Of a DNA stretch of 64,000 nucleotides, positions 1-64,000 are shown one piece after another. This stretch comes from a virus: positions 1-64,000 of IMG/VR virus record IMGVR_UViG_3300009152_000039. The stretch is one strand, 5' to 3'. The stretch's first letter is position 1. The number at the start of each line of letters is the position of its first letter. Made by a program: the position numbers and the translations under genes. The notes below the pieces were generated by a model. That model did no database searches. It was not told where the DNA came from and saw nothing but the letters and a program-made list of their open reading frames with translations.

Positions 1-203
1 CTACTGAGGATCAACCTTCGACTACTACTCGTAAGATCAAAGTAACCTCTGTTAAGACCAACGACAAGAAGCCGAAGGCTAAGGCTATCTTTGATGCCAA
101 CAAAGATAAGTCCAATGGTGAGATTGCTCAGATGATCGCAGCAGATCTCGAGATCACATATGCTAATGCATACTACTACGTATCACGCGTGTTCAAGCGC
201 TAA
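1..203 (+). CDS. C-terminal end of an unknown early protein (5' truncated by window)
   Basis: An open frame runs in from the left edge (first full codon at base 3) and ends at TAA 201-203, giving at least 66 residues. It has a Lys-rich segment followed by a C-terminal stretch (GEIAQMIAADL, then YYYVSRVFKR) that looks like a small helix-turn-helix: a short helix, turn, then an aromatic/basic recognition-like helix. A DNA-binding role is inference; the real start is outside the window. A strong terminator follows directly, so this gene closes a transcription unit. Confidence 0.7.
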   Translation, partial: TEDQPSTTTRKIKVTSVKTNDKKPKAKAIFDANKDKSNGEIAQMIAADLEITYANAYYYVSRVFKR

Positions 204-222
204 GAGTTAATGCAGCACCTTC

Positions 223-248
223 ACCCTGACTTCGGTCAGGGTTTTTTT
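223..248 (+). terminator. Rho-independent terminator
   Basis: Stem ACCCTGAC / GTCAGGGT closed by a UUCG tetraloop (C-UUCG-G) and followed by a run of seven T. It separates the truncated upstream gene from the gene starting at 270. Confidence 0.93.
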
Positions 249-269
249 ATATCTATTATGTGAGGACTT

Positions 270-464
270 ATGTCATTCTTTACACTAACTGACCGTAATG
301 GTCACTCTATTACATTTAACTCTAAGATGATCACTCATGTTGCAGACTGCGTGGATGAGAATTCCGGAGTAGCAATCTATCTTGCTGGAGGAGGATTGGA
401 GATTGTTTCACAGCCATACCTCGAGGTAGTTGGAATGTTAAAAGGTATGCACAACGATTACTAG
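270..464 (+). CDS. Small unknown phage protein (64 aa)
   Basis: ATG preceded by GTGAGGACTT, an acceptable Shine-Dalgarno. The 64-residue product is soluble, with alternating beta-prone segments (MSFFTLTDRNG, VAIYLAGGGLEIV). No recognisable motif. It is followed after 2 nt by the next gene, so the two are probably co-translated. No promoter is obvious between the terminator at 223-248 and this gene. Confidence 0.6.
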   Translation: MSFFTLTDRNGHSITFNSKMITHVADCVDENSGVAIYLAGGGLEIVSQPYLEVVGMLKGMHNDY

Positions 465-466
465 CA

Positions 467-817
467 ATGGGTCGCAAGAAAAAGATTCGTCCTGAAAAGG
501 AATGTCCAAGATGCGGTACACTTCATATCAAAAGAGGAGTATACTGCAGCTACAGCTGTGCCAACGTTCGAGAGCATTCTGAGCTCGATAAGATCAACAA
601 AGGCATAGCAATATCTGCCTACCACAAAACAGAAGCTGCTGAAGAGCATAAGTGGAAGCTAGCTCATATTGCCAAAGCAGCAAGACAATATCAAACTGAT
701 TCAACTACCGTTATGCCAACTGAAGAGGATATGGGTATTCCGTTGTCCCCGAGCGAGGATTATGATGATCTGCAGGGCAGAGTCTCGGGCAGAGATATTT
801 GGTACGATGCTGACTAA
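467..817 (+). CDS. Zinc-ribbon/treble-clef-like small protein (116 aa)
   Basis: The N-terminus is highly basic (MGRKKKIRPEK), followed by CPRCGTLHIKRGVYCSYSC. The two CxxC/CxxxC-type knuckles about 14 residues apart are typical of a zinc ribbon or treble-clef finger. The C-terminal half is acidic (EEDMGIPLSPSEDYDDLQ). The layout suggests nucleic-acid binding, as in the zinc-knuckle N-termini of phage HNH-type proteins, but no nuclease motif is visible. The start lies 2 nt after the previous stop with no clear Shine-Dalgarno, suggesting translational coupling. Confidence 0.65.
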   Translation: MGRKKKIRPEKECPRCGTLHIKRGVYCSYSCANVREHSELDKINKGIAISAYHKTEAAEEHKWKLAHIAKAARQYQTDSTTVMPTEEDMGIPLSPSEDYDDLQGRVSGRDIWYDAD

Positions 818-846
818 CTCCTTGATTTTACACAAGAACTTATTTG

Positions 847-875
847 TTGACTTAATTTCGTTTGAAGTCGATAAT
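847..875 (+). promoter_or_regulatory. Early sigma70-like promoter, copy 1 of a repeated cassette
   Basis: TTGACT (847-852), 17-nt spacer, GATAAT (870-875). The spacer (TAATTTCGTTTGAAGTC) is nearly the same as in copies at 2358 and 4209. It is followed by a leader containing TATTGACTGATG and a GGAGG ribosome site, then the gene at 907. Confidence 0.85.
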
Positions 876-906
876 CTCTATATTGACTGATGCATTTGGA
901 GGTTGT

Positions 907-1077
907 ATGATTGATAGTGCAAACACGGTGTTACAGATATTGGCTCAAGAAGTAGTGGAGTCGGCTGTGGATATCATGTATGATGACTATATTGATGAGA
1001 TGTGTGCAGGTAATGAAATGCTTATGTACTCGTGCCAATCGTACGATAATGACTGTGTATATTATGGAGAGCAATAA
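907..1077 (+). CDS. Small acidic unknown protein (56 aa)
   Basis: Start chosen at ATG 907 because it has GGAGG at 898-902 and lies downstream of the promoter at 847-875; an upstream in-frame ATG at 862 lies inside that promoter. The product is acidic and Cys/Tyr-rich (MYDDYIDEMCAG, SYDNDCVYYGEQ). Unknown function; first gene of the transcription unit leading into the ATPase gene. Confidence 0.65.
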   Translation: MIDSANTVLQILAQEVVESAVDIMYDDYIDEMCAGNEMLMYSCQSYDNDCVYYGEQ

Positions 1078-1078
1078 T

Positions 1079-1957
1079 ATGGATATCAAGAATGTTGGTG
1101 GTACGTTTGTTGCATATGATGCTACTGGTATGGAAGTAGCTCGTTCGAAGTCTAAGTATTACTTGAAGCAGAAGATTCAAGGACTAGAAGTTGCTCCTGT
1201 TGTTGATAACAAGGCAATTGAGTTTCCTATCAATCAGCGATTTGAGTTCGTTGAGAAGATCGTTGGTATGATTGCTAAGCGTATCTCTCCTTCCGTTGTA
1301 ATTACTGGTGAGGGTGGTCTTGGTAAGACTCACACTGTGATGGAAGCTCTTGAGCGTTCTGGTCTTCGTAATGTGACTGATCTGATTGCTGATGTGGATA
1401 TTGGTTCTGTTGAGACTGATGAGACTATGTTCGTCGTCATCAAAGGCTTCTCGACAGCCAAGGGCTTGTTCAAGCTGTTGTACGAGAATCGTAACTCAAC
1501 TATTGTATTTGATGATTGCGATTCTATTCTGAAAGATCCGGATGCATTGAACTTGTTGAAGGGAGCTTTGGATTCGTATGATACTCGTTACATCAGCTGG
1601 AATACTAGCTTTACTGATGACAGCTTGCCACGTATGTTTCAGTTTACTGGTGGAGTGATCTTCATCTCTAACTTGCAACAGGATAAGATCAATCAGGCTA
1701 TTCGTAGTCGTTCGATGTGTATTGACTTGTCGATGACAGTTGATCAGAAGATCGATCGTATGGAACACATTATGAAGCAGCCTTCGTTCTTGTCTTCGGT
1801 TCCTACTATTCAGAAGACGGAAGCGTTTGAGTTTCTCCGTACTAACCGTAATGAGGCTCGTGAGATTAGTCTGCGTACGTTGATTACAGTGTCAAAGATT
1901 CGTCAGGCTGGTGGTTCTGATTGGGAGCAGCTTGCTAAGTATATGTTAGTTAACTAA
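1079..1957 (+). CDS. AAA+ family P-loop ATPase (292 aa)
   Basis: Start at ATG 1079 (GGAG about 9 nt upstream, reading straight out of the preceding gene's stop); longer in-frame starts from 980 only overlap the preceding gene. Walker A is GEGGLGKTH (around residues 78-86) and Walker B is TIVFDDCDSIL (around 140-150). An AAA+ sensor-like segment GGVIFISNL and an arginine-rich RSRSMCIDL stretch follow, so the ATP-binding core is complete. Early phage proteins of this kind act as chaperone, helicase-loader or remodelling ATPases; no partner can be named from sequence. Placed in the early region behind a strong host-type promoter. Confidence 0.85.
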   Translation: MDIKNVGGTFVAYDATGMEVARSKSKYYLKQKIQGLEVAPVVDNKAIEFPINQRFEFVEKIVGMIAKRISPSVVITGEGGLGKTHTVMEALERSGLRNVTDLIADVDIGSVETDETMFVVIKGFSTAKGLFKLLYENRNSTIVFDDCDSILKDPDALNLLKGALDSYDTRYISWNTSFTDDSLPRMFQFTGGVIFISNLQQDKINQAIRSRSMCIDLSMTVDQKIDRMEHIMKQPSFLSSVPTIQKTEAFEFLRTNRNEAREISLRTLITVSKIRQAGGSDWEQLAKYMLVN

Positions 1958-1966
1958 GGAGTAGTT

Positions 1967-2353
1967 ATGAGTCAGATTGTATGTAATAGAATTATAACTC
2001 CGGATGGGACTGTTCTGCAGTCTCATCATCGACACGACTATGTGACCTACATTGATAAGAACGGTTTGGAGTACATGGTTGATGGTGGTAATGATTACCT
2101 GAGACGTAACATTCATGATGATGCTCCTTACACTGAATTCTCACTCACAATGGATGATCCGTACGAGGATGTGCGGCAAGGATTCACGTGGGGCACTCGC
2201 GGCAAGGATGGTAAGCAGCCACTCACGTGGGTCTCGCTCTGCATGCTTGAGGTTGAGCATATAGTTGCTATTATGGAAACGCAGACTCTTGCTGATTATG
2301 TAACAGAACTATTTGAAAAAGAATTGGAATACCGCATAGAATGCGATGTTTGA
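1967..2353 (+). CDS. Conserved T4-type phage protein of unknown function (128 aa)
   Basis: Starts 9 nt after the ATPase stop, with AAGGAG at 1956-1961. The sequence pattern CNRI.TPDGTVLQSHHRHDY...YMVDGGNDYLRR..H.DAPY...GRGKDGKQPLTWV is one I recognise from many T4-like genomes as a conserved hypothetical. A role is not known to me. Cotranscribed with the ATPase; the unit ends before the promoter at 2358. Confidence 0.75.
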   Translation: MSQIVCNRIITPDGTVLQSHHRHDYVTYIDKNGLEYMVDGGNDYLRRNIHDDAPYTEFSLTMDDPYEDVRQGFTWGTRGKDGKQPLTWVSLCMLEVEHIVAIMETQTLADYVTELFEKELEYRIECDV

Positions 2354-2357
2354 GATG

Positions 2358-2386
2358 TTGACTTAATTTCGTTAGAAGCCCATAAT
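2358..2386 (+). promoter_or_regulatory. Early sigma70-like promoter, copy 2
   Basis: TTGACT (2358-2363), 17-nt spacer TAATTTCGTTAGAAGCC, CATAAT (2381-2386). The spacer is identical to the copy at 4209 except at one position. Drives the unit starting at 2415. Confidence 0.85.
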
Positions 2387-2414
2387 AGCCTTACTGAATT
2401 GATGAGGAGATGTT

Positions 2415-2771
2415 ATGTTATATACATTTGATGAGGCAGTGCTTAGCGACCTGCATAAAGACGCTTATGGTTTTCGTCCGGACCAAAGCTTTTGGGCTAC
2501 GTTTGCAGCGTTCAATCCTGATCAGAAGCAGGCACTGTGGGACAGTTTGATTGCAGATCTGAATCGTTCTATTGAAAAGGACGAGGCTGATCAGAAGGCT
2601 GCAATCGTTGAGTTCGAAGATCGTGTCGATAATCTGATGCACGATGGTACCACTCGTAAGGCAGTTGTGCAGTGGTTGATGAGAGAAGATGACGACACTA
2701 TGGATGCAGAGGGATTTGAGTTTATCTACAATCTGCCTTTTGGTTATCTGAAAAAAATGGAGTACGTATGA
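2415..2771 (+). CDS. Unknown early protein (118 aa)
   Basis: ATG preceded by GATGAGGAGATGTT (AGGAG). Acidic, helical, soluble protein with no cysteine-motif or known domain that I can see. First gene of an operon of overlapping small genes (next start overlaps this stop as ATGATG). Confidence 0.65.
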   Translation: MLYTFDEAVLSDLHKDAYGFRPDQSFWATFAAFNPDQKQALWDSLIADLNRSIEKDEADQKAAIVEFEDRVDNLMHDGTTRKAVVQWLMREDDDTMDAEGFEFIYNLPFGYLKKMEYV

Positions 2772-3010
2772 TGAGCTTTCAATTTGAGATGACCGATACA
2801 TTCGGTGGTGAGGCTAACTACTATTGGGTCAAGCGTGCATCTTTTGACTTTAAGTCGACTGCTACTGACAAGGCTCTTGTTCGTAGAGCAAAGAAGTGGG
2901 CTGGTCTGACTGGAGTTCGTTGTAAGATTGATAATTACGGTGGTGAGATGATTGCTATTAGACCTACCGATCGTTCTGTCGTTGTGTTTATTACGGAAGG
3001 GATCATGTGA
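2768..3010 (+). CDS. Small conserved phage protein (80 aa)
   Basis: Overlaps the preceding gene by 4 nt (ATGA) with AAAATGGAG upstream. It contains a basic helix (KALVRRAKKWAGLTGVRCKI) and ends in beta-prone residues (SVVVFITEGIM). No domain recognised. Confidence 0.65.
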   Translation: MMSFQFEMTDTFGGEANYYWVKRASFDFKSTATDKALVRRAKKWAGLTGVRCKIDNYGGEMIAIRPTDRSVVVFITEGIM

Positions 3011-3207
3011 TGAGCTTTCGTAATACTGGTGTCATGTGTATGGTAGCTGTGCCTGACTACAATCGTGAAGAGGGTTTCAAGAGTGTAGATCTAGGTAACT
3101 ACTTTACAGATCCAAACGGTGATAGGTGTTTGGTGACATCGGTTGAGCTTGCTTCGAAGTACAGTCGGTATGTCAATGTTCCAATTTATACTAGGAGATG
3201 TGTATGA
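3007..3207 (+). CDS. Small unknown protein (66 aa)
   Basis: Overlaps the previous stop (ATGTGATGA). Compact beta-rich sequence (DLGNYFTDPNGDRCLVTSVELA). Member of the same overlapping early operon; function not recognised. Confidence 0.6.
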   Translation: MMSFRNTGVMCMVAVPDYNREEGFKSVDLGNYFTDPNGDRCLVTSVELASKYSRYVNVPIYTRRCV

Positions 3208-3389
3208 GCGAGGCTCGTAGTTTGGATAGTATTGTGAATGAGGTGATTAATCTCTCCGAAGTCCGTAGTGCATTGGATCCTGTTCATTGTGCTGACGACT
3301 TAAAACGAGTTGAGAAGCGGATTGCCTATCTGGAAGGATTGATGGAGAACATGACTATTGAGAGGAGAAGTACCTTTGAAAGTATTTGA
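3204..3389 (+). CDS. Small coiled-coil-like protein (61 aa)
   Basis: Start chosen at 3204 because AGGAG (3193-3197) sits at proper distance and the ATG overlaps the previous TGA; an in-frame ATG at 3198 abuts the ribosome site. The C-terminal part (DDLKRVEKRIAYLEGLMENM) has heptad spacing consistent with a short coiled coil. Confidence 0.6.
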   Translation: MSEARSLDSIVNEVINLSEVRSALDPVHCADDLKRVEKRIAYLEGLMENMTIERRSTFESI

Positions 3390-3567
3390 TGATGGTTTCA
3401 TACTTAGCATTTTGCTATTGCTAGGTGCATTGTTTATTGGGTCGACTGTTCATATGGCTACAATGAACAAAGCAGTTGAGAATTGTATCACAGCTAATCA
3501 AGATTGGACTGTTGCTGTTGCTACGACATATTGCAATTCAATTGTCAAGGAAGGTAAGCGTCCATAA
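3376..3567 (+). CDS. Small single-pass membrane protein, TTG start (63 aa)
   Basis: TTG start at 3376 with AGGAG 8 nt upstream, inside the end of the preceding gene. Residues 8-25 (FILSILLLLGALFIGSTV) form a clear transmembrane helix near the N-terminus. The rest, with two cysteines, would lie on one side of the inner membrane. Function unknown. Confidence 0.6.
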   Translation: MKVFDDGFILSILLLLGALFIGSTVHMATMNKAVENCITANQDWTVAVATTYCNSIVKEGKRP

Positions 3568-3632
3568 TGAACAGGAAGCGACAGATAATGAGGAGATGGT
3601 ATGACCATTGTGCCAACGATCCGATATACTGA
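3567..3632 (+). CDS. Possible 21-aa micro-protein
   Basis: ATG overlaps the preceding TAA (TAATGA). Encodes a very basic 21-residue peptide (MNRKRQIMRRWYDHCANDPI plus Y) and overlaps the next, better supported gene at 3601 in another frame. Coupling to the upstream stop is the only support, and it may only serve to bring ribosomes to the 3601 start. Confidence 0.25.
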   Translation: MNRKRQIMRRWYDHCANDPIY

Positions 3633-3768
3633 AAAAACCAGGATGTATGAGATTGTAGAGTTGATTGTGCTAGATAATGGTGAGTCTTGTTGTGGAGAAG
3701 TAATTGAGGGTGATATGTTCAAGTTTGGTGATGTGCTTCGTCGTTTTTATAGATTAACAGGAAGGTGA
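3601..3768 (+). CDS. Small unknown protein (55 aa)
   Basis: ATG 3601 with GAGGAG at 3590-3595. Product begins MTIVPTIRYTEKTRMYEIVE and ends FGDVLRRFYRLTGR; predicted beta-strand pairs then a basic helix, with a CC pair in the middle. Spacing of 1 nt to the next gene indicates an operon. Confidence 0.55.
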   Translation: MTIVPTIRYTEKTRMYEIVELIVLDNGESCCGEVIEGDMFKFGDVLRRFYRLTGR

Positions 3769-3769
3769 C

Positions 3770-3898
3770 ATGATTAATTTTGTTATGGGTACTATTTTTG
3801 GTATCATTGTCAGTACTGTAGGATTTTCAGCTTTTGCTGGAATTGCTGACAGTGGTGTTCACAAGGTGAAGCAAGTTACTAAGCAGGCAATGGAATGA
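3770..3898 (+). CDS. Small membrane protein (42 aa)
   Basis: ATG 3770 with AGGAAGG upstream. Residues 3-24 (NFVMGTIFGIIVSTVGFSAF) form one transmembrane helix, followed by a short basic tail (VHKVKQVTKQAME). Such single-helix proteins recur in T4-type early regions; role unknown. Confidence 0.55.
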   Translation: MINFVMGTIFGIIVSTVGFSAFAGIADSGVHKVKQVTKQAME

Positions 3899-4122
3899 TG
3901 CATATTGATATATTTAAGTGGACTGGTACTGCGTTCACATTGGCTGGAGCAATTGCTACTGCGTTAGCGTTTGATCCGTTGAATGTGTTGATGTTCAATC
4001 TTGGATCACTCGCATGGTTGATTGCTGCTATCAGGATGAAGGATACGAGTCTGATTGGAGTCAATACTGGACTTCTCGCAATCTATTTGGTAGGCTTTCT
4101 GATGAGGCTGATCTCGCACTAA
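3895..4122 (+). CDS. Small polytopic membrane protein (75 aa)
   Basis: Two consecutive ATGs (3895, 3898) overlap the previous stop. Three hydrophobic helices (about residues 10-27, 31-47, 53-71) give a three-helix-bundle half-transporter look, and the last segment (SLIGVNTGLLAIYLVGFL) recalls SemiSWEET/PnuC-like repeats. Similarity is by pattern only; transport is not demonstrated. Last gene before a terminator. Confidence 0.6.
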   Translation: MMHIDIFKWTGTAFTLAGAIATALAFDPLNVLMFNLGSLAWLIAAIRMKDTSLIGVNTGLLAIYLVGFLMRLISH

Positions 4123-4180
4123 CAGCCCCGCAGCAGGAAAAAGTTAACATTATACTATCTCCTTTGAAAATAAATCAACA

Positions 4181-4206
4181 ACCCGCATTTATTGCGGGTT
4201 TTTTTG
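4181..4206 (+). terminator. Rho-independent terminator
   Basis: Stem AACCCGCA (4181-4188) / TGCGGGTT (4194-4201), 5-nt loop, followed by T6. Sits 2 nt upstream of the promoter at 4209, forming a terminator-promoter cassette. Confidence 0.92.
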
Positions 4207-4208
4207 TG

Positions 4209-4237
4209 TTGACTTAATATCGTTAGAAGCCGATAAT
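4209..4237 (+). promoter_or_regulatory. Early sigma70-like promoter, copy 3
   Basis: TTGACT (4209-4214), 17-nt spacer TAATATCGTTAGAAGCC, GATAAT (4232-4237), then leader TATATTGAATGATTAATTGG and GGAGAG. The adjoining upstream terminator makes this look like the mobile promoter/stem-loop cassettes (PeSL) described in T4-type phages. Confidence 0.88.
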
Positions 4238-4268
4238 GGTTATATTGAATGATTAATTGGAGAGAGCG

Positions 4269-4463
4269 ATGTTAAAAGACAAGTTAGGTAGGGCTTTAGA
4301 GGTTGGTGACAAGGTAGCTTTTGTAGGTTATTACAATACCAACACATTGACGATTGGTGTTATCAAGAAGTTGAGTCGTGTTCGTGCAGAAGTAGAGTAC
4401 AAGAGTCTCTGGTCCTCTAAGTCTAAAGAAACAATCAACACGAATGGTTTGATCAAGGTTTAA
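4269..4463 (+). CDS. Small SH3/KOW-like protein (64 aa)
   Basis: Start at ATG 4269 (GGAGAGAG upstream). The sequence GRALEVGDKVAFVGYY...TIGVIKKLSRVRAEVEY has the G-D-x-V / G-x-I-x-x-hydrophobic beta pattern of small SH3-like barrels. Several T4-type early proteins have this pattern. Function unknown; first gene after promoter 4209. Confidence 0.6.
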   Translation: MLKDKLGRALEVGDKVAFVGYYNTNTLTIGVIKKLSRVRAEVEYKSLWSSKSKETINTNGLIKV

Positions 4464-4476
4464 TTGAGGGGGCGTG

Positions 4477-4629
4477 ATGAGTAAGTTTAGTGATATGTTA
4501 ATTGAGATCGAAGAGATGTTAGTTAGTGGTAGGTTTACTGCGGAGCAGGTTGCTAATTTCTTTGGTATGCCGCTGCAGGATATTCAGTTGATTGAAGATC
4601 GTATTAACGGACCTAAGGAGGCAGTATGA
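4477..4629 (+). CDS. Small helical protein (50 aa), HTH-like
   Basis: ATG 4477 with GAGGGGG upstream. Residues 19-45 (GRFTAEQVANFFGMPLQDIQ) resemble a minimal helix-turn-helix: helix, turn at FGMP, second helix. DNA binding is inference. Overlaps the next start by 4 nt (ATGA). Confidence 0.6.
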   Translation: MSKFSDMLIEIEEMLVSGRFTAEQVANFFGMPLQDIQLIEDRINGPKEAV

Positions 4630-4787
4630 ATCCAGCAATAGAGTTTATTGATGTTAAGATTGGTCGTTTGTTCCATCTGAATGGTAATGATTACATCAAG
4701 ATGTCGTCTCGTACAGCACGTATGCTGTCGAATGGTCGTACGTTCTACATGAAGAAGTATGAGCCTGTTCACATCATTGCAAACTAA
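4626..4787 (+). CDS. Small basic unknown protein (53 aa)
   Basis: ATG overlaps the previous TGA, with AAGGAGG at 4616-4622, an excellent ribosome site. Product rich in Arg/Lys and aromatic residues (RTARMLSNGRTFYMKKYEPV), beta-prone. No domain recognised. Confidence 0.6.
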   Translation: MNPAIEFIDVKIGRLFHLNGNDYIKMSSRTARMLSNGRTFYMKKYEPVHIIAN

Positions 4788-4796
4788 GGAGGCGGT

Positions 4797-4984
4797 ATGA
4801 CGTTAGCAGAGATCAATTACATTGAGCAGCAGTTGTTTCAGGTTGCTCCGCTGCCGTTGACGGAAGAGAATTTTCCTTATGGATTTGACATTAGATTCAG
4901 ACGTTAGGTAAGAAGACTAACTTTCTTCGTATCACGCCTCATCAGATGAAAAAGATTGAGAACGTATTGTTAGGAGCAGAATGA
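4797..4984 (+). pseudogene. Small gene split by a -1 frameshift (about 62 aa if joined)
   Basis: ATG 4797 (AAGGAGG just upstream) opens a 36-codon frame ending at TAG 4905-4907. The next frame, from 4904, continues without interruption for 26 codons (LGKKTNFLRITPHQMKKIEN onward) to TGA 4982-4984. Joining them at CGT|TTA gives a smooth protein (GFDIRFRR then LGKKTNFLRI). One missing T at CGTTAGG explains the break. There is no slippery heptamer, so a mutation or sequencing error is likelier than programmed frameshifting. Confidence 0.6.
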
Positions 4985-5187
4985 TGTATATATCACAAGA
5001 CTATGGATCTGTAAGGATCATCTCGGAAGGAAGTCCTTTTGAGGTAACGTATGACATTAGAGTGCAATGGAAGAAGAACGGTGAGTGGGAAGACTTTTGG
5101 GGTACCAATTCGTTGTCGGATGATTATGCGTATTCCAATGCAAGGGACAGGGCAGCCGAAGCAAAAAAGATATTGGATGCACTATGA
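4981..5187 (+). CDS. Small unknown protein (68 aa)
   Basis: Starts on the ATG overlapping the stop of the split gene, with TTAGGAGC at ideal distance. Beta-rich N-terminal half (VTYDIRVQWKKNGEWEDFWG) and an Ala-rich C-terminal helix. No recognised family. Confidence 0.6.
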   Translation: MMYISQDYGSVRIISEGSPFEVTYDIRVQWKKNGEWEDFWGTNSLSDDYAYSNARDRAAEAKKILDAL

Positions 5188-5363
5188 ACGATCGAATTAG
5201 AGAACTTTACTTAGAGTCTCTGGATGAGAGTCAAAGCACACAATTTTGCTATCAGAAGTTTGCTAAGTTGATTGTCAAAGAATGTGCTAAGAGAGTAGAC
5301 TATTGGGAATCAAGGCAGGGTGAGCATAGTGAGGATTTGTTAAACCACTTTGGAGTCACATAA
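5184..5363 (+). CDS. HFG-family small protein (59 aa), paralogue of 9399 and 9589
   Basis: ATG 5184 overlaps the previous TGA. The core FAKLIVKECAKRV...LLNHFGVT matches the pattern F-A-x-L-I-[VI]-x-E-C ... HFG[VI] found again in the proteins at 9399 and 9589. This is a familiar small protein of T4-type phages with no assigned role. Helical, acidic. Confidence 0.7.
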   Translation: MNDRIRELYLESLDESQSTQFCYQKFAKLIVKECAKRVDYWESRQGEHSEDLLNHFGVT

Positions 5364-5548
5364 TGAATGAAGAAGAGTATGATGTGGTGATAGATGTACT
5401 CCAGAAGCATTATGACAAGCTCTCTCTAATGAATCATCGTAATATGACATCAGAATTTATTGGTATCGGTATCATGGATGATATTAGGTTTCAACAGATG
5501 AGTAGATTGGAACAAGCAATTAAGATGTGGAAAGCTAGGAATGACTGA
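5363..5548 (+). CDS. Small helical protein (61 aa)
   Basis: TAATG overlap with the previous stop; no strong independent ribosome site, so coupled translation is likely. Helical throughout (EEEYDVVIDVLQKHYDKL; RLEQAIKMWKARND). Unknown. Confidence 0.6.
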   Translation: MNEEEYDVVIDVLQKHYDKLSLMNHRNMTSEFIGIGIMDDIRFQQMSRLEQAIKMWKARND

Positions 5549-5729
5549 ACATATTATGAAGCAGAGATCTGTAGCATTGGTCATTGCTATGGTAGGTAAT
5601 GATTTTGCTGATACATGGTGGAGCAGTCCAAACAAGGCATTTAACGGAATGACTCCTGCTGGCCAATGGATTAAGGATCATGAGAGTGTCTATAGGTATC
5701 TGATGCAGCATAGCGAAGGAGCATGGTAA
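5541..5729 (+). CDS. MbcA/ParS/Xre antitoxin toxin-binding-domain-like protein (62 aa)
   Basis: Overlaps the previous gene by 8 nt. Residues 22-57 (DFADTWWSSPNKAFNGMTPA, then WIKDHESVYRYLM) follow the DUF2384 pattern: a WL.tPn.al.G.TP core, then a helix with a V..yL end. In host antitoxins this domain clamps a RES/COG5654 toxin. No toxin gene is adjacent here, so a free-standing antitoxin used against a host toxin is possible, but that is inference from pattern. Confidence 0.6.
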   Translation: MTEHIMKQRSVALVIAMVGNDFADTWWSSPNKAFNGMTPAGQWIKDHESVYRYLMQHSEGAW

Positions 5730-5914
5730 TGACTGATGACATACTAGAACGAATGCGTAAGATGTTAGAAGTCCAGGGATTAAATGGTAACTGGAACTAT
5801 GATTCATACATGCTCGGAATGTATAATGGAATGGAGTTCATGATGTCAATGCTGGAAGACAGAGATCCAGTATACAGAAGTAGGCCAGATGTATGGTTAT
5901 GCGATATAAAATAG
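5729..5914 (+). CDS. Conserved T4-type small protein (61 aa)
   Basis: Start 5729 (TAATG overlap) preferred over ATG 5723, because AGGAG at 5717-5721 is 7 nt from 5729 but touches 5723. The pattern GNWNYDSYMLGMYNGMEFM...LEDRDPVYRSRP is one I recognise from many phages as a conserved hypothetical. Function unknown. Confidence 0.7.
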   Translation: MTDDILERMRKMLEVQGLNGNWNYDSYMLGMYNGMEFMMSMLEDRDPVYRSRPDVWLCDIK

Positions 5915-5915
5915 C

Positions 5916-6326
5916 GTGAAACAGCTGTTTGACGATATATTATTAAACCGCACCTTAACAATAGCACGGGAAATCATGAAGCTCTACAGAGAAACAACTA
6001 ATTGGAGTACTCCGAATCATACGTATCTGCTGAATGATAGCAAGCAGTACATGCATGGTTACATTCAGCTGGGGACTGCAGACATCAAGATGTTCAAAGC
6101 CCCTATACGCTTCGATACACGCGGCAGAACCTTCCAGTTTGTTTCTGAGTACGCAGCAGAAAACCAGGATGTCGCGGCCGCAGTAGTTGAGGTGCAGGGG
6201 AGCAAAGGAGACAGGTATTACGTGCGGGTCACTGATGATGCTGCTGAGTGCTCCTGCACGGGATTCAAGTACAGGGGGGAGTGTAAGCATATTGCTCTTG
6301 CGCGGGAGGCTGTAATATACGTGTAA
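5916..6326 (+). CDS. SWIM-type zinc-finger protein (136 aa), GTG start
   Basis: GTG at 5916 right after the preceding stop; no good Shine-Dalgarno, so coupling is likely (an internal ATG at 5976 is an alternative). The C-terminus has CSCTGFKYRGECKHIALA, a CxCx(n)CxH SWIM motif (about residues 115-130) in front of which lies a beta-rich domain. SWIM fingers bind DNA or protein. The 3' part is noticeably more GC-rich than neighbouring genes. Confidence 0.72.
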   Translation: MKQLFDDILLNRTLTIAREIMKLYRETTNWSTPNHTYLLNDSKQYMHGYIQLGTADIKMFKAPIRFDTRGRTFQFVSEYAAENQDVAAAVVEVQGSKGDRYYVRVTDDAAECSCTGFKYRGECKHIALAREAVIYV

Positions 6327-6395
6327 TTGAATATTAAATCAAATTATTTTGCAAATTATTTTGTAATCTCCACTGTTTGTGCGGGTTCTCAGCTG

Positions 6396-6424
6396 TTGAC
6401 CTAATTACCGCTTTAAACGATAAT
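6396..6424 (+). promoter_or_regulatory. Early sigma70-like promoter, copy 4
   Basis: TTGACC (6396-6401), 17-nt spacer, GATAAT (6419-6424), followed by a leader GATTAATTGGAGAAGAG shared with the 4209 copy. Starts the unit from 6456. Confidence 0.83.
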
Positions 6425-6455
6425 GAATTCACTGAGAGATTAATTGGAGAAGAGA

Positions 6456-6710
6456 ATGAATAACGAAAAAGCGATGTTCGGGATGTCAGAAGACACAATC
6501 CGCGAAGAGTACATGAATTCGTTGACTGCTCGTTTGAGTGGTCAGGAGATGGTAGTTGCTGGTATCCTGAGTGACTGCCAGGAGTTGACTGAGCGTGGTC
6601 AGTCGGAGCGAGTTCGTCAGCAGCTGAATGTTGCTAAGTTCATTCTGTTTGAGATGATGGATGCAAAGCGTGAAGTCCTAGTTTCTTCTGATGATAAGGA
6701 GATTGCATAA
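6456..6710 (+). CDS. Unknown helical early protein (84 aa)
   Basis: ATG 6456 with GGAGAAGAG directly upstream; first gene after promoter 6396. Predominantly helical and acidic (SDCQELTERGQSERVRQQL). No motif recognised. Confidence 0.65.
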   Translation: MNNEKAMFGMSEDTIREEYMNSLTARLSGQEMVVAGILSDCQELTERGQSERVRQQLNVAKFILFEMMDAKREVLVSSDDKEIA

Positions 6711-6865
6711 TGATGAAGGTATATTTGGTTATCGAGAACGATGATGGTCTCGACGAGGTAGTGAAGGTCTTTGCAGATAGTGCAAAGGCAGATGAGTTTG
6801 CTGAGGAGCTGCGAGTAGCTAGTCGTTATACTGATGTTGCAGTAGTTGAGATGGAGGTGGAATAA
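6710..6865 (+). CDS. Small conserved phage protein (51 aa)
   Basis: TAATGATG overlap with the previous stop. Starts MMKVYLVIENDD and continues VFADSAKADEFAEELR; the beta-strand then helix arrangement is a common phage small-protein pattern of unknown function (a strand, a 'VF.s...A.e....L' helix, a final strand). ATG 6713 is an alternative start. Confidence 0.6.
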   Translation: MMKVYLVIENDDGLDEVVKVFADSAKADEFAEELRVASRYTDVAVVEMEVE

Positions 6866-7053
6866 TGGGTAAGTTCAACAACCTGATGGCCGAGTGTGAG
6901 TATTTAAAGACTGCACGCGGCTATGGTATCCTGGAAGCAATCATGTTCATCAATGAGTATGAATATGAGTATCCAAGTGAGATCCGTCGTGAGTTGAAAG
7001 AATTCTGCCGTGATGGGGCTCGTATGTTCGCACCAAAAAAGGAGGCTGTATGA
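6865..7053 (+). CDS. Small unknown protein (62 aa)
   Basis: Start overlaps previous TAA; GATGGAGGTGG (6850-6860) supplies the ribosome site. Helical with an acidic/aromatic patch (NEYEYEYPSEIRRELKEF). Unknown. Confidence 0.6.
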   Translation: MGKFNNLMAECEYLKTARGYGILEAIMFINEYEYEYPSEIRRELKEFCRDGARMFAPKKEAV

Positions 7054-7250
7054 TTAAGCTAGACACTGTTCAGGGCACACTGGTAATGGATGTTGCATCA
7101 GAGGGCAAGATGATCCGCAAGGGCACTGATGTGATTATTAGTGAAGTAGTTGATAACTTCAAGAACATCTCGGTGGAGGTGGTCTCTATGTACAACACCG
7201 TGCGTCTGCCTTTCTACGGCACTAACATTACCAAGATGGTGGCAGCATGA
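7050..7250 (+). CDS. Small unknown beta-rich protein (66 aa)
   Basis: AAAAAAGGAGGCTGT precedes the ATG, a very strong ribosome site; the start overlaps the upstream stop by 4 nt. Alternating hydrophobic strands (GTLVMDVAS, ISVEVVSMYNTV). No domain assigned. Confidence 0.62.
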   Translation: MIKLDTVQGTLVMDVASEGKMIRKGTDVIISEVVDNFKNISVEVVSMYNTVRLPFYGTNITKMVAA

Positions 7251-7522
7251 TCCCAGCAATGGTAATTGAGGCAGTAGATAAGATTGGTAGTCACCGCACT
7301 GGCACTCTTCGGAATGTCTCTGCTGGTATGATTGAACGTGTCCTAGGCTTCGAGGCTAACTGCAAGGACGATCCGGACAAGGTAGTATACAGCTGGGGCT
7401 TTACTGCAGACGGCCATGAGTGTGGTATCTGGGACTACAAGGGCAGTCATACGTACGGAACATTCTCCACGTACGGACCTGATGAAGTATTTCAATATCT
7501 TTTTGGTGAGGACTATGTATGA
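7247..7522 (+). CDS. Unknown phage protein (91 aa)
   Basis: 4-nt overlap (ATGA) with the previous gene. C-terminal half rich in Gly/Tyr/Trp/Asp (YSWGFTADGHECGIWDYKGS), suggestive of a small beta domain. Not recognised further. Confidence 0.62.
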   Translation: MIPAMVIEAVDKIGSHRTGTLRNVSAGMIERVLGFEANCKDDPDKVVYSWGFTADGHECGIWDYKGSHTYGTFSTYGPDEVFQYLFGEDYV

Positions 7523-7641
7523 TCAATGATCCAATGAGCTGGACTGTGTTCAAACTAATGACTGACACTACCATCCTGCAGGAGCAGCGGGAGCAAGACG
7601 AGCTGATGCTATTTGCAATGGGGAAGCTCTGCAATGACTGA
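7519..7641 (+). CDS. Tiny helical protein (40 aa)
   Basis: ATG overlaps the previous TGA. Sequence MINDPMSWTVFKLMTDTTIL then an acidic helix. Supported only by position and coupling. Confidence 0.45.
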   Translation: MINDPMSWTVFKLMTDTTILQEQREQDELMLFAMGKLCND

Positions 7642-7717
7642 TCCCGACATACTAATCATGTACGTCTGCGTCTATGCTGCGGGGTTTATCACTGCGATGC
7701 TGGCATTCGGGCACTAG
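7634..7717 (+). CDS. Tiny single-helix membrane peptide (27 aa)
   Basis: Overlaps the previous gene (8 nt). Nearly the whole product (ILIMYVCVYAAGFITAMLAF) is one transmembrane helix. Preceding GGGGAAGCT may act as ribosome site. Last gene before a 236-nt GC-rich gap. Confidence 0.45.
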   Translation: MTDPDILIMYVCVYAAGFITAMLAFGH

Positions 7718-7860
7718 GTCCCCTGCGGGGCTGCCGGGGGTCCCGGGGCAAACAGCCCCCGGGGGGACAATCTCCCCCTGCGGGGCTGAATCGACTACGG
7801 CCTAGTAATCAAACGTCCCCTGGAAGCCTCTGTATTCACTCTGCGGGGGGTCCAAATCTG
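7718..7860 (+). other. GC-rich, highly structured intergenic element
   Basis: About 75% G+C in its first half against about 40% for the genome. It contains the 14-mer CCCCTGCGGGGCTG twice (7720-7733, 7775-7788), each able to fold into a small CCCC/GGGG hairpin. Between the copies lies a strong hairpin CCCGGGGC (7742-7749) / GCCCCCGGG (7755-7763), with outer GTCCCC (7718-) / GGGGAC (7763-7768) able to close it. No open frame with support. Could be a structured RNA, a protein- or nuclease-pausing site, or a terminator without a T run. Confidence 0.6.
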
Positions 7861-7889
7861 TTGACTGTTTCTGATTTCCTGCGTACGCT
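7861..7889 (+). promoter_or_regulatory. Weak sigma70-like promoter
   Basis: TTGACT (7861-7866) with TACGCT at 17-nt spacing (7884-7889). The -35 is perfect like the other early promoters but the -10 is poor. A GCTAAA-T5-TTTAGC hairpin (7887-7903) follows immediately. Confidence 0.45.
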
Positions 7890-7953
7890 AAATTTTTTTT
7901 AGCAAAAATTCACTGTAAAAGGTCGTGTTACTATTTTATTAACGGAGGTTGTG

Positions 7954-8124
7954 ATGGGCAATACTAAATCTAAAGTCAAGCCTGAGCTCAAGGTGTGGGA
8001 GTGGTCTAAGGTAGTTGTGAGTGAGGATCAGGAGAAGGCTCCGGTGCAGGTACTCAATCCATGTCTTGAGTGTGATTGTATGTATCCTTGCTCTACTGCT
8101 AGAAGTATGAAGCCTTGGGACTAA
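7954..8124 (+). CDS. Small Cys-containing protein (56 aa)
   Basis: ATG 7954 with CGGAGG at 7943-7948. The C-terminal half has four cysteines (NPCLECDCMYPCSTARSM), a possible metal-binding knuckle (CxxCxCx4C). First gene after the GC-rich element. Function unknown. Confidence 0.6.
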   Translation: MGNTKSKVKPELKVWEWSKVVVSEDQEKAPVQVLNPCLECDCMYPCSTARSMKPWD

Positions 8125-8128
8125 TACC

Positions 8129-8311
8129 ATGAGGTTCCTGCTATATGATGATGATGGTATGCTTCTGAGGAAGTTCTGGAGTAGGGACATTGCTGAGAAG
8201 TTCCTGCAAGGTGGCTATACAATTGTAGAGTTGAAGAGAGAGAAGAGGAAGCGTATCCCTAAGGTCAGTGTACATGATACATTTGCTGATCTTGGGGAGC
8301 CTCCTTTCTAG
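8129..8311 (+). CDS. Conserved T4-type small protein (60 aa)
   Basis: Begins MRFLLYDDDGMLLRKFWSRD and continues IAEKFLQGGYTIVELKREKR; this 'strand-DGM-LR.F.s...A..FL..G' pattern is a frequent short hypothetical in T4-like phages. Starts 4 nt after the previous stop, no strong ribosome site. Confidence 0.65.
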   Translation: MRFLLYDDDGMLLRKFWSRDIAEKFLQGGYTIVELKREKRKRIPKVSVHDTFADLGEPPF

Positions 8312-8321
8312 CTGTTACCTG

Positions 8322-8350
8322 TTGACTCCTACTACAATTATCTGTATAAT
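8322..8350 (+). promoter_or_regulatory. Strong sigma70-like promoter
   Basis: TTGACT (8322-8327), 17-nt spacer, perfect TATAAT (8345-8350). Unlike the other copies the spacer is unrelated to the TAATTTCGTTAGAAG family. Drives genes from 8390. Confidence 0.88.
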
Positions 8351-8389
8351 CACTCTGTTGGGATCTGATTACAGTTACAGGAGTATATG

Positions 8390-8587
8390 ATGAGATGCTG
8401 GTATAAGAGACTGTATTATGTAAGGACAGCGTGGAAGGATTATCCTGATGGTGGAAGGAACTACATAGCTACTCCTAGCCTGCAAAGAGCTATCAGAATG
8501 AATAAGAGATTGAAGGTAGGTGTACGGCAGATTGATGTACGTATAAGGGGTAAGAGGCCTTTTGTGTTACATAACAGTTGGTTATAG
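8390..8587 (+). CDS. Small very basic protein (65 aa)
   Basis: ATG 8390 is 6 nt after AGGAG (8379-8383); the tandem ATG at 8387 is only 3 nt away, so the second is preferred. Highly basic (RAIRMNKRLKVGVRQIDVRI), suggesting nucleic-acid contact. No named domain. Confidence 0.6.
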   Translation: MRCWYKRLYYVRTAWKDYPDGGRNYIATPSLQRAIRMNKRLKVGVRQIDVRIRGKRPFVLHNSWL

Positions 8588-8595
8588 AGAAGAGT

Positions 8596-8775
8596 ATGCA
8601 TAGTCAGTTAATTAAACTAATCAGAAGAATGATTGATGCTGGATACAGTGATGAAGATATAGTAGAAAGGATTCGTTGCAGTCCTGAAGCTATTGATGCT
8701 GTAAAGAGGTTGATTGTACTAGAAGCAGAGAAGAAAGCCAAGTCTAAGGCTGATGATGATTATGCTAGTACCTAA
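8596..8775 (+). CDS. Small helix-turn-helix-like protein (59 aa)
   Basis: Start ATG 8596 with GAGAAGAG upstream. Residues 8-40 (IRRMIDAGYSDEDIVERIRC, then SPEAIDAVKRL) match the helix/GYSDEDI/helix arrangement of resolvase- or sigma-like HTH segments. A Lys-rich tail follows. A regulator is plausible but unproven. Confidence 0.6.
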   Translation: MHSQLIKLIRRMIDAGYSDEDIVERIRCSPEAIDAVKRLIVLEAEKKAKSKADDDYAST

Positions 8776-8950
8776 GACATATGATTTGCTGGATAGATGC
8801 GTATACGATGGTATTGCAATGGGACTGACAAGAGCTTATAAGCATGATAGTCGTCCTGGTGAAGATGCCATCAAAGAGAATATCCACCGAGAAGTAATGA
8901 GTGAGATCTGTTTGTGGTTTAATATTAAGGATGAAGGGGCAGTAGAATGA
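8753..8950 (+). CDS. Conserved T4-type helical protein (65 aa)
   Basis: Overlaps the previous gene by 23 nt; starts possible at 8753, 8756 or 8762. The core LLDRCVYDGIAMGLTRAYKH...IHREVMSEICLWF is recognisable from many phages (a D-G-I-x-x-G-x-x-R-A-x-K-H motif) as a protein of unknown function. Confidence 0.65.
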   Translation: MMIMLVPKTYDLLDRCVYDGIAMGLTRAYKHDSRPGEDAIKENIHREVMSEICLWFNIKDEGAVE

Positions 8951-9402
8951 GTGAGTCAGTATTGTCGGGAGTTATCTTTGCAGCTCAGTTCTCTGTTGCC
9001 GCTATTATTTCAGCAGTTGGTATATTGGCTTTATCTGCTACCTTTATTGCTGTCAATCGATTGTTCCATATGTTTTGGATTCCAACTAATATGGTTCAGA
9101 GACTATTCAACCTACTGAATGAAAAGGGTGCTGTTAAGAGGACTGAACCCACTGTTGATTATCAATACGGTAGCGCTATAGCTGGATGTAGCGTGCCTAT
9201 TGGTGTTCCTGCCATGACTCAGGATGGTAAGATTATGGTTAATGTTGGACAAGGTGGAGGTGGAGGAAATGGGGAATATTCATACGGTGGAGGTGAATTC
9301 CCTGCTACGAAAGAGAAGAATACTAGACGAGATAAAATCGGCGAGAAGATGGAAGCTGCGTTTAAAGATGGAGTTGACCTTTCAGGAAAGAAAACACCAT
9401 GA
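8947..9402 (+). CDS. Membrane-anchored Gly-rich protein (151 aa)
   Basis: Overlaps the previous stop (ATGA). A long hydrophobic N-terminal segment (about 8-36; VAAIISAVGILALSATFIAV) is followed by an amphipathic region and a Gly-rich linker (GQGGGGGNGEYSYGGG, residues about 99-114), then a charged helical tail. Looks like an inner-membrane anchor with a cytoplasmic tail. Unknown function. Confidence 0.6.
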   Translation: MSESVLSGVIFAAQFSVAAIISAVGILALSATFIAVNRLFHMFWIPTNMVQRLFNLLNEKGAVKRTEPTVDYQYGSAIAGCSVPIGVPAMTQDGKIMVNVGQGGGGGNGEYSYGGGEFPATKEKNTRRDKIGEKMEAAFKDGVDLSGKKTP

Positions 9403-9596
9403 ACGATATACTTAAAAAACTAAAGGATCAGGCTACCGATAATATGTTTGGTATCCCTGTCCTAGATGATAAGAAATATGCTAAACTAATTATCGAAGAA
9501 TGTGCTAGCCTCTTTCCATTGGCATTTACTGACGAACAGTACCAACGGCGTATTGATAAGACTATCCTGAAACACTTTGGAGTTGATAATGATTGA
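9399..9596 (+). CDS. HFG-family small protein (65 aa)
   Basis: ATG overlaps the previous TGA. Contains YAKLIIEECASLFP...KTILKHFGVDND, the same F/Y-A-K-L-I-[IV]-x-E-C ... HFGV layout as the proteins at 5184 and 9589. Function unknown. Confidence 0.68.
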   Translation: MNDILKKLKDQATDNMFGIPVLDDKKYAKLIIEECASLFPLAFTDEQYQRRIDKTILKHFGVDND

Positions 9597-9855
9597 CATT
9601 GAAGACCTGGCGATGAAAGCAAGACTGAGCGTACCTGAAGGCCTTGCAGTCGATGAATGGGTAAGAGAGTATAATAAGATCTTTGCTAAACTAATTGTTG
9701 ACGAATGCCTTAATCAATGCTATAATAATGGTATGAATGATTCTCTCTATGAAGGTCAACTAAAAGCTGCTGACTACATTAAAGAGCACTTTGGTATTGT
9801 AGATATAGATACCAACTTACGTGAAAGATCAACTTATTTTGGGAATGATGTATGA
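9589..9855 (+). CDS. HFG-family small protein (88 aa)
   Basis: ATG 9589 overlaps the end of the previous gene, with TTTGGAG upstream. Core FAKLIVDECLNQCY...AADYIKEHFGI then a polar tail. Longest of the three paralogues and adjacent to one of them, indicating a local duplication. Confidence 0.68.
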   Translation: MIDIEDLAMKARLSVPEGLAVDEWVREYNKIFAKLIVDECLNQCYNNGMNDSLYEGQLKAADYIKEHFGIVDIDTNLRERSTYFGNDV

Positions 9856-10052
9856 TTGAATCTCACACACGAAAAGCTAAGTTTTGTGAACTGAAGCCCT
9901 ACTGCCACCACGCTAAAGAAAATGACTACATGGAAGTAACAGAGTGGTCAAACAGCGAAGGGTTTGATGTTAACCTTAATGATAAGAAGCATATATCTTT
10001 TACTTGGGGAGAATACGAAGCACTCCAAGTTCTAATCAACTATAAGGAGTAA
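9852..10052 (+). CDS. Conserved phage protein (66 aa)
   Basis: 4-nt overlap with the previous gene. Pattern C.LKPYCHHAKENDYMEVTEWSN.EGFDV...GEYEAL is one I recognise in many T4-type phages as a small protein of unknown function; the CHHAK/D/E cluster might bind a metal. Confidence 0.68.
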   Translation: MIESHTRKAKFCELKPYCHHAKENDYMEVTEWSNSEGFDVNLNDKKHISFTWGEYEALQVLINYKE

Positions 10053-10055
10053 TCA

Positions 10056-10229
10056 ATGAGTAAAATTGCTACCTGGTTTATGAAACACAGAACCGCTATT
10101 GGATATACAATTGGATTTGCTAACATCATTAGCGGGGTAGTTAACATTGCTCTTGATAATGTTGGCCTTGGTATACTATGGATTATTATTGGATCTGTAA
10201 TCATATACGATACAAAGGCAACAAAGTGA
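10056..10229 (+). CDS. Small membrane protein (57 aa)
   Basis: ATG 10056 with AAGGAG at 10044-10049. Two hydrophobic helices (about 16-32 and 37-53; GFANIISGVVNIAL and GILWIIIGSVIIY) separated by a short turn with Asp-Asn. A hairpin inner-membrane protein. Role unknown; the phosphatase gene follows in overlap. Confidence 0.58.
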   Translation: MSKIATWFMKHRTAIGYTIGFANIISGVVNIALDNVGLGILWIIIGSVIIYDTKATK

Positions 10230-10621
10230 GATACGGTGTACATTCGAACCAATTTCAAGGAGAGTATAAACGTGTTCTTTGCGTATGTTCTGCTGGTATC
10301 CTACGTTCAGCAACAGCTGCTCACATCCTTTGTGGTAATCCATACAACTTTAACACTAGAAACGCTGGGACGGCTTCCTATGCCCTTATTCCTGTAACAG
10401 AAGATCTACTACAGTGGGCTGATGAAATTGTATGTATGGAACGTGAACATAAAGAGTATGTTGAAAAGAAGTTGGAAGAATTTAAGCTTCTAGCTGTTCC
10501 TATTGTTACTCTTTACATTGAGGATATCTACGAATACCGTGATGGTAAGTTGGTTGAGTTGATTCAGACTGCATACAACAAATACCAAGCAAGCCTACTT
10601 CCAGTAAATGATAATTTTTAA
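10226..10621 (+). CDS. Low-molecular-weight tyrosine-phosphatase-like protein (131 aa)
   Basis: GTG start at 10226 overlapping the previous TGA (AAGTGAG); a longer frame runs back to 10178 but only into the membrane gene. VLCVCSAGILRSATAAHIL carries the CX5R P-loop (C-SAGIL-R) of the phosphatase superfamily. The following RNAGTASYALIPVTEDLLQW and DEIVCMERE segments fit the COG4551-type predicted protein tyrosine phosphatases. Activity and substrate are not known; it may modify host signalling. End of the early region. Confidence 0.8.
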   Translation: MRYGVHSNQFQGEYKRVLCVCSAGILRSATAAHILCGNPYNFNTRNAGTASYALIPVTEDLLQWADEIVCMEREHKEYVEKKLEEFKLLAVPIVTLYIEDIYEYRDGKLVELIQTAYNKYQASLLPVNDNF

Positions 10622-10639
10622 TTGCAACCGTCTACCTGT

Positions 10640-10647
10640 TATAAATA
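10640..10647 (+). promoter_or_regulatory. T4-type late promoter (TATAAATA)
   Basis: Perfect TATAAATA 46 nt upstream of the adhesin ATG at 10693, with GGGAG ahead of that ATG. Consistent with transcription by sigma55/gp33-type late RNA polymerase. Confidence 0.82.
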
Positions 10648-10692
10648 CTCTTAAAGTCACGTGATATGTGATTATTAAGGGAGATTATAAAG

Positions 10693-11580
10693 ATGGCAAT
10701 TAACGTAAGTGGCACAACAATAACATTCAATGACGCAACAACTCAGACTACCGCACCGCTAGTTGGTGCTATTCAAACAATCACACTATCGGGTTCAGGT
10801 ACGTGGAATAAGCCTACAACTGGTGGATATCAATGGCTAAAGCTACAACTATGGGGTGCCGGTGGTTCTGGAGGTAGATCAAGTACCACTGGTGGTGCAG
10901 GTGGTGGTGGAGGTGGGGGAGGTTATTTAGAAGTAATAGTTCCATTGTCTTGGGTAGCAACTAGTGAAACATATGCAGTTGGTGCTGGAGGTGGTTCTGT
11001 TAGTAGCAATAGTGCTGGTATTACTGGAGGGGATACAAATTTTACTGTAACCAACTGGCCAGATCAAAATCCATTTACAAGGAATCTAATTGCATATGGT
11101 GGAGGAGGAGGTGGTGGTGGTACTAGCTCTACCCCATACGGAGGTGGTAGTGGTGGTTCTGATATGAGTGCTGGAGTAACGCCAGCTGGCGTTGGCCCTG
11201 CTTCCGGAGGCAAAACAACGGGTGGAGCCGGTGGAACCGGTGTTTCTGGTGCTGGTGGTTCTGGAGGTAATTCGTTTTATGGTGGTGGTGGAGGAGGTGG
11301 TGGAGGTACATTTGGAACTGGCGTCAGTGGAGCTGGTGGATATTCATCTTATGGTGGAGGTGGAGGTGGAGGTGGCGCTACTACTGGAGGGCAAATGAGT
11401 AATCCTGGGTATTCAAATTTTGCACAAGGTGGTGGTGGTTATGCAGGATTGGGTGGGTCTGGTTCAGGTAGCACTAGTACCAGTACTGATGGCTATATTC
11501 CCGGTGGTGGAGGTGGAGGAGCTAGGATCCAGTCTTCGGGTGGTGGGGCTGCGGGTTCAATAATTTTAACTTGGTGGTGA
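10693..11580 (+). CDS. Glycine-rich tail-fibre tip/adhesin-like protein (295 aa)
   Basis: The N-terminus (MAINVSGTTITFNDATTQTT) is a common phage fibre start; a short beta domain (LSGSGTWNKPTTGGYQWLKL) follows. From residue 55 on it is dominated by poly-Gly runs separated by short variable turns, ending GGGAAGSIILTWW. This resembles phage receptor-binding proteins with polyglycine-rich sandwich tips (as in T-even gp38-type adhesins), though equivalence is inferred. It has its own late promoter, far from the main fibre cluster, and is followed by a small fibre accessory-type gene. Confidence 0.75.
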   Translation: MAINVSGTTITFNDATTQTTAPLVGAIQTITLSGSGTWNKPTTGGYQWLKLQLWGAGGSGGRSSTTGGAGGGGGGGGYLEVIVPLSWVATSETYAVGAGGGSVSSNSAGITGGDTNFTVTNWPDQNPFTRNLIAYGGGGGGGGTSSTPYGGGSGGSDMSAGVTPAGVGPASGGKTTGGAGGTGVSGAGGSGGNSFYGGGGGGGGGTFGTGVSGAGGYSSYGGGGGGGGATTGGQMSNPGYSNFAQGGGGYAGLGGSGSGSTSTSTDGYIPGGGGGGARIQSSGGGAAGSIILTWW

Positions 11581-11582
11581 TC

Positions 11583-11777
11583 ATGGAACTAAAAAAATAC
11601 GCTGTAGTAAATACTCTTACAAATATCTGTGAAAATACTATTGTATGGGATGGGGTTGCACCTTGGCAAGCACCAACAAACTGTTACAGTGTTCTCATAG
11701 AGGGGTTAGAAGTTGGAATTGGTTTTAAATATGAAGACGGAGTGTGGACAGACGTTCGACCTGAATCTAGCTCTTAA
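11583..11777 (+). CDS. Small tail-fibre accessory-type protein (64 aa)
   Basis: ATG 11583 right after the adhesin stop. The pattern KYAVVNTLTNICENTIVWDG...W.APTNCY...G.EVGIGFKYEDGVW is typical of small proteins encoded next to phage fibre genes. Role (fibre assembly or a capping domain) is inferred from that association only. Confidence 0.65.
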   Translation: MELKKYAVVNTLTNICENTIVWDGVAPWQAPTNCYSVLIEGLEVGIGFKYEDGVWTDVRPESSS

Positions 11778-11801
11778 AGTGTAAATTATTTGTAATTAGT
11801 G

Positions 11802-11830
11802 TTGACTTATTTTCGTTTAATGTTGAGAAT
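11802..11830 (+). promoter_or_regulatory. Early-type promoter, copy 5
   Basis: TTGACT (11802-11807), spacer TATTTTCGTTTAATGTT (17 nt), GAGAAT (11825-11830). The leader GATTGATTAATT and TTGGAG match the early cassettes. Drives the DUF932 gene. Confidence 0.8.
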
Positions 11831-11873
11831 AGACTCTGTTGTGATTGATTAATTACCTTTTTGGAGATATATT

Positions 11874-12833
11874 ATGGCACATTTAGTCGAAACTATGGCA
11901 TATGCAGGCGAAACCCCGTGGCACGGTCTTGGTAAATTAGTACCAGGAGACCTTTCTCCTGCTCAAATGTTGGACGCAGCTGGCTTAAACTGGTCGGTTG
12001 ACAAGGTTCCAGCGTACGCTGAGATCCTTGGTAAGCAAGTTTACACTGGCAAAGACGCGTTAGTACGCTCTACTGACGGTAAAATCCTGGATGTAGTGTC
12101 GCAAGACTGGAATCCTTTGCAGAATGAAGAAGCATTTGAGTTCTTTAACGACTTTGTATGCTCCGGTAACATGGAGATGCACACTGCTGGATCGCTAAAA
12201 AACGGTCAAATTGTGTGGGCTTTGGCTAAAGTTAAGGAGAGTTTTGATGTTTTCAACGGTGATCAGGTGGATTCCTACCTATTGTTTACTCTCCCTCACA
12301 AGTTTGGCCAGTCTATTGACGTTCGCTTCACTCCAATACGTGTGGTCTGCAACAACACTCTCACTCTATCACTTAGCAGTAAGCAAGATAACATGGTGAA
12401 GGTGTCGCATCGCAAGATGTTTGACGGTGATCAGGTGAAGCAGACTCTTGGTATTGCGTCCGAGAAGCTTGCAAAGTACAAGGAAATGGCTAAGTTCTTG
12501 GGTTCCAAGAAGTTCAAGCAGGAATCCGTTACAGAGTACTTCAACCGTATCTTCCCTGTTAACGCATACGGTCGCTCTAAGAACGAAGAAACTGCTATCA
12601 AAAAGGAGTTGTCGAAGTCTGCAACTCTGGCTCTGGAGGCTTTGCATGAGCAACCTGGTGCTAAGTTTGCTGAGGGCTCCTGGTGGCAAGCGTTTAACGC
12701 TGTTACATTCCTGACCGACCATGTTATTGGTCGTACTCAAGAAGGTCGTTTGACATCTGCTTGGTACGGTCCTAACAAAGCACTTAAGGTGAAGGCTCTT
12801 GAGACTGCTGTTGAGATGGCTGAAGCAGCGTGA
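11874..12833 (+). CDS. DUF932 / phage-plasmid-like protein (319 aa)
   Basis: ATG 11874 with TTTTTGGAG upstream. The sequence has the family hallmarks: MAYAGETPWHGLGK near the start, LVRSTDGKILDVVS..WNPLQNEEAFEFF, and RFTPIRVVCNNTLTLSL in the middle. Length (319) is usual for the TIGR03299/DUF932 family, found in phages and plasmids with unknown biochemical role. It stands alone between its own promoter and a hairpin terminator, so it is a single-gene unit expressed early. Confidence 0.85.
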   Translation: MAHLVETMAYAGETPWHGLGKLVPGDLSPAQMLDAAGLNWSVDKVPAYAEILGKQVYTGKDALVRSTDGKILDVVSQDWNPLQNEEAFEFFNDFVCSGNMEMHTAGSLKNGQIVWALAKVKESFDVFNGDQVDSYLLFTLPHKFGQSIDVRFTPIRVVCNNTLTLSLSSKQDNMVKVSHRKMFDGDQVKQTLGIASEKLAKYKEMAKFLGSKKFKQESVTEYFNRIFPVNAYGRSKNEETAIKKELSKSATLALEALHEQPGAKFAEGSWWQAFNAVTFLTDHVIGRTQEGRLTSAWYGPNKALKVKALETAVEMAEAA

Positions 12834-12839
12834 AAATGC

Positions 12840-12872
12840 GGGGATAACGCCACTAAAATGGTGTTATTCCCC
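12840..12872 (+). terminator. Stem-loop, probable terminator
   Basis: GGGGATAACGCCA (12840-12852), loop CTAAAA, TGGTGTTATTCCCC (12859-12872): a 13-bp stem with one G-U and one bulge. The tail (ATTGTTATTT) is only moderately T-rich. Confidence 0.6.
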
Positions 12873-12873
12873 A

Positions 12874-12903
12874 TTGTTATTTCTAGGTATTCGGATAGAT
12901 AAT
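12874..12903 (+). promoter_or_regulatory. Possible sigma70-type promoter of pqqA-ssrA
   Basis: TTGTTA (12874-12879), 18-nt spacer, GATAAT (12898-12903). The -10 matches that of the early promoters; the -35 is degenerate. Position is right for a transcript starting about 12910 and running through pqqA into the tmRNA. Confidence 0.45.
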
Positions 12904-12949
12904 AACAGTGGCACAATTGTGTCATTATTTAATTAACTGGGAGAATAAA

Positions 12950-13024
12950 ATGGCTTGGACTACACCTTCTGCACAAGATATGCGTTTTGGTTTCGAAATC
13001 ACTATGTATATTGCAAATCGTTAA
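12950..13024 (+). CDS. pqqA: PqqA-like PQQ precursor peptide (24 aa)
   Basis: ATG 12950, with GGGAG (12939-12943) 6 nt upstream. The 24-residue product reads MAWTTPSAQDMRFGFEITMY then IANR. It matches the PqqA family in length and sequence: start MxWTxP, D-[LM]-R-x-G-F-E-[VI]-T-M-Y and a final short tail ending in Arg. Glu16 and Tyr20 in E-x3-Y spacing are the residues crosslinked by PqqE to build pyrroloquinoline quinone. Host PqqBCDE would be needed. The form is beta/gammaproteobacterial rather than the rhizobial type. It is followed after about 10 nt by the tmRNA acceptor piece. Confidence 0.85.
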   Translation: MAWTTPSAQDMRFGFEITMYIANR

Positions 13025-13031
13025 TAAATAG

Positions 13032-13105
13032 TTGTAAAGAATTGTTGTAATCCCTTCAAAGCGAAGGCATGTTGGACGAGGGTTCGATTCCCTCCATCTC
13101 CACCA
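13032..13105 (+). ncRNA. ssrA: tmRNA, acceptor (3') piece of a permuted ssrA gene
   Basis: Ends with a tRNA-like T arm (GAGGG-TTCGATT-CCCTC, 13078-13094), acceptor strand CATCTCC (13095-13101), discriminator A and encoded CCA (13103-13105). The acceptor strand pairs with GGGGATG at 13202-13208, giving seven pairs including the G3-U wobble that marks alanyl-tRNA identity. CATGTT (13068-13073) can pair with AGCGTG (13222-13227) as helix P2. CCTTC (13053-13057) can pair with GAAGG either locally or in the coding piece. The 5' end is approximate. Confidence 0.88.
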
Positions 13106-13201
13106 GAAACATATTACGGCTGAGGTCTAGAGATAACTTCATACTACGCCGTAACAGGATATAGAAGCAGACCTAAACCTGTTGTATAGTGTGTTTCTGA
13201 T
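13106..13201 (+). ncRNA. Intervening segment of permuted tmRNA precursor, with possible kissing hairpins
   Basis: The 96-nt spacer between the CCA end and the coding-piece 5' end. It is closed by CAGAAACA (13104-13111) / TGTTTCTG (13192-13199), 8 perfect pairs. Inside are hairpin 1 TTACGGC (13114-13120) / GCCGTAA (13148-13154) and hairpin 2 CAGG (13155-13158) / CCTG (13178-13181). Loop 1 AGGTCT (13123-13128) is exactly complementary to loop 2 AGACCT (13169-13174). It should be removed during processing. Confidence 0.7.
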
Positions 13202-13368
13202 GGGGATGACCAGGTTTCGACAGCGTGAGATAGTAGAGAAGGCAACACGGTAGGCGATGACCGTAAATCAAGCAAAACAAGTAACCGCAAATGATAGCGA
13301 GTACGCTCTAGCAGCTTAAGCTCTAGATGGGGTTTCGGTGGCTGTCCTTATAACTCAATCAGCCACCA
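13202..13368 (+). ncRNA. ssrA: tmRNA, coding (5') piece with proteolysis tag
   Basis: Begins GGGGATGACCAGGTTTCGAC, the canonical tmRNA 5' half with D-loop-like GGTTTCGAC. The resume codon GCA (13287-13289) opens a tag read ANDSEYALAA with stop TAA (13317-13319); AND...ALAA is the classic ClpXP/ClpAP degron. The stop lies within an AGCTTAAGCT palindrome, as in helix P5. A GGTGGCTG (13337-13344) / CAGCCACC (13360-13367) stem closes the piece. The rescue RNA tags peptides from stalled ribosomes. The 3' end is approximate. Confidence 0.92.
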
Positions 13369-13377
13369 ATTAATAAT

Positions 13378-13385
13378 TATAAATA
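13378..13385 (+). promoter_or_regulatory. T4-type late promoter (TATAAATA)
   Basis: Perfect TATAAATA 10 nt after the tmRNA terminal hairpin and upstream of the cell-wall hydrolase, leaving a leader of about 140 nt. Confidence 0.78.
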
Positions 13386-13531
13386 AATTCATCTACAATA
13401 GGATCCATTGGTCCAATACAGCATGAGCAGTTCTTGATAGGAATGACATCGTGACTATTAACAATCTAGTAACTGAGAGTAGTACCTCTGTTCCGCAACA
13501 AAATTCAATAAATTACAAAGAGGAAGTTAAC

Positions 13532-14062
13532 ATGAAAAAGATAGTGTTAATCACACTTCTTGGCCTATGTTCACTTGTATTTGCTAGCAATCAGCTTGAC
13601 GAGATGGTAGAGTACCAACTCAATGCTCAAGAGCAATTAGTTTCTGTACCTGATAAGCAAATAGAATGTTTAGCCAAGAATATGTACTTCGAAGCAAGGA
13701 ATGAACCAGATGCTGGCATTAGAGCAGTGGGATTCGTTACGATGAATCGTGTTCAAGATCCACAGTTTCCAAAATCAATTTGTGAAGTTGTTTACCAACG
13801 TACTGGACCCACTTGTCAGTTTTCCTGGGTGTGCATATTTGGTAGGAACCCGCAAATTACAAACCTAATCCAGTTTCAACGGATTAAGAATATGGCTCGT
13901 GAGATTGCTGCTGCCCATCCAGAAAATAAGATATATGATCCAAGCAAAGGATCGTTATTCTTTCATGCAGCATACATTAGTCCAGGTTGGAAACTAAGTA
14001 AAAAAATTCGCATTGGCCAACATATATTTTATTCCAGGAAGAAGCATGATCCAAGATCTTAA
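13532..14062 (+). CDS. SleB-type cell-wall hydrolase with signal peptide (176 aa)
   Basis: Start chosen at ATG 13532 (AGAGG upstream) because MKKIVLITLLGLCSLVFASN is a clean signal peptide; a GTG at 13451 is in frame but would bury it. The catalytic domain follows: IECLAKNMYFEARNE (Glu in the YFEAR motif), AVGFVTMNRVQDPQFP, SICEVVYQR and CQFSWVC, all typical of SleB/CwlJ hydrolases. Likely the endolysin, exported by Sec. It heads the gp33-gp59-gp32 block behind a late promoter; no holin is evident next to it. Confidence 0.85.
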   Translation: MKKIVLITLLGLCSLVFASNQLDEMVEYQLNAQEQLVSVPDKQIECLAKNMYFEARNEPDAGIRAVGFVTMNRVQDPQFPKSICEVVYQRTGPTCQFSWVCIFGRNPQITNLIQFQRIKNMAREIAAAHPENKIYDPSKGSLFFHAAYISPGWKLSKKIRIGQHIFYSRKKHDPRS

Positions 14063-14282
14063 TTTTGTAAGCATAGTGGAGTTCTCTAAGGAGATTGAAG
14101 ATCTTGTAAAACATAAGAAAATGGAGTATATTGATGCAGTAGTATACTTCTGTGAGAAGAACGGTGTTGATATTGAAACAGCAGCCTCGTTAATTAAGAA
14201 TAATGCAAAGCTGAAAGCATTGATCCAAGACGAAGCTGAACAACTTAACTATTTGCCAAAAACACACAAACTACCTTTATGA
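14046..14282 (+). CDS. gp33: gp33-like late-transcription coactivator (78 aa)
   Basis: ATG 14046 inside the end of the hydrolase gene, with AGGAAGAAGC as ribosome site. Pattern FSKEIEDLVKHKKMEYIDAV, YFCEKNGVDIETAASLI and EAEQLNYLPK matches gp33 of T4-like phages, which bridges RNA polymerase beta-flap and sliding clamp at late promoters. Conserved order gp33-gp59-gp32 supports the call. Explains use of the TATAAATA promoters in this window. Confidence 0.82.
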   Translation: MIQDLNFVSIVEFSKEIEDLVKHKKMEYIDAVVYFCEKNGVDIETAASLIKNNAKLKALIQDEAEQLNYLPKTHKLPL

Positions 14283-14881
14283 GTGATTATGATGCGTACA
14301 AAGTATACTGTGCTCTGAAAAGACACTTCAATTCAGAGTCGTATGATTATTTTAAGTACCAAGGTAAAGTTCGCACAACACACAAAGCATTTGAGAAGAG
14401 GAACGACAAGTACTTCTTTGCAAAGCTAGCAAAGCACAAAGACATTGAAGGATTCCTCGTTGCAAACCTTGCATACGGGGATCTTTGGGTGGGTGACCTT
14501 GTTAACGAGCAGGCTGCTGAGAAGCAGTATAGAGAATGGTTAAAACGCAAGCAATCGCTGTCATACGTGTTCAAAAACGACCTTGATAACATTGGATCAA
14601 TGAAAGAGGAGATGCGGGTTGTTGAAGGTCAGCATCCTAAGCTGTTTAAAAAGTATTTGTCAAAAGAGATCTGCATTGAAACTCTGATCATAATGAACGG
14701 TCTTTGGAAAGGTCTGATGTTCATGTACTGGAACGAGATGCTGAAAGATCCTGTGTGGAAGAGCGAATACAATAAATTATTGAAATTTTCCCCATTTGTT
14801 CAGTATGAGGAAGATAAATATAGAAGTATGTTGACTCAACACGAAGAGCAATGTACAATTACATCATTAGTCTGTGGATAA
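14279..14881 (+). CDS. gp59: gp59-like helicase loader (200 aa)
   Basis: Overlaps the gp33 stop (ATGA). Length (T4 gp59 is 217) and pattern match: DYDAYKVYCALKRHFN near the start, the region FEKRNDKYFFAKLA, FLVANLAYGDLWVGDL, and a C-terminal helical domain. gp59 loads the gp41 helicase on gp32-covered forked DNA. Adjacent to gp32 as in T4. No odd features. Confidence 0.87.
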   Translation: MSDYDAYKVYCALKRHFNSESYDYFKYQGKVRTTHKAFEKRNDKYFFAKLAKHKDIEGFLVANLAYGDLWVGDLVNEQAAEKQYREWLKRKQSLSYVFKNDLDNIGSMKEEMRVVEGQHPKLFKKYLSKEICIETLIIMNGLWKGLMFMYWNEMLKDPVWKSEYNKLLKFSPFVQYEEDKYRSMLTQHEEQCTITSLVCG

Positions 14882-14919
14882 ACTAATACACATAACACGT
14901 TTTATATAAGGAAAATACG

Positions 14920-15852
14920 ATGTCAAATTTCTCAAGTCTCAAGAAGTCTTCTAAGTCGTCATTCGACAAAATCACCCAACAAGTATCCAAGCTAGCCAAC
15001 CCTGAGGGTGCAAGCGGTCGTGAAGCCGATAATCGCTTCTGGCAACCAGAAGTAGATAAGTCTGGTAATGGATATGCTGTTATTCGTTTCTTGCCATCTC
15101 CCGATGGTGAAGACGTCCCGTTTGTTCGCATCTTTAATCACGGTTTCAAAGGACCTAACGGTCAATGGTATATTGAGAATTCACTTACTACGGTTGGTAA
15201 AGCTGATCCCGTATCTGAGTACAACAGCCAGCTTTGGGCTACTGGTATCGAAGCAAACAAGACTCAAGTACGCAATCAAAAGCGTAAACTAAACTTTATC
15301 TCAAACATCTATGTTGTCAGTGATAAAGCACATCCAGAAAACGAAGGCAAAGTATTCTTGTTTAAATATGGCAAGAAGATATTTGATAAGCTGAATGCTG
15401 CTATGAATCCAGAGTTTGAAGATGAAGCTCCAATCAATCCATTTGATCTTTGGACTGGTGCTAATTTTAAACTGAAGATTCGTAACGTTGAAGGCTATCG
15501 TAATTACGATAAGTCTGAGTTTGATACTGCTGGTCCTCTTTCTGATGATGATTCTGAACTAGAGTCAATCTGGAAGCAGGAACACTCGTTGCAAGAGTTT
15601 TTGGGTGATAAGCACTTTAAGCCATACGATGAGTTGAAGCAAAAGCTATATCGTGTACTAGCTCTTGATGGTGGTGCTGCTAAATCTGTACAGAATGTTT
15701 CTCAGCGTACTATTGAAGAAGATAGTGAAGAAGAGTTTGAGCAGATGGCAAAGCCAGTAAAGAGCGCTAAGCCAGCTTCTAAACCTAAGGCAGATGCCCC
15801 ATGGGATGAAGATGAAGATCTTGAAGCGTTTAAGTCACTAATCAACGACTAA
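14920..15852 (+). CDS. gp32: gp32-like single-stranded DNA-binding protein (310 aa), no zinc ligands
   Basis: ATG 14920 with ATAAGGA upstream. It has the gp32 layout: basic N-terminal B-domain (LKKSSKSSFDKITQQ), OB-fold core (YAVIRFLPSPDGEDVPFVRI, WYIENSLTTVGKADPVSEYN, FISNIYVVSD, FLFKYGKKIFDKL), and an acidic C-terminal tail (DEDEDLEAFKSLIND) that recruits partners such as gp59. The protein has no cysteine at all, so the Cys/His zinc site of T4 gp32 is absent. A bidirectional terminator follows. Confidence 0.93.
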   Translation: MSNFSSLKKSSKSSFDKITQQVSKLANPEGASGREADNRFWQPEVDKSGNGYAVIRFLPSPDGEDVPFVRIFNHGFKGPNGQWYIENSLTTVGKADPVSEYNSQLWATGIEANKTQVRNQKRKLNFISNIYVVSDKAHPENEGKVFLFKYGKKIFDKLNAAMNPEFEDEAPINPFDLWTGANFKLKIRNVEGYRNYDKSEFDTAGPLSDDDSELESIWKQEHSLQEFLGDKHFKPYDELKQKLYRVLALDGGAAKSVQNVSQRTIEEDSEEEFEQMAKPVKSAKPASKPKADAPWDEDEDLEAFKSLIND

Positions 15853-15856
15853 AAAG

Positions 15857-15879
15857 AAAGGGGCCTAGGCCCCTTTTTT
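15857..15879. terminator. Bidirectional terminator between convergent genes
   Basis: GGGGCC (15860-15865), TA, GGCCCC (15868-15873) with T6 on the plus side and an A-rich run (minus-strand T-rich) on the other. Lies between gp32 (+) and the tape-measure gene (-). Confidence 0.9.
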
Positions 15880-18431
15880 CATGCAAACCCTGATAGAGTT
15901 CTGTGTGCAGTTCTGTCTAACGAATATACTGGATTAACACTTCTAGATCCACCAGAAGCCACTGAATTGCTGTTATAGTTGTTTGTAATGATGTTGTTCA
16001 CACTTGCTTGTTCACCAGATTTTGGTTTTTCTGTTGCATTACGAACAGTGTTTATTGTATTAAGAGTATTAATTAAATCATTTGTTAGGTCTTCTGGATT
16101 CACACTCTTTCTCACACCTGAGAAAAAATCAGATAGTTTGGTTCCAGCGTTCTCAACAGCGTCCTTTGCCATACCAACAACACTCTCTCCACGTATGGTC
16201 ATCGGAGTTGTGTTGCTTAGCGGCTTTGTGACATCCTTCATTAGTCTGTCTATATTTTTCTCATACATCTTAATTTCAGCTTCTCTTTGAGCCTTTGTTC
16301 TGGTGCCTGAGTCCTGTGTACTGCCACTAGCCTGCATGATCTCCGGACTATCAAGCATTGCATCTAGTTTTTTTGCAAATACTTGTGCGTTGGCATTTTT
16401 ACCTTGGAATATCTCCCAGGTATTCATCATGTAGGTTTTAAACTGGTCTTTGGTTATTTGTCCACTCAAAAAGGCTTCTAGATTTTTATTAGCCATGCGT
16501 TTGAACAACTCATCCTGGAATTCCGAATTAAATATCTTATCCATCTCGGATTCTTTGACTATACCTTTAACATCTTCGTACTTACCTGTTTCTTTGTTTT
16601 TTACTCTGCCACCAAACAAAGTAGATTTAATAAACTGGTAACCACCTATAGGGGAATGAGGGTCTCCACCTGTTTTTGTTCTGCTGAGCATTTCGGTTTG
16701 AACCTGCATCACCTCTCTCATCGTGAGCTCAGAGACTTGTTTTCCACCAGGCAACTGCATACCTTTCAACCTATCATCCTCAAATATAGCATTATATCCA
16801 GCTTTGCCAGCCTCACCTTCTCTTGTCAAGTTAGCTAATGCTGTTATTGCACCATCTCTATTTCTCTGTAAATCCTCTGCACTGACCTCCTCAACACCAT
16901 TATTTCCAAGTATGGCATCCAGGTAATCGTCTTGCTTCATTTTCTTGGGCTTTCCATCCCTGCCCATATAATACACGTAGTTAAGAGTTCGAATTATTGG
17001 CTGCATTATTTCAACAGCTATGCGTCGTGCGTTTGGCTTCATTCTACCCCACTCAGCATAGAAATCCCTCAATGCAAATGGAGCAATATCTTTACCCTCT
17101 TCCAATCTTATTTGCTCTTGCACTGCCCTGGCATTATCTTCGTATTCTTTAAGGATTTTTTGCTCCCGTGCTACCTGTGCATCCAGCTTAAGTGGGCCAG
17201 CACGTGTAATACCATATTCGTCGGTGACTGGGTTATCCTTGCGCTTAAAATCAGCTATCACATCTTGTGAAAGAGGTTTGAGGGGTATTGTACCGGATAT
17301 CTTACCCGAGAGCTGATTTACCTCTTGGAATCCTTCGGGATAGACCATGTTAACTGCTTCTTCTGCGTCCTTATCCGAAACACCCCAACCCTTCAAAATT
17401 TGGTATGCATCGTAAGCAAGAACTCCAGCGGCCAAAAGAGTAAGCACAGGACCACTTGCTAGCGCACCAACCAATCTCCCTCCCATCCTGCCCATTGTAC
17501 TTAAAATAGATGTGGTTGCTTGCTTGGTAGCATTGAGCGTTGATGGTGGAAGTGGTCTTCCAAATTGATCCAGAATTCGTGGAGTAGATGTTCCTCCTGG
17601 AGCTGCTGGAGTTGCTCTTCCACCAGGAGCAATAACAGGTGGTACCATCCCACCACCCGACCCTGGTATTTGACCACCCATTCGCCTCACAAGCAAACTA
17701 TCAATGCTGTTGAGCAGCATGTGGTTTCTGAACATCTGTAATACAACTTTACCAGCTACAGTGGACAAGATTCCAAGCATTGCTGCATCACCAAGTAGAT
17801 TTAAAGTATCTTTGACATACTTCTTGGGGTCCTTACCAAATGTCTCCATCATTGAATCAAACTTCAGTGATATTATCTTGAACCCAGACTGAAGAATTTC
17901 AAAAAACTTGGTAAATCTATCAAACAACTCATCAAATAAAGGAAACTTTATATCAAGAGATTTGAACCCTGAAGTAATATTGCCAATCATGGCTTTCACA
18001 GGGGCCAACAGCTTTTCCATCAATTTACCAAAAGCACCTGATAGCCGATCCTGGGTAATAGAACTCATATTATCCCATAGCAACACCTTTGCAAGTAATG
18101 CTGCTATTCCAATTGGGAGAGCTTTGCCAAGTCCGGAAAGAATTGATCCAGAAAGAGAAGAAACTCCACTGGCAACCCCACTTGCAGCGCTACCAACACC
18201 CGATGCTAATTTTGATGATAGATTTGCAATTGCATTACCCAACTTAGATGTCATATCTTTCATGTTAGATACAAAAAGTTCATTGTATCTTAGAAGACGT
18301 TTGTTATACTCGGATTGTAGACTATGATAGCGCTGTTCAGCATTCATCTGCTTGATTTGTTGTATCCTTATGGATCTCAACTCTTTCAAACTTTCTATGT
18401 AACTTCTGTCGGTTTTATCAGCGGCTGCCAT
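15879..18431 (-). CDS. gp29: Tail tape-measure/hub protein with muramidase-like domain (850 aa)
   Basis: Minus-strand gene starting at 18431, overlapping the gp51-like frame by 14 nt. N-terminal heptad-like helices (about 1-70), a hydrophobic Gly/Ala/Ser-rich stretch (about 70-120), more hydrophobic segments near 215-240 and 330-350, and long helices fit a tape-measure protein. Residues about 525-690 contain LTREGEAGKAGYNAI and SPIGGYQFIKSTLFG, the Glu and 'S-x-x-G-x-YQF-x-x-T-L' pattern of phage lysozyme/transglycosylase domains. Position after the gp26/gp51 chaperone-like pair supports tape measure (T4 gp29, 590 aa, lacks this domain). Confidence 0.75.
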   Translation of the reverse strand: MAAADKTDRSYIESLKELRSIRIQQIKQMNAEQRYHSLQSEYNKRLLRYNELFVSNMKDMTSKLGNAIANLSSKLASGVGSAASGVASGVSSLSGSILSGLGKALPIGIAALLAKVLLWDNMSSITQDRLSGAFGKLMEKLLAPVKAMIGNITSGFKSLDIKFPLFDELFDRFTKFFEILQSGFKIISLKFDSMMETFGKDPKKYVKDTLNLLGDAAMLGILSTVAGKVVLQMFRNHMLLNSIDSLLVRRMGGQIPGSGGGMVPPVIAPGGRATPAAPGGTSTPRILDQFGRPLPPSTLNATKQATTSILSTMGRMGGRLVGALASGPVLTLLAAGVLAYDAYQILKGWGVSDKDAEEAVNMVYPEGFQEVNQLSGKISGTIPLKPLSQDVIADFKRKDNPVTDEYGITRAGPLKLDAQVAREQKILKEYEDNARAVQEQIRLEEGKDIAPFALRDFYAEWGRMKPNARRIAVEIMQPIIRTLNYVYYMGRDGKPKKMKQDDYLDAILGNNGVEEVSAEDLQRNRDGAITALANLTREGEAGKAGYNAIFEDDRLKGMQLPGGKQVSELTMREVMQVQTEMLSRTKTGGDPHSPIGGYQFIKSTLFGGRVKNKETGKYEDVKGIVKESEMDKIFNSEFQDELFKRMANKNLEAFLSGQITKDQFKTYMMNTWEIFQGKNANAQVFAKKLDAMLDSPEIMQASGSTQDSGTRTKAQREAEIKMYEKNIDRLMKDVTKPLSNTTPMTIRGESVVGMAKDAVENAGTKLSDFFSGVRKSVNPEDLTNDLINTLNTINTVRNATEKPKSGEQASVNNIITNNYNSNSVASGGSRSVNPVYSLDRTAHRTLSGFA

Positions 18432-18603
18432 TCTTTGCTATTTCCTCTTGGTTTTTTATATGCTGTTTAATATACTCAAGGAATATATCCCTTTCAAAGG
18501 GTATCATAGATTCAATTTCTGTTATAGAATAATGGTGGTGCTGAGCCAAAATAAAAATTATATTATAATAATTTTCTAGGTTGCTGTGGCTCAGCCCAAC
18601 ATA
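18418..18603 (-). CDS. gp51: gp51-like frame, reached by -1 frameshift from gp26 (61 codons)
   Basis: From minus-strand 18603 to TGA at 18420-18418 an open frame encodes NLENYYNIIFILAQHHHYSI, TEIESMIPFERDIFLEYIKQ and a basic end, matching the short gp51-type sequence of T4-like cyanophages. It has no ATG, GTG or TTG at its beginning; the first ATG is deep inside (ESMIPFE). It is exactly -1 relative to gp26, which ends just after a T7 slippery run. Best read as a gp26-gp51 fusion made by ribosomal frameshifting. Non-AUG initiation at CTG or GTT is the alternative. Confidence 0.75.
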   Translation of the reverse strand, partial: YVGLSHSNLENYYNIIFILAQHHHYSITEIESMIPFERDIFLEYIKQHIKNQEEIAKNGSR

Positions 18604-19301
18604 AAAAAATCTTCTATAGACTTCAGCTCAATCTCTCTTGTGGTTCCTTTTTCATTAGTGTACTCTATCTTGTGATAGAGCTTTGGCATTGTGTCAAAGA
18701 ACTTTTCAAAAGACTGCAACACACTACTAGGTAGATCTTCAATAAATGCATCAACTTCTTCTTGTTTTGACTGCTTAAAGTATACAACATTGTCTCCATC
18801 AAAATAAGTGTCAATGCATCCTCTAATCATATAGAATAGTATGTCAGCGACACCATCTTGTGAAACTACGTCTGAAAGCATTCTTGCGTTTGGATATCTC
18901 ATAGAGATTCCCGATGTTCCAGATAATTTAATAATATTTGAGTGCTCTTTATTCTCTGTAACATTTACGTCATCAATATTAATTTTGAAGGTGTATTGCT
19001 TTTCATCTTCTGGGTCAGTGTATCCAATTTGAATCTCCTCACCAACCGACTTTGCTCTAAGTTTCAAGAATAGTATTTCAAGATCAAATGAAGCTAATTC
19101 ATCTGCTTTTACTACACTATCCACGTCACAGTTTGTAATAATTTGTTGAATGACGTTAATGATATCATTTTCTTCCCCACTCTGCTTTGCCATGAGCAGC
19201 AGTTTCTCTTCTTTAACAAGAAACGGTCTAAATCTTGCTTTTTGTTTTGTAGATGGTATAATCAACTCAAAGGTTGGGTGCATCAATTTTGGTAAAGCCA
19301 T
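18591..19301 (-). CDS. gp26: gp26-like baseplate hub/tail assembly protein (236 aa)
   Basis: Minus strand, ATG 19301 with AGGAG upstream. MALPKLMHPTFELIIPSTKQ, then KARFRPFLVKEEKLLLMAKQ and FDLEILFLKLRAKSVGEEI are the hallmark gp26 (PF12322, T4 base plate protein) segments. Length 236 against 208 in T4. The last sense codons overlap a slippery T7 tract leading to the gp51 frame. Being immediately upstream of the tape-measure gene, it occupies the position of lambda gpG-type tail chaperones. Confidence 0.88.
   Translation of the reverse strand: MALPKLMHPTFELIIPSTKQKARFRPFLVKEEKLLLMAKQSGEENDIINVIQQIITNCDVDSVVKADELASFDLEILFLKLRAKSVGEEIQIGYTDPEDEKQYTFKINIDDVNVTENKEHSNIIKLSGTSGISMRYPNARMLSDVVSQDGVADILFYMIRGCIDTYFDGDNVVYFKQSKQEEVDAFIEDLPSSVLQSFEKFFDTMPKLYHKIEYTNEKGTTREIELKSIEDFFMLG
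18603..18609 (-). promoter_or_regulatory. Probable -1 ribosomal frameshift site (T TTT TTT)
   Basis: On the minus strand gp26 reads GAT TTT TTT ATG TTG GGC TGA, placing T_TTT_TTT in the X_XXY_YYZ register. Slipping back one base gives GAT TTT TTT TAT GTT and continues 61 codons. A small stem (GTTG/CAAC with CTG/CAG) can form just downstream, closer than usual. Confidence 0.72.
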
Positions 19302-19333
19302 ACTAATCTCCTAATAATTAAAAATAAATATAA

Positions 19334-20116
19334 TTAACCACGTAATCCTGCACGTAAACTTGATATCAATCCAGCTGGTTCACTTGCTTCTTGAGTATCA
19401 TACTTAGTCATGCTCCAGTTATGAAACGCAAAATTTACAGTAAACGTTGAAAATGAATCACCACCTGAAGCTGATAGACTCATATCACTAATGCTTGTAG
19501 GAAACGCTTTGTATAATGTTACGTCTCTAATTTTTTCTAGTGGATGCTGTTTGGCACCTTGGCTGTTTAACAGCGACCCTACAAAAGGAACACCAGCTGC
19601 TGAAGTGACTGTTGTGGCTGCTAATTGCTGCAACCCAAATCCTGTGAATTTACCAGGAGCTCCTCTATATGTGCTTATCACAATATCACAAACATAACTG
19701 TTCTGATAAGACATGACGTACGATAGGTTTTTGAGCTCACTCTCTGGCTGAGGATTTCCTGGTGCAGCTAGTTTGTTATGTGATGGAATTATAGAATCCA
19801 TCCATTCATAGAATAGATTATAAATTCTTCCTCCACCATCTGCAATATATGTAACAGACACGTCGCTGAATGCAACTCCAACTGGCATTTTTTGAGAAGG
19901 ACCTAAGCCATATCTTCTGACTGACTCAGTTATGACGCCAATTCCAGGAAGTGTGGTATTTTGTACAAAAAGACTGAGGGGATTTCCAAGCTCAGACCAT
20001 TCTGATTTCAGCAGCGTAGATGCGTTAGAAGGCATGTTGATAAGGACCGTAAATAGGTTCGGTCTTTCAACGTCGTACTTCTGGATTTGTGACTTAAATT
20101 CTTTAATGTCTAACAT
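19334..20116 (-). CDS. gp54: gp54-like tail-tube initiator / tube-fold baseplate protein (260 aa)
   Basis: Minus strand, starting at the base where the next gene ends. The N-terminus (KYDVERPNLFTVLINMPSNA) and the later FVQNTTLPGIGV, VTYIADGGGRIYNLFYEWMD and FTVNFAFHNWS segments are those of T4-type tube-fold proteins. Position in the gp4/gp48 neighbourhood suggests gp54 rather than the tail tube gp19, which would lie near gp18. Shorter than T4 gp54 (320 aa). Confidence 0.7.
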   Translation of the reverse strand: MLDIKEFKSQIQKYDVERPNLFTVLINMPSNASTLLKSEWSELGNPLSLFVQNTTLPGIGVITESVRRYGLGPSQKMPVGVAFSDVSVTYIADGGGRIYNLFYEWMDSIIPSHNKLAAPGNPQPESELKNLSYVMSYQNSYVCDIVISTYRGAPGKFTGFGLQQLAATTVTSAAGVPFVGSLLNSQGAKQHPLEKIRDVTLYKAFPTSISDMSLSASGGDSFSTFTVNFAFHNWSMTKYDTQEASEPAGLISSLRAGLRG

Positions 20117-20658
20117 TATCTCTTCTTGTAAACAAATTCATCTAGTGGAAGCAGTATTGCTTTTTGCCACTCATCAGGTTTTATATAAAAAAACCTTGAC
20201 CTTACATGGCTATTTAGATAGCGTTTAATACATTCTCTTGACGATTTAAGTTTTGACATTCCTTTGAGCAATCTATAGTTCAAATTAATTTTCATTTGAT
20301 CTGTAAAGGTATTATCGGAAGATAATGACATCAGATTGTCTAAAAGAACAGCTCTTTGGGTATAAGAAAGGTAGTGGAAGTTTATTCCTAAAAACCCATT
20401 CTCTGCATGCTCAAACGGGAATATGAGAGGGAACCTATCATAGAGTGGTAGAGTTGCCTTGTGCTTAGGGTCATAGTGGAAAAGGTACATCTTTCCGATT
20501 GTAAGAGTCTTTGTAAGTCTATCATCCCCTTTGTTAATTATACTAATTGTTGACTTTGACGAAAGATCCTGGTAAGTAGTATCAAACCACGTTCGTGCGT
20601 CAGCGACCATTCCTTTCGAAATAGCTTGATTGAGCATCTGTTGATAAGTTTGTGCCAT
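20116..20658 (-). CDS. Conserved T4-type protein next to gp4 (180 aa)
   Basis: Starts on the last base of gp4's stop. Contains GKMYLFHYDPKHKATLPLYD followed by RFPLIFPFEHAENGFLGINF and HYLSYTQRAVLLDNLM, a pattern I recognise from many T4-like genomes beside gp4/gp48 but without an assigned function. Probably a virion or assembly protein by location. Confidence 0.7.
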   Translation of the reverse strand: MAQTYQQMLNQAISKGMVADARTWFDTTYQDLSSKSTISIINKGDDRLTKTLTIGKMYLFHYDPKHKATLPLYDRFPLIFPFEHAENGFLGINFHYLSYTQRAVLLDNLMSLSSDNTFTDQMKINLNYRLLKGMSKLKSSRECIKRYLNSHVRSRFFYIKPDEWQKAILLPLDEFVYKKR

Positions 20659-21095
20659 TATTTAATACCTAATTCATTTTCGGTCAATATCTGAAATTTC
20701 CAGTGCTTCTCTTCGCAAAACTTCTGGGCATATTTCCACTTGGAGCTATTTATCCCCCAGGCTTTAACCTCTTCTAAATACCTTTTAGTAATCTTAGACT
20801 TCACTTTAGGTGGTTGGGTCTGTGCTTTAGGTTTAATTTCGACGACGACAGTTTCAATGGTACCATCACGATTTCTTTTTTTAACCCAGAAATCAGGGAA
20901 GTATCTATGTACCTTGTTATCAATTGGTGATAAATATGGAATAGCAAATTCCTCGCTTGCCCACTGTATAACATCGGGGTGGGTGTCAAGGTACCCCATA
21001 AACTTACACTCCCAAAGAGAGCGATAAATAATGTTGGTAGGATTACCTTTATATTTCAAAGGATTCTTAGGTTTAAATGTACCTTTATAACTCAT
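20658..21095 (-). CDS. gp4: gp4 head-completion protein, nuclease-like fold (145 aa)
   Basis: MSYKGTFKPKNPLKYKGNPT, then IIYRSLWECKFMGYLDTHPD, VHRYFPDFWVK and VVVEIKPKAQT are characteristic of gp4/50 (T4 150 aa). The E..., PD and ExK residues in these segments form a TnsA/restriction-nuclease-like core (WE-x-K, YFPDF, VEIKP). gp4 is needed to finish packaged heads. Its ATG lies only 9 nt from the divergent gp48 start, and no Shine-Dalgarno is visible on its side. Confidence 0.9.
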   Translation of the reverse strand: MSYKGTFKPKNPLKYKGNPTNIIYRSLWECKFMGYLDTHPDVIQWASEEFAIPYLSPIDNKVHRYFPDFWVKKRNRDGTIETVVVEIKPKAQTQPPKVKSKITKRYLEEVKAWGINSSKWKYAQKFCEEKHWKFQILTENELGIK

Positions 21096-21104
21096 AGGAA
21101 AGAA

Positions 21105-22145
21105 ATGGAATTAAAATACAATGGGGCAGAGATAAAGGGGACTAATGTAGATTACGGTTCCAGCGGTAAAGACGGTCAGCCACCTGAAACTAAGGTAGAG
21201 GAAAAGAGAGCAGCTCTTCTTTCCACAATATCTCCGCTAGTATATCCTCCTGACCTCAACGAAGAATTTTATATTGAGTTTAATGCGTTTAAGGCTAATA
21301 CTACCAGAGCTGATGAGGCAAAGCGAACTTTTAATTTTGAAAAGTCTGTGTATTTACCATTCCCTCAATCTGTGACTGATCAGTATGGAGCTTCTTACAA
21401 TGAAGAGGCATTATTTTTTGGTGGAGAATTTTTAAAAAATTCATTGGACACATTAATGACGTCCAACGGCACAAAAAAAGTAGCTAATCTTTTTGATGGT
21501 GGAGCAGCTGACAGAGCTGGTAACATTGCAGCTGGGATATTAGAAAAAATTGGTAAGGCTCCTGGAGAAGCAGCTGCAGCTGTAGGAGCGTACTATTTGA
21601 GTGGAGTTGGAGGACCTATTGGATCTGCTGCTAAAGCATCTTTAAATGTAACAACAAATCCATATCCTGTTATGATTTTTGGAGGAGTGGGATTTAAACC
21701 AGCATTTAGTTTTTCTTGGACATTTTTTCCAGAGTCTCCAGAAGAGACAAAAACTATTAATAAGATTATAGGTTATTTTAGAAGAGAGATGTTGCCTGAA
21801 CGATTGGAGCAGATTCCATCTATTCTAAAATATCCTGCAATATTTGAGGTATCTATCAACCCAAGTGTCAAGAAGTTTAAAAGATGCGTTGTTACCAATC
21901 TTGATATTAACTACACCCCAGCTGGCCCAGCCTTTGTTAGAGATGCTCCACAAGTTGCTGGAGTCACTGCAGATTCAAATCCAGCAGCTATTACAATGAC
22001 CCTGTCACTTAAAGAAGTAGAGGTGTGGTTGGCAAATGATTTTTATCCTACTGAAGAAAATAATTTTGATTTTATAAAAGGTAAAGATACTAACGTCTCT
22101 TCTAGTATGCCAGGTGTAATAAATGAGGGGGGAAGGACAATATAA
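21105..22145 (+). CDS. gp48: gp48-like baseplate tail-tube cap (346 aa)
   Basis: Start at ATG 21105 with TAGGAAAG ahead; frames from further upstream only cross gp4. Sequence segments FNFEKSVYLPFPQSVTDQYG, NPYPVMIFGGVGFKPAFSFS and FYPTEENNFDF match T4-type gp48 (T4 364 aa), a tube-fold protein that seals the top of the hub for tube polymerisation. It heads the plus-strand baseplate operon. Confidence 0.87.
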   Translation: MELKYNGAEIKGTNVDYGSSGKDGQPPETKVEEKRAALLSTISPLVYPPDLNEEFYIEFNAFKANTTRADEAKRTFNFEKSVYLPFPQSVTDQYGASYNEEALFFGGEFLKNSLDTLMTSNGTKKVANLFDGGAADRAGNIAAGILEKIGKAPGEAAAAVGAYYLSGVGGPIGSAAKASLNVTTNPYPVMIFGGVGFKPAFSFSWTFFPESPEETKTINKIIGYFRREMLPERLEQIPSILKYPAIFEVSINPSVKKFKRCVVTNLDINYTPAGPAFVRDAPQVAGVTADSNPAAITMTLSLKEVEVWLANDFYPTEENNFDFIKGKDTNVSSSMPGVINEGGRTI

Positions 22146-23008
22146 TGGCTGATAATTTTTTTAAACATTACCCCAATGTCTCTTATAGCAATACTACAGT
22201 AAAAAATCTTTTGGCAAAAGTAGCATTTCAAAAGGATAATGATGCTAACTATTACACCTACAATCCGTATACTATTGTAGAGGGTGATAGAGCAGATACT
22301 CTAGCTTATCTTTATTATGGTGATCCTGGATATGATTGGGTAATTTACTACGCAAACATGATTGTTGATCCATATTTTGACTGGCCACTGGATACAAGAT
22401 CTTTCAAACGTTTTGTTGAAAGTAAGTACGGGTCGTTGTCCGAAGCAAAATCAAAAATTAAATTCTTTAGATCCAATTACATTGCTGACGATACTTCATT
22501 ATCAACTGCTGCCTACAATGCTTTGTCAGAGTTGCAAAAAAGCTTTTGGTCACCTATCATAGGAAACAACAATAGTATCTCAGGATATCTGAGGAAGAGA
22601 GAAGATAAGACATACGTCACCAACCAAACACTATCTCTTAGCATAGCTGTAGAAGGAAATACAACTTATACAGTTGGTGAGCAAGTTAAACAAACAAGTG
22701 GTGGTGTTGTAGTATCTCTTGGTAATCTGAAATTCTCTAATTCTTCCGTAGCGGTTGTTGATAACATTCAGGGGTCATTTACAACATCGTACAACCTTGT
22801 TGGTGTAACTAGCGGTGCCAATTCAGTTGTATCCTCTGTCAGTACTCTTTCAACAAGCATAGATCCAACAATACAGAATTACTTTGTACCAGTTACATAT
22901 TATGAATATGAAGAAGAAATCAACGAACAAAGAAAAAATATTCGGTTACTTGATTCTGTGTATGTAACAAGTATAGAAGAAAAACTTAAGGAATTGCTGC
23001 TGCTATGA
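22145..23008 (+). CDS. gp53: gp53-like baseplate wedge protein (287 aa)
   Basis: Overlaps the gp48 stop by 1 nt. MADNFFKHYPNVSYSN and YTIVEGDRADTLAYLYYGDP, YDWVIYYANMIVDPYFDWPL are the gp53 LysM-like motif. The T4 protein is 196 aa; here there is an extra inserted beta-rich segment at about 165-240 (TTYTVGEQVKQTSGGVVVS...). Joins adjacent wedges in the assembled baseplate. Confidence 0.9.
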   Translation: MADNFFKHYPNVSYSNTTVKNLLAKVAFQKDNDANYYTYNPYTIVEGDRADTLAYLYYGDPGYDWVIYYANMIVDPYFDWPLDTRSFKRFVESKYGSLSEAKSKIKFFRSNYIADDTSLSTAAYNALSELQKSFWSPIIGNNNSISGYLRKREDKTYVTNQTLSLSIAVEGNTTYTVGEQVKQTSGGVVVSLGNLKFSNSSVAVVDNIQGSFTTSYNLVGVTSGANSVVSSVSTLSTSIDPTIQNYFVPVTYYEYEEEINEQRKNIRLLDSVYVTSIEEKLKELLLL

Positions 23009-24303
23009 TTCTGCGTCCAAGTCAGTGTGATATTAAAGAGATATCAATATCAAACAACAATAAAGATTTTACCTATGACATAGGACAGGGTTTAATGAAC
23101 TTTGTGCAGTCTATTGATATCTACGAGTCAATTTACACTCCCTATATTACAGCTGATGTTAATATGGTTGATGGTGCTAATCTCAAAGAAAGGCTGAACT
23201 TATCAGGTGGTGAAAACTTCAAAATAAAGTTCTTGGGGTATGGTAATGATCAACCATTGGAATACAGCTTGAAGCTTGGAGAAATAGGTGGGGTCATTAC
23301 TGCTGAAAATCTACGTAGTAAAACTTACACCATGAGAATGTATAGCGGTGAATACCTTCTAAACTCAGCTAAGACGGTTGCAAAGAGTTATAGTACTTCT
23401 ACAAAAAATATTATTGAAGATATCATAGGTAAGGTCCTTGGAAGTCAGAGTAAAGTGTATGTTGAGCCTACTAAAGACTTACCAGTTGTAGTTATTCCAT
23501 ACATGAATCCCTTTACCGCTATATCATTTGTTCGTCAGCGATCAGTATCGGCAAAGGACGTTTCTACTCCTATACTCTTTTTTGAAAACCAGTATGTATA
23601 CTTCTTTACAACTGTAGAGGCGTTATTCAACAATGGGGGAGCTGGATCATCAGAAGTGCAAAGTTTCTTTCAACGAGAAGCTATATCTACAAATGTCAAA
23701 GGATCTGAGGGAACTATATCTGACATCAATGCTCACAATCTTTTTGCCAATTATACTGTCAGGACTCCTGTTGATGTTGTGAACTTGTTACATGAGGGTG
23801 GTCTTAACTGCGTAATGTCGGATTTTGATTTAAATACAAAAAGATACCGACGTAGAGTGTTTTCAAATGTACCAGGTAATAAATCATTTGTAGATTTTGC
23901 TGGTGGAAGCAACTCTTTACTGACTAATAAAATCAACGAAGAGTATGCACCGTTTGCTGGTAAAAGTTTTATGGTTCCCTTTGCTAAGTATAAGGATAGT
24001 AACAATCCAACTATAGATTTTATGTACGATTCTCTAGCAGAAAAATACAGCTACACTAATCTACTAACTCAGCAGAAAACGTATGTTGATATTCCCGGCA
24101 ATACTAAAATAACAGCCGGTAGCATTATCAGTCTTGATATCCCAAGACACCAGGCATTATTAAATGGTAAAGAAAAGAACGAAGTTGATAGCGGCAAATA
24201 CCTTGTATCTTCTGTACGACACTCAATAAACGTACTTGTGGATTCAAAGTATGATACTCATTTAGAGCTAATTAGATATGGTAGAGGAACACTGAGCACA
24301 TGA
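23005..24303 (+). CDS. gp27: gp27-like baseplate hub protein (432 aa)
   Basis: 4-nt overlap with gp53. MNFVQSIDIYESIYTPYITA and DVNMVDGANLKERLNLSGGE followed by hub domains (IPYMNPFTAISFVRQRSVSA; SIISLDIPRHQALLNGK) fit the T4-like gp27 hub that carries the gp5 spike. Length slightly above T4 (391). Confidence 0.85.
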   Translation: MILRPSQCDIKEISISNNNKDFTYDIGQGLMNFVQSIDIYESIYTPYITADVNMVDGANLKERLNLSGGENFKIKFLGYGNDQPLEYSLKLGEIGGVITAENLRSKTYTMRMYSGEYLLNSAKTVAKSYSTSTKNIIEDIIGKVLGSQSKVYVEPTKDLPVVVIPYMNPFTAISFVRQRSVSAKDVSTPILFFENQYVYFFTTVEALFNNGGAGSSEVQSFFQREAISTNVKGSEGTISDINAHNLFANYTVRTPVDVVNLLHEGGLNCVMSDFDLNTKRYRRRVFSNVPGNKSFVDFAGGSNSLLTNKINEEYAPFAGKSFMVPFAKYKDSNNPTIDFMYDSLAEKYSYTNLLTQQKTYVDIPGNTKITAGSIISLDIPRHQALLNGKEKNEVDSGKYLVSSVRHSINVLVDSKYDTHLELIRYGRGTLST

Positions 24304-25088
24304 CAACAGCTTATCTTGGAGAAGAAGGGTTCAGATGGTTTTTTGGTAAGGTGGAAGATAGAGATGATCCTAAAAAGATTGGTCGTATTCGTGTAAGAAT
24401 TTACAATGTCCATCCCTTCACCAATGATGGTAATCCGGATACAGTCAATGTTCCAACCAGCCATCTACCTTGGGCAACACCAATCTCTTCTATTATGAGT
24501 GCTGGTATAATTAGTGAAACCACCAAGGATGGAGTTGGTATAAGCGCTCTTGGATTGATGGTAGGATCCACTGTGTTTGGTTTTTTTGCAGACGGCAACG
24601 ATTGTCAGATTCCTATTATACTTGGTTCTTTGGCTGGATTGTTTGGAGCAGATGAAAAAAGCGAGCTTCCTAAGCCATCAATAGAAGAAAATTCAGTTGG
24701 AGCATTAAAAAATAGTAAAAAAATAGCAGCTGCTTCTCCGTTTCCAGGTGAACCTACTTCTCCGTATGCTGCTAAATACCCTTACAACAAGGTAATGAGA
24801 ACTGAGTCCGGTCATCTAATTGAAATTGATGATACTCCTTCTAAAGAGCGTATCCACATTATGCATAAGACTGGATCGTACGTTGAGATTGATAATACCG
24901 GCCAAATGGTAATTAAGTCTGTTGAAGATAAGTTTGATGTCACTATCAAAGACAATAACGTGTATGTTGGTGGAAATGTTAATGTACGTGTCAAAGGAAA
25001 TGTGAATATGTTGGTTGATGGTAAGTATACTGTGGAGTCCAAGGGGAATATGAAGTTTGTAGCACCTAGAATAGATTTCAACCCTTGA
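24300..25088 (+). CDS. gp5: gp5-like hub spike protein, lacking lysozyme domain (262 aa)
   Basis: 4-nt overlap with gp27. OB-fold domain at 8-115 (FRWFFGKVEDRDDPKKIGRI, SHLPWATPISSIMSAG, IPIILGSLAGL). Then a linker and a short beta-helix-like C-terminus (HIMHKTGSYVEIDNTGQMVI; NVYVGGNVNVRVKGNVNML). T4 gp5 has 575 aa with a lysozyme domain between OB and needle; that domain is absent here. The tape-measure gene carries a muramidase-like domain instead. Confidence 0.87.
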   Translation: MTTAYLGEEGFRWFFGKVEDRDDPKKIGRIRVRIYNVHPFTNDGNPDTVNVPTSHLPWATPISSIMSAGIISETTKDGVGISALGLMVGSTVFGFFADGNDCQIPIILGSLAGLFGADEKSELPKPSIEENSVGALKNSKKIAAASPFPGEPTSPYAAKYPYNKVMRTESGHLIEIDDTPSKERIHIMHKTGSYVEIDNTGQMVIKSVEDKFDVTIKDNNVYVGGNVNVRVKGNVNMLVDGKYTVESKGNMKFVAPRIDFNP

Positions 25089-25309
25089 TGCATAAATTTG
25101 TAATTTTACTTAATAGTGAGTTGAAAAATTATAATAGTTTTGAAGATATACCTTTGTCGTTTGAAAACCTTATAGAATTTAATCCTCATATTCCTGTAGG
25201 ACCTCATACAGAAGATGAACATGAATTAATAGATTCGTGGAGCTGTAAGTTGAAAGAGTTGATGAAAAGAGAAAATAATGGCAACAATCACGCCAACAAC
25301 AATAACTGA
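25088..25309 (+). CDS. Small acidic protein between gp5 and PAAR (73 aa)
   Basis: ATG 25088 overlaps the gp5 stop (TGATG). Acidic, His/Asn-rich end (KRENNGNNHANNNN). A gene of this size commonly lies here in T4-like phages; role unknown. Its end overlaps the next gene by 32 nt. Confidence 0.6.
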   Translation: MHKFVILLNSELKNYNSFEDIPLSFENLIEFNPHIPVGPHTEDEHELIDSWSCKLKELMKRENNGNNHANNNN

Positions 25310-25730
25310 CACGACCAGAGCTTCAAAAACTATAAATATTATAATAAATGTAACTCCTGGTACAGGTGAGATCATTGATTCAGTTGGTGCTATAATAGAC
25401 ACCGATGAACCATCTGTATTAATTACGCCTGGACAAACGTCAGTTTCTATTGTTGGTTCATACAGGGACCCATTCAAAGACATACTCACATATGTTGAAA
25501 AGGGATCAAGCAATGTTCTTGAGACTCCTGTTGTAGTAGAGGGAATAGCTAACTTACCTCCAAACAAAGATTTTTATGATCTAAAACAGGATCAAAGTCA
25601 GCAGTCAGTGAGAACGTATACTATTACTGTTAACTTAAAAAGTGGTTCACCACAAACATTCACATTAACACATAAGATTTTAAACGATTTAGATTCAATG
25701 CAGTCTTTTATAGCTTCATATTTTAATTGA
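25278..25730 (+). CDS. Beta-rich structural protein of baseplate cluster (150 aa)
   Basis: ATG 25278 (GAGAAAATA upstream) inside the previous gene. Two beta-rich parts: an Ile/Thr-rich N-terminus (ITPTTITDTTRASKTINIII) and a C-terminal strand set (RTYTITVNLKSGSPQTFTLT). No known domain. Located next to the spike-tip gene, so probably a virion component. Confidence 0.6.
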   Translation: MATITPTTITDTTRASKTINIIINVTPGTGEIIDSVGAIIDTDEPSVLITPGQTSVSIVGSYRDPFKDILTYVEKGSSNVLETPVVVEGIANLPPNKDFYDLKQDQSQQSVRTYTITVNLKSGSPQTFTLTHKILNDLDSMQSFIASYFN

Positions 25731-25739
25731 AGGATATTA

Positions 25740-26030
25740 ATGCCAGCGGCAACAAGAGTAGGGGATGCTGATTCTGCACACTGTTCAGGAATGGTTAGAG
25801 CAGTGGGTTCAGGAAATGTTTTTGTGAATGGTCGTCCTTGGTCCAGGCAAGGTGATGTAAACACAGTACATCTTTTGCCAGGTAGTCCTTGTCCTGCACA
25901 CTCAGCACCAATAACAATAGGATCTGCTTCTGTTTTTGTTAATAACAAGGGTGCTGGTAGGGTAGGTGATGCTATCACAGGATGTACGTCCGTTGCTGCT
26001 GGATCATCAAACGTTTTTGCCGGAGGATAG
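25740..26030 (+). CDS. PAAR-motif spike-tip protein (96 aa)
   Basis: MPAATRVGDADSAHCSGMVR, GSGNVFVNGRPWSRQGDVNT and SASVFVNNKGAGRVGDAITG are PAAR repeats. His and Cys residues (HCSG, CPAHSAP, GC) are positioned to bind the tip zinc. PAAR proteins cap the gp5 needle (T4 gp5.4, 97 aa) and sharpen the membrane-piercing spike. GAAGGA precedes the ATG. Confidence 0.92.
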   Translation: MPAATRVGDADSAHCSGMVRAVGSGNVFVNGRPWSRQGDVNTVHLLPGSPCPAHSAPITIGSASVFVNNKGAGRVGDAITGCTSVAAGSSNVFAGG

Positions 26031-26456
26031 ATGGCAGTTTCATACGCAGATAAATTTACAACAACAGCGCTATACAATGAAAGGTATAGTGACTTCCGTA
26101 CCAACTTTGATAGAAATTTTGGAACTGGTGATCTTGCTAGGGTCACTAACGAAGAGTCAATTTACACTTCCCTCAAAAATATAGTATTCACTCGCAAAGG
26201 AGAGCGTCCTTTCTTTCCGGAATTTGGATGTAACATTACCTCAGTACTTTTTGAAAACTATAACAGGTTTACTCAAAGAACAATAGAGACAGAAGTTAAA
26301 ACCGCTATAGAGAATTTTGAACCAAGAGTGTCTGTAATAAGAGTGGTGGTGGATGGTAAGCCAGATAACAATACTGTAAATCTTAATCTATATTTTACCA
26401 TAATAAATAGACCAGAAACTCTCTCTGTTAGCTTCCTTCTTTCAAGAATAAGATAA
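26031..26456 (+). CDS. gp25: gp25-like baseplate wedge protein (141 aa)
   Basis: ATG immediately follows the PAAR stop, with GGAGG upstream. NEESIYTSLKNIVFTRKGER, PFFPEFGCNITSVLFENYN and NFEPRVSV (the EPR motif of gp25/TssE-type sheath initiators) define it. Length similar to T4 gp25 (132). Initiates sheath polymerisation together with gp6/gp53. Confidence 0.93.
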   Translation: MAVSYADKFTTTALYNERYSDFRTNFDRNFGTGDLARVTNEESIYTSLKNIVFTRKGERPFFPEFGCNITSVLFENYNRFTQRTIETEVKTAIENFEPRVSVIRVVVDGKPDNNTVNLNLYFTIINRPETLSVSFLLSRIR

Positions 26457-26457
26457 A

Positions 26458-28245
26458 ATGGCAAATTCATCAATTAATCTAGTCGACCTGGATTTTAATG
26501 CTTTAAAAACATCTTTCAAAGATCATCTTACTTCTCAAGCAAGATATAAAGACTTCAACTTTGATGGATCTAATATTAACGTTCTTCTTGACGTGTTAGC
26601 ATATAACTCCTATCTGAACACCTTCTATCTTAACATGGTAGCTAGTGAGATGTTTTTAGATACTGCGCAGTTACGTGATAGCGTGGTATCTCATGCCAAA
26701 GAATTGAATTACCTGCCTAGATCGTTTAGGTCTGCCCAAGCTAACGTTAACATTGCTATAACCCCATCTACAGCTGTCGACTCTGTAGAGATTCCATCTA
26801 AGACTTCATTTACATCAAGAGTAGGGTCTGATACCTACAACTTTGTGACTGATGAAAGCACAATAATTACCACCAGCAATAGCGGTGTATTTTATGCTAA
26901 CAACATTACATTGTATGAGGGAGTATATGTAACGGACACATTTGTTAAAAACGGAGTGATTGATAATCAAAGATTTGTTTTAACTAATCCAAATATAGAC
27001 ACCAGTAGTATAGAAATTACTGTTACAGAAAACAGCGGTGCTAATGTATCTACGTATGTACAGTCATTTTCAACGTTTGGTTTATCCTCAAACTCGAATA
27101 TATTCTTTGTTCAAGCAGCAGAAACCAACCAGTACGAGGTTGTTTTTGGAGATAACACCTCAGGTAGATCTCCTCTTGATGGAGCTGTCATTGAAGTTGT
27201 GTACAGAATCTGTAATGGGGAACTTCCTAACGGATCAGATAATTTTATAAACAACAGCAGCATAGATGGTCATTCAAATATATCAACTACATTGAACCAA
27301 GAAGCTGTGAATGGATCAGTATCTGAAACTATAGAATCTATAAAATATAATGCTCCAAGAAGTTTTCAGTCTCAAGAGAGAGCTGTTACCGAGAGTGACT
27401 ATAAAACTCTGCTGCTCAGAGAGTTTCCGGAAATTCAAGCAATATCTGTTTATGGTGGTGAGAAAGAAGATCCACCTCAGTATGGCAAGGTGTTTGTTTC
27501 TGTAGATATTACTAATTCTGAAGGTGTACCTGACATATACAAGAACCTTTACAAAGCATTTCTTGAGGATAAGGTTCCTCTTGGTATAACTGTGGATGTT
27601 GTTAATCCTGATTTTGTTTATTTAGATGTTGTGTCCAATGTAAATTATGATTACAATAGCACTACTCTCTCTACTGAAGAGATAAGAACTCTAGTTACCC
27701 AGGCTATTATAACCTACAACAATACGTATCTGAACGACTTTAATGCTAAGTTTAGATATAGTAATTTTGTTTCGTATATTGACAGCGTTACCCCTTCTAT
27801 CATCAACAATGATACAGAGTGTATCCCATACTTTCTTTTAAATCCAACATTATCTGTTAACAATGATTTTTTTCGCTCATTTGGTGCAGAAGTCTTGATT
27901 ACAACACCCACCACCAAGACTCATGATTTGTTAACAGACCGTGGCGTGTACTCTACTGACTTTGTGTATGATGGGAAGAGATGCCAGCTTGAAGATGATG
28001 GTGCTGGAAGTATACGAATTGTGAATGTCACAACCACAGCTCACGTAGAAGTAGTTAAGGTTGGAACCATTGATTACACTACAGGCACAATTTCCATTGG
28101 TAATTTCAATGTTTCAAGCTATACAGGAAACGGTATTAAACTATACGCTAAATTAGTAACTCGAGACTTCCAATCCAATTTAAAATATATTCTTACTATT
28201 AATACAGGTAGTATTAACGTAACAGTAAACCCTGCTAGACCATGA
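26458..28245 (+). CDS. gp6: gp6-like baseplate wedge protein (595 aa)
   Basis: Starts 1 nt after gp25 stop. LVDLDFNALKTSFKDHLTSQ, NVLLDVLAYNSYLNTFYLNM and AQLRDSVVSHAKELNYLPR are diagnostic of gp6/gpJ-type baseplate proteins; PQYGKVFVSVDI and DFNAKFRYSNFVSYID appear later. T4 gp6 has 660 aa. Forms the iris-like ring that links wedges. Confidence 0.93.
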   Translation: MANSSINLVDLDFNALKTSFKDHLTSQARYKDFNFDGSNINVLLDVLAYNSYLNTFYLNMVASEMFLDTAQLRDSVVSHAKELNYLPRSFRSAQANVNIAITPSTAVDSVEIPSKTSFTSRVGSDTYNFVTDESTIITTSNSGVFYANNITLYEGVYVTDTFVKNGVIDNQRFVLTNPNIDTSSIEITVTENSGANVSTYVQSFSTFGLSSNSNIFFVQAAETNQYEVVFGDNTSGRSPLDGAVIEVVYRICNGELPNGSDNFINNSSIDGHSNISTTLNQEAVNGSVSETIESIKYNAPRSFQSQERAVTESDYKTLLLREFPEIQAISVYGGEKEDPPQYGKVFVSVDITNSEGVPDIYKNLYKAFLEDKVPLGITVDVVNPDFVYLDVVSNVNYDYNSTTLSTEEIRTLVTQAIITYNNTYLNDFNAKFRYSNFVSYIDSVTPSIINNDTECIPYFLLNPTLSVNNDFFRSFGAEVLITTPTTKTHDLLTDRGVYSTDFVYDGKRCQLEDDGAGSIRIVNVTTTAHVEVVKVGTIDYTTGTISIGNFNVSSYTGNGIKLYAKLVTRDFQSNLKYILTINTGSINVTVNPARP

Positions 28246-31200
28246 AACAAATAGAAGATACGATCAGTACCCTTGTTCAGAATCACTTTCCTCAGTTTTA
28301 CAGTGAGGATGGGGAGACGTTTGTTGAATTTGTTAAAGAGTACTACAGGTGGATGGAAAGTACTAATAACACTATATTCTATTCAAGGAACCTTTTAGAG
28401 TTTAGAGATATAGACTCTACAATTGATGAGTTTCTTGTTCATTTTAAAAATAAGTATCTTGCAGAAGCTCCTGTTTTTTATGATAAGACTAGATCAAATG
28501 TAAAACATGCGTTAGACTTTTATAGATCTAAAGGTACAGAGCGTGGTACAAAGCTGGTATTCAGAGAGGTCTACGGACTATCTGATGTCGACATATACTT
28601 CCCAGGAAAAGATATTATCAAGGCTTCCGATGGTGAATGGTACGTTCCTGTTTATCTAGAGGTATCATTATCAGACAAAACAAAAGATTTTGTAGGAAAG
28701 CAGATAACAGGCTCCGCCTCTGGTGCAACTGCTTTTGTTGAGGAGGTAGGTAGAAAGTCTGTGAAAGGGAAGCATTTTGATGTGTTGATGCTTACCAACA
28801 AGCAAGGCGACTTCATATTAGATGATATTATTACTGTTGATGGAAATCTATCAGAATGCCCAATAGTTATTGGTTCTCTTACGAGGGTGCAAGTAGAAAA
28901 TTCTGGAAGAAACTTTGCAGTTGGAGACGTCGTTGATATTATTTCTACTAGGTTAGGTAAGCAAGGTAAAGCTAGAATTGACTCTATAGTTGACTCAACT
29001 GGTAAAGTTACATTTTCTCTGGTTAATGGCGGTACAGGCTACAGACTCACAACTGTTCCTGTAGTTGCTGAAAAAACTATACTAACTGCAAATAGAACCT
29101 CAGCTAATGTTTACATAACAGACTTTACCATTGATGAAATAGTTATTCAACCACTAGCTAATGTTGTGTTTTACTCCTCTAATGCTTTTTTTGGGGTTGG
29201 CACACTTGTTACTGGAAGTAATTCTACTGCTAATGTGGCAACTGGTAGAGTGCTGGGTAAAACACAAAACCAACTAAGTGGAACTGGATCTGCAACATCC
29301 ACGACAAATACTGTCATTGGTGTTGAGACTAGCTTTAATACGCAGATTGCAAATGGTGATTACATTAGATTCCAGTCATGCACTTCAATATACCGAGTAT
29401 CTACTACTACTAATGCCACACATCTGACTTTGACAACAACAGGTCCAAGCCTCACTAATGATCCAATGTACGTTGCAAATGGACATATGCTGTTGATAGT
29501 GACGTCTGGTGACTTTGCATTGGCTGATAGAATAACAAACACTACAGCCTTAATTAGTACATATACTAATAAAACAGCTACTGGTGTATTGATGGGATCT
29601 AACAGTACTGCAATTGGCCTCAAATCAGTATCTAACGTTTTCTCCAGTAACGGATATAATTTTGTGTATGGTCAAACTTCGAATGTATATGCAAATCTAG
29701 TTACAATAGGAACCGGTTCAGGTGCTGGCTTCTCTGTGGGTAGCTTAACAGATGAAGAGACTGTATATCTCAATGAGGATCTATATTATTCAAACAACTC
29801 AATTGCAAATACTCTTCTTACAGGTACAGTATCCTCAAATGCAACAAGTCCTCAAGTAAATGGTACATCAACACTATTTACAACGGAGTTGTATAGAGGG
29901 TCTTATATCATGTTTTCTGGTAGCAATACCGTATTTCAAGTTAATTCTGTAACAAACAATACGGTTTTAATATTGACAGCGAATGGACCTGTTAGTACTG
30001 CTAATTCCATCACAGTCAAACCTGGACCTTACAGAACACTTCCTTTAAATGCTCTCAAGTACGGCTTTCCAAAACTACCGACTGGAAATTCAAGCACAAT
30101 TTTAAATCTGGTATTGACCAGAGGGTCATTTGATATTGGAACAATTGCTTCGTTGACAGGAGTTAGTCCAGGCTCAAATTATAATCTAAATCCACTAGTT
30201 CAAATTCGTGATGTAGGAATATCTGCATTTGACAGAAGAAATCTCCACGTTGAAACAAGTAATACTACCGGTGTTTTTATCGTTGGTGAGGAAATTACAC
30301 AGAATTTTTCTAGACCATCTTACACATTATCAATAAGTGGATCTAATACTGCTTTTACAGATCTTGAAACTGTCACCCAACAGATTAATGCAACATCAAA
30401 CAACTACGGGGAGGTTGTTTCATCTAATACTTCTCTTGCTGTGTTATATACTTCTGGCAATTTTGTCAATTCTGCGCTTGGAGCTAATCTAACAGGAACT
30501 GTGACGTGTAACTCGTCAAGTTCACAAGTGAATGGAACTGCTACTCTTTTCACAAGTCAATTATCAGCAGGGGATTACATTAAGTTTTCTGGCAACAACC
30601 TGTTGTTTCAAGTAAATAACATAACTAGCAATACAGTTTTATTTTTAAAAACGACTGGGGCAGCAATAACTGGGGCAAATACGGTTGCAAAGGCAAGCAA
30701 CGTTGCTGTTGGGTTAGTTGGTGGCAAATACTTTTTTGTTAATACAGCAGTGTCAAACACCGTTTTATCAGCCTCTAGAGGAACAGTGTTAGTAGTTAAT
30801 ACTGAATACCTTGACGTTAAGCGTAAAACATTTAATCAATCTTTCACCTCTTTGGTTGGTATAACAGGATCATTTTCTGGTGCAACAGCAAACGTTGTTT
30901 CAGTTACACAAATTGAAAATTCGGAGTTGATGGGAAACAATGCAATTGTTACCACATCTGCAGGAGTTGTAAACGGCTCTATAGGTAGTATCAGCGTTAT
31001 TGATTCGGGATATGCTTATGAAGACGGAGAAGATATAACCATTACCAAAGAAGGAAGTGCCTTTGTGGCTACTGGTTACGCTAATCTAATTAATCAGGGA
31101 GTTGGTGAAGGATACTTTAAATCTACAAGAGGCTTCTTAAACAGTGATAAATACATTCACGATGGAAGTTTTTATCAAGCGTACTCATACCAGGTCAGAT

Positions 31201-31340
31201 CAGACCTAGCCCTTGGGGTTTATGCTGATACCCTTAAAAAACTCTCTCACGTTGCTGGTACCGAGCTTTTTGGTAACCTCATTAAAACTTCCAATGTAGA
31301 TGTTCAAATTACATCCACCGGCGTAAAAATAGACATATGA
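28242..31340 (+). CDS. gp7: gp7-like baseplate wedge protein (1032 aa) with repeat modules
   Basis: Overlaps gp6 by 4 nt. The N-terminal part (QIEDTISTLVQNHFPQFYSE, DGETFVEFVKEYYRWME, SRNLLEFRDIDSTIDEFLVH) is the conserved cyanophage-type wedge protein following gp6. The rest is beta-rich and contains three copies of a ~60-residue module (about 344-412, 525-590, 749-816) of the form GTV..n...V.GT.T.F...L..GDYI.F....FQVN..TN.T. Assignment to gp7 rests on order gp25-6-7-8; the N-terminal similarity is not to T4 gp7 itself. Confidence 0.75.
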   Translation: MKQIEDTISTLVQNHFPQFYSEDGETFVEFVKEYYRWMESTNNTIFYSRNLLEFRDIDSTIDEFLVHFKNKYLAEAPVFYDKTRSNVKHALDFYRSKGTERGTKLVFREVYGLSDVDIYFPGKDIIKASDGEWYVPVYLEVSLSDKTKDFVGKQITGSASGATAFVEEVGRKSVKGKHFDVLMLTNKQGDFILDDIITVDGNLSECPIVIGSLTRVQVENSGRNFAVGDVVDIISTRLGKQGKARIDSIVDSTGKVTFSLVNGGTGYRLTTVPVVAEKTILTANRTSANVYITDFTIDEIVIQPLANVVFYSSNAFFGVGTLVTGSNSTANVATGRVLGKTQNQLSGTGSATSTTNTVIGVETSFNTQIANGDYIRFQSCTSIYRVSTTTNATHLTLTTTGPSLTNDPMYVANGHMLLIVTSGDFALADRITNTTALISTYTNKTATGVLMGSNSTAIGLKSVSNVFSSNGYNFVYGQTSNVYANLVTIGTGSGAGFSVGSLTDEETVYLNEDLYYSNNSIANTLLTGTVSSNATSPQVNGTSTLFTTELYRGSYIMFSGSNTVFQVNSVTNNTVLILTANGPVSTANSITVKPGPYRTLPLNALKYGFPKLPTGNSSTILNLVLTRGSFDIGTIASLTGVSPGSNYNLNPLVQIRDVGISAFDRRNLHVETSNTTGVFIVGEEITQNFSRPSYTLSISGSNTAFTDLETVTQQINATSNNYGEVVSSNTSLAVLYTSGNFVNSALGANLTGTVTCNSSSSQVNGTATLFTSQLSAGDYIKFSGNNLLFQVNNITSNTVLFLKTTGAAITGANTVAKASNVAVGLVGGKYFFVNTAVSNTVLSASRGTVLVVNTEYLDVKRKTFNQSFTSLVGITGSFSGATANVVSVTQIENSELMGNNAIVTTSAGVVNGSIGSISVIDSGYAYEDGEDITITKEGSAFVATGYANLINQGVGEGYFKSTRGFLNSDKYIHDGSFYQAYSYQVRSDLALGVYADTLKKLSHVAGTELFGNLIKTSNVDVQITSTGVKIDI

Positions 31341-33643
31341 GCAAATTAATCACAAATAATTTAAAGTTGTTTAATGTAGATAACTTTATAGAGTCATTTA
31401 CTGAACCCAACTATAACATCTACTATTATTTTCTAGCCAACCCACGTCCATTTACATCAGACAATAGTCCTCCAACATTATACGATAATCCTCAGACAAC
31501 TGAAATTGACGTGTATGATAATATGATATGTGGTAAGAGGATCACGTCGGATGATGTGGTTAAAATGACTACAAGAAGGGATTGGGCATCAGGTACAGTT
31601 TACAGTCCATACTCTCATGATAGTGTGGACCTATTTGAATCAAACTTTTACATAGTTCATCCGGAAAGTGGAAGCTATCACGTTTTTAAATGTATTGATA
31701 ATAATAACGGAGCAAGCTCAACAGTAGCTCCGTTGCTCACTCTGACGGCTGCTGATGACGACTTTTACTTCACCGCTGATGGATACCAATGGAAGTACAT
31801 GTACTCAATCACAAGTTCACAATACAGTAAGTTTGCAACAGCGGACTTTATTCCTGTATATGTAAACGCTAATGTTGTAGGTAATGCAGTCAGCGGGGCT
31901 ATACAGAGCATACAATTAACAAAAGCAGGTGCAGGATATTCTTCTTACAGTAACGGATATTTTCAGGAGGTGAGAGTCGGTGGTAATCCTCTTGTGTATG
32001 CTATAGACTCTGCTACTGCATCATCCAATGCAAACTTCTATATTAACAGTGCCATTAAAATATCGTCTGGTCCTGGTAGTGGTCAACAGAGACTTATTAC
32101 TGGGTATACTGTTTCTGGGTCAACAAGACGTGTCATTATTGATTCGGCTTTCTCCACAGATCCTACAACAGCATCAAAATATGATATTTCTCCACTCATA
32201 CAAATTACAGGAGATGGATCTGGTGCATTAGCTCGAGCAGTTGTTAACGCTACAAGTAACTCTATTCAAAGTATTGAAATAACTACTAGAGGCGAGGGAT
32301 ACACATATGCATCAGTAGTTATCACGGGTAATACTGGTGTCATTAATGTATCTACTGGATCAACAACTACTAACACTGCAGAGGCTAAAGTAATTATAAG
32401 TCCTACAGGTGGGCATGGTAGCAATGCCGCAGCAGAACTGGGATCAAGAAATGTGGGTATGAGTGCAGAGTTTGATAGCACCCTATCTGGTGGTAAAGTT
32501 GTTGATGAGAATGACTTTAGAGTAGTAGGTATTATTAAAGATCCTTTGTTCGCTAATGTTATTCTTGCGGTGAGTAATGGGACTGGTACTTTTTCGGATG
32601 GTGAGGTTGTTTACCAATCTCAAGGTTCTCCTATTGCCGGTATAGTAATAACAAACCCAGGGTCGGGTTATTCTTCAAACGCAACTGTCACAATATCTGG
32701 TACCAGTTCTGTTGTAGCAATAGCTAATGCGTCATCAAATTCTACTGGAAGAATTTCACAAATTAATATAAGCAATACTGGCCAAGGATATATTGCACCT
32801 ACCGCTACAATATCAGCTCCAGCTCCTGTGACGTTTAACGCAAACACCGATGTTAATGGTACAACAGATTTCATAACAATATCAAATAATGTATTTCAAA
32901 ATAATGACATTGTCAAATACTTAGTTGCTACTGGTAATACCGCTATTACAGGTCTTGCTAATAATACTTCATATTATGTTGTACAAGCAAATTCAACTGG
33001 CGTTAAGTTGTCTTCAACATTAAACGGATCAAACGTTAATATAACAGCCAGTGCTACTTTAGAATCAGGCCATAGCCTAACCGGCAACACTGCGACTGCA
33101 GTCGTAGTGGTCGATACCAACAAAACTACAACTGCATATGGAGTAGTTACTTTTGCAAACAGTTCTGTAGTGAGGTTGAGTAATTCGTTTGGTATTTTTG
33201 TTACTGGAAATTCATCTACTAGTGTACTGACTGGAAACACCTCCGGATATATTGCTACTTGTGATTCTGTGACTCAGCCAACCACTTACTTTGACCAGAC
33301 TTACAAAGTAATAGGTACTATGACAACAAGTGAATTCATAGAAGATGAGCTGATAGTACAAGCACAAACAGAGTCTAATGGATATTTCTATTCTCAAAGC
33401 GGTACAGGATCAAATCCTCGTACAGTTAGATTGGTAAATAAACGTGGAACAATAAATCAATCCGATATTTCGGTCAATTACACGATTAATGGAGTTACGT
33501 CTGGTGGAAGTTTAAATGTGTCGGCACTTGTAGAGCCTGATTTAGTACACGGCTCTGGAGATGTCATATATATTGAAAACTTCATACCAGTTGAAAAGAC
33601 CGCTGGACAGACTGAGACTATCAAACTTATACTTAAATTTTAA
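31337..33643 (+). CDS. gp8: gp8-like baseplate wedge protein with large insertion (768 aa)
   Basis: 4-nt overlap with gp7. Residues 1-180 (NIYYYFLANPRPFTSDNSPP, YSPYSHDSVDLFESNFYIVH, GYQWKYMYSI) and about 640-768 (CDSVTQPTTYFDQTYKVIGT, GSGDVIYIENFIPVEKTAGQ, TETIKLILKF) are gp8. They flank some 450 residues of beta-rich repeats with G-x-G-Y motifs (AGAGYSSYSNGYF, TRGEGYTYASVVITG, NPGSGYSSNATVTISG, NTGQGYIAPTATIS). T4 gp8 is 334 aa, close to the two flanks together. Confidence 0.83.
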   Translation: MSKLITNNLKLFNVDNFIESFTEPNYNIYYYFLANPRPFTSDNSPPTLYDNPQTTEIDVYDNMICGKRITSDDVVKMTTRRDWASGTVYSPYSHDSVDLFESNFYIVHPESGSYHVFKCIDNNNGASSTVAPLLTLTAADDDFYFTADGYQWKYMYSITSSQYSKFATADFIPVYVNANVVGNAVSGAIQSIQLTKAGAGYSSYSNGYFQEVRVGGNPLVYAIDSATASSNANFYINSAIKISSGPGSGQQRLITGYTVSGSTRRVIIDSAFSTDPTTASKYDISPLIQITGDGSGALARAVVNATSNSIQSIEITTRGEGYTYASVVITGNTGVINVSTGSTTTNTAEAKVIISPTGGHGSNAAAELGSRNVGMSAEFDSTLSGGKVVDENDFRVVGIIKDPLFANVILAVSNGTGTFSDGEVVYQSQGSPIAGIVITNPGSGYSSNATVTISGTSSVVAIANASSNSTGRISQINISNTGQGYIAPTATISAPAPVTFNANTDVNGTTDFITISNNVFQNNDIVKYLVATGNTAITGLANNTSYYVVQANSTGVKLSSTLNGSNVNITASATLESGHSLTGNTATAVVVVDTNKTTTAYGVVTFANSSVVRLSNSFGIFVTGNSSTSVLTGNTSGYIATCDSVTQPTTYFDQTYKVIGTMTTSEFIEDELIVQAQTESNGYFYSQSGTGSNPRTVRLVNKRGTINQSDISVNYTINGVTSGGSLNVSALVEPDLVHGSGDVIYIENFIPVEKTAGQTETIKLILKF

Positions 33644-33654
33644 CAGAGGAATCA

Positions 33655-36600
33655 ATGGCTTCACTGGATACTAATTTTAACGTCTCTCCTTACTTTGATG
33701 ATTACGATCAGGAGAAGAATTATCACCGAATTCTTTTTAGGCCTGCTGTCCCTATCCAAGCAAGAGAGCTGACCCAGTTACAGACAATTCTTCAAAATCA
33801 AGTTGAGAGATTTGGAGATAACATCTACAAACAAGGTACAATTATTCAAGGTTGTACCTTCAGCTACGATTATAACTATCAGTACATTAAAATTAAAGAT
33901 CTTCAAGGTGACGGTCAAACAGTTATTCCGTCTGACTATTTAAATTTATATGCTACAGATCTATCTACAAATTTAAATGCTATTGTTGTCAACTATACAA
34001 ACGGTCTTGAGTCTCAAGATCCTGACACGAATATATTATACGTCAAGTATCTTAATACAGGAACGGCACAGCAAAAGAAGTTCTCAAATAATTCAACTAT
34101 TACTCTATTTAACCAGGACTACCGACTTGATTCAGTAAGAATAGATGGTGGTGGTACTAGCTACACAAATAACGACTTCTTGATTTTTACAGGAGGTAGT
34201 GGTACCGGTGCAGCAGCTAATGTAATTACTTACTCTAACGGAACAATTAGAAGCTTTTCTTTCAGTGCATATGGCAACGGATACATCACTGCCCCTACCG
34301 TAACTGTTAACACCTCAACAGGGTCTGGTGCATCACTTGCAGCTTTGAACTATATTGCTGAAGTTACTGTTGCAAATAATCTTTTTGTTGCTAACACAAC
34401 ATCTAGTGGTATTAACGTTGCTACAACACCAGTTGGTACAGGTACTGCAGTTATTGTAAGTGATGGTATAATCTATCAAAAAGGTCACTTTGTAAGAGTG
34501 GAAGAACAAACAGTAATTGTTGATAAATTCACCACTAATCCAAACAATGTAGTTCTTGGATTCTACACTCAAGAATCTATTGTAAACAGTAGTGTTGATT
34601 CAACTCTCCTTGATAACGCACAGGGATATTCAAACTACACAGCTCCCGGGGCTCACAGATTGAAACTCACTCCCCAGATTCAGGTTCTTAATAAAGAAGA
34701 TGCGCAAGCTAATTCAGAATTCTTCAAGCTCGTAGAATTTGAAAATGGAAGAGTTACAAAAAGGAAAACTGAAACGGAATTCAACTCCATTGATAGAAAA
34801 CTTTCGCAAAGAACAGCTGAAGAAAGTGGAGACTACGTTGTCAGTCCGTTTACAATCAACACAGAAGATATTGCGGGAAGCACCAATCAAATAAAGGTTG
34901 TTATTAGTTCTGGTATTGCATATGTTGATGGTCAGAGAATAGAGACCAATGATTCAACAAGATTGACTGCAAGGCAGGGAATTGATACATCAATTGCACT
35001 TAATCAGACAATAAAAACTAACTATGGCAACTATGTTTTAATTAATGAAGCACATGGGGTATTTAATTTTACTTCTGGTGGTACTGTAAACTTACGTAAT
35101 ACAGCTGCAACCGACGTTACAGATAACTTTGCTGGTGCACCAACAACTCCTGGAAGTATAATTGGTACAGCCAAAATGAGATCTTTGGAATATGATTCCG
35201 GAACTATTGGAACTCCAAGCGCTGTTTATAGACTTTACTTGTTTGGTATTGTAATGTCATCTGGACAAAGCTTTTCACAAGTAAGATCTGTCCAATCTTC
35301 TGGAAGCGTTGCTGACGTTGTTCTTAACACGAGCGGCACAGCTGATCTGAAAGATACAACTTATGATACCTTAGTATTTCCTTCTGGATATAATTCTGTT
35401 AAATCTGTTTCTAATGCAGATTTTATATACAGAACAGTTGCAGCTAATACTCTCACAACTAACGGCAACACTACGATTGAGTTAACTGGTACGTATGATT
35501 ATTTTCCGTACACTTTTAACAGTTCACTCAATGAAATAGAGGAAAGGGATTTCATTGTAATTCCTACTGCAAATGCTATTGGCTCTACCAATTTATCTGG
35601 AACTGTCACATCGTCTGGTAACGTTATTACAGGTACTACAACTTCATTCGCTACGCAATTAGTCGCCGGTGATTATGTTAAATTTTCTAGTAACACTACT
35701 ATTTTTCGTGTTAATTCTATTACCAATGCCACTAGCTTTGCAGTTAACGGTACAACAGGTCCTGCTGTTACTGCTAATACTTTAACACTAGCATTCCCAG
35801 CAAATGTTCCTATTAGACTTGATAGAACTGGAGCAAATGTTCAGATTGATAGTACTGGTAAGAGAGCGTACGTATATATTGGCAACACTATTACTGGTAC
35901 AGCCGCGGTTTCCATTATTCACAATGTCAAAGTTTCACCTAATACATCAGTTTCCATCCACAAGGTTAAGACTGTTAACAAATCAGTTTATGTTAAATTA
36001 TCAACTGCACAATTAACATCCACGACTACTGGTCCTTGGTGTTTAGGGATTCCTGATGCATACAAGTTGAACGCTGTTTACGTTGGCACATCAAACACTT
36101 ATTCTAATACGACAACTAACTATGCTTCAAGCTTTGAGCTCGTCACTGGTCAGACTGATAATATATACGGACTTTCGTATCTAAAGTATAGTCCAGGCAG
36201 CACATTGTCTCTCACAGGTTCAAGCTGTCTATTAGTCAGTGTTGATTGTTTTACGCACGCAACCGGATACTACATAAGCACTAATTCATATCCTGTTAAT
36301 GATTCAAACACATACAATAGTGCAACCAACATTAAAACAATTGATATTCCTACATTCAAGTCTCCTAAGACAGGATCCATATCAAGTCTAAGAGATGTCA
36401 TTGACTTTAGACCAATAGTTGCAAATACTGCTAACGTCAGTGCTACAGCTGTGAGTGGAGCTACTGTTGATCCTGTAACTACAGAGACTATTACTGGTTC
36501 TACGTATTTTCCAACCCCAAATGAAACATTTGAGGCTGATGTTGAGCGTTATCTGGCAAGATCTGACTTGATTCTCCTAGATCGGAACGAAAATATTATT

Positions 36601-39600
36601 ATTAAGGAAGGTGTGTCTAGCGATAATCCAGTGCCTCAAAGAGCATCTGATAAGTCTATGGTTCTAGCCACTATTTTAGTTCCACCTTATCCGTCGCTAT
36701 CTCCCAAGGAAGCCGCAAGGGTACAAAAGCCAGGGAATTCTACTCTGGTTCGAACTGATCAGGTGCAGCGCTACACCATGAAGGACATCAGGCAAATTGA
36801 AGCTAGATTAAAAAGTCTAGAATATTATTCACTGTTAAACACTCTCGAAAAAAATACAAAAGATCTTGTTATTCCTAGTGAATCAAACACATCAATATCA
36901 AGATTCAAGAATGGTTTTTTTGTAGATCCTTTGAACAACTATGATGTTGCTAATGTGAGTGATAAGGAGTTTAAATTCTTAATTGATACAAGAAGATCGT
37001 TTGGAACAGCCCCTATTGAACATACATTGCTAGATTTGACTTTTGACAGTGCTTCATCCAGCAACTACAAAAATACAGGTGATTATGTTTTTCTTGACTA
37101 TACAGACACAGTAGCTCTGACACAACCCTTAGCTACTAGATTTAGAAATCTTTCTGCCTTAGCGTGGTCTTATAACGGGGAATTAAAATTATTCCCCGAA
37201 TACGATAATTATTATGATACAGAACAGCAATCTATAAGCTTCACTGTTGATCTAGCCACGCCAATTAACGCTTTGATTGATGCAATTAATGAAAACAAAA
37301 AAAAGAACGTAAAAACTATCACTAAAATATCAAATACCAATTGGGCGAATGTTGGAGGATCGTATACAGGTACTAGTAATTTTGCAACAACTGGCGGTGG
37401 ATCAACAGCACAGGACCAAACTTTAACATCTGTAAAAAAAATTACTACAACCACAGAACAAATACAGTCTGGAGCAACGACTGATGATACTAAAAAAATT
37501 GGTGACTTTACAGCTATATCAGACTTCAACCCGTTCATACGTTCACAGCAGATATCATTCTGTGTAGTTGGTTTGAGACCAGGTGCTAGACACTATGTTT
37601 ATTTTGATAAGATTCGTGTAGACAATGCTTATACAGAAAGTGGAACTGGCGCTGTATTCCTAGGAGCAAGACCTGGTGAGATTCCTCTATCTTCAACAAA
37701 TAACACAATAAGATTAGATCTTAACAACAATTTCAGCTATACTGATGTTCGTGGCACTCAATTAGTTGCCAATAGTTCTGGTGGTTTGGCAGGAGACTTT
37801 TGGATTCCAGCTGGAAGGTTTTTTGTTGGTCAGCGTGAAGTTTTGATTACTGACGTTGATGATATTGAAAGTTCTGATACCTCAATATCGACAGCATCTG
37901 TTTTCTTCAACGCGTATAATTTCAAGAAGACAGATGTATCGCTAACTATGGGGACAAAAACAGTTTCTAAAGTAGAAAATACAAAAGTTGTTACATCTTT
38001 CTCAACCACTACTACCGTATACAGGACGAGAAGATGGGATCCTCTGGCTCAGACGTTTAATATTAACTTCAATGATGGTAGTGATGGGTGCTTTGTAACT
38101 AAGGTAGATTTATTTTTCAAATCAAAAAGCAGTGATAAATTCCTAACGGTAGCCATCAGAGAAACAGAAAATGGATATCCAGCTGCTACTACAATTGCCA
38201 GGAAAATACTCCAGCCATCTGAAGTTAATGTTAGTGATGATGGTCAGACTGTGACAACTGTAACATTTGATACGCCAGTCTTTTTAAGAAATAATAAGGA
38301 TTATGCTCTTATTTTATCACCTGATGCAAACTCTCCTGATTATCTTGTGTGGACAGCTGAATTAGGTCAGCCTGATGTCTTTACAAATCAAATTGACAAT
38401 GGTGACTTTGGTGTTGGTGTACTCTTTATATCATCTAACGACAAGGTATGGACTCCAATTCAAACAGAAGATTTGAAAGCAACGTGGTATTTTGCTAAGT
38501 TTACACAGACATCCGCAACTGCTGTGTTTAAAAATGCTGACTATGAATTCCTTACCCTATCAGGAACAGAAGGAAGTTTTCTTGGGGATGAAGCAGTTGC
38601 TCAGAAAGCAAGCTCCTACATTACTGGAGCAACTATAACAAGTAACACAACCAGTAAAGTGGTCACTAGTAGTGTTTCACTCACATCTTCGCTCTCTGCT
38701 GGCGACAGCTTGTTGTTTATATTTGGAAGTAGCAAGACTGCTGCTAAGACTGGTACAGTTTCTAATACCACGCTTACGACACTAACTGGAACCGGTACTA
38801 CATTCAGTGCAGATTATGCTGCTGGTGATTATATTCTAATTGCAAACGATGTGCGTGAAGTACAGTCTGTTGCTAACAACACACAGCTTGTTTTGGATGC
38901 TGCTCTGAGCTCATCGGCTTCTGGGGCTGCTCATTATGGCATCACAGAATCGTATCAAGTAAACAAAGTTATATCAGCAAATGCAACATCAATTGTTTGC
39001 AAGGATAATCTTCAGCTGGGTATCAATAATTCGACTGTTTACGGTAGTATCCAGAAGGTTGTGAGTGGCCGAACGTATAGAGAGAGTGTTAATGACAGAG
39101 TAATTATTACTAACTCAAATGCTGCAAATACGACTTTCTTATTTGAAGCAGCCAAAAAGATTGTAGGGTCAACTTCAAAAGCAACTGCTACGATCGCTTC
39201 AGTAGACGACTACACGGTCAACTATATTGAGCCTCACGTGTCAACAATTACTCCTGTCTCAACAGAGGTTACTTTATCACAGAGTATTGTTGGCACAAGT
39301 GCAGCTGCTTCTAATCAGAATATTTTGTTTGGTATTTCTAACAAGACTAATTATGAAGCTGAAATAAGATCCAGGAGTAATGAGATTTCGACTTATAGTG
39401 GTCAAAAGTCTCTGACCTTAACAGCTACTATGAACAGAAATAGTTCAAATGTGGTATCTAATAAGGTAAGTCCTGTAATTGACATCAGTCCAGTTAGTGT
39501 TGTTGCTATTAATAACAAAATTAACAACTTGAGTACAGGTGAGACTGGCAGATATGGCAATTCATTGGTTAAATATGTGTCTAAGACAGTAACTCTTGCT

Positions 39601-40245
39601 GATGGTCTGGATGCAGAGGATATGAAGTTTTACGTAACCGCATATAAGCCATCAGGTACAAGTGTATTAGTATATGGTAAGATGTTGAGCAATGATGATG
39701 CTACACCATTTGAAAATAGAGATTGGACACTATTATCTCAGAACACAGAAGCTGGTCTTTTTAGTGATCTAGGTAATGATGAAGATTACATTGAGTATGA
39801 GTATAGTGTGCCGCTGTCCCCACCCTCCACAAGGAAGAGTGGTATAGTTGGAACAAACAGCAACACAACTGTTACTGGAACATCAACAACGTTCTCAGCC
39901 GACTTTGCTGCAGGTGATCTAATTAAGATTGTTAATACTGATTCTAATACTGATTATGAAATTAATGTAGTATCAGCTGTTGGTAATAATACATCTTTGA
40001 CGGTATCTAGTGCATCAGGGCCGTACACAAATACAACCGCAACTGGATTTATTGTTGAGAAGGTGGATCAGCCTAAAGCAGCATTCAAATATGCAAAGGA
40101 TAGTAGAATTGTGAGGTATTATGATGCAGTTCAATCTGCTCATACAATGTACAAGATATTTGCAATCAAAGTTGTATTACTATCTGATAGCACTCAGAAT
40201 GTTCCCAAAATTAAAGACATTAGAGCGTTGGCAGTCTCGGTATGA
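33655..40245 (+). CDS. Giant DUF4815-type baseplate/fibre-attachment protein (2196 aa)
   Basis: ACAGAGGAATC precedes the ATG. The N-terminal domain (FNVSPYFDDYDQEKNYHRIL, FRPAVPIQARELTQLQTILQ, NQVERFGDNIYKQGTIIQGC) is DUF4815, typical of a large structural protein after gp8 in cyanophage-like genomes. Mid and C-terminal regions are beta-rich with extended helical parts (SEPR-like DIRQIEARLKSLEYYSLLNT around 1040-1060). Three ~60-residue modules like those of gp7 occur at about 645-712, 1698-1758 and 2061-2126. Probably occupies the gp9/gp10 position connecting fibres to wedges. Confidence 0.78.
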   Translation: MASLDTNFNVSPYFDDYDQEKNYHRILFRPAVPIQARELTQLQTILQNQVERFGDNIYKQGTIIQGCTFSYDYNYQYIKIKDLQGDGQTVIPSDYLNLYATDLSTNLNAIVVNYTNGLESQDPDTNILYVKYLNTGTAQQKKFSNNSTITLFNQDYRLDSVRIDGGGTSYTNNDFLIFTGGSGTGAAANVITYSNGTIRSFSFSAYGNGYITAPTVTVNTSTGSGASLAALNYIAEVTVANNLFVANTTSSGINVATTPVGTGTAVIVSDGIIYQKGHFVRVEEQTVIVDKFTTNPNNVVLGFYTQESIVNSSVDSTLLDNAQGYSNYTAPGAHRLKLTPQIQVLNKEDAQANSEFFKLVEFENGRVTKRKTETEFNSIDRKLSQRTAEESGDYVVSPFTINTEDIAGSTNQIKVVISSGIAYVDGQRIETNDSTRLTARQGIDTSIALNQTIKTNYGNYVLINEAHGVFNFTSGGTVNLRNTAATDVTDNFAGAPTTPGSIIGTAKMRSLEYDSGTIGTPSAVYRLYLFGIVMSSGQSFSQVRSVQSSGSVADVVLNTSGTADLKDTTYDTLVFPSGYNSVKSVSNADFIYRTVAANTLTTNGNTTIELTGTYDYFPYTFNSSLNEIEERDFIVIPTANAIGSTNLSGTVTSSGNVITGTTTSFATQLVAGDYVKFSSNTTIFRVNSITNATSFAVNGTTGPAVTANTLTLAFPANVPIRLDRTGANVQIDSTGKRAYVYIGNTITGTAAVSIIHNVKVSPNTSVSIHKVKTVNKSVYVKLSTAQLTSTTTGPWCLGIPDAYKLNAVYVGTSNTYSNTTTNYASSFELVTGQTDNIYGLSYLKYSPGSTLSLTGSSCLLVSVDCFTHATGYYISTNSYPVNDSNTYNSATNIKTIDIPTFKSPKTGSISSLRDVIDFRPIVANTANVSATAVSGATVDPVTTETITGSTYFPTPNETFEADVERYLARSDLILLDRNENIIIKEGVSSDNPVPQRASDKSMVLATILVPPYPSLSPKEAARVQKPGNSTLVRTDQVQRYTMKDIRQIEARLKSLEYYSLLNTLEKNTKDLVIPSESNTSISRFKNGFFVDPLNNYDVANVSDKEFKFLIDTRRSFGTAPIEHTLLDLTFDSASSSNYKNTGDYVFLDYTDTVALTQPLATRFRNLSALAWSYNGELKLFPEYDNYYDTEQQSISFTVDLATPINALIDAINENKKKNVKTITKISNTNWANVGGSYTGTSNFATTGGGSTAQDQTLTSVKKITTTTEQIQSGATTDDTKKIGDFTAISDFNPFIRSQQISFCVVGLRPGARHYVYFDKIRVDNAYTESGTGAVFLGARPGEIPLSSTNNTIRLDLNNNFSYTDVRGTQLVANSSGGLAGDFWIPAGRFFVGQREVLITDVDDIESSDTSISTASVFFNAYNFKKTDVSLTMGTKTVSKVENTKVVTSFSTTTTVYRTRRWDPLAQTFNINFNDGSDGCFVTKVDLFFKSKSSDKFLTVAIRETENGYPAATTIARKILQPSEVNVSDDGQTVTTVTFDTPVFLRNNKDYALILSPDANSPDYLVWTAELGQPDVFTNQIDNGDFGVGVLFISSNDKVWTPIQTEDLKATWYFAKFTQTSATAVFKNADYEFLTLSGTEGSFLGDEAVAQKASSYITGATITSNTTSKVVTSSVSLTSSLSAGDSLLFIFGSSKTAAKTGTVSNTTLTTLTGTGTTFSADYAAGDYILIANDVREVQSVANNTQLVLDAALSSSASGAAHYGITESYQVNKVISANATSIVCKDNLQLGINNSTVYGSIQKVVSGRTYRESVNDRVIITNSNAANTTFLFEAAKKIVGSTSKATATIASVDDYTVNYIEPHVSTITPVSTEVTLSQSIVGTSAAASNQNILFGISNKTNYEAEIRSRSNEISTYSGQKSLTLTATMNRNSSNVVSNKVSPVIDISPVSVVAINNKINNLSTGETGRYGNSLVKYVSKTVTLADGLDAEDMKFYVTAYKPSGTSVLVYGKMLSNDDATPFENRDWTLLSQNTEAGLFSDLGNDEDYIEYEYSVPLSPPSTRKSGIVGTNSNTTVTGTSTTFSADFAAGDLIKIVNTDSNTDYEINVVSAVGNNTSLTVSSASGPYTNTTATGFIVEKVDQPKAAFKYAKDSRIVRYYDAVQSAHTMYKIFAIKVVLLSDSTQNVPKIKDIRALAVSV

Positions 40246-40469
40246 TCGTCAAGACTGAAGATGGTGAATTTAACAGAGATAATAGCAATTTTGCGTTGAT
40301 AAATAGTAACGTGGAAGCTTATAAGCTGTATCAACATCAACGTGCTCAACAAAACGAACACGCCAACCTTCAGCGTCAGATAAACACGCTGAAGGATGAT
40401 ATGACGGACATAAAAAGCATGCTAAAAGTTTTAATTCAGAGAGAAAATAATGGCACTAGCAACGACTAA
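40242..40469 (+). CDS. Small coiled-coil protein (75 aa)
   Basis: Overlaps the previous stop by 4 nt. Residues 35-68 (QQNEHANLQRQINTLKDDMT then DIKSMLKVLI) show heptad repeats, a short trimeric-type coiled coil. Similar small proteins precede fibre genes in T4-like cyanophages. Overlaps the following fibre gene by 20 nt. Confidence 0.65.
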   Translation: MIVKTEDGEFNRDNSNFALINSNVEAYKLYQHQRAQQNEHANLQRQINTLKDDMTDIKSMLKVLIQRENNGTSND

Positions 40470-43425
40470 TGTAGCGGTAACAACAGACACGTTTGAGAAC
40501 TGGCTTGATAAAACCAACACCCTTCTTTATGCGTATTCGACCACCATTGTTACTGCAGCAGCTAACTCTACTGGTGGTGTCACCACTGGCAATGCAACTG
40601 TCAATGGCATCTTTACAGCCAACTCCTTAACGGTCAGTGGAAATTCAACTTTTGGTTTGAGGGGTGGTAATGTAGTCACTGCTAATGTACTTTATATCAC
40701 CAGCAATGTATCTATTGGTAATGCTACTGTTAATACTGTATTCACTACAACCACAATTGATACCGATCTAGCCTTAACTGTGCTAGGAGCAACTACATTA
40801 TCCAACAGCTTGTCGGTTACAGGCAACACTACTCTGACTGGTAATGCTACATTAAGTGGCACTCTTCAAACCATAGCAGGTAATGTCAATATTGATACAG
40901 GAACATTGTTTGTTGATGCTACTAATAACAGAGTAGGTATCAATAACTCAGCTCCAGGAGTTGCTTTACGAGTAACAGGTGATGCTGATATTAGTGCTAC
41001 AGCTAATATTCAAGGCAATGCTAATGTTGGAGGTATATTTGGTGTAGTAGGAAACACTACTCTGAACGGTGCCCTTCAAACCATAGCAGGCAATGTTAAT
41101 ATTGATGCTGGAACATTGTTTGTTGATGCTACCAATAACAGAGTAGGTATTAATAACACCGCTCCTGGAGTCGCTCTAAGAGTAACTGGTGCGGCTGATA
41201 TTAGTTTAGCAGCAAACATTCAAGGTAATGCTAACGTAGGTGGTACGTTAGGAGTGGTCGGTGCTGCAACAATCACTGGTACATCCACTTTGACTGGTAA
41301 TGTTACCATGAGTGGTGCTCTTCAAACAATATCAGGCAATGTTAACATTGATACTGGAACGTTGTTTGTCGATGGTACTAATAATAGAGTAGGTGTTAAT
41401 AACACCACTCCTGGTGTTGCTTTAGAGGTTACCGGTGCAGCTAATGTATCCACCAGTGTTAACTCGGCACTACTAACTGTTGGTACGTCATTCATTGCAA
41501 ACACTACTGGTGCCTATCATACTGGATTAGTTAATGCGGCTAGCTACAACACCACTGGGTTTGTTGCTAATACAACTGCAATTGCACCAACATCCAATAC
41601 AATATTATTAGGCAACTCAATAGGTAGATTTGTACTATCTGCAAATACAGTTGATGCTTCAGGTTTAATTACTGGTGGTGCTGGTGCAACAATTACTGGT
41701 CAGGTGAATGCTAGTACTGGATTCGGATCAGGTACAATCAATGCTACGTCTAATGGACTATTTGCTAATGCTACTACATTATCATTAGGAAACTCATCAG
41801 TAAACGTTGCAATTGCTACTAGCGGTATCACTTCATCTGGTGGAACTGGTGTTAATCCATCATCAAATACTGTTGGTACTGCATTAGGTACGTCTACGCA
41901 GCGTTGGGTACTTAATGCAAACACAATCGATACCTCTGGATTAATTACTGGAGGTGCTGGTGCAACTGTTACTGGTCAAGTAAATGCCAGTACCGGATTT
42001 GGTTCTGGTACAATTAATGCAACATCTAACGGATTGTTTGCCAATTCTACTACAATATCGTTAGGAAACTCATCAGTGAACGTTGCTATAACAACCGCTG
42101 GCATAACTTCAGCCGGTGGTACTGGTGTCAATCCATCATCAAATTTGGTTGGTACAATATTAGGTACATCAACACAACGTTGGGTACTGAATGCAAACAG
42201 TGCTTCTTTTTCTGGTGCAGTATCAGGTATAACAACCTTGGCTACAGGTAATACAACAATAACAGGATTTGCTAACGTATCTAGTACAATTCAAGGTGGT
42301 TCTAGTTTAGTCATTGCTGGTGCTGCTTCAGGTATTACCACTCTTGCTGCCGGTAATACTGAAATTACTGGATTTGTAAATGCATCCGCTAGTGTATCAG
42401 TAAGTACAATATTTATTGCAAATACCACTGGTGCGTATCATGCCGGATTAATAAATGCAGCTAGTCACACTACTAGTGGATTTGTTGCTAATACGACAGC
42501 CATTGCTCCTACGTCAAATACTATTTTATTAGGTAATTCAATTGGAAGATTTGTACTGTCAGCCAATACAGGTAATTTTAGCGGGCTAATTACTGGTAGT
42601 GCTGGTGCAACTATTACAGGTCAAGTGAATGCGTCTACTGGATTTGGTTCTGGTACAATTAATGCTACGTCAAATGGCTTCTTTGCTAATGATGCTACAG
42701 TATCATTAGGAAATTCTTCTGTTAATGTTGCTATAACGCCATCCACAATTGAGCTAGGAACTCAGTTTGATGCAAACAGTCTAGGGTTGTATCATACTGG
42801 AGTTGTTAATGCTGCTAGCCACTCAACCAGTGGGTTCGTAGCAAATACAACGGTCATTGCTCCAACATCAAATACATTATTATTAGGTAATACAATAGGA
42901 AGATGGGTTATCAGTGCTAATACAGGAGATTTCAGTGGTAGCATGGTTATTGGTGGAGCTGCTAACGTTGGGAGCACATTAAACGTTGTAGGATCTGCTA
43001 ACGTTGGAGGTTCGCTAAATGTTGTAGGTGCTGCTAACGTTGGAAGCGCATTAAGTGTTGTAGGTAACGTTACAATAAATACATTCGCTACAATATTAAC
43101 GCTAGCAAATAACAATCTAGGTGCAAACATTACAGTCCCAGTCACAGCTGTTAGTTTCCCTAAAGCAAACTTTAGGGCTGGTGAATTGATCCTGTATGTT
43201 GTGAAGGGGTCTGAATATCAAATTAGTAAAATATTGTTTGCACATGATGATAATGATGTTAACCAAACAATTTACGGCACGTTAATGGCACCTTCAAGCT
43301 CATCTGAGTTAGCTAACAACATTGTATTGACTGTTAGTACAGCAAATACATCAAACATTGACATTAATATGAGACAAAGAGCAATAAATTCATCTGTTAA
43401 AATTGTAGCAAATATGATTAGCTAA
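40450..43425 (+). CDS. Repeat-rich fibre protein 1 (991 aa)
   Basis: ATG 40450 (GAGAGAAAATA). N-terminus ATTNVAVTTDTFENWLDKTN, TLLYAYSTTIVTAAANST is a conserved virion-attachment start of cyanophage-type fibre proteins. The body has tandem modules: NVNIDTGTLFVDATNNRVGI (x3), GLITGGAGATITGQVNASTG with FGSGTINATSNG (x3), LGNSSVNVAI. The C-terminus (FPKANFRAGELILYVVKGSE ... RQRAINSSVKIVANM) is a distinct globular tip. A trimeric beta-helix fibre is likely, by family pattern. Confidence 0.8.
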   Translation: MALATTNVAVTTDTFENWLDKTNTLLYAYSTTIVTAAANSTGGVTTGNATVNGIFTANSLTVSGNSTFGLRGGNVVTANVLYITSNVSIGNATVNTVFTTTTIDTDLALTVLGATTLSNSLSVTGNTTLTGNATLSGTLQTIAGNVNIDTGTLFVDATNNRVGINNSAPGVALRVTGDADISATANIQGNANVGGIFGVVGNTTLNGALQTIAGNVNIDAGTLFVDATNNRVGINNTAPGVALRVTGAADISLAANIQGNANVGGTLGVVGAATITGTSTLTGNVTMSGALQTISGNVNIDTGTLFVDGTNNRVGVNNTTPGVALEVTGAANVSTSVNSALLTVGTSFIANTTGAYHTGLVNAASYNTTGFVANTTAIAPTSNTILLGNSIGRFVLSANTVDASGLITGGAGATITGQVNASTGFGSGTINATSNGLFANATTLSLGNSSVNVAIATSGITSSGGTGVNPSSNTVGTALGTSTQRWVLNANTIDTSGLITGGAGATVTGQVNASTGFGSGTINATSNGLFANSTTISLGNSSVNVAITTAGITSAGGTGVNPSSNLVGTILGTSTQRWVLNANSASFSGAVSGITTLATGNTTITGFANVSSTIQGGSSLVIAGAASGITTLAAGNTEITGFVNASASVSVSTIFIANTTGAYHAGLINAASHTTSGFVANTTAIAPTSNTILLGNSIGRFVLSANTGNFSGLITGSAGATITGQVNASTGFGSGTINATSNGFFANDATVSLGNSSVNVAITPSTIELGTQFDANSLGLYHTGVVNAASHSTSGFVANTTVIAPTSNTLLLGNTIGRWVISANTGDFSGSMVIGGAANVGSTLNVVGSANVGGSLNVVGAANVGSALSVVGNVTINTFATILTLANNNLGANITVPVTAVSFPKANFRAGELILYVVKGSEYQISKILFAHDDNDVNQTIYGTLMAPSSSSELANNIVLTVSTANTSNIDINMRQRAINSSVKIVANMIS
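41651..41757 (+). repeat. 107-bp exact repeat, copy in fibre protein 1 (matches 53183-53289)
   Basis: Base-for-base identical to 53183-53289 across 107 nt (from TTGATGCTTCAGG to TCTAATGGA), 11.5 kb apart in another fibre gene in the same reading phase. It encodes the GLITGGAGATITGQVNASTG / FGSGTINATSNG module. Confidence 0.9.
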
Positions 43426-43437
43426 GGAAAAAGTTAG

Positions 43438-44898
43438 ATGGCAACTGCAAATAGTAAGTTAAAGATTGATCATGGGTTTGATGCTCGAGGTACCAGCAAT
43501 GTTGTTGGGGACATGGAGGTTACTGGGTCTCTTTCGGTTGGTGGAAATTTAACTTTCACAGGAACTACTACTGGTAATTTCATTCCCGACCAAGATCAAC
43601 GCTCTTTAGGTAACACTACAAATAGATGGAATCTTCAAGGCTACATTGCAAATGTGGGTAGCACTCTTACAGTAGCTGGAGCTACTTCACTACAAGATAC
43701 GCTAGCAGTTACAAAAACTATCAGCGGTGGTAACACTACAATAACAGGCTTTGCCAATGTAACAACCAGTGTTAACTCTGCATCCCTGACAGTCGGGGCT
43801 GACTTCATAGCTAATACTACTGGTGCGTACCATACTGGTATTATTAATGCTGCTTCACACAACTCAACCGGATATGTTGCCAATACCACAGGTGTATACC
43901 ACACTGGTGTTATTAATGCAGCTTCATTTACAACTACTGGTTTAAGAGCAAACACAACAGCGCTAGTTCCCACTTCAAACACTATTCTACTAGGCAACCC
44001 AATTGGTAGATTTGTATTATCGGCTAATACAATTGATGCATCTGGTTTAATTACTGGAGGTGCTGGTGCGACAATTACAGGTCAAGTAAATGCAACAACC
44101 GGTTTTGGTTCCGGAACTATCAATGCAACTTCTAATGGATTCTTTGCCAGTGCTACCACACTATCAATAGGCAATTCATCTGTCAATGTTGCTATAACAC
44201 CATCAACTATTGAATTAGGTACTCAGTTTGATGCAAATAGTACAGGAGTATACCATACGGGTACTGTGAATGCTGCTAGCCATACTACTAGTGGATTTGT
44301 TGCTAATACGATAGCCATTGCTCCAACTTCTAATACGATTCTATTAGGTAATTCAATTGGAAGATTTGTACTATCGGCTAATACAATTGATGCATCAGGA
44401 TTAATTACTGGAGGTGCTGGTGCGACAATTACAGGTCAAGTAAATGCTAGTACCGGATTTGGTTCTGGAACAATTAATGCAACTTCTAATGGGTTGATAG
44501 CTAATAGCACGACTGTAACAGTTGGCAACTCAACAGTTAACGTTGCTATAACAACAGCCGGTATCACTTCATCTGGTGGAACTGGTGTTAATCCATCATC
44601 AAATACAGTTGGCACTGCATTAGGTACCACTAATCAGCGTTGGGTCATTAACGCAAATACTATTAATGCGTCAGGGTTGATTACTGCATCTGCCGGAGCT
44701 AATATTCAAGGCACAGCTAACCTGGTGGATGTTAATATCTCTGGTAACTTAACAGTTTCTGGCACCACGACATACATCAATACTACCAACTTAACGTTGG
44801 AGATAACATTGTTACCCTTAATGCTGATCTTCCCGGAGCAACAGCACCAACGGAAAATGCTGGTATTGAAGTTAATCGTGGTAGTGCAGCTAATGTAA
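43438..44898 (+). CDS. Fibre protein 2, N-terminal part up to a frameshift (486 codons)
   Basis: ATG 43438 (AAGGAAAAAG upstream). Starts ATANSKLKIDHGFDARGTSN, then fibre repeats (HTGIINAASHNSTGYVANTT, GQVNATTGFGSGTINATSNG, LGNSSVNVAITPSTIELGTQ). Up to residue ~451 (TTYINTTNL) the frame makes sense; afterwards it becomes LTLEITLLPLMLIFPEQQHQ, unlike the fibre, and stops at 44896-44898. The missing continuation NVGDNIVTLNADLPGATAPT lies in the -1 frame from 44793. A deleted A in TTAAC (expected TTAAAC) explains it. Confidence 0.75.
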   Translation: MATANSKLKIDHGFDARGTSNVVGDMEVTGSLSVGGNLTFTGTTTGNFIPDQDQRSLGNTTNRWNLQGYIANVGSTLTVAGATSLQDTLAVTKTISGGNTTITGFANVTTSVNSASLTVGADFIANTTGAYHTGIINAASHNSTGYVANTTGVYHTGVINAASFTTTGLRANTTALVPTSNTILLGNPIGRFVLSANTIDASGLITGGAGATITGQVNATTGFGSGTINATSNGFFASATTLSIGNSSVNVAITPSTIELGTQFDANSTGVYHTGTVNAASHTTSGFVANTIAIAPTSNTILLGNSIGRFVLSANTIDASGLITGGAGATITGQVNASTGFGSGTINATSNGLIANSTTVTVGNSTVNVAITTAGITSSGGTGVNPSSNTVGTALGTTNQRWVINANTINASGLITASAGANIQGTANLVDVNISGNLTVSGTTTYINTTNLTLEITLLPLMLIFPEQQHQRKMLVLKLIVVVQLM

Positions 44899-47834
44899 GT
44901 TTCTTATGGAATGAAACATCGGATTCTTGGACTGCAGGCAACAATGATATTACAGGGTATGCTAACGTATCTGTTAGTGTTAACTCAGCTCTCTTTACTG
45001 TTGGTGCTAACCTCATTGCCAATACTCTTGGAGTATATCATACAGGTATAATTAATGCAGTTAGCCACACTACTAGTGGGTTTGTTGCAAACACAACTGC
45101 TATTGCTCCTACGTCAAATACAATATTATTAGGCAACTCAATTGGTAGATTTGTACTATCGGCTAACACAGGTGATTTTAGTACGAGTATTGGATCCGGA
45201 ACCATTAATGCAACCTCTAATGGATTATTTGCTAATTCAACTACTATATCATTAGGAAACTCTTCGGTTAATGTTGCTATAACACCATCAACTATTGAAT
45301 TAGGTACTCAGTTTGATGCTAATAGTACAGGACTATATCATACTGGATTAGTAAATGCAGCATCGCATACAGTTGGATCCAACTTCATTGCTAATACAAC
45401 AGGTGCTTACCATACCGGGCTAGTAAACGCAGCTAGTCACACTACTAGTGGATTTGTTGCTAATACAACAGCCATTGCACCAACATCAAATACAATATTA
45501 CTAGGCAATACAATAGGTAGATTCGTACTATCAGCTAACACGATTGATACTTCTGGATTAATTACAGGTGGTGCCGGTGCAACTATTACCGGTCAGGTTA
45601 ATGCTAGTACTGGATTTGGTTCAGGTACAATTAATGCAACCTCAAATGGATTATTTGCTAATGCTACCACTATATCATTAGGAAACTCATCTGTCAACGT
45701 TGCTATTACAACAGCTGGTATCACTTCATCTGGTGGAACTGGTGTTAATCCATCTTCAAATACAGTTGGTACAATATTAGGTACAACTACACAACGTTGG
45801 ATAATAACGGCAAACTCGTTTACTACATCTGGATCTGGTTCTGTTGGTACCACTCTATCAGCTGGTAATACTGAAATAACTGGGTATGCTAATGCCTCAG
45901 TTAGTGTCAATTCTGCGTCATTAACTGTCGGTAGTTCATTCATTGCTAATACTACAGGAGCATATCATACCGGTATTGTTAACGCAGCATCACATGCTAC
46001 TAGTGGATTCGTAGCAAATACAACAGCTATTGCTCCAACGTCAAATACTATATTATTAGGTAATTCAATAGGAAGATTTGTACTTTCGGCTAACACAGGT
46101 GATTTTAGTACGAGTATTGGATCTGGAACTATTAATGCAACTTCTAATGGATTATTTGCTAACGCTACAACAATATCTTTAGGTAATTCATCAGTTAACG
46201 TTGCTATAACAACAGCTGGTATCACTTCATCAGGTGGAACTGGTGTCAATCCATCTTCAAATACGGTTGGTACTGCATTAGGTACAACTACACAGCGTTG
46301 GGTACTTAATGCAAATACAGGATCTTTTGCTGGAGCTGTTTCCGGAATCACTACGTTAGCAGCAGGCAATACAACAATTACTGGATTTGTAAATGCGTCC
46401 GCTAGTGTATCAGTGGGTACTACGTTTATTGCTAACACAACGGCAGTTGCTGTTACTACTCCTCTTACAGCAAATGCAACTACTGGAACCTCTGGTCAAG
46501 CTCTGTTATCTAACGGTACAGTAGGATCTCCTTATTGGGGGACAGTGTTGTCCTCGGTAGGTGCAACGTATGTTCAGAATACTGACTCGAGAACTCTATC
46601 AGGTAATCTACAAATATCAGGTACCTATTTTAACCCTAGTTCAAATACCATATTGCTAGGCAATACAACGCAGCGTTGGGTAGTCAGTGCTAATACAATT
46701 GATGCCTCTGGAGTTGTTAACGCAGCGTCACATACAGTTGGATCAAACTTTATTGCTAACTCTATAGCAATCGTAGGAACTGGATATGCTAATATAACAA
46801 CGTCTGTAAACTCAGCACTTCTAACTGTTGGTGCTGATTTTATTGCTAACAGTACAATGGTTAGACTGGGTAATAACTCCAGCGGAATAATAGTCAATGG
46901 GGATACCAGCCTCAGTGGTCTTGTTGGGTATGTAGGTTTTTCCCAGGAAAAAAGCTTTGCTGTTGATAGCTCTGTAGACGGGATGCAGATTAAGACTAAT
47001 TTCACTAATACAGCTTATGTTTCAAATAGAGCAGTGATTGGAGGTAATTTTAGTACGGTCGGCAGAACTTCATCATCCAATACCCTACTGACCGGTGTTG
47101 TTGATAATGAATTATACGGAGTTTACTCTTCCGCTGATAATGGTACAAATGCGTCTACCAATGCTCGACTTGCAAACTTACAGGCTTTCAGAGCAGTATC
47201 AAGGAATAGGGCTGGTGGTGCTACTGCCAATACAGTTGATAACATGTGGTCATACTACGGGGAGACGATTACTAGCGGCTCATCTGGTATCGTAACCAAT
47301 GCCTATGGTGCGCAGTTAGTTGTTGGCTTCGACACTTCTGGATCCACTGCTAATATTACTACGGCGTATGGAATGTCTGTAAACATACGTTCCAGTTCAA
47401 CAATGACAATAGGCACTGGTTATCTATATAGAGGTACATATACTGGTTCCAACACTACTACTAAGTACGGCATTTACATAACTGGTGAGTCAAACAACTA
47501 CGTTTCAAATAATTTTACAGTTGGTGGTAATGTATATGCTGTTAACTTTAGCGCATCGTCTGACGAAAGATTAAAATCAGATATAGAAATTATTGGAAAT
47601 CCAATTGACAAAATTAGTTCACTTAGAGGAGTCAGCTTTACATATAGAGCTTCTAATACTAGAAGTATTGGTGTAATAGCACAGGATGTTGAAAAACTAC
47701 TGCCTGAACTGGTTGATACTGATGGTGATGGATATAAACGTGTCAATTATGATGGTATCATTGGGGTTTTGATCGAGGCTATTAAAGAACTAAAACAAGA
47801 AATTGAAGAGCTAAAAAATGGCAACCAAAGCTAA
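44793..47834 (+). pseudogene. Fibre protein 2, downstream part in -1 frame, with S74 chaperone domain
   Basis: Open for 1,013 codons from 44793 to 47834, but without a good start: no ATG or ribosome site near the beginning, and first GTG at 46413. Sequence continues exactly where the 43438 frame breaks (NVGDNIVTLNADLPGATAPT, ENAGIEVNRGSAANVSFLWN). It carries fibre repeats, a beta-rich middle domain (QEKSFAVDSSVDGMQIK) shared with the protein at 50824, and an S74 endosialidase-type autocleaving chaperone at the end (NFSASSDERLKSDIEIIGNP, SIGVIAQDVEKLLPELV). The intact protein would be about 1,464 aa. Confidence 0.8.
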
Positions 47835-48147
47835 TATTACAGTAGATCAGGGAACCACGTTCTCCACCACCGTTTACTTGACTGATGATAATGGGGATCC
47901 AATTGATCTGACTGGGTATACAGGAAGATCGCAAATGCGCAAGCATTATACCTCTTCTAATTCACAGAGTTTCAGTGTATCTCTTAGCAATACAGTTGGA
48001 TCAGTGAGTCTTGCGCTAACTGCCGTGCAGACTGCTAATCTTGTAGCTGGAAGATACGTTTATGATGTTGAAGTAGTAAGTAGTACCAATGTAGTATCAA
48101 GAATTATAGAGGGTATTGTAACAGTTACGCCTGAAGTGACACGATAA
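47818..48147 (+). CDS. Small Ig-like structural protein (109 aa)
   Basis: ATG overlaps the fibre end (17 nt) with GAAGAGCTAAAAA. Pattern ANITVDQGTTFSTTVYLTDD, NGDPIDLTGYTGRSQMRKHY and AGRYVYDVEVVSS resembles the BppU-type N-terminal/Ig-like domain found in many phage fibre clusters. Probably a small virion protein that attaches near fibres. Confidence 0.68.
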   Translation: MATKANITVDQGTTFSTTVYLTDDNGDPIDLTGYTGRSQMRKHYTSSNSQSFSVSLSNTVGSVSLALTAVQTANLVAGRYVYDVEVVSSTNVVSRIIEGIVTVTPEVTR

Positions 48148-48405
48148 ATGGCCATAAACACTGCAACCGTAAGATTAGTTACCGGATCTACTATCCGTGC
48201 TACTATACCTACCTCTGGTGGTCAGATCCAAGCATCTGCACCAGTAACGTTAACTACAAAGCCAAATCGACTTGATATGCTAGATGATGTTATTGAAGGT
48301 TCTCCACCAGATGGAGCTGTTTTGCAGTACCGAGCTTCAGATGATAAATACATTGTACAATCACTACAAATAGGTAACGCTGATCTTGATGGTGGTACCT
48401 TTTGA
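48148..48405 (+). CDS. Small fibre-cluster protein ending DLDGGTF (85 aa)
   Basis: Starts immediately after the previous stop (TAAATGG). Sequence NRLDMLDDVIEGSPPDGAVL, QYRASDDKYIVQSLQIGNAD then LDGGTF. The last residues (DGGTF) are shared with the fibre protein at 48449 (ends STLDGGTF). Such proteins recur in cyanophage-type fibre loci; possibly a docking C-terminus. Confidence 0.68.
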   Translation: MAINTATVRLVTGSTIRATIPTSGGQIQASAPVTLTTKPNRLDMLDDVIEGSPPDGAVLQYRASDDKYIVQSLQIGNADLDGGTF

Positions 48406-48448
48406 ACTAACTTCACATTCTAAAACAACAATAAAACAGGGAATATAG

Positions 48449-50572
48449 ATGGCAAATTTAATTCAGATCAAGCGATCGCTAAGCACGGCAAATGCTACCA
48501 GTTTGGCCAATGGTGAAATGGCTTATACGGCCAATGGTGATGTATTATTCATTGGTAGTAATGGTGATATCAAAGCAATTGGTGGAGCCAGAAATCCTGG
48601 TACCCTAACTGCAAATCAAGCGCTTGTTGCAAACGCCACTAGTGGAATTGATAAGGTTATTGTTGCCAATGCTGTACTAACAAGAATATACGCCAATGGT
48701 GCGCATGGTAGTGGTCAAGCTCTACAAGCAAACTCAACGGGTGGAATATTCTGGGGATCGGTAGCTGGATCTATAGCTTTAGATGATCTCACTGACGTTG
48801 CTGTAACAGCTGCAAGTACAGGGCAGGTTTTAATTGCCAACTCGACCGGATTTTTCAGAAATGTATCCTTGTCCGGTGACATTACAATTGATGCAAATGG
48901 TGTAACAGCTATTGCAGCTGATTCAATTGCTCTTGGAACCGATACAACCGGTAACTATGTTGCTACTATTACAGCTGGTAATGGTTTATCCGGAAATGCA
49001 ACAACAGAAGGATCGGCACCCACAATTGCCGTAGTTGCTGGTGGTGGTATTGTATCAAATTCTACTGGTGTTTTTGCTAATACAGATAATTCAACATTGG
49101 AGTTATCAGGTGGTGCTATTAGAGTTAAAGACGATGGTATCGCACTGGGTACCAAGACAACTGGTAACTATGTTGCCACTATCACTGCTGGTAATGGTTT
49201 ATCGGGCAATGCGACAACTGAAGGATCGGCACCTACAATTGCAGTCGTAGCTGGTAGTGGCGTTGCTTCTAATGCAACCGGTGTGCATGTTGTTGCTGGT
49301 AGTGGTATTACTTCCAACTCTACTGGCGTATTTGTCACCGATGGTGATGGTCTATCAGTTAACTCGACCGGTGTTCATGTTGGTGCAGGTAACGGTTTAT
49401 CTGTAAACGCTACATCCGTTGCTGTTGTAGCTAACAGTGGTTTAGCATCAAACTCAACCGGTGTGTTTGTCGTTGCTGGTAGCGGCATCGTATCAAATTC
49501 GACTGGTGTTTTTGCCAACGTTGATGGTTCTACATTAGAACTATCAGGTGGAGCCATTCAAGTTAAAGACGATGGTATTGCTCTTGGCACTAAAACAACT
49601 GGTAACTACGTTGCAACTATCGCAGCTGGAAACGGTATTTCAGGATCGTCTTCATCTGAAGGTGGTGCAGCAACTATTGCAGTTGTTGCTGGTAACGGCA
49701 TTGCTTCCAATTCAACTGGTGTACATGTTGTAGCAGGTACTGGTGTAGTTTCCAACGCAACTGGTGTTCATATTGGTCAAGCTGTCGGTACAACAGATAA
49801 TGTAACATTCAATGATATAACTATCAATGGTAACACAGTATTAGGTAGTAATGCATCCGATGTTGTTTCTATCAAGGGTCTTGTTAACACAAGTATCATC
49901 CCAGCTGCAAATATAACATACAGCCTTGGTAATACTGTATCAAGATTCTTAACAGTTTTCACTCAGAACGTACACTCAGAGTACTTGTATATTGATAAAG
50001 ATGTAACAATTGGTGGTAACCTAGTAATTTCTGGTAACTTGGTTTCTGTAAACGTGTCAACCTTATCGGTTACTGACTCACTAATTCAACTTGCTTCTAA
50101 TAACACAGTTTCTGATTCACTTGACATTGGTTTCTTTGGTAACTACCAAACAGGTGGTGGTGATCCTGAGCATACGGGTTTATTTAGAGATGCGAGCGAT
50201 GATAAGTTTAAGTTGTTTAAAGGTCTACAAGTTGCACCAACAACCACTGTAGATACAGCAAACAACACATATCAGATTGCAACTCTACAAGCATATTTGG
50301 ATTCGGGTGGTTTAACAACCAATTCAACTGCGGTTGCTCTGACTGCAAACTCAACTCTGGCTGTTACACTCACTGCTAACTCACTTACACTTACAACTGC
50401 TCTAGTTGGAACCAGTGGTGGTACTGGTTTAGCAAGCTATACAGCAGAAGACATCTTAGTTGCTAATTCATCAAATGGATTCAGAAAACTTGGATTAGGC
50501 ACTGATGGATTTGTTTTACAATCCAACGGAACTGCTCTTGTTTATTCTACGCTTGATGGAGGAACATTCTAA
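48449..50572 (+). CDS. Repeat-rich fibre protein 3 (707 aa)
   Basis: ATG 48449 with AGGGAATATAG. N-terminus ANLIQIKRSLSTANATSLAN, GEMAYTANGDVLFIGSNGD is the usual phage fibre/peptidase-like entry. The body repeats GNYVATITAGNGLSGNATTE (x3) and S-N-S-T-G-V-[FH]-V units. The C-terminal part (TFNDITINGNTVLGSNASDV ... LIQLASNNTVSDSLDIGFFG) is a globular/shaft unit seen in other fibres, ending DGGTF. Beta-helical trimer inferred. Confidence 0.8.
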   Translation: MANLIQIKRSLSTANATSLANGEMAYTANGDVLFIGSNGDIKAIGGARNPGTLTANQALVANATSGIDKVIVANAVLTRIYANGAHGSGQALQANSTGGIFWGSVAGSIALDDLTDVAVTAASTGQVLIANSTGFFRNVSLSGDITIDANGVTAIAADSIALGTDTTGNYVATITAGNGLSGNATTEGSAPTIAVVAGGGIVSNSTGVFANTDNSTLELSGGAIRVKDDGIALGTKTTGNYVATITAGNGLSGNATTEGSAPTIAVVAGSGVASNATGVHVVAGSGITSNSTGVFVTDGDGLSVNSTGVHVGAGNGLSVNATSVAVVANSGLASNSTGVFVVAGSGIVSNSTGVFANVDGSTLELSGGAIQVKDDGIALGTKTTGNYVATIAAGNGISGSSSSEGGAATIAVVAGNGIASNSTGVHVVAGTGVVSNATGVHIGQAVGTTDNVTFNDITINGNTVLGSNASDVVSIKGLVNTSIIPAANITYSLGNTVSRFLTVFTQNVHSEYLYIDKDVTIGGNLVISGNLVSVNVSTLSVTDSLIQLASNNTVSDSLDIGFFGNYQTGGGDPEHTGLFRDASDDKFKLFKGLQVAPTTTVDTANNTYQIATLQAYLDSGGLTTNSTAVALTANSTLAVTLTANSLTLTTALVGTSGGTGLASYTAEDILVANSSNGFRKLGLGTDGFVLQSNGTALVYSTLDGGTF

Positions 50573-50785
50573 TTGGAAGCTGAATTCGTTAATGCATATA
50601 TTGCTAAACAAAAATCGTGGATTGAAGATTACGTAGCAAAAAATATACTTTTAGAAACCAGGTTACAGCTAGCTGAGGCAAAGATTGGTCAGCTAGCTGG
50701 GCTTTTAGAAGAATCTAACTCTCAAATAGAGAAGCTAAATACCAGGACAAAAAAGAAATCAGAAACACCTGATTCGACGTTCTAA
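50573..50785 (+). CDS. Coiled-coil protein after fibre 3, TTG start (70 aa)
   Basis: TTG at 50573 directly follows the fibre stop (TAATTGG). The product MEAEFVNAYIAKQKSWIEDY, VAKNILLETRLQLAEAKIG, is a long helix with heptad spacing, like the small coiled-coil proteins after fibre genes in T4-like cyanophages. Ends SETPDSTF, similar to the neighbouring GGTF ends. Confidence 0.65.
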   Translation: MEAEFVNAYIAKQKSWIEDYVAKNILLETRLQLAEAKIGQLAGLLEESNSQIEKLNTRTKKKSETPDSTF

Positions 50786-50794
50786 TTCAAATAC

Positions 50795-50813
50795 AGCCCT
50801 AGATAGGGCTTTT
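50795..50813 (+). terminator. Weak rho-independent terminator
   Basis: AGCCCT (50795-50800), AGAT, AGGGCT (50805-50810) followed by only TTT. May merely attenuate transcription before the 50824 gene. Confidence 0.55.
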
Positions 50814-50823
50814 GAGGGGCCAT

Positions 50824-53800
50824 ATGGCTAATAAATTTCAGACCAAACGTACGACTATATCTGGCCGTACGCCCAATACTACCAACTCTGGTAACACTCA
50901 CTACATTGATACTGGTGAGCTAGCGCTCAATCTTACTGATGGTAAGATGTTTTCGTCTAATGGATCCGCATACTTTGAAGTTGGTGCCAACTTACAAAAC
51001 CTGAGTGTCACTGGAAATGCTACTATCAAAGCAATTATTGCTAACGGTAGTATTGGTACAAGTGGTCAAATACTTGCTTCAAATGGATCTGCAATTTATT
51101 GGACTGCTTCAGGTGGAAATGGTTCTGTTACTCAAGTTAACACTGGTAATGGACTTACCGGTGGTCCTATCACGACGACAGGAACAGTTAGTGTCCTGGC
51201 AAATAATGGTATTACATCTAATTCCACTGGACTGTTTGTCACAGCTGGTACTGGTACAGTTGTGAATGCAACTGGTGTTCATGTAAATTCAAGTTATATT
51301 GCTACTATATCAGCAAATAACACATCTTTCCTTGGTGGCACTGCGGCCGCGTCATTTGTTCAGAATACGGACTCAAGAACACTTTCTGGCAATCTGGTAA
51401 TATCTGGCTCCAGCCTAACACCTGCATCTAACACTATCCTGTTAGGAAATTCAACACAGCGTTGGGTACTAACTGCAAACACAATTGATGCTTCAGGTTT
51501 AATTACTGGTGGTGCTGGTGCAACTATTACTGGACAAGTTAATGCTAGTACGGGATTTGGTTCTGGTACAATTAACGCTACCTCAAATGGACTATTTGCT
51601 AATGCTACTACAATATCAGTAGGAAATTCATCAGTTAATGTTGCTATTACCCCATCAACAATTGATTTAGGTACTCAGTTTGATGCAAACAGTACTGGAT
51701 TGTATCACACAGGGACAGTTAATGCTGCCTCTCATACAGTTGGATCCAACTTTATTGCTAACAGTACAGCAATAGTTGGTACTGGATATGCAAACGTAAC
51801 AACAAGTGTTAACTCAGCGTTATTAACAGTTGGAACTGCATTTATTGCTAATACAACTGGTGCTTATCACACTGGTACTGTTAATGCTGCTTCACATACA
51901 GTTGGTACTAGCTTTATTGCCAACTCTACAACAGTTTTAATAGGTAATACTACTTCAGGATTATTAGTTAGTGGTGAGCCAAGCTTGGCTTCTTTTGTTG
52001 GAAAGGCTGGGTATGCTCAGCAAAAGAACTTTGCTGTTGATGATTCCGTATATGGAATCCACGTTGAGTCTTATAATAATAATACAGCCTACACATCTGC
52101 AGCCGTGGGTAGAGGGATGTATGGTGCTTATTTTTATACGGTAGGTAATACTCAATCTACTAATACTGCTGGGGGATTCACTAATAATTATATAACAGGA
52201 GTTTATTCGAGGACTATCAATGCTCCATCGGGTGGTAATGCTCGAGCTGCAAACTTGTATTCTTTTAGAGCAGAAGCAATAAACAATGCTGATGGTGCTG
52301 TTGCTAATACTATTGACAACTTATATGCATACTACGGAGAAGCAACAGTCAGTGGTACTGGTATTACAACAAAGACGTACGGTTCTCATGTAATTGTTGG
52401 GTGGGACGCTGGAGCAGCTGGTGCCAATATTGTTTCTGCATATGGATACTCTGCAAACGTAAAATCCAGTACAGGTGTTACTATAGACACTGGTTATCTT
52501 TATTATGGTACCCATTCTGGCTCCAATACAACCACCAAGTACGGTTTGTATTTAAGCAATGAAGCTAATAACTATCTATCTGCAAATTTAAGAGTTGGTG
52601 ATACTATCACAGCAGATCAGATTAATATTGGAACGAGTAGTTTTATAGCTAATTCATCAGCAATAATTGCTGGTGATCCCTTAACACCAACTGCTAATAC
52701 AATCCTTCTAGGAAACTCAACACAGCGTTGGGTGCTATCAGCAAATACTGGTGACTTTACTGGTACAGTATCAGGTACAGTTGCCAATATGTCCACATCA
52801 GTCAATAGTGCATTGCTAACTGTTGGTACGTCCTTTATTGCTAATACCACCGGAGCTTATCATACTGGATTGGTCAATGCTGCATCTATCAACATAGGTG
52901 GCAGTGGTTTTATTGCCAACTCAACAGCAATTGTCTTAGCAGAACCGGTAACTGCAAATGCAACTACAGGTACAGCTGGTCAAGCGTTATTATCTAACGG
53001 TACAGTAGGATCTCCTTATTGGGGAACACCAACATCATCTCCTGGTGCAACGTATGTTCAAAATACGGATTCAAGAACTCTGTCAGGTAACCTAGTAATA
53101 TCAGGCACATACTTTAATCCTAGTGCAAATACAATTCTGTTAGGTAATACAATACAGCGTTGGGTACTAGCTGCAAACACAATTGATGCTTCAGGTTTAA
53201 TTACTGGTGGTGCTGGTGCAACAATTACTGGTCAGGTGAATGCTAGTACTGGATTCGGATCAGGTACAATCAATGCTACGTCTAATGGATTAATAGCCAA
53301 TAGTACAACTATAACTGTTGGTAACTCATCAGTTAACGTTTCTATTACACCATCAGATATAGCATTAGGTACTCAGTTTGATGCCAATAGTACGGGACTA
53401 TATCATACGGGTACTGTCAATGCTGCTAGTCATACTGTTGGATCTAATTTTATAGCAAATAGCACTGCAATAGTTGGAACTGGATATGCTAACGTAACAA
53501 CAAGTGTTAACTCTGCTCTATTTACTGTTGGTACATCGTTTATAGCTAATACTACTGGAGCATATCATACCGGTACTATTAATGCTGCCTCTCATACTAC
53601 TACTGGTTTTGTTGCTAATACTACAGTCATAGCACCAACCTCCAATACGATTCTATTAGGTAATACAATAGGAAGATTTGTAGTATCGGCTAATACAATT
53701 AACGCATCTGGACTAATTACTGGTAGTGCTGGTGCTGATATTACTGGTCAGGTCAATGCATCTACGGGATTTGGTTCCGGAACAATTAATGCTACATCTA

Positions 53801-54840
53801 ATGGATTATTTGCTAACTCCACTACTATATCATTAGGAAACTCATCTGTCAACGTTGCAATTACTACAGCTGGTATAACATCATCTGGTAGTACTGGCAT
53901 TAATCCATCATCAAATACAGTTGGTACTGCACTTGGTACAGCGACACAGCGTTGGGTATTAAATGCCAATACTGGATCATTTGCTGGTACAGTATCGGGC
54001 ATTACTACACTGGCAGCAGGTAATACAACAGTCACTGGGTTTGCAAACATTACTAGTACAATTCAAGGTGGATCTAGCTTAACTATTGCTGGTGCACTAT
54101 CTGGTGTTACAACAGCAGCAATGGGTAATACAACTATTACTGGTTTTGCTAATGCATCTGTTAGTGTTAATTCTGCAATACTAACAGTCGGCACATCATT
54201 CATTGCTAATACTACAGGAGCATATCATACTGGTTTAGTCAATGCTGCTAGTCATACAACTTCTGGTTTTGTTGCTAATACAACTGTAATTGCTCCAACT
54301 TCTAATACAATTCTTTTAGGCAATACAATAGGAAGATTCGTTGTATCAGCAAACACAATTGATACTTCTGGGTTAATTACAGGTGGTGCTGGTGCAACTA
54401 TCACTGGCCAGGTAAATGCTAGCACTGGATTTGGTTCTGGTACAATCAATGCAACATCAAATGGATTATTTGCTAACTCGACTACTATATCATTAGGAAA
54501 CTCTTCGGTCAACGTTGCAATTACTACGGCTGGTATAACATCATCTGGTGGCACTGGTATCAATCCATCATCAAATACTGTTGGTACTGCATTAGGTACT
54601 ACGACTCAGCGCTGGGTGGTGAATGCTAACACTGGATCATTTGCTGGTGATGTGACTATATCAAGTAGCACTGCTTCTGGTAATAATAGTACAGGTGCTT
54701 TAAAGGTTACTGGTGGTGTTGGAGTTGGTGATAGTGTATATGTTAAGAATAGGGTTGGTTTTACTAATTCTACAAACATCAGTGTTGTATATCAAGTGTA
54801 TAACGTGACTACAAACAGTTTAGATACGGTGTTTGGATAA
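50824..54840 (+). CDS. Repeat-rich fibre protein 4 (1338 aa)
   Basis: ATG 50824 with GAGGGG upstream; a start at 50812 is in frame but lacks a site. N-terminus ANKFQTKRTTISGRTPNTTN, SGNTHYIDTGELALNLTDGK is a conserved entry domain. The body has at least four GQVNASTGFGSGTINATSNG modules and a middle domain (KNFAVDDSVYGIHVESYNNN, AYYGEATVSGTGITTKTYGS) related to the one in fibre 2. The end (ALKVTGGVGVGDSVYVKNRV) is unlike S74 chaperones. The next gene starts on its last stop base. Confidence 0.8.
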   Translation: MANKFQTKRTTISGRTPNTTNSGNTHYIDTGELALNLTDGKMFSSNGSAYFEVGANLQNLSVTGNATIKAIIANGSIGTSGQILASNGSAIYWTASGGNGSVTQVNTGNGLTGGPITTTGTVSVLANNGITSNSTGLFVTAGTGTVVNATGVHVNSSYIATISANNTSFLGGTAAASFVQNTDSRTLSGNLVISGSSLTPASNTILLGNSTQRWVLTANTIDASGLITGGAGATITGQVNASTGFGSGTINATSNGLFANATTISVGNSSVNVAITPSTIDLGTQFDANSTGLYHTGTVNAASHTVGSNFIANSTAIVGTGYANVTTSVNSALLTVGTAFIANTTGAYHTGTVNAASHTVGTSFIANSTTVLIGNTTSGLLVSGEPSLASFVGKAGYAQQKNFAVDDSVYGIHVESYNNNTAYTSAAVGRGMYGAYFYTVGNTQSTNTAGGFTNNYITGVYSRTINAPSGGNARAANLYSFRAEAINNADGAVANTIDNLYAYYGEATVSGTGITTKTYGSHVIVGWDAGAAGANIVSAYGYSANVKSSTGVTIDTGYLYYGTHSGSNTTTKYGLYLSNEANNYLSANLRVGDTITADQINIGTSSFIANSSAIIAGDPLTPTANTILLGNSTQRWVLSANTGDFTGTVSGTVANMSTSVNSALLTVGTSFIANTTGAYHTGLVNAASINIGGSGFIANSTAIVLAEPVTANATTGTAGQALLSNGTVGSPYWGTPTSSPGATYVQNTDSRTLSGNLVISGTYFNPSANTILLGNTIQRWVLAANTIDASGLITGGAGATITGQVNASTGFGSGTINATSNGLIANSTTITVGNSSVNVSITPSDIALGTQFDANSTGLYHTGTVNAASHTVGSNFIANSTAIVGTGYANVTTSVNSALFTVGTSFIANTTGAYHTGTINAASHTTTGFVANTTVIAPTSNTILLGNTIGRFVVSANTINASGLITGSAGADITGQVNASTGFGSGTINATSNGLFANSTTISLGNSSVNVAITTAGITSSGSTGINPSSNTVGTALGTATQRWVLNANTGSFAGTVSGITTLAAGNTTVTGFANITSTIQGGSSLTIAGALSGVTTAAMGNTTITGFANASVSVNSAILTVGTSFIANTTGAYHTGLVNAASHTTSGFVANTTVIAPTSNTILLGNTIGRFVVSANTIDTSGLITGGAGATITGQVNASTGFGSGTINATSNGLFANSTTISLGNSSVNVAITTAGITSSGGTGINPSSNTVGTALGTTTQRWVVNANTGSFAGDVTISSSTASGNNSTGALKVTGGVGVGDSVYVKNRVGFTNSTNISVVYQVYNVTTNSLDTVFG
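53183..53289 (+). repeat. 107-bp exact repeat, copy in fibre protein 4 (matches 41651-41757)
   Basis: Second copy of the 107-nt identity described at 41651. Near-identical but not exact copies of the same module exist at about 41960, 42600, 44060, 44420, 45560, 51500, 53720 and 54390. Confidence 0.9.
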
Positions 54841-57212
54841 TGGCAATAGCTACTAGACTTACAAACACAGGGACGTTCTTAGTAAATGGGTCTTTTGACG
54901 AGCTAACAGATGGGATAGTATATGATAGTAGTCTCAAACTTTATCTCAATGCTATTAAGTCTTTCCCACTAGTCGTTCAGTATGTTATTGTTGGTGGTGG
55001 TGGTGCTGGAGGAAAAGATGGTAACGACAGTGGAGGTGGAGGAGCTGGAGGGTATCGTTCATCGGTAACTGGTGAGCTTTCGGGAGGTAACAGTACAGCC
55101 GAAACTCCACTTACTCTGAATCCTGGAGTTGAGTATGGAGTTAGTATTGGTAATGGGGGACCGGGTAATGGATTTGCCAGTTCATCAGGTAGCACTTTTA
55201 ATTCAATTACAGCACAAGCTGGTGGCGTTGGTGCTGCTGCGGTAACTGCACAACCTGCAGTTAGTGGTGGGTCTGGTGGTGGTGGTAGTTCTAAAGCAGG
55301 TCAAGAAACTGGCGCTGCAGGGACTTCAGGTCAAGGTTTTGCTGGAGGCAATTTTGCAACAGATGGTGGAGGTGGTGGTGGGGCAAGTAGTGCTGGATAT
55401 AATGGAAACGATGCTACGAAGCCTGGTTATGGTGGGGATGGTATACAGTCCAATATAACAGGAACACCAACCTACTATGCTGGTGGTGGAGGCGGAGGTA
55501 TTGATACTGCTGGTAGAGGCATTGGTGGACTTGGTGGTGGTGGCAATGGATCAGTTACTGGAAATGGTGGTAACGCTACTGGGTACGGTAGTGGAGGTGG
55601 TGGCTGCGGAGGTACTGGTACAGGTGGTGATGGATCTGATGGTGTGATTATTCTACGATATCCAAATGTATACACTATATCACTAACTAATTGTGGTGGA
55701 ACTACAACAACAGTTGGATCTGATAAAGTAACTGTAATAAACAGCTCTGATCCCGAACTTGATGCAAGTGTATCTTGGTCGCTTACCAGTTCATCTTGGA
55801 GTGATTTGAGTGGTAACGGCAATACTGCTACTTTAGTTGCCTCTCCTACATTTACAACTAGTGGTGGCGGGGCTATCACATTTAATCCATCTGGTACAGG
55901 ACAGTATGCTAATATTCCTGTTGCAGCTATACCTTCGGGAGGTAACCAGGTTAGTATATCCTGTTGGATCAACTTAGGTAATCCTGCAACACCACCAGCC
56001 GCTAGTGTGTTTTCATGTTCTGATTCTGTAGGTAATAGGATAATAAACATACACCTGCCTTGGAATGATAGTATAGTTTATTGGGACGCTGGTAATAGTG
56101 GAGGTACCTACGATAGGATTAATACTAGCACGCTGAGCTTAGCACAAAAAACAGATTGGCATCATTGGGCATTCACTAAAAATGCTACAACTGGTACTAT
56201 GGCCATTTATTTAGATGGTGTAAGCATAGCAACTGGTACAGGAAAGACTCTTGCACTTGGTACAGCTAGTACAGCAACTGTTCCTTGTGCAATTGCAAAT
56301 TTTCAAGGTACTGCAAACTGGAATGGTAGTGTTGGTAGTTTTGAAATATATAATGTTGCACTTACTGCTACTCAGGTAGCACAAAACTACTCAGCAACAT
56401 CAGCACCTTACACTAAATTTAAAACCGCATCAAACACAGTTTATGCTACAGAATTTGATGAAAAAATTATTAACGGAGGTAGCGTGGCTAAAAGAGAGTT
56501 GAGTACTGGTGTATTACAAGTTAGTGATGAGTTTGATGAAGTTAGCTTTGCTGCAGGTTCTATCAGTTTTAATGGTGCTAATCAATATTTGACTGTTGCA
56601 AGTAACAATATTTTTACGCCATTGCAGACTGGTATTTTCACAGTGGAGGCTTGGATTTACGTTACAGGTGGATCTGGAACCCAAAGAGAACTTGTAGTTC
56701 GCCATAATCCAGGAAGTAGCCTTAACTGGATGTTGGAGCTCACTGCTGGAAATCTAGCATCATTTTATTTTAATGGTGTTAGTGGAGGAGAAAGTATTAG
56801 TAGTGTTGCTACAGTACCGTCGAATAGATGGGTGCATGTTGCAGGTGGGATAAGCGGTGTCAATAAATTTGTTTGCCTTGATGGAGTTTATAGATCTGCT
56901 GCTTATACTTCAGCGCCTGTACTTCAAGGTGCTGGTGGTACTACGTTACCAATTGTCATTGGTGCTGCTCAAAATGGCACTTTAGGTTTTACTGGTTTAA
57001 TATCAAATGTGCGAGGTGTTAATGGTACTGCGTTGTATACAGCAAACTATACCCCATCTCGTACAGTATTTCCTGCTATTACCGATACCTTTTTGTTGTT
57101 AAATGTTATTGATTCCACTAACTTCATTAGAGATAACAGCAAAAATACATTTACTATAACTAACAACGGTACTGCTACGTTCAACACTAGCGGACCTTTT
57201 AACGGACAATAA
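54840..57212 (+). CDS. Glycine-rich adhesin with two LamG-like domains (790 aa)
   Basis: Starts on the last base of the previous TAA. The N-terminus (ATRLTNTGTFLVNGSFDELT, DGIVYDSSLKLYLNAIK) is followed by a Gly-rich region (about 50-260; many GGGG runs). Two concanavalin-A-like (LamG) domains follow, near 290-500 (QVSISCWINLGNP, WHHWAFTKNATTGTMAIYLD) and 570-760 (GIFTVEAWIYVTGGSGT, NRWVHVAGGISGVNKFVCLD). Such lectin folds commonly bind glycans; a receptor-binding tip is likely. Confidence 0.8.
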   Translation: MAIATRLTNTGTFLVNGSFDELTDGIVYDSSLKLYLNAIKSFPLVVQYVIVGGGGAGGKDGNDSGGGGAGGYRSSVTGELSGGNSTAETPLTLNPGVEYGVSIGNGGPGNGFASSSGSTFNSITAQAGGVGAAAVTAQPAVSGGSGGGGSSKAGQETGAAGTSGQGFAGGNFATDGGGGGGASSAGYNGNDATKPGYGGDGIQSNITGTPTYYAGGGGGGIDTAGRGIGGLGGGGNGSVTGNGGNATGYGSGGGGCGGTGTGGDGSDGVIILRYPNVYTISLTNCGGTTTTVGSDKVTVINSSDPELDASVSWSLTSSSWSDLSGNGNTATLVASPTFTTSGGGAITFNPSGTGQYANIPVAAIPSGGNQVSISCWINLGNPATPPAASVFSCSDSVGNRIINIHLPWNDSIVYWDAGNSGGTYDRINTSTLSLAQKTDWHHWAFTKNATTGTMAIYLDGVSIATGTGKTLALGTASTATVPCAIANFQGTANWNGSVGSFEIYNVALTATQVAQNYSATSAPYTKFKTASNTVYATEFDEKIINGGSVAKRELSTGVLQVSDEFDEVSFAAGSISFNGANQYLTVASNNIFTPLQTGIFTVEAWIYVTGGSGTQRELVVRHNPGSSLNWMLELTAGNLASFYFNGVSGGESISSVATVPSNRWVHVAGGISGVNKFVCLDGVYRSAAYTSAPVLQGAGGTTLPIVIGAAQNGTLGFTGLISNVRGVNGTALYTANYTPSRTVFPAITDTFLLLNVIDSTNFIRDNSKNTFTITNNGTATFNTSGPFNGQ

Positions 57213-57222
57213 ATATTAAACT

Positions 57223-57846
57223 ATGGCTAAACTAAACTCAGGAACAAGAATATACGGCACTGCCAATATTGATACTCAAATCAACATTGGTGCCAACGTC
57301 GTTGCTAACACTACTGGATTTGGTTCTGGTACGATCAATGCTACTTCAAATGGATTTTTAGCAACTGCTACTACAATATCATTAGGTAACACATCAGTTA
57401 ACGTTGCTATAACTGTTGCTATTGTGGCTGTAGGTGCTACGTTTATTTCTAATACGACTGCTACTGTTGTTACTACACCACTTACTGCAAATGCATCTAC
57501 AGGAACTTCCGGACAGGTTTTGGTATCAAACGGAACAGTTGGTTCTCCATACTGGTCTTCAGTAGCTACTATTGGTTCTGGTCAAACTTGGACGGATGTA
57601 AAGGCATCTAGAGCTACCGGAACTACGTATACAAACTCAACAGGTAGACCAATCATGGTGGTGGTTGGTCCAACCGCGGCTGCTGGGGTGAGTGGTGTTT
57701 TTAATATTTCTAGTGTTGCTGTTGCCTCTATCACCAGTACTGGTAGTGCTGCATCACTATTTTCTTTCATCATCCCTAACGGCGTAACCTATTCTGTAAC
57801 AAATACCGCTAGCTATGTCGTAAGTACTTGGTATGAGCTTCGCTAA
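57223..57846 (+). CDS. Short fibre-module protein (207 aa)
   Basis: ATG 57223, 10 nt after the adhesin stop; AATAAATA (57208-57215) is a near-late-promoter match but extremely close. The N-terminal half is a single fibre module (GFGSGTINATSNGFLATATT, SLGNTSVNVAI) plus TSGQVLVSNGTVGSPYW as in fibres 2 and 4. The C-terminal domain (ASRATGTTYTNSTGRPIMVV, VPNGV-like; YVVSTWYELR) is a small phage tip domain. Looks like a shortened fibre cassette, possibly a spare tip. Confidence 0.68.
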   Translation: MAKLNSGTRIYGTANIDTQINIGANVVANTTGFGSGTINATSNGFLATATTISLGNTSVNVAITVAIVAVGATFISNTTATVVTTPLTANASTGTSGQVLVSNGTVGSPYWSSVATIGSGQTWTDVKASRATGTTYTNSTGRPIMVVVGPTAAAGVSGVFNISSVAVASITSTGSAASLFSFIIPNGVTYSVTNTASYVVSTWYELR

Positions 57847-57855
57847 GGATAAAAT

Positions 57856-58140
57856 ATGAAATATTACAAAGACCCAATCACAAACGAACTATACGCATAC
57901 GAATTAGATGGCTCACAGGACCATATCATTCCGAATGATTTCCTACCCCTTACTGATAGTGAAGTCAGTGAAATACGGCTTCAACTGATCCAACAAAACG
58001 AGCAAGCTAAAACTTATAGAGAACGACGTGCAGCAGAATATCCATCGTTTGCTGATCAGTTTGATTTGCTGTACCACGGTGGCTATGACGCGTGGAAAGC
58101 TGCAATTGATGTAGTAAAAGCAAAATATCCAAAGGAATAA
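57856..58140 (+). CDS. Fibre-assembly/XkdW-like small protein (94 aa)
   Basis: ATG 57856 with AAGGATAAA. N-terminus MKYYKDPITNELYAYELDGS and an Arg/Glu-rich helix (QAKTYRERRAAEYPSFADQF, DLLYHGGYDAWKAAIDVVKA) match phage proteins of the XkdW/tail-fibre-assembly type. Last gene of the fibre cluster; acts presumably in fibre assembly. Confidence 0.7.
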   Translation: MKYYKDPITNELYAYELDGSQDHIIPNDFLPLTDSEVSEIRLQLIQQNEQAKTYRERRAAEYPSFADQFDLLYHGGYDAWKAAIDVVKAKYPKE

Positions 58141-58169
58141 AGTGGGGTTGACCAGGTAGTTTATATAAA

Positions 58170-58177
58170 CATAAATA
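58170..58177 (+). promoter_or_regulatory. Probable late promoter (CATAAATA)
   Basis: CATAAATA, one base from TATAAATA, starts at the end of a 12-bp palindrome GTTTATATAAAC (58159-58170). It precedes gp13 by 24 nt and an AAGGAG site. Confidence 0.6.
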
Positions 58178-58201
58178 CTTGATCAAATTAAGGAGTAAGC
58201 C

Positions 58202-58945
58202 ATGGCCGTTCCAACAACCAGAGCAGCATTTAAAGAATACTGTCTCAGAAAACTGGGTAAACCAGTGATTGAGATCAATGTTGATGATGATCAAGTGGAA
58301 GACCGTATTGACGAGTCACTTAAATATTACTACGACTATCATTTTGATGGGTCGGAAAGAATTTACTACAAGCACACAATTACATCAACTGATGTAACAA
58401 ACAAATACATCACGCTCCCAGAAAACATTATCGGTGCTGTCAGGATCTTCAATCTTGGTGACCCCATGGTTACTAATAACCTGTTTGATATCAGGTATCA
58501 GATTGCTCTAAACGACCTGTACACTCTCACTTCCGTTTCTATGGTTCCATATTATATGGCATTTCAGCACATCCAGTTGATGGAGCAAATGTTAGTTGGC
58601 CAACAGCCAATTAGATATAATAGACACACAAACAAACTATATGTGGACATGGATTGGGAGTATAAAGCAAAAGTTGGATACTTTTTAATTGTTGAGGCCT
58701 ATGAGATTGTTGATCCTGAAGTGTATACAGATGCATGGGGAGATAGATGGCTTCAAGAGTATTGTACGGAAAAAATCAAGTATCAATGGGGAACTAATCT
58801 AAGCAAGTTCAACGGAATGCAGCTTCCTGGTGGTGTCACGTTCAACGGACAGAATATCAAACAAGAGGCTGATGCTGCTATTGATAAGTTGGAAAAGGAA
58901 ATGATTACTTCCTATTCCTTGCCGGTAATGGATATGGTTGGCTGA
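58202..58945 (+). CDS. gp13: gp13-like neck protein (247 aa)
   Basis: ATG 58202 with AAGGAGTAAGCC. AVPTTRAAFKEYCLRKLGKP, VIEINVDDDQVEDRIDESLK and YYYDYHFDGSERIYYKH are the cyanophage-type gp13 N-terminus; then DLYTLTSVSMVPYYMAFQHI. It caps the packaged head with gp14 and lets the tail join. Length like other T4-type gp13 (T4 309). Confidence 0.88.
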   Translation: MAVPTTRAAFKEYCLRKLGKPVIEINVDDDQVEDRIDESLKYYYDYHFDGSERIYYKHTITSTDVTNKYITLPENIIGAVRIFNLGDPMVTNNLFDIRYQIALNDLYTLTSVSMVPYYMAFQHIQLMEQMLVGQQPIRYNRHTNKLYVDMDWEYKAKVGYFLIVEAYEIVDPEVYTDAWGDRWLQEYCTEKIKYQWGTNLSKFNGMQLPGGVTFNGQNIKQEADAAIDKLEKEMITSYSLPVMDMVG

Positions 58946-58968
58946 AAGAAAGAAATTGGGAGCATAAA

Positions 58969-59691
58969 ATTACAACCTCACTATATTTCAATAATTTTGG
59001 TGCTAGCCAAGAACAGCTACTAATTGAAAACTTGGTAGTGGAGTCCATTAAGATATATGGACATGACCTCTATTATCTTCCAAGGACCTTAGTTAATAGT
59101 GATGCCATCTATGGTGAGGAGACCTATTCAAGGTTTGACTCTCAGTATTTCATTGAAATGTATATTAAGAATGTTGAAGGGTTTGCTGGCCAGGGAGATT
59201 TCTTATCTAAATTTAACCTTGAGATTAGAGACCAAGTAACATTTACAGTTGCAAGACGTGTATTCTCTGAAGAAATTGGAACTATGACCTCATTGGTTAG
59301 ACCTCGTGAAGGAGACTTAATATACTTCCCGCTCAATAGAAAACTATTTGAAATTAAGTTTGTTGAGCATGAAGCTATATTCTATCAACTAGGTGCTTTG
59401 CAGACTTTTGACGTTGTTTGTGAGTTATTTGAGTATAGTAACGAGATATTTAATACAGGTATTACAGAGATTGATGAGAAACAAAAACCACTTACTTTCA
59501 ATATGTCTGATTTTGGAATCATGCTTGAAAGTGGTTTAGCTCTTACAGATGAAGAAGGATATGACTTAATTCAAGATCAGTTTGATATGAAAACACAAGA
59601 TCCTATTTCTGATAACTTTGACATTCAGTCTGAGTCTGATGATATATTAGACTTTACAGAGATAGATCCGTTCAGTGAGGGGGCGTACTAG
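58969..59691 (+). CDS. gp14: gp14-like neck protein, probable ATT start (240 aa)
   Basis: The conserved N-terminal part (TSLYFNNFGASQEQLLIENL, VVESIKIYGHDLYYLPRTLV) extends upstream of the first TTG (59032). No ATG, GTG or TTG lies between it and gp13. ATT at 58969 has TTGGGAG 6 nt upstream, ideal spacing, and gives MTTSLYFNNFG, the expected gp14 beginning. The remainder (FIEMYIKNVEGFAGQGDFLS, REGDLIYFPLNRKLFEIKF) is gp14 of cyanophage type (T4 256 aa). Non-AUG initiation or a small sequence error is implied. Confidence 0.82.
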   Translation: MTTSLYFNNFGASQEQLLIENLVVESIKIYGHDLYYLPRTLVNSDAIYGEETYSRFDSQYFIEMYIKNVEGFAGQGDFLSKFNLEIRDQVTFTVARRVFSEEIGTMTSLVRPREGDLIYFPLNRKLFEIKFVEHEAIFYQLGALQTFDVVCELFEYSNEIFNTGITEIDEKQKPLTFNMSDFGIMLESGLALTDEEGYDLIQDQFDMKTQDPISDNFDIQSESDDILDFTEIDPFSEGAY

Positions 59692-59692
59692 A

Positions 59693-60493
59693 ATGTTTGG
59701 TCAAGTTTTTTATCACGACACGCTCCGTAAGTATGTTATCCTTTTTGGAACATTGTTTAATGACGTCTACATCAGTAAGGGTGATGGAACCAATACTACT
59801 CAAACTATAAAAGTACCTATTTCGTATGGTCCCAAGCAAAAATTCTTAACAAGGTTAGAACAAGATCCTAATCTTAACAAGCCAGTTGCTATACAGCTTC
59901 CTAGAATGGGATTTGAACTGTTAGATATCAGCTATGCTGCTGAGAGAAAGTTACCAACAGTTAACAAGATATCTGTGGTAAATGCAAGTAATCCAAACAA
60001 ACTTACGTATCAATATATGCCTGTTCCGTATGATTTAAATTTTGATCTGCATATTATGGTAAAGCAAGCAAGAGATGGTACAAGAATTCTTGAGCAGATT
60101 CTCCCTTTCTTTACACCAGAGTGGACGGCAACGTTAAATCTTGATTCCACTATGCAGCACAAATATGATGTACCAGTAATTTTAAACTCAGTTAAATCAG
60201 AAGATACATATACTGGCAACTTCATGGAACGGAGAGCCATTACTTGGACTCTGTCATTTACCATGAAGGGTTATATTTTTGGTCCTACAAGATCTCAAAA
60301 AATTATTAAGAATACGGGCATCAATCTGTACAATGTTGCAACAGATATCAATATTGATGATGCAGTCGGAAACACTCAAATTTATGATACTTTAACTACT
60401 ATACCTTCTGTTGTTGGCAAGACCCTTGCGCAAGTGGAAGCGGATGATGATTATGCAATTACCCAAACAATTGAGCAATTCTATGATCAATGA
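59693..60493 (+). CDS. gp15: gp15-like tail terminator (266 aa)
   Basis: ATG 59693, 1 nt after gp14 stop, with GAGGGGG at 59677-59683; a longer frame from 59675 lacks a site. MFGQVFYHDTLRKYVILFGT and LFNDVYISK, KVPISYGPKQKFLTRLEQDP are gp15 signatures (T4 272 aa). It caps the finished tail and joins it to the neck. Confidence 0.92.
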   Translation: MFGQVFYHDTLRKYVILFGTLFNDVYISKGDGTNTTQTIKVPISYGPKQKFLTRLEQDPNLNKPVAIQLPRMGFELLDISYAAERKLPTVNKISVVNASNPNKLTYQYMPVPYDLNFDLHIMVKQARDGTRILEQILPFFTPEWTATLNLDSTMQHKYDVPVILNSVKSEDTYTGNFMERRAITWTLSFTMKGYIFGPTRSQKIIKNTGINLYNVATDINIDDAVGNTQIYDTLTTIPSVVGKTLAQVEADDDYAITQTIEQFYDQ

Positions 60494-60866
60494 TACTATT
60501 GGTAATGCTTTGGATCTAACTCCAATCCAGGAGGTACTGCCCAAAGCCAAAAGAGAATCTATTGACGCTGTTACCGACTATCAGTATGCACGCGGTAACA
60601 TGCTTAACATTCTTGAGAAGGGTAATCAGGCACTTGATGGAATGTTAGATGTTGCAGATCAATCTCAGCATCCTAGAGCCTATGAAGTTGTAGCAACTCT
60701 CATAAAGACTCTTGCCGATACTAACAAGGACCTAATAGAGTTAGCTAAGAAGACTAAAGAGCTTGAAAAGATGGACGGGGTTGATGCACCTCAAACTATA
60801 AATAATAACTTGTTTGTTGGATCCACTGTTGAACTTCAAAAATTATTGAAACAATCTAATGAGTAA
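60483..60866 (+). CDS. gp16: gp16-like small terminase subunit (127 aa)
   Basis: Start at ATG 60483 (frame overlaps the gp15 end by 11 nt). LTPIQEVLPKAKRESIDAVT, YQYARGNMLNILEKGNQALD and AYEVVATLIKTLADTNKDL are helical segments of T4-type gp16, shorter than T4's 164. Recognises and regulates packaging with gp17, which overlaps its end. Confidence 0.87.
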   Translation: MINDTIGNALDLTPIQEVLPKAKRESIDAVTDYQYARGNMLNILEKGNQALDGMLDVADQSQHPRAYEVVATLIKTLADTNKDLIELAKKTKELEKMDGVDAPQTINNNLFVGSTVELQKLLKQSNE

Positions 60867-62541
60867 AAGTGAGATATATCTAGGCAATAAAAATCTTAAA
60901 CGTGCTAATGTACCAATTGAATTTACAAAAGAACAGATTCAAGAATACGTAAAGTGTGCAAGAGACCAGTTGTATTTTATTGAAAAGTATGTTAAAATAG
61001 TCAACGTTGACAGAGGACTTATATCCTTTGATCCTTACGAATATCAAAAAGACATTGTAAGACTGTTTGAGAGAGAGCGTTTTGTTATATGTAAGATGCC
61101 GCGTCAGGTTGGTAAGACCACCATTGTTGTAGGCATCATATTGCATGCTGCTTTGTTTAACGAGAACTATCGTATTGCTATTCTTGCTAATAAAGAGAAG
61201 CAAGCACATGAGATATTATCCAGAATTCAGTTAGCTTATGAGCACCTTCCTAAATGGTTACAGCAAGGTGTTATTGAATGGAATAAAGGTAGTATTGAGT
61301 TGGAGAATGGATCAAAGATCCAAGCGGAACCAACAGGATCTTCAGCAATTCGTGGTACGTCTCAGAACCTTGTATATCTAGATGAGTTTGCTTTTGTACC
61401 CAACAACATACAAGAGAGCTTCTTTTCTTCTGTTTACCCTACTATTTCGTCCGGTACAACGACAAAGGTGTTGATAACATCAACTCCTAATGGATTGAAT
61501 CTATTCTACAAGCTGTGGATTGATAGTGAAAACGATCGCAATTCCTACAAGAGAATTGATGTTCATTGGTCAGATGTTCCAGGTAGAGATGAGAAGTGGA
61601 AAGAAGAGACTATTAGGAATACGTCTAAAGAACAGTTTAGACAAGAGTTTGAGTGTGAATTCCTTGGTTCGTCTAACACCCTCATCTCACCGGAAGTGCT
61701 AAGAAGGTTGGTGTTCCACCCTCCAATACATCAGAATGAATTCCTTAAAGTATATACTGAACCTCTACAAGGTAGATTATACATCATGTCGGTGGATGTG
61801 TCAAGAGGTTTAGGTGGAGATTATTCAGCTTTTATTATTTGGGATATAACTGAAGCACCATATAAGACAGTAGCTGTCTACAAAAACAATAACATATCAC
61901 CGTTAATGTTTCCGGAAGTAATATATTCAGCATGCAAAAGATACAATTATTGCTATGCTTTAATAGAAACAAATGATCTTGGTCAGCAAGTTGCTGATAT
62001 CCTTCACGAAGAGCTTGAGTATGAAAACATTATTTATACTCAAAAGACTACAAAAGGTGCAGTAGAAATATCACAAGGATTTAAAGCTGGTGCAGTCAAA
62101 GGTGTAAGAACTACCAAAGCAACTAAGAAAGTTGGCTGCAATAACTTCAAAGCATTAGTAGAGAATGATAAGGTTGAGTTGGTAGATATAGATCTTATAT
62201 CTGAGTTGTATAGATTTGTCAGCAATGGTAATACGTATGAGGCTGAAGATGGAAATGATGACTTGGCTATGTGTGGGGTACTGTTTGGCTGGATGATGAC
62301 GCAAAGCTTTATTAAAGAGATAACCAACCTAGACATACGTCAGCGAATATTACTACAGCAGCAAAATGCAATAAATGATGAACTTCTTCCTTTTGGCATA
62401 ATAGAAGATGGCCATCCAGAATTAGAGGAGCTTCCCTTAACTAGGGATCTACTTCAACAGATGCTTTTTCCTAATGAAAAAACAAAAGAATACATGGAAA
62501 AGCTTCAAGAATATGCCGCAGATAAACAATATTATAAATAG
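60859..62541 (+). CDS. gp17: gp17-like large terminase subunit (560 aa)
   Basis: Overlaps gp16 by 8 nt. N-terminal ATPase: adenine/Q motif region YEYQKDIVRLFERERFVICK, Walker A PRQVGKTT (about 77-84), Walker B LVYLDEFAFV (about 171-180), coupling motif TSTPNGLN. C-terminal RNase H-like nuclease: MSVDVSRGLGGDYSAF (catalytic Asp), ALIETNDLGQQVADIL, GNDDLAMCGVLFGWM (further acidic residues). T4 gp17 is 610 aa; all motor and nuclease motifs are present. Confidence 0.96.
   Translation: MSKSEIYLGNKNLKRANVPIEFTKEQIQEYVKCARDQLYFIEKYVKIVNVDRGLISFDPYEYQKDIVRLFERERFVICKMPRQVGKTTIVVGIILHAALFNENYRIAILANKEKQAHEILSRIQLAYEHLPKWLQQGVIEWNKGSIELENGSKIQAEPTGSSAIRGTSQNLVYLDEFAFVPNNIQESFFSSVYPTISSGTTTKVLITSTPNGLNLFYKLWIDSENDRNSYKRIDVHWSDVPGRDEKWKEETIRNTSKEQFRQEFECEFLGSSNTLISPEVLRRLVFHPPIHQNEFLKVYTEPLQGRLYIMSVDVSRGLGGDYSAFIIWDITEAPYKTVAVYKNNNISPLMFPEVIYSACKRYNYCYALIETNDLGQQVADILHEELEYENIIYTQKTTKGAVEISQGFKAGAVKGVRTTKATKKVGCNNFKALVENDKVELVDIDLISELYRFVSNGNTYEAEDGNDDLAMCGVLFGWMMTQSFIKEITNLDIRQRILLQQQNAINDELLPFGIIEDGHPELEELPLTRDLLQQMLFPNEKTKEYMEKLQEYAADKQYYK
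62533..62540 (+). promoter_or_regulatory. T4-type late promoter (TATAAATA)
   Basis: Perfect TATAAATA across the end of gp17, 30 nt before the gp18 ATG, followed by AGGAG (62560-62564). Confidence 0.88.
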
Positions 62542-62570
62542 AAAGAAACTCTAGTCTTTAGGAGAACAAA

Positions 62571-64000
62571 ATGGCATTTCAAGTTAGTCCTGGCGTAAAC
62601 GTTTCTGAAATTGACTTAACCACAGTTGTACCTGCCGTATCCACATCGGTTGGTGCTGTTGCTGGTGTCTTTAAGTGGGGTCCTGTTGGTCAAAGAACCC
62701 TTGTCAGCTCAGAAATTGAATTGGTATCCAAGTTTGGTAAACCAACAAATCACAATCCCGAAACATTCTTTACAGCTGCAAACTTCTTAGCATATGGTAA
62801 TGCTTTGTATGTTGCAAGAGCTGGCAACACAGTACCTAATACTGCTTTTGCAAACTGTACAACAGCAAATAATAGCGCTAATATTACTGTAGTTAGTACT
62901 ACAAGTATTCAAGCGGGTATGAAAATTAATGGCTTAACAACTATACCCGACAGTACATTAGTTGCATCAGTTACTAACTCTACATCTTTTGTTGCTGCCG
63001 TAGCTGCTAACGGTGTAGCATCAGCTGTAAACACTTATTTCTACAGCTCCAATTCAGTTCTCAGTGCTATTGCAAATGTTGGTTCTGTTGTTAACTTTGC
63101 TGCAACAAGTACTGTTAAAAATAGTAATACATACGAACAACTAACGTTTAGCGATACTGATCTTCTGTACATAGCTCGTTGGCCAGGTGATCTTGGTAAC
63201 TCGTTGAAAATTTCTGTATGTGACAGTGTAAATGCGTATAGTAAAACAATTGGATTGAATATAGGTATAAATGCAACAGCAACATTTATAACTTCAAACT
63301 CAAGTTTGCAAACTGCTAATCTCAACACTGTTTCAATGAGTTTAGCTGTTGGAAATAATCAACTCACTTTCTTTACATCTAATACATCTTTTGGTTCTAA
63401 TACAGAAGCTAATACTGCAATGGCTGCTATGCTAGCACTCTTTCAACTTAATGATATTATTGAAGTTGGTAATACCTCCATTGGTAAGCAATACTTAAAG
63501 ATTACAAGTCTTCCAGCGGCAATGGGAACAAATTCGAGCTTTTCTAACTCAACTGCTAAATTCTTTACATTGACTTTAGATAATCAACTGCAACTAGCAG
63601 CTAACGTGAATGCTAATACATTTTTAGCAACAAATACTTTCACAAAATACTGGGAGTATTTCAACGTGGTTGATAAAGCTCCAGGAGTCTCTAGTTACCA
63701 AGCTTCGCAAGGTAATACTTCGGCTGTAGATGAGATTCATGTAGTGGTTGCTGATGAAGATGGTAAATTCTCTGGTGTTCCAGGTACAGTGCTGGAAGTG
63801 TACAGAGGTCTATCACGTGCAACTGATGCAAAAACAACAGATGGAACTGGTAACTACTATAAAACAGTAATTAATGAAAGTAGCCAGTATATTTGGTGGG
63901 CAAACCATAGATCAGGTGTGCCTGGAAATACAGCATTAAATATTGCTTCTGTGGATACTAATCCTCTATCAACATCCTTTAGTCTTGGTCAAGATGGGGA
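62571..64000 (+). CDS. gp18: gp18 tail-sheath protein, C-terminus outside window
   Basis: ATG 62571 with TTAGGAG upstream, open to the right edge (at least 476 codons). MAFQVSPGVNVSEIDLTTVV, SVGAVAGVFKWGPVGQRTLV and TFFTAANFLAYGNALYVARA are the sheath N-terminus. An inserted beta segment at about 92-147 (NITVVSTTSIQAGMKINGLT) separates it from LLYIARWPGDLGNSLKISV. Forms the contractile sheath around the tube. Has its own late promoter, as expected for a high-copy structural protein. Confidence 0.95.
   Translation, partial: MAFQVSPGVNVSEIDLTTVVPAVSTSVGAVAGVFKWGPVGQRTLVSSEIELVSKFGKPTNHNPETFFTAANFLAYGNALYVARAGNTVPNTAFANCTTANNSANITVVSTTSIQAGMKINGLTTIPDSTLVASVTNSTSFVAAVAANGVASAVNTYFYSSNSVLSAIANVGSVVNFAATSTVKNSNTYEQLTFSDTDLLYIARWPGDLGNSLKISVCDSVNAYSKTIGLNIGINATATFITSNSSLQTANLNTVSMSLAVGNNQLTFFTSNTSFGSNTEANTAMAAMLALFQLNDIIEVGNTSIGKQYLKITSLPAAMGTNSSFSNSTAKFFTLTLDNQLQLAANVNANTFLATNTFTKYWEYFNVVDKAPGVSSYQASQGNTSAVDEIHVVVADEDGKFSGVPGTVLEVYRGLSRATDAKTTDGTGNYYKTVINESSQYIWWANHRSGVPGNTALNIASVDTNPLSTSFSLGQDG

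Follow-up and report, generated by a model that had tools for sequence, protein, structure and literature searches.

The window, i.e. the whole 64,000-nt stretch of DNA analysed here, corresponds to positions 1 to 64,000 of a virus record of 72,574 bp (IMG/VR). It encodes a T4-type terminase (TerL), which shares about 55% identity with the terminases of cyanophages, Pelagibacter phages and Melnitz and 80% with its counterpart in record G049 (locus L214). The neighbouring genes also include T4-type gp59, gp32, a DUF932 gene and a cell-wall hydrolase gene. The last two flank a compact group made of pqqA and of ssrA, the gene of a permuted tmRNA:

11874-12833: DUF932 gene, preceding the terminator-like hairpin
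12840-12871, + strand: intrinsic-terminator-like hairpin after the DUF932 gene, 13-pair stem
12874-12903, + strand: putative promoter TTGTTA-N18-GATAAT, at chance level by itself, relatives having a comparable -10 position
12907-12926, + strand: 5'-UTR hairpin AGTGGCACAATTGTGTCATT, from folding and from relatives' hairpins at the same place
12939-12943, + strand: Shine-Dalgarno sequence GGGAG
12950-13024, + strand: pqqA, 24 aa (ATG 12950, TAA 13024), from profile matches
13043-13105, + strand: tmRNA acceptor piece (T arm, 3' strand of the acceptor stem, CCA), from RF04321
13106-13197, + strand: tmRNA inter-piece spacer, a 92-nt structured RNA element also found directly 3' of phage tRNA-Glu CCA
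13202-13319, + strand: tmRNA coding piece with the tag ANDSEYALAA at 13287-13319, from ARAGORN and RF04321
13338-13367, + strand: tmRNA 3' hairpin GGTGGCTG/CAGCCACC without T run
13378-13385, + strand: TATAAATA, T4-late-promoter-like, before the cell-wall hydrolase gene, window count not above chance
13451-14062: cell-wall hydrolase gene, downstream of the tmRNA

The pqqA gene and its upstream region

The first-pass annotation had described a complete 24-aa PqqA with Glu16 and Tyr20 and a GGGAG site, all of which are present. It had overlooked the terminator-like hairpin, the hairpin in the 5' UTR and the unusual character of the tmRNA spacer. The peptide encoded by 12950-13024 (MAWTTPSAQDMRFGFEITMYIANR) is intact and scores well over the cut-off of both profiles: 39.4 bits against PF08042 (Pfam, cut-off 21.1) and 38.4 bits against TIGR02107 (NCBIfam, cut-off 20). 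The two residues that become PQQ (E-x3-Y) are in the right places. A GTG start at 12908, giving 38 aa, was dropped, the ATG with its Shine-Dalgarno sequence being preferred. The nearest bacterial PqqA (88% identical) belong to Burkholderiales and other Betaproteobacteria and not specifically to methylotrophs. The family of G081 was tried as host group and encodes pqqA in 10 of 61 genomes, which did not pinpoint the host.

Although the promoter proposed by the same annotation is present, a scan found three promoter-like sites where 2.6 were expected, which places it at chance level when taken alone. The position of its -10 box, 46 nt before the ATG, resembles that of good -10 boxes in several relatives, where a strong promoter or -10 box is located 37-44 nt before the pqqA ATG (L022, L025, L027, L029, L037 and L213). 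No general sigma-70 enrichment was found before viral pqqA genes (mean p 0.54). Many relatives also have a 5'-UTR hairpin in the same place, with a different sequence (mean z about -1).

Another motif, the [AC]ATGATT box, is found 60-120 nt upstream of 56 of the 149 distinct viral pqqA genes (shuffle mean 3.2, maximum 9) and is common to T4-like phages and small methylophages. The window holds no exact copy of it. In some copies the sequence is ATGATTTTCAT, which is ATGAAAATCAT in reverse complement; the latter occurs 14 times in 74 betaproteobacterial pqqA upstream regions. The viral box is possibly a site of a host PQQ regulator. As the conserved box TTAATGATTWTC, it lies about 85 nt before the pqqA of unrelated phages, for instance at L001:3938, L027:2915 and L063:2913.

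Downstream of pqqA, the permuted tmRNA matches RF04321 at 13043-13319 (+ strand) with 147.7 bits (gathering threshold 47), and its acceptor piece precedes its coding piece, as membership of this family demands. ARAGORN calls it tmRNA*, with the tag ANDSEYALAA. The acceptor stem is built across both pieces (GGGGATG with CATCTCC), G3-U70 and ACCA are kept and the tag ends in ALAA. The gap of about 10 nt first given between the two genes is a fair estimate: the first base modelled by RF04321 lies 18 nt after the pqqA stop, on the same strand, and the nominal ARAGORN start (13013) implies a 12-nt overlap with pqqA.

Distribution and conservation of phage pqqA

Searching with the peptide (tblastn) revealed pqqA in cultured methylophages, namely Melnitz (four isolates), P19250A, Venkman, MEP301, MEP401 and MEP402, and in an uncultured spring phage. 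In the records examined (Melnitz, Venkman, P19250A, MEP301 and MEP401/402), the gene either lacks an annotation or has an antisense 'hypothetical protein' annotated over it. These methylophage genes lie at MZ577097 76134-76205, KX815270 28085-28150, MT375522 9977-10042, MW452941 3316-3381 and OP830907 43050-43115. PQQ is not mentioned in the MEP301 and MEP401/402 papers, and the Melnitz paper names it solely as a medium component (PMC9004378). Moreover, a pattern scan of IMG/VR yielded at least 597 viral stretches that encode confirmed PqqA relatives. This 75-bp precursor gene, found in these and in cultured phages of OM43/LD28 methylotrophs, has been missed by annotation pipelines. The matches labelled 'Acinetobacter phage MD-2021a' were rejected as bacterial-looking contigs with a whole pqqBCDE operon. 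CAKLQF020000010 and CAKLQH020000055, labelled Acinetobacter phage, carry this full operon together with other bacterial genes and are probably bacterial contigs.

With a pN/pS of 0.20 for 159 distinct viral sequences, phage pqqA evolves under purifying selection. Substitution of Glu16 or Tyr20 in homologues would have spoken against the first-pass proposal; both residues are present in all 159 sequences, with the full motif invariant, the invariance of Glu16 being partly built in because this residue belonged to the search patterns. Tyr20, which was absent from the IMG/VR scan pattern, is present in all 80 loci kept among the matches listed. No PqqE scored above the cut-off in the 44 phage records tested, several of which are fragments. 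Hence, these phages probably supply the substrate and use the enzymes of their host.

As a host-type metabolic gene under selection in many phages, pqqA can be classed as an auxiliary metabolic gene on sequence grounds. The T4-like phage would infect a PQQ-making, probably betaproteobacterial host, and its pqqA would add PqqA peptide to the host supply. Host PqqD/PqqE would cross-link the phage peptide at Glu16-Tyr20, PqqB/C would finish PQQ and PQQ-dependent dehydrogenases would stay supplied during infection. Raising pqqAB leads to more PQQ in Acetobacter pasteurianus, and a passage of the same article cites the overexpression of pqqA as a single gene as raising PQQ in Gluconobacter (PMC7936290). 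A methylotroph with three orphan pqqA genes has been described (PMC9851590). It may also be that the host already makes enough PqqA.

An auxiliary role of pqqA in viruses had been proposed before; the gene is common yet overlooked in phages. It was reported once, in 2020, in the Lake Baikal methylotroph virus VP_266 (PMC7678222), where, as in the window, a phage encodes a PQQ precursor peptide, proposed there as an auxiliary metabolic gene. Unlike in the window, this pqqA comes with a viral methanol dehydrogenase, and the paper includes neither a mention of tmRNA nor a survey of other phages. The spread of pqqA suggests that PQQ supply is a widespread phage target, and Melnitz, Venkman, P19250A and MEP301 offer phage-host systems in which this can be tested.

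Pairing of pqqA with ssrA

A screen for tmRNA T arms downstream of pqqA showed that the pair recurs, in the order seen in the window, in three related phage lineages: L210, which is nearly identical to the window, L211/L212 and L213/L214. A lack of such recurrence would also have spoken against the first-pass proposal. About 470 bp of L214 hold an 11/12 promoter, pqqA, ssrA and a strong terminator, between the same DUF932 gene (before) and the same hydrolase gene (after) as in the window, where an inserted rubrerythrin gene and an inserted GDSL-like gene separate ssrA from the hydrolase gene in L214. The rubrerythrin-family gene beside this pair (Pfam match) lies at L214:5403-5840. The order is ssrA-pqqA-rubrerythrin in L022, where the rubrerythrin was judged by its similar start only, versus pqqA-ssrA-rubrerythrin in L214, as if pqqA and ssrA had swapped positions. 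Searching phage records with the DNA of the cassette gave only short matches, which were located in the acceptor region and covered about 14% of the query.

More phages have the reverse order, with ssrA followed by pqqA on one strand. Among the loci found through pqqA alone, 29 phage records also have a permuted tmRNA. The two genes lie within 640 nt of each other in 12 of them, always on the same strand with ssrA upstream, and at least 1.8 kb apart in the other 17. Since some records are close relatives, the independent cases of pairing are fewer, roughly ten. On contigs of at least 25 kb, three pairs within 500 nt were observed against 0.26 expected (P about 0.002). Melnitz, a Methylophilales phage, is T4-like as the window is and has a two-piece ssrA, at which a glutamine riboswitch was reported (PMC9004378), plus the unreported pqqA. 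In contrast to the window, about 30 kb separate its pqqA from ssrA, and a tRNA-Leu gene follows about 10 nt after the end of pqqA. No description of the pqqA-ssrA linkage was found in the literature searched, a scope that left out most subscription papers and all bioRxiv preprints. The two components, viral pqqA (PMC7678222) and the permuted tmRNA of phages, were both known.

The reading that we consider probable is that, in this lineage, an auxiliary gene for a PQQ precursor shares a short transcript with ssrA, their neighbourhood reflecting clustering and no mechanistic link. This transcript would start about 40 nt before pqqA, and the tmRNA would be cut out of it downstream. A shared transcript is the simplest reading because a terminator-like hairpin lies upstream and there is no space for a second promoter; it is also favoured because promoter and terminator bracket the pair in L214. 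Small genes and RNA genes would cluster because they are expressed together. Alternatively, the two genes could be neighbours merely through the gathering of small genes and RNA genes, each being transcribed and used separately. The many records in which they are far apart, their variable order, the 12/12 promoter between ssrA and pqqA in L022, L027 and L029 and the location of other viral pqqA genes near tRNA genes agree with separate use. However, the window and L214 leave no space for an ssrA promoter, unless it lies inside pqqA, and in L214 the promoter precedes and the terminator follows the pair, which makes separate use unlikely here.

A coupling of the translation of the precursor to the ribosome-rescue RNA, as initially suggested, is not supported, given the reversed order in most phages, the strong promoter between ssrA and pqqA in several of these and the distance between the genes in many phages. 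Nor do the variable gene order and the frequent separation of the two genes support the idea that cofactor supply is deliberately coupled to ribosome rescue. A functional link, in which the tmRNA acts on the translation of pqqA or on its peptide, or in which a deliberate co-regulation joins PQQ supply to ribosome rescue, would agree with the recurrence of same-strand adjacency, in either order, in about ten lineages. Nevertheless, it is very unlikely given that the order is not conserved, that the pair is not adjacent in most phages with pqqA and that the small methylophages with pqqA had no tmRNA near this gene. It is just as improbable that the phage peptide serves as a decoy, tying up PqqD/PqqE or blocking the PQQ synthesis of the host in some other way: the phages do carry the precursor only, without PqqE, but an invariant motif with both cross-linked residues would not be required of a decoy. 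Judging from the arrangement of the genes, the pairing suggests joint expression and not a novel mechanism of coupling, and the pqqA-ssrA unit would be an example of auxiliary genes packed into RNA-gene transcripts.

The spacer between the tmRNA pieces

The spacer (13106-13197) is 95.7% identical to a stand-alone element located behind a tRNA-Glu gene in L028 (857-948). A 30-base probe from it retrieved ten IMG/VR contigs, one being L210, the near-twin of the window, and the other nine carrying the 92-nt element directly 3' of the CCA of a tRNA-Glu. Compensatory changes are seen in its outer stem, which includes pairs with CCA bases. The two inner hairpins and a loop-loop helix fit perfectly and never vary; therefore, they are consistent with the structure and do not prove it. 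The element folds better than shuffled sequences (z -3.5) and matches no Rfam family. Weak matches of the covariance model R1 were distrusted, being below 40 bits and often on both strands.

Like theta ribozymes (PMC10879173), this element is a structured RNA placed directly at the 3' ends of phage tRNAs. It nevertheless differs from a theta (HDV-like) ribozyme, with no Rfam match and, on inspection, another pairing topology: an outer stem plus two kissing-loop hairpins versus a nested double pseudoknot. A broader proposal, in which one early transcript yields both the PQQ precursor and the two-piece tmRNA and the spacer is a portable kissing-loop RNA that serves or catalyses the 3'-end maturation of tRNA-like phage RNAs, is tentative and, as a whole, rather doubtful. 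Besides the window, the loci that carry the element are L028:857-948, L309 and L311-L317.

Follow-up and report, generated by a model that had tools for sequence, protein, structure and literature searches.

The window, by which we mean the whole 64 000-nucleotide stretch analysed (positions 1 to 64,000 of IMG/VR record IMGVR_UViG_3300009152_000039, a 72.6-kb virus contig), carries a gene for the 24-residue precursor peptide of the cofactor PQQ. The proteins of the window match a T4-like single-strand DNA-binding protein, which identifies the phage type, together with baseplate wedge and hub proteins, a DNA end protector and the large terminase and, judged from these matches, the window is that of a T4-like phage. 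The features at the locus are as follows.

11874..12833, + strand: conserved phage gene of family phrog_1221, function unassigned in PHROGs; also adjoins pqqA in the phage loci L083 and L022
12840..12875, + strand: strong hairpin with a T-rich tail after it, probably the terminator for the gene upstream (scan; fold -21.2 kcal/mol, z -4.7)
12904..12929, + strand: imperfect palindrome AACAGTGGCACAATTGTGTCATTATT, lying after the upstream terminator and before pqqA (scan)
12939..12943, + strand: Shine–Dalgarno-like GGGAG, about 7-11 nt before the start codon of pqqA (sequence; Shine–Dalgarno-like motif in 127/127 phage loci)
12950..13024, + strand: pqqA, 24-residue PQQ precursor peptide with Glu16 and Tyr20 intact (PF08042, 39.4 bits; TIGR02107, 38.4 bits)
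13043..13319, + strand: permuted (two-piece) tmRNA with tag ANDSEYALAA, directly 3′ of pqqA (ARAGORN; Rfam RF04321, 147.7 bits; RF01850, 152.1 bits)
14920..15852, + strand: T4-like single-strand DNA-binding protein (phrog_224, E=7.8e-118)

The pqqA gene and its surroundings

The open reading frame runs from the ATG at 12950 to a TAA ending at 13024, 75 bases in all, and translates to MAWTTPSAQDMRFGFEITMYIANR, a peptide of 24 amino acids whose stop codon lies a few residues past the Tyr. A preliminary description, made from the letters alone, had called it a gene for the PQQ precursor peptide at exactly this place, and hmmscan of the peptide bears this out, with significant matches to both PqqA models, namely PF08042 (E=5.7e-10, 39.4 bits against a gathering cut-off of 21.1) and the NCBIfam equivalog TIGR02107 (E=7.6e-10, 38.4 bits against a cut-off of 20). 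Searched with a degenerate DNA pattern that represents the PqqA core, the window gave a single match and 100 dinucleotide shuffles gave none, an expectation of 0.00 per shuffled window. Like bacterial PqqA, the peptide has the characteristic length, a W-x2-P start, an R-x-GFE-x-T-M-Y core and a short basic end, and Glu16 and Tyr20, described earlier as intact, are indeed both present with the E-x3-Y spacing; the good ribosome site that had been reported is the GGGAG motif listed above. The gene is pqqA and not a chance open reading frame. Eight further forms of phage PqqA also score far above the model cut-offs, and the phage peptides remain inside the natural PqqA substrate family; among solved structures, none matches the window peptide by sequence.

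What distinguishes the window copy from its bacterial counterparts is its setting: it lies by itself in a T4-like phage, next to a permuted tmRNA and outside any pqqABCDE operon. The presence of T4-like phage genes around a gene with homologues in hosts makes it a host-derived gene in a genuine phage genome, as is expected of an auxiliary metabolic gene. The probable terminator sets the upstream gene apart from pqqA, which has its own ribosome site. The palindrome is a possible operator or UTR hairpin, and its folding is no better than that of shuffles; sigma-70-like promoters upstream of pqqA showed no excess over chance. In a Rhizobium phage, the homologue of the upstream phrog_1221 gene bears the annotation of a DUF932 protein.

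We regard the permuted tmRNA as a neighbour only, a role for it in PQQ supply not being demonstrated. Permuted tmRNAs with other tags were also seen in the related phages L083, L075 and L041, and in L083 a second element (3288-3345), after pqqA, resembles the 3′ pseudoknot region of its tmRNA at about 3058-3105. The tmRNA was considered as a host indicator and rejected, because those of the Comamonadaceae and Methylophilaceae genomes checked are one-piece, unlike the permuted form of the phage.

Occurrence, annotation and constraint

Scanning IMG/VR with the degenerate pattern found intact pqqA in at least 120 contigs, all with an ATG start and, wherever the contig end permits reading, a Shine–Dalgarno-like motif; in the set of 127 phage loci, isolates included, every copy has one. 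The gene occurs across several unrelated phage groups. A second pattern, for GLE and GME variants, gave 34 further IMG/VR matches, among which those of the GMEITAY kind appear to be phage genes, while those of the Klebsiella kind resemble prophage host flanks. The Klebsiella-type matches were left uncounted, as most of them are found some 430 bases away from a contig end and are probably such flanks; in many prophage-like contigs or loci (L266, L269, L271, L273-L275, L278, L286, L287 and L289) the gene stands about 300-450 bases from the end, which suggests prophages that integrate beside pqqA.

Among 50,697 phage records scanned, ten genuine phages match, nine of which have Methylophilales hosts: four Melnitz isolates, Venkman, P19250A, MEP301, MEP401 and MEP402, the tenth being podovirus MW202481, for which no host is given. 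The gene is present in each of the six distinct genomes of Methylophilales phages that were found (Melnitz, Venkman, P19250A, MEP301, MEP401 and MEP402); beyond this set, the taxonomy also names the Methylophilales phages MEP431-434 and HIM624-A. Matches in records named Acinetobacter phage MD-2021a were treated as bacterial, since in one of them, among housekeeping genes, pqqA is followed immediately by pqqBCDE; the record CAKLQF020000010 (L008) resembles a bacterial contig with a pqqABCDE operon. When the 8-kb pqqA regions of Venkman and MW202481 were compared at megablast level, the pqqA stretch alone was common to both, at 90.6% identity, and this suggests that pqqA moved as a small cassette or was acquired from similar hosts.

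At about 75 bases the gene is missed by standard annotation. The prediction that it would be missing from the annotation of similar phages proved correct, in that the methylophage records either leave pqqA unannotated or overlay it with a hypothetical CDS on the wrong strand, and PHROGs holds no family matching phage PqqA. The main texts of the papers on Melnitz, Venkman, MEP301 and MEP401/402 make no mention of a phage pqq gene.

As the search pattern itself fixes several codons, constraint was judged from the codons left free and from separate scans. The pooled pN/pS over the 127 phage loci, taken from pairwise ratios uncorrected for tree or saturation, is 0.37 at the free codons and 0.22 overall. 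The free Pro codon encodes Pro in 117/117 distinct sequences, four different codons being used, and the stop falls exactly four codons past the Tyr in 126 of the 127 loci. IMG/VR scans for replacement of Glu16 (first base not G, or third base C or T, which covers codons other than those for Ala, Gly and Val ending in A or G) found no contig, and a scan for Tyr20 replaced by a codon not beginning with T found a single contig, with a scrambled tail; these compare with at least 120 intact contigs, some non-Glu and non-Tyr codons lying outside the scans. A peptide identical to that of the window is encoded, with six silent differences, at the loci L011 and L055 of another phage, one rich in tRNA genes. 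Phage pqqA is thus under purifying selection, with strong constraint, and the two residues for which relaxed selection in related phages would have spoken against the preliminary description are those retained. The loci L011, L055 and L041 each hold 13-28 tRNA genes on the opposite strand, running toward pqqA, with the nearest tRNA 44-45 bases past the pqqA stop.

Host type of the peptide and the other PQQ genes

PqqA carries a signature of its host, mostly EMRFGFEVTMYV[MC]N[KR] in Methylophilaceae and mostly DMRFGFEITMYIA[NT]R in Burkholderiales. With the PqqA that Comamonadaceae-type genomes encode in a single copy, the window peptide shares 79-83% identity, against mostly 61-65% with the PqqA of Methylophilaceae, so that by sequence the peptide is of Burkholderiales/Comamonadaceae type. 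The hosts proposed for comparison at the outset (Methylophilaceae, Pseudomonas and Acinetobacter) are accordingly not the closest, the Burkholderiales/Comamonadaceae PqqA being nearer (83%). This similarity points to a PQQ-making host for the window phage, predicted to belong to the Burkholderiales and to possess pqqBCDE.

L083, the closest relative found among the phages, has the upstream gene in common with the window (80%), as well as two genes further downstream (71-75%). Its pqqA is also of this type, but its tmRNA comes before pqqA and not after it. In contrast, L087, with which more distant T4-like genes are shared, has a Methylophilaceae-type pqqA adjoining the gene for the single-strand binding protein. 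From the comparison of these few cases, the type of pqqA may follow the host rather than the phage lineage.

The preliminary description had also noted that the window lacks pqqB-E, so that host enzymes would have to act on the peptide. The first statement holds, as tblastn with PqqB-E gave only insignificant matches in the window and the whole 72.6-kb record has no PqqE, and the second gains support from the finding that phages with pqqA almost never carry other PQQ genes. None of the 127 phage loci contains pqqB-E, and PqqE was above cut-off in 0 of 50 longer pqqA-bearing records, a count limited by the fragmentary nature of many such records. The phages therefore appear to supply the substrate alone. 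Linkage to pqqBCDE, usual for pqqA and absent both here and in the 127 loci, is not a defining feature of the gene, because orphan copies proved common in the host genomes compared as well (see also PMC4109929).

Proposed role and alternatives

We consider it probable that the gene is a functional pqqA acquired from a PQQ-making host, and that the phage supplies PqqA to the host PqqD, PqqE, PqqB and PqqC, sustaining PQQ-dependent dehydrogenases. During infection the phage would produce the 24-residue peptide, which the host PqqD would bind; the radical SAM enzyme PqqE of the host would cross-link Glu16 to Tyr20, a host protease would trim the cross-linked peptide, and the host PqqB and PqqC would complete PQQ, steps that follow established PQQ biochemistry (PMC9851590). 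The supply of PQQ could then be maintained or raised while host expression falls, and with it the activity of the periplasmic PQQ-dependent dehydrogenases for methanol, alcohol or sugar. The foundations of this proposal are the identity and conservation of the gene, the constraint on the cross-linked residues, the fact that the other PQQ genes are missing, and the likeness of the peptide to the PqqA of particular hosts, and from these we infer expression, processing by host enzymes and a benefit to the phage. If the proposal is true, it would show that a phage can feed a host pathway in trans with the substrate peptide of a cofactor that is made ribosomally and then modified.

One PqqA is used for each PQQ, so the peptide is required stoichiometrically and may sometimes be limiting, which would make a gene of 75 bases the cheapest means for a phage to maintain or boost PQQ. 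In Methylovorus, the availability of PqqA is reported to determine the rate (PMC11317620, citing Ge et al. 2015). Methylophilaceae have 3-12 copies of pqqA, the other PQQ genes being usually single-copy (PMC4109929); the host genome copy numbers that we counted likewise show pqqA, and not the enzyme genes, to be multiplied in this family. Against the proposal, some bacteria import PQQ (PMC12124388), so that its synthesis is not necessarily limiting, and the permuted tmRNA does not resemble the one-piece form seen in those genomes of Comamonadaceae and Methylophilaceae that were checked.

The same evidence bears on other explanations. A lone substrate copy without enzymes could in principle compete for PqqD and PqqE, occupying them without yielding PQQ and thereby stopping or diverting host synthesis; such a decoy would require neither of the cross-linked residues, yet both are kept (no exception for Glu, one for Tyr) and the peptide has stayed within the natural substrate family, and we therefore judge an inhibitory role unlikely. 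It is very improbable that the gene is a non-functional passenger, gained from a host by recombination and simply carried, as might be imagined for so tiny and easily transferred a gene with orphan copies in hosts, since purifying selection, the constant stop position and the ribosome site in 127 loci largely refute this, as does its spread over several phage groups that are unrelated. PQQ made from the phage peptide might instead be put to another use, such as lanthanide handling or redox protection; PQQ binds lanthanides, and orphan pqqA genes of Methylorubrum respond to the form of lanthanide present (PMC11317620). The constraint on Glu and Tyr demands PQQ formation either way, and this reading, which seems to us improbable, differs from dehydrogenase supply solely in the use of the PQQ.

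Returning to substrate supply, we lean towards a general, convergent strategy in which unrelated phages of aquatic PQQ-dependent bacteria carry a host-matched pqqA and no other gene of the pathway. In this view PQQ supply would be controlled through the peptide that it consumes, which would explain why the gene stands alone, and the gene would have been overlooked until now because it falls below annotation cut-offs. The findings point to an overlooked and widespread route by which phages may act on the oxidation of methanol and alcohol in lakes and oceans, and the isolates with cultured hosts (Venkman, Melnitz, MEP301, MEP401/402 and P19250A) make the idea directly testable.

Small host-derived genes that sustain host energy metabolism during infection are known from cyanophage psbA and similar auxiliary metabolic genes. 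The product of pqqA differs from these in being a substrate peptide that is consumed, rather than an enzyme or photosystem protein. Viral PqqA as such is already known, but we did not find its breadth, constraint, host matching or annotation gap described in the open literature searched. A 2026 study of reservoir viromes likewise lists pqqA, with pqqD and pqqE, among virus-encoded genes, but interprets them as phosphate solubilisation, and we found no analysis of the peptide itself there (PMC13188868). In Lake Baikal, PqqA and methanol dehydrogenase were reported in 2020 in viruses of methylotrophs, and the PqqA of virus VP_266 was similarly proposed to be the product of an auxiliary metabolic gene for methylotrophic hosts (PMC7678222). 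VP_266, however, also has methanol dehydrogenase, whereas a PQQ alcohol dehydrogenase was found here in one of 50 longer pqqA-bearing records, and the window PqqA is of Burkholderiales type. The one record, L052 (a 72,356-base contig, noted along with L256 and L257), resembles the Baikal viruses in pairing pqqA with a PQQ alcohol dehydrogenase (TIGR03075, 608 bits).

Follow-up and report, generated by a model that had tools for sequence, protein, structure and literature searches.

The gp26-type gene on the minus strand of a 64,000-nucleotide stretch of viral DNA (IMG/VR record IMGVR_UViG_3300009152_000039, positions 1 to 64,000; the window) very probably encodes a short and a long tail assembly chaperone, TAC-N and TAC-NC, the long one being made by a −1 programmed ribosomal frameshift, like the G and GT proteins of phage lambda. 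Judging from the sequence, we give this reading a probability of roughly 0.88. As originally predicted for a lambda-like pair, it is supported by a conserved slippery heptamer, a coding signal in the −1 frame, RNA signals around the site, a match to PF12322 and a resemblance to the tail assembly chaperone (TAC) of phage HK97. Most ribosomes would halt at the gp26 stop codon and release TAC-N, while on T_TTT_TTT a minority would shift backwards by one base, probably aided by a downstream RNA stem, and complete a TAC-NC of 295 aa. By analogy with lambda G/GT, the N domain present in both forms would form a coat around the tape-measure protein, and the extension would bring in the tail tube protein. 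We infer these binding roles, the existence of a set ratio of short to long product, and slippage by ribosomes rather than by RNA polymerase.

Features of the chaperone locus and its neighbours (positions in the window)
Feature	Position	Strand	Evidence
Short tail assembly chaperone, TAC-N, T4 gp26 family, 236 aa	19301..18591	minus	ORF, PF12322, phrog_150
Slippery heptamer T_TTT_TTT	18609-18603	minus	sequence; in-frame T_TTT_TTN in 121/121 loci
−1 frame extension, 61 codons + stop, C-terminal part of long chaperone TAC-NC	18603-18418	minus	open frame, phrog_634, dN/dS, gp51 profile
Predicted downstream RNA stem, arms 18597-18587 + 18548-18537	18597..18537	minus	folding z scores, pairing in relatives
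Tail tube protein, upstream neighbour	20116..19334	minus	match to phrog_45 (tail tube), E 2e-35
850-aa ORF, tape-measure protein judged only by position and size	18431..15879	minus	position, size

The 236-aa ORF was matched by PF12322 (E 2.9e-56; 191 bits against a curated cut-off of 24.5) and by phrog_150 (E 2.2e-62); an NCBIfam search gave no match. The 72,574-base record, itself a fragment, holds no other PF12322 gene; T4-type phages, in contrast, have a pair, of which one member includes the extension in frame. From position 18615 downwards, the minus strand reads GAA GAT TTT TTT ATG TTG GGC TGA. This confirms the T_TTT_TTT heptamer in the right register near the end of gp26; its placement 15 nt before that end was loose, as 12 nt, i.e. 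three sense codons and the stop, remain after the heptamer. Among the 78 stop-to-stop ORFs of at least 100 aa in the window, the gp26 ORF alone had T_TTT_TTN in frame within its last 10 codons and at least 40 open −1 codons behind it. An intrinsic terminator at the slip site was also sought and rejected, as the search gave none.

A slip of −1 adds the 61 residues that had been predicted (YVGLSHSNLENYY...NGSR; codons 18603-18421, stop 18420-18418). Only nine of 2000 dinucleotide shuffles of the 3' region were open for 60 codons. The extension evolves as protein under purifying selection: it is matched by phrog_634 (E 4.5e-20), third codon positions are the most variable (24, 11 and 43 variable columns at positions 1, 2 and 3, each of 49), and the median dN/dS is 0.077 (of 66 pairs examined, dS was saturated in 45, and the ratio lay below 0.5 in each of the 21 for which it could be computed). 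In addition, its profile matches the C-terminus of T4-type gp51. In the window, none of the first 20 codons of the extension, numbered from the first F, is ATG, GTG or TTG, the earliest start-type codons being TTG at index 20 and ATG at index 34. Therefore, the statement that these residues have no start codon is right for the intact extension, leaving aside a TTG-started piece of 43 aa in the same frame (18549-18418).

We then considered relatives, taken from the best 80 of 597 matching stretches and from 16 named phages picked for diversity among 60 listed of 552 records. Two of 123 sequences were dropped, namely T4, which did not match the first gp26 profile, and the window's own copy. In each of the remaining 121 loci, which include the window and still hold near-copies (one contig appears twice, as L042 and L005, and L024 has the window's protein), an in-frame T_TTT_TT[C/T/A] lies 0-3 codons before the gp26 stop and is followed by a −1 extension. 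Once near-copies were removed, 107 loci remained. The codon before the two T-rich codons ends in T in 107/107 of them, while the genes' own codon usage predicts the combination of T and TTT in 46%, and elsewhere in the same genes FF pairs take the heptamer form in only 4 of 115 cases. In 24 of the 107 loci the −1 frame is closed within one codon upstream of the heptamer.

Both the downstream RNA stem and an upstream Shine-Dalgarno (SD)-like element of cyanophage-type relatives exceed synonymous-codon controls. The stem predicted in the window begins 5 nt past the heptamer and scored z −3.9 against shuffles and z −3.25 against synonymous resampling. In 34 relatives, 91.4% of cells were paired and five were double-changed; these counts lean towards the stem because the 34 sequences were chosen from the 107 for resembling the window's architecture. 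Downstream folding gave z −2.48 against synonymous resampling, compared with −0.48 in control windows. Under a lenient criterion, a stem was seen in 87/107 loci and often also in synonymous resamples (mean 67.6/107), which we counted against the frameshift. In cyanophage-type relatives, the SD-like signal peaks 6-10 nt upstream of the heptamer, within distance ranges that were chosen in view of the spacing expected and are uncorrected for this choice. A strong stimulator of this kind was rejected for the window, where the best ΔG was −1.2 kcal/mol 5-11 nt upstream and −4.8 in a slightly wider range. The window's clade also lacks a strong one, which was likewise weighed on the negative side.

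The same fusion protein would arise if RNA polymerase slipped on the T tract and some mRNAs gained one base. Homopolymer transcriptional slippage is known elsewhere, as described in the accessible part of a review (PMC5009743), and the tract consists of seven T in the window and in 47/107 loci. But in 57/107 loci it comprises only six T and ends in C, and polymerase slippage gives no reason to expect the downstream stem, the SD-like element or so strict a T_TTT_TTN register, all of which are marks of frameshifting by ribosomes. We therefore regard it as unlikely. Less likely still is a small independent gene, "gp51", for the extension, translated from its own start or by re-initiation at the gp26 stop. 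Depositors have annotated it in this way, and 41/107 loci, P-SSM2 among them, have an ATG within the first six extension codon indices, many of them immediately behind the gp26 stop, at indices 2-6. Against this, ATG is missing from the first 20 extension codons in 45/107 loci, and ATG, GTG and TTG are all missing there in 30/107, including the window, although the residues are conserved. As these 30 extensions begin before any possible start codon, they support frameshifting, and an ordinary gp51 gene was rejected as a general explanation. It would also leave the invariant heptamer unexplained, and T4-type gp51 has the extension fused to an N domain. 

A sequencing error or a recent mutation in the T tract could have broken one continuous gene, and some sequencing methods are prone to errors in homopolymers. 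We consider this next to negligible and rejected it, since the same break occurs at the same place in all 121 loci, 16 deposited phage genomes among them, and purifying selection acts on the −1 frame past the break.

The programmed frameshift also fits the comparison with T4, whose gp26 (TAC-N) and gp51 (TAC-NC) belong to the same PF12322 family as the window's gene. Because the first gp26 profile did not reach the T4 locus at E 1e-5, T4 was analysed with a wider profile and Pfam. T4 gp51 consists of a complete second gp26 domain followed in frame by the extension; at its C-terminus it shows homology to the −1 extension, with gap-free alignment across the joint. Equating the −1 ORF with gp51 was therefore wrong: the gp51 equivalent is the frameshift product, not the fragment. 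PF12322 occurs once in 17/17 one-gene phages checked and twice in 7/7 two-gene phages (T4 and six picked among listed matches), all of the latter without a slip site. Melnitz, drawn from the same listing, proved to be a one-gene phage. T4-type phages thus provide the ATG-started gp51 without slippery run that had been named as a refutation, but they use a two-gene solution, so that one-gene frameshifting is not refuted. That these related phages work without a slip site was nevertheless entered among the points against it. At about even odds, a recoding module of old origin is common to the one-gene T4-superfamily phages, and its helper elements are interchangeable. In cyanophage-type phages, T_TTT_TTN would be joined by the SD-like element upstream of it and in many cases by a compact hairpin; the window's clade would use a long-range stem in place of the SD-like element. 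The T4 lineage would have dispensed with the frameshift by duplicating the gene and fixing the frameshift product as an in-frame gp51, its joint falling precisely on the former slip site.

The position of the gene after the tail tube gene, identified by phrog_45, further supports frameshifting. The next ORF, of 850 aa, starts inside the −1 extension. It gave no match in Pfam, PHROG or NCBIfam, a best E of 0.38 against the PDB sequence set, one partial phage match, and E 0.079 against the Cr30 tape measure by BLASTP. An ORF is in place where the tape-measure gene was predicted, and its position and size suggest this identity. Among solved structures, the HK97 chaperone (PDB 2ob9) alone stood out as a match to gp26 residues 1-86 (Z 7.2, i.e. 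below 8; 3.9 Å over 84 residues; 8% identity), the next entry reaching Z 4.0. Its Foldseek E was 2.6, a profile search of PDB sequences gave a best E of 0.35, and gp26 has about 150 further residues; chaperone families other than the HK97 type may match as well. The modest Z and Foldseek values and the lack of tape-measure homology in the next ORF were also counted against the frameshift.

Frameshifting of this general kind and its connection with gp26 and gp51 of T4 are already published, so that the view of gp26/gp51 as myoviral equivalents of G/GT is supported without being new. According to the accessible text of citing papers (PMC10885494, PMC12846349), T4-like TAC genes were named by Vladimirov, Gautam and Davidson in 2022, and poly-T signals in the TAC-N genes of T4-like phages were among the subjects of that work (PMC12846349). 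In the same accessible text, Vandenendeviridae and Andersonviridae have a TAC frameshift with an invariant GTTTTT (PMC12846349). They share with the window a myovirus TAC-N gene, a poly-T signal and a −1 extension mis-annotated as a separate gene, but belong to other phage families and differ from its T_TTT_TTN motif. Given a search of open-access PMC, the breadth, the stimulator signals and the window's lineage are possibly new. Our results indicate that one-gene T4-superfamily phages (of cyanobacteria, Caulobacter, Rhizobium, Vibrio, Aeromonas and others) as a rule have a frameshifted tail chaperone, where databases list either a "gp51" of its own, whose start is placed inconsistently, or no gene. 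The frameshift and duplicated-gene lineages together offer a clean natural comparison for how a phage sets the short-to-long chaperone ratio.

Lambda gpG and gpGT are tail assembly chaperones made via a −1 frameshift, as stated in the accessible part of a review (PMC5009743). The window's gene resembles them in yielding a short protein and a minor −1 extended form between the tail tube and presumed tape-measure genes, but is unrelated in sequence at the level tested. In contrast to lambda G/GT, the T4-superfamily genes have an SD-like element or a long stem, and the slip sequence of lambda itself differs from that of the window.

The original prediction placed a heptamer T_TTT_TTT in register near the end of the gp26-type ORF and a 61-residue extension behind it after a -1 slip. 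The minus-strand sequence bears out both points, and the observation as a whole is confirmed by sequence, register and all 121 loci compared. The gp26-type ORF is the sole such case among the 78 stop-to-stop ORFs of at least 100 aa in the window. The full record is a viral contig of 72,574 bases. The window is from a T4-like phage, as neighbouring genes match the families of single-strand DNA binding protein, baseplate tail tube cap, baseplate wedge, head closure, DNA end protector and tail tube. The extension overlaps the start (18431) of an 850-aa ORF (15879-18431) that has nearly no relatives in named phages; a search among these gave one match for residues 532-718 (Xanthomonas phage X1, 34% identity).

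Features of the probable frameshift region in the window
Feature	Position	Strand	Remark
gp26-type ORF, 236 aa	19301..18591	minus	3' end GAA GAT TTT TTT ATG TTG GGC TGA
Heptamer T_TTT_TTT, seven T	18609-18603	minus	in gp26 register
-1 extension, 61 codons	18603-18421, stop 18420-18418	minus	open frame after -1 slip
Predicted downstream stem	arms 18597-18587 and 18548-18537	minus	z -3.9 for region vs shuffles

The comparison covered the window, 24 close viral contigs, 16 named phages and 80 profile-scan contigs (the best 80 of 597 matching stretches). Every locus carries an in-frame T_TTT_TTN (N = C, T or A) 0-3 codons ahead of the gp26 stop, followed by a -1 extension of at least 40 codons. Removal of near-copies at 95% protein identity left 107 loci with TTTTTTC (57), TTTTTTT (47) or TTTTTTA (3). 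The codon just ahead of TTT TTN ends in T in 107/107 while encoding seven different amino acids; these loci are of common ancestry and not independent, and conservation counts are given without a probability. Codon usage would lead to a T-ending codon in 66%, TTT in 70% and both in 46% per locus, and other FF pairs within the same genes show the heptamer form in 4/115. In 24 of the 107 loci the -1 frame is closed at most one codon upstream of the heptamer. Therefore, only the heptamer and the few codons that separate it from the stop can be the place of the shift.

The extension is protein-coding in the -1 frame. Past the gp26 stop, twelve loci from the clade of the window give a median dN/dS of 0.077, with values below 0.5 in 21/21 computable pairs of 66 (the remaining 45 are saturated), and the first 20 extension codons, counted from the first F, keep L in 100, Y in 97 and F in 101 of the 107 loci. 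Re-initiation is a possible route of translation in some loci, because 41/107 carry an ATG at index 2-6. The start codon said to be missing is indeed absent early in the extension of the window and of other loci: the first 20 codons lack ATG in 45/107 and all of ATG, GTG and TTG in 30/107, the window being included in both. In cyanophage and other named records (L026, L027, L030-L041) depositors annotated the extension as a separate gp51-type gene with varying starts or not at all, which looks like mis-annotation. It is unannotated in P-RSM1, AS-szw, S13 and S-MbCM6.

The RNA around the site is consistent with frameshift stimulation. Relative to synonymous resamples, the 75 nt 3' of the heptamer have a mean folding z of -2.48 (67/107 below -2), compared to -0.48 (23/212) for control windows inside gp26. 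Across 34 sequences chosen out of the 107 by resemblance to the window, 91.4% of the stem's cells are paired, five of them double-changed, versus 21-40% once the partner was slid. RNAalifold retained 8 of the stem's pairs in this alignment, 2 with double changes. A lenient stem criterion separates less well (87/107 observed, mean 67.6/107 resampled). On the upstream side there is an SD-like element, strongest at 6-10 nt from the heptamer (mean best dG -5.55 vs -3.97 resampled). It is strong in 56 loci with an E-G-L type motif (mean dG -7.7) and weaker in the other 51, including the window's clade (-3.2). Mean SD dG is -2.7 in loci with a long-loop stem (n=51) and -7.5 in those with a compact hairpin (n=36). 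We infer two alternative stimulator designs, the long-loop stem and the SD-like element plus compact hairpin. A survey-level search of the open-access literature, with Vladimirov 2022 outside it, returned no description of either the downstream stem or the SD-like element.

The sequences support a -1 frameshift making a chaperone pair, with a correction: the gp51 counterpart would be the frameshift product, not the fragment alone, because gp51 consists of a PF12322 domain plus an in-frame extension. Both T4 gp26 (208 aa) and gp51 (249 aa) match PF12322, which occurs once in each of 17 one-gene phages (16 named phages and Melnitz-2) and twice in each of seven two-gene phages (T4, RB49, Konradin, KP15, VP8, L9-6, PSTRCR_127). 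The extension profile matches the gp51 C-terminus in 7/7 of the latter (E 4e-10 to 0.011; best of 280 shuffled decoys, 0.074) but not their short gp26 proteins (best E 5.2), and gp51 aligns across the slip position without a gap. Unlike window-type phages, with one gene and a -1 site, T4-type phages have two genes and no slip site: T_TTT_TTN is absent near the end of 7/7 short genes, and T4 gene 26 reads GAG TTC TTT GAG there. In an N-domain tree with 43 rows, a single branch (100/98) parts the 29 one-gene from the 14 two-gene rows. The T4 pair may plausibly go back to duplication in a frameshift ancestor, although the tree is unrooted and gives no direction. Klebsiella phage KP15 (L125:2501-4188) carries 51-26-25 (gp51-type long, gp26-type short, gp25) in tandem on one strand, whereas T4 genes 26 and 51 are divergent; the KP15 order is possibly intermediate. 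Several gp26/gp51 proteins (L034-L037, T4-type) have zinc-ribbon-like CxxC pairs near the N-domain end, which the window protein lacks.

A frameshifted tail chaperone in T4-like phages is of a known kind. A passage of a 2016 review calls G-T frameshifting widely conserved "except T4" (PMC5009743). The identification of tail assembly chaperone (TAC) genes of T4-like phages, and hence the gp26/gp51 equivalence, is credited to Vladimirov, Gautam and Davidson 2022 (Virology 566:9-15). Passages citing that work describe that some T4-like phages have, in place of frameshifting, one short gene and one fusion gene (PMC10885494), and that T4-like phages have poly-T signals in genes for the short form, TAC-N, a design also noted in two other phage families (PMC12846349); those in PMC12671138, PMC12859696 and PMC11131426 give no site detail. 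Elsewhere, excerpts count both gp26 and gp51 among the hub assembly chaperones (PMC3004832) or mention that chaperone or cofactor roles have been proposed (PMC9024508).

A gp26 model built from 58 sequences (mean pLDDT 87.6) has the HK97 tail assembly chaperone 2ob9 as its best solved match (Z 7.2, with 84 residues at 3.9 A; the runner-up has Z 4.0), while Foldseek alone places 2ob9 nineteenth (E 2.6). This modelled likeness is favourable, not decisive. In Konradin, the depositors' label for each of gp26, gp51 and gp28 is tape measure protein assembly chaperone. There is a weak match of T4 gp26 to the gp28 family (phrog_1140, E 9e-4), and gp28 (T4 L001:6349-6879; also L124:4838-5386) might be another relative.
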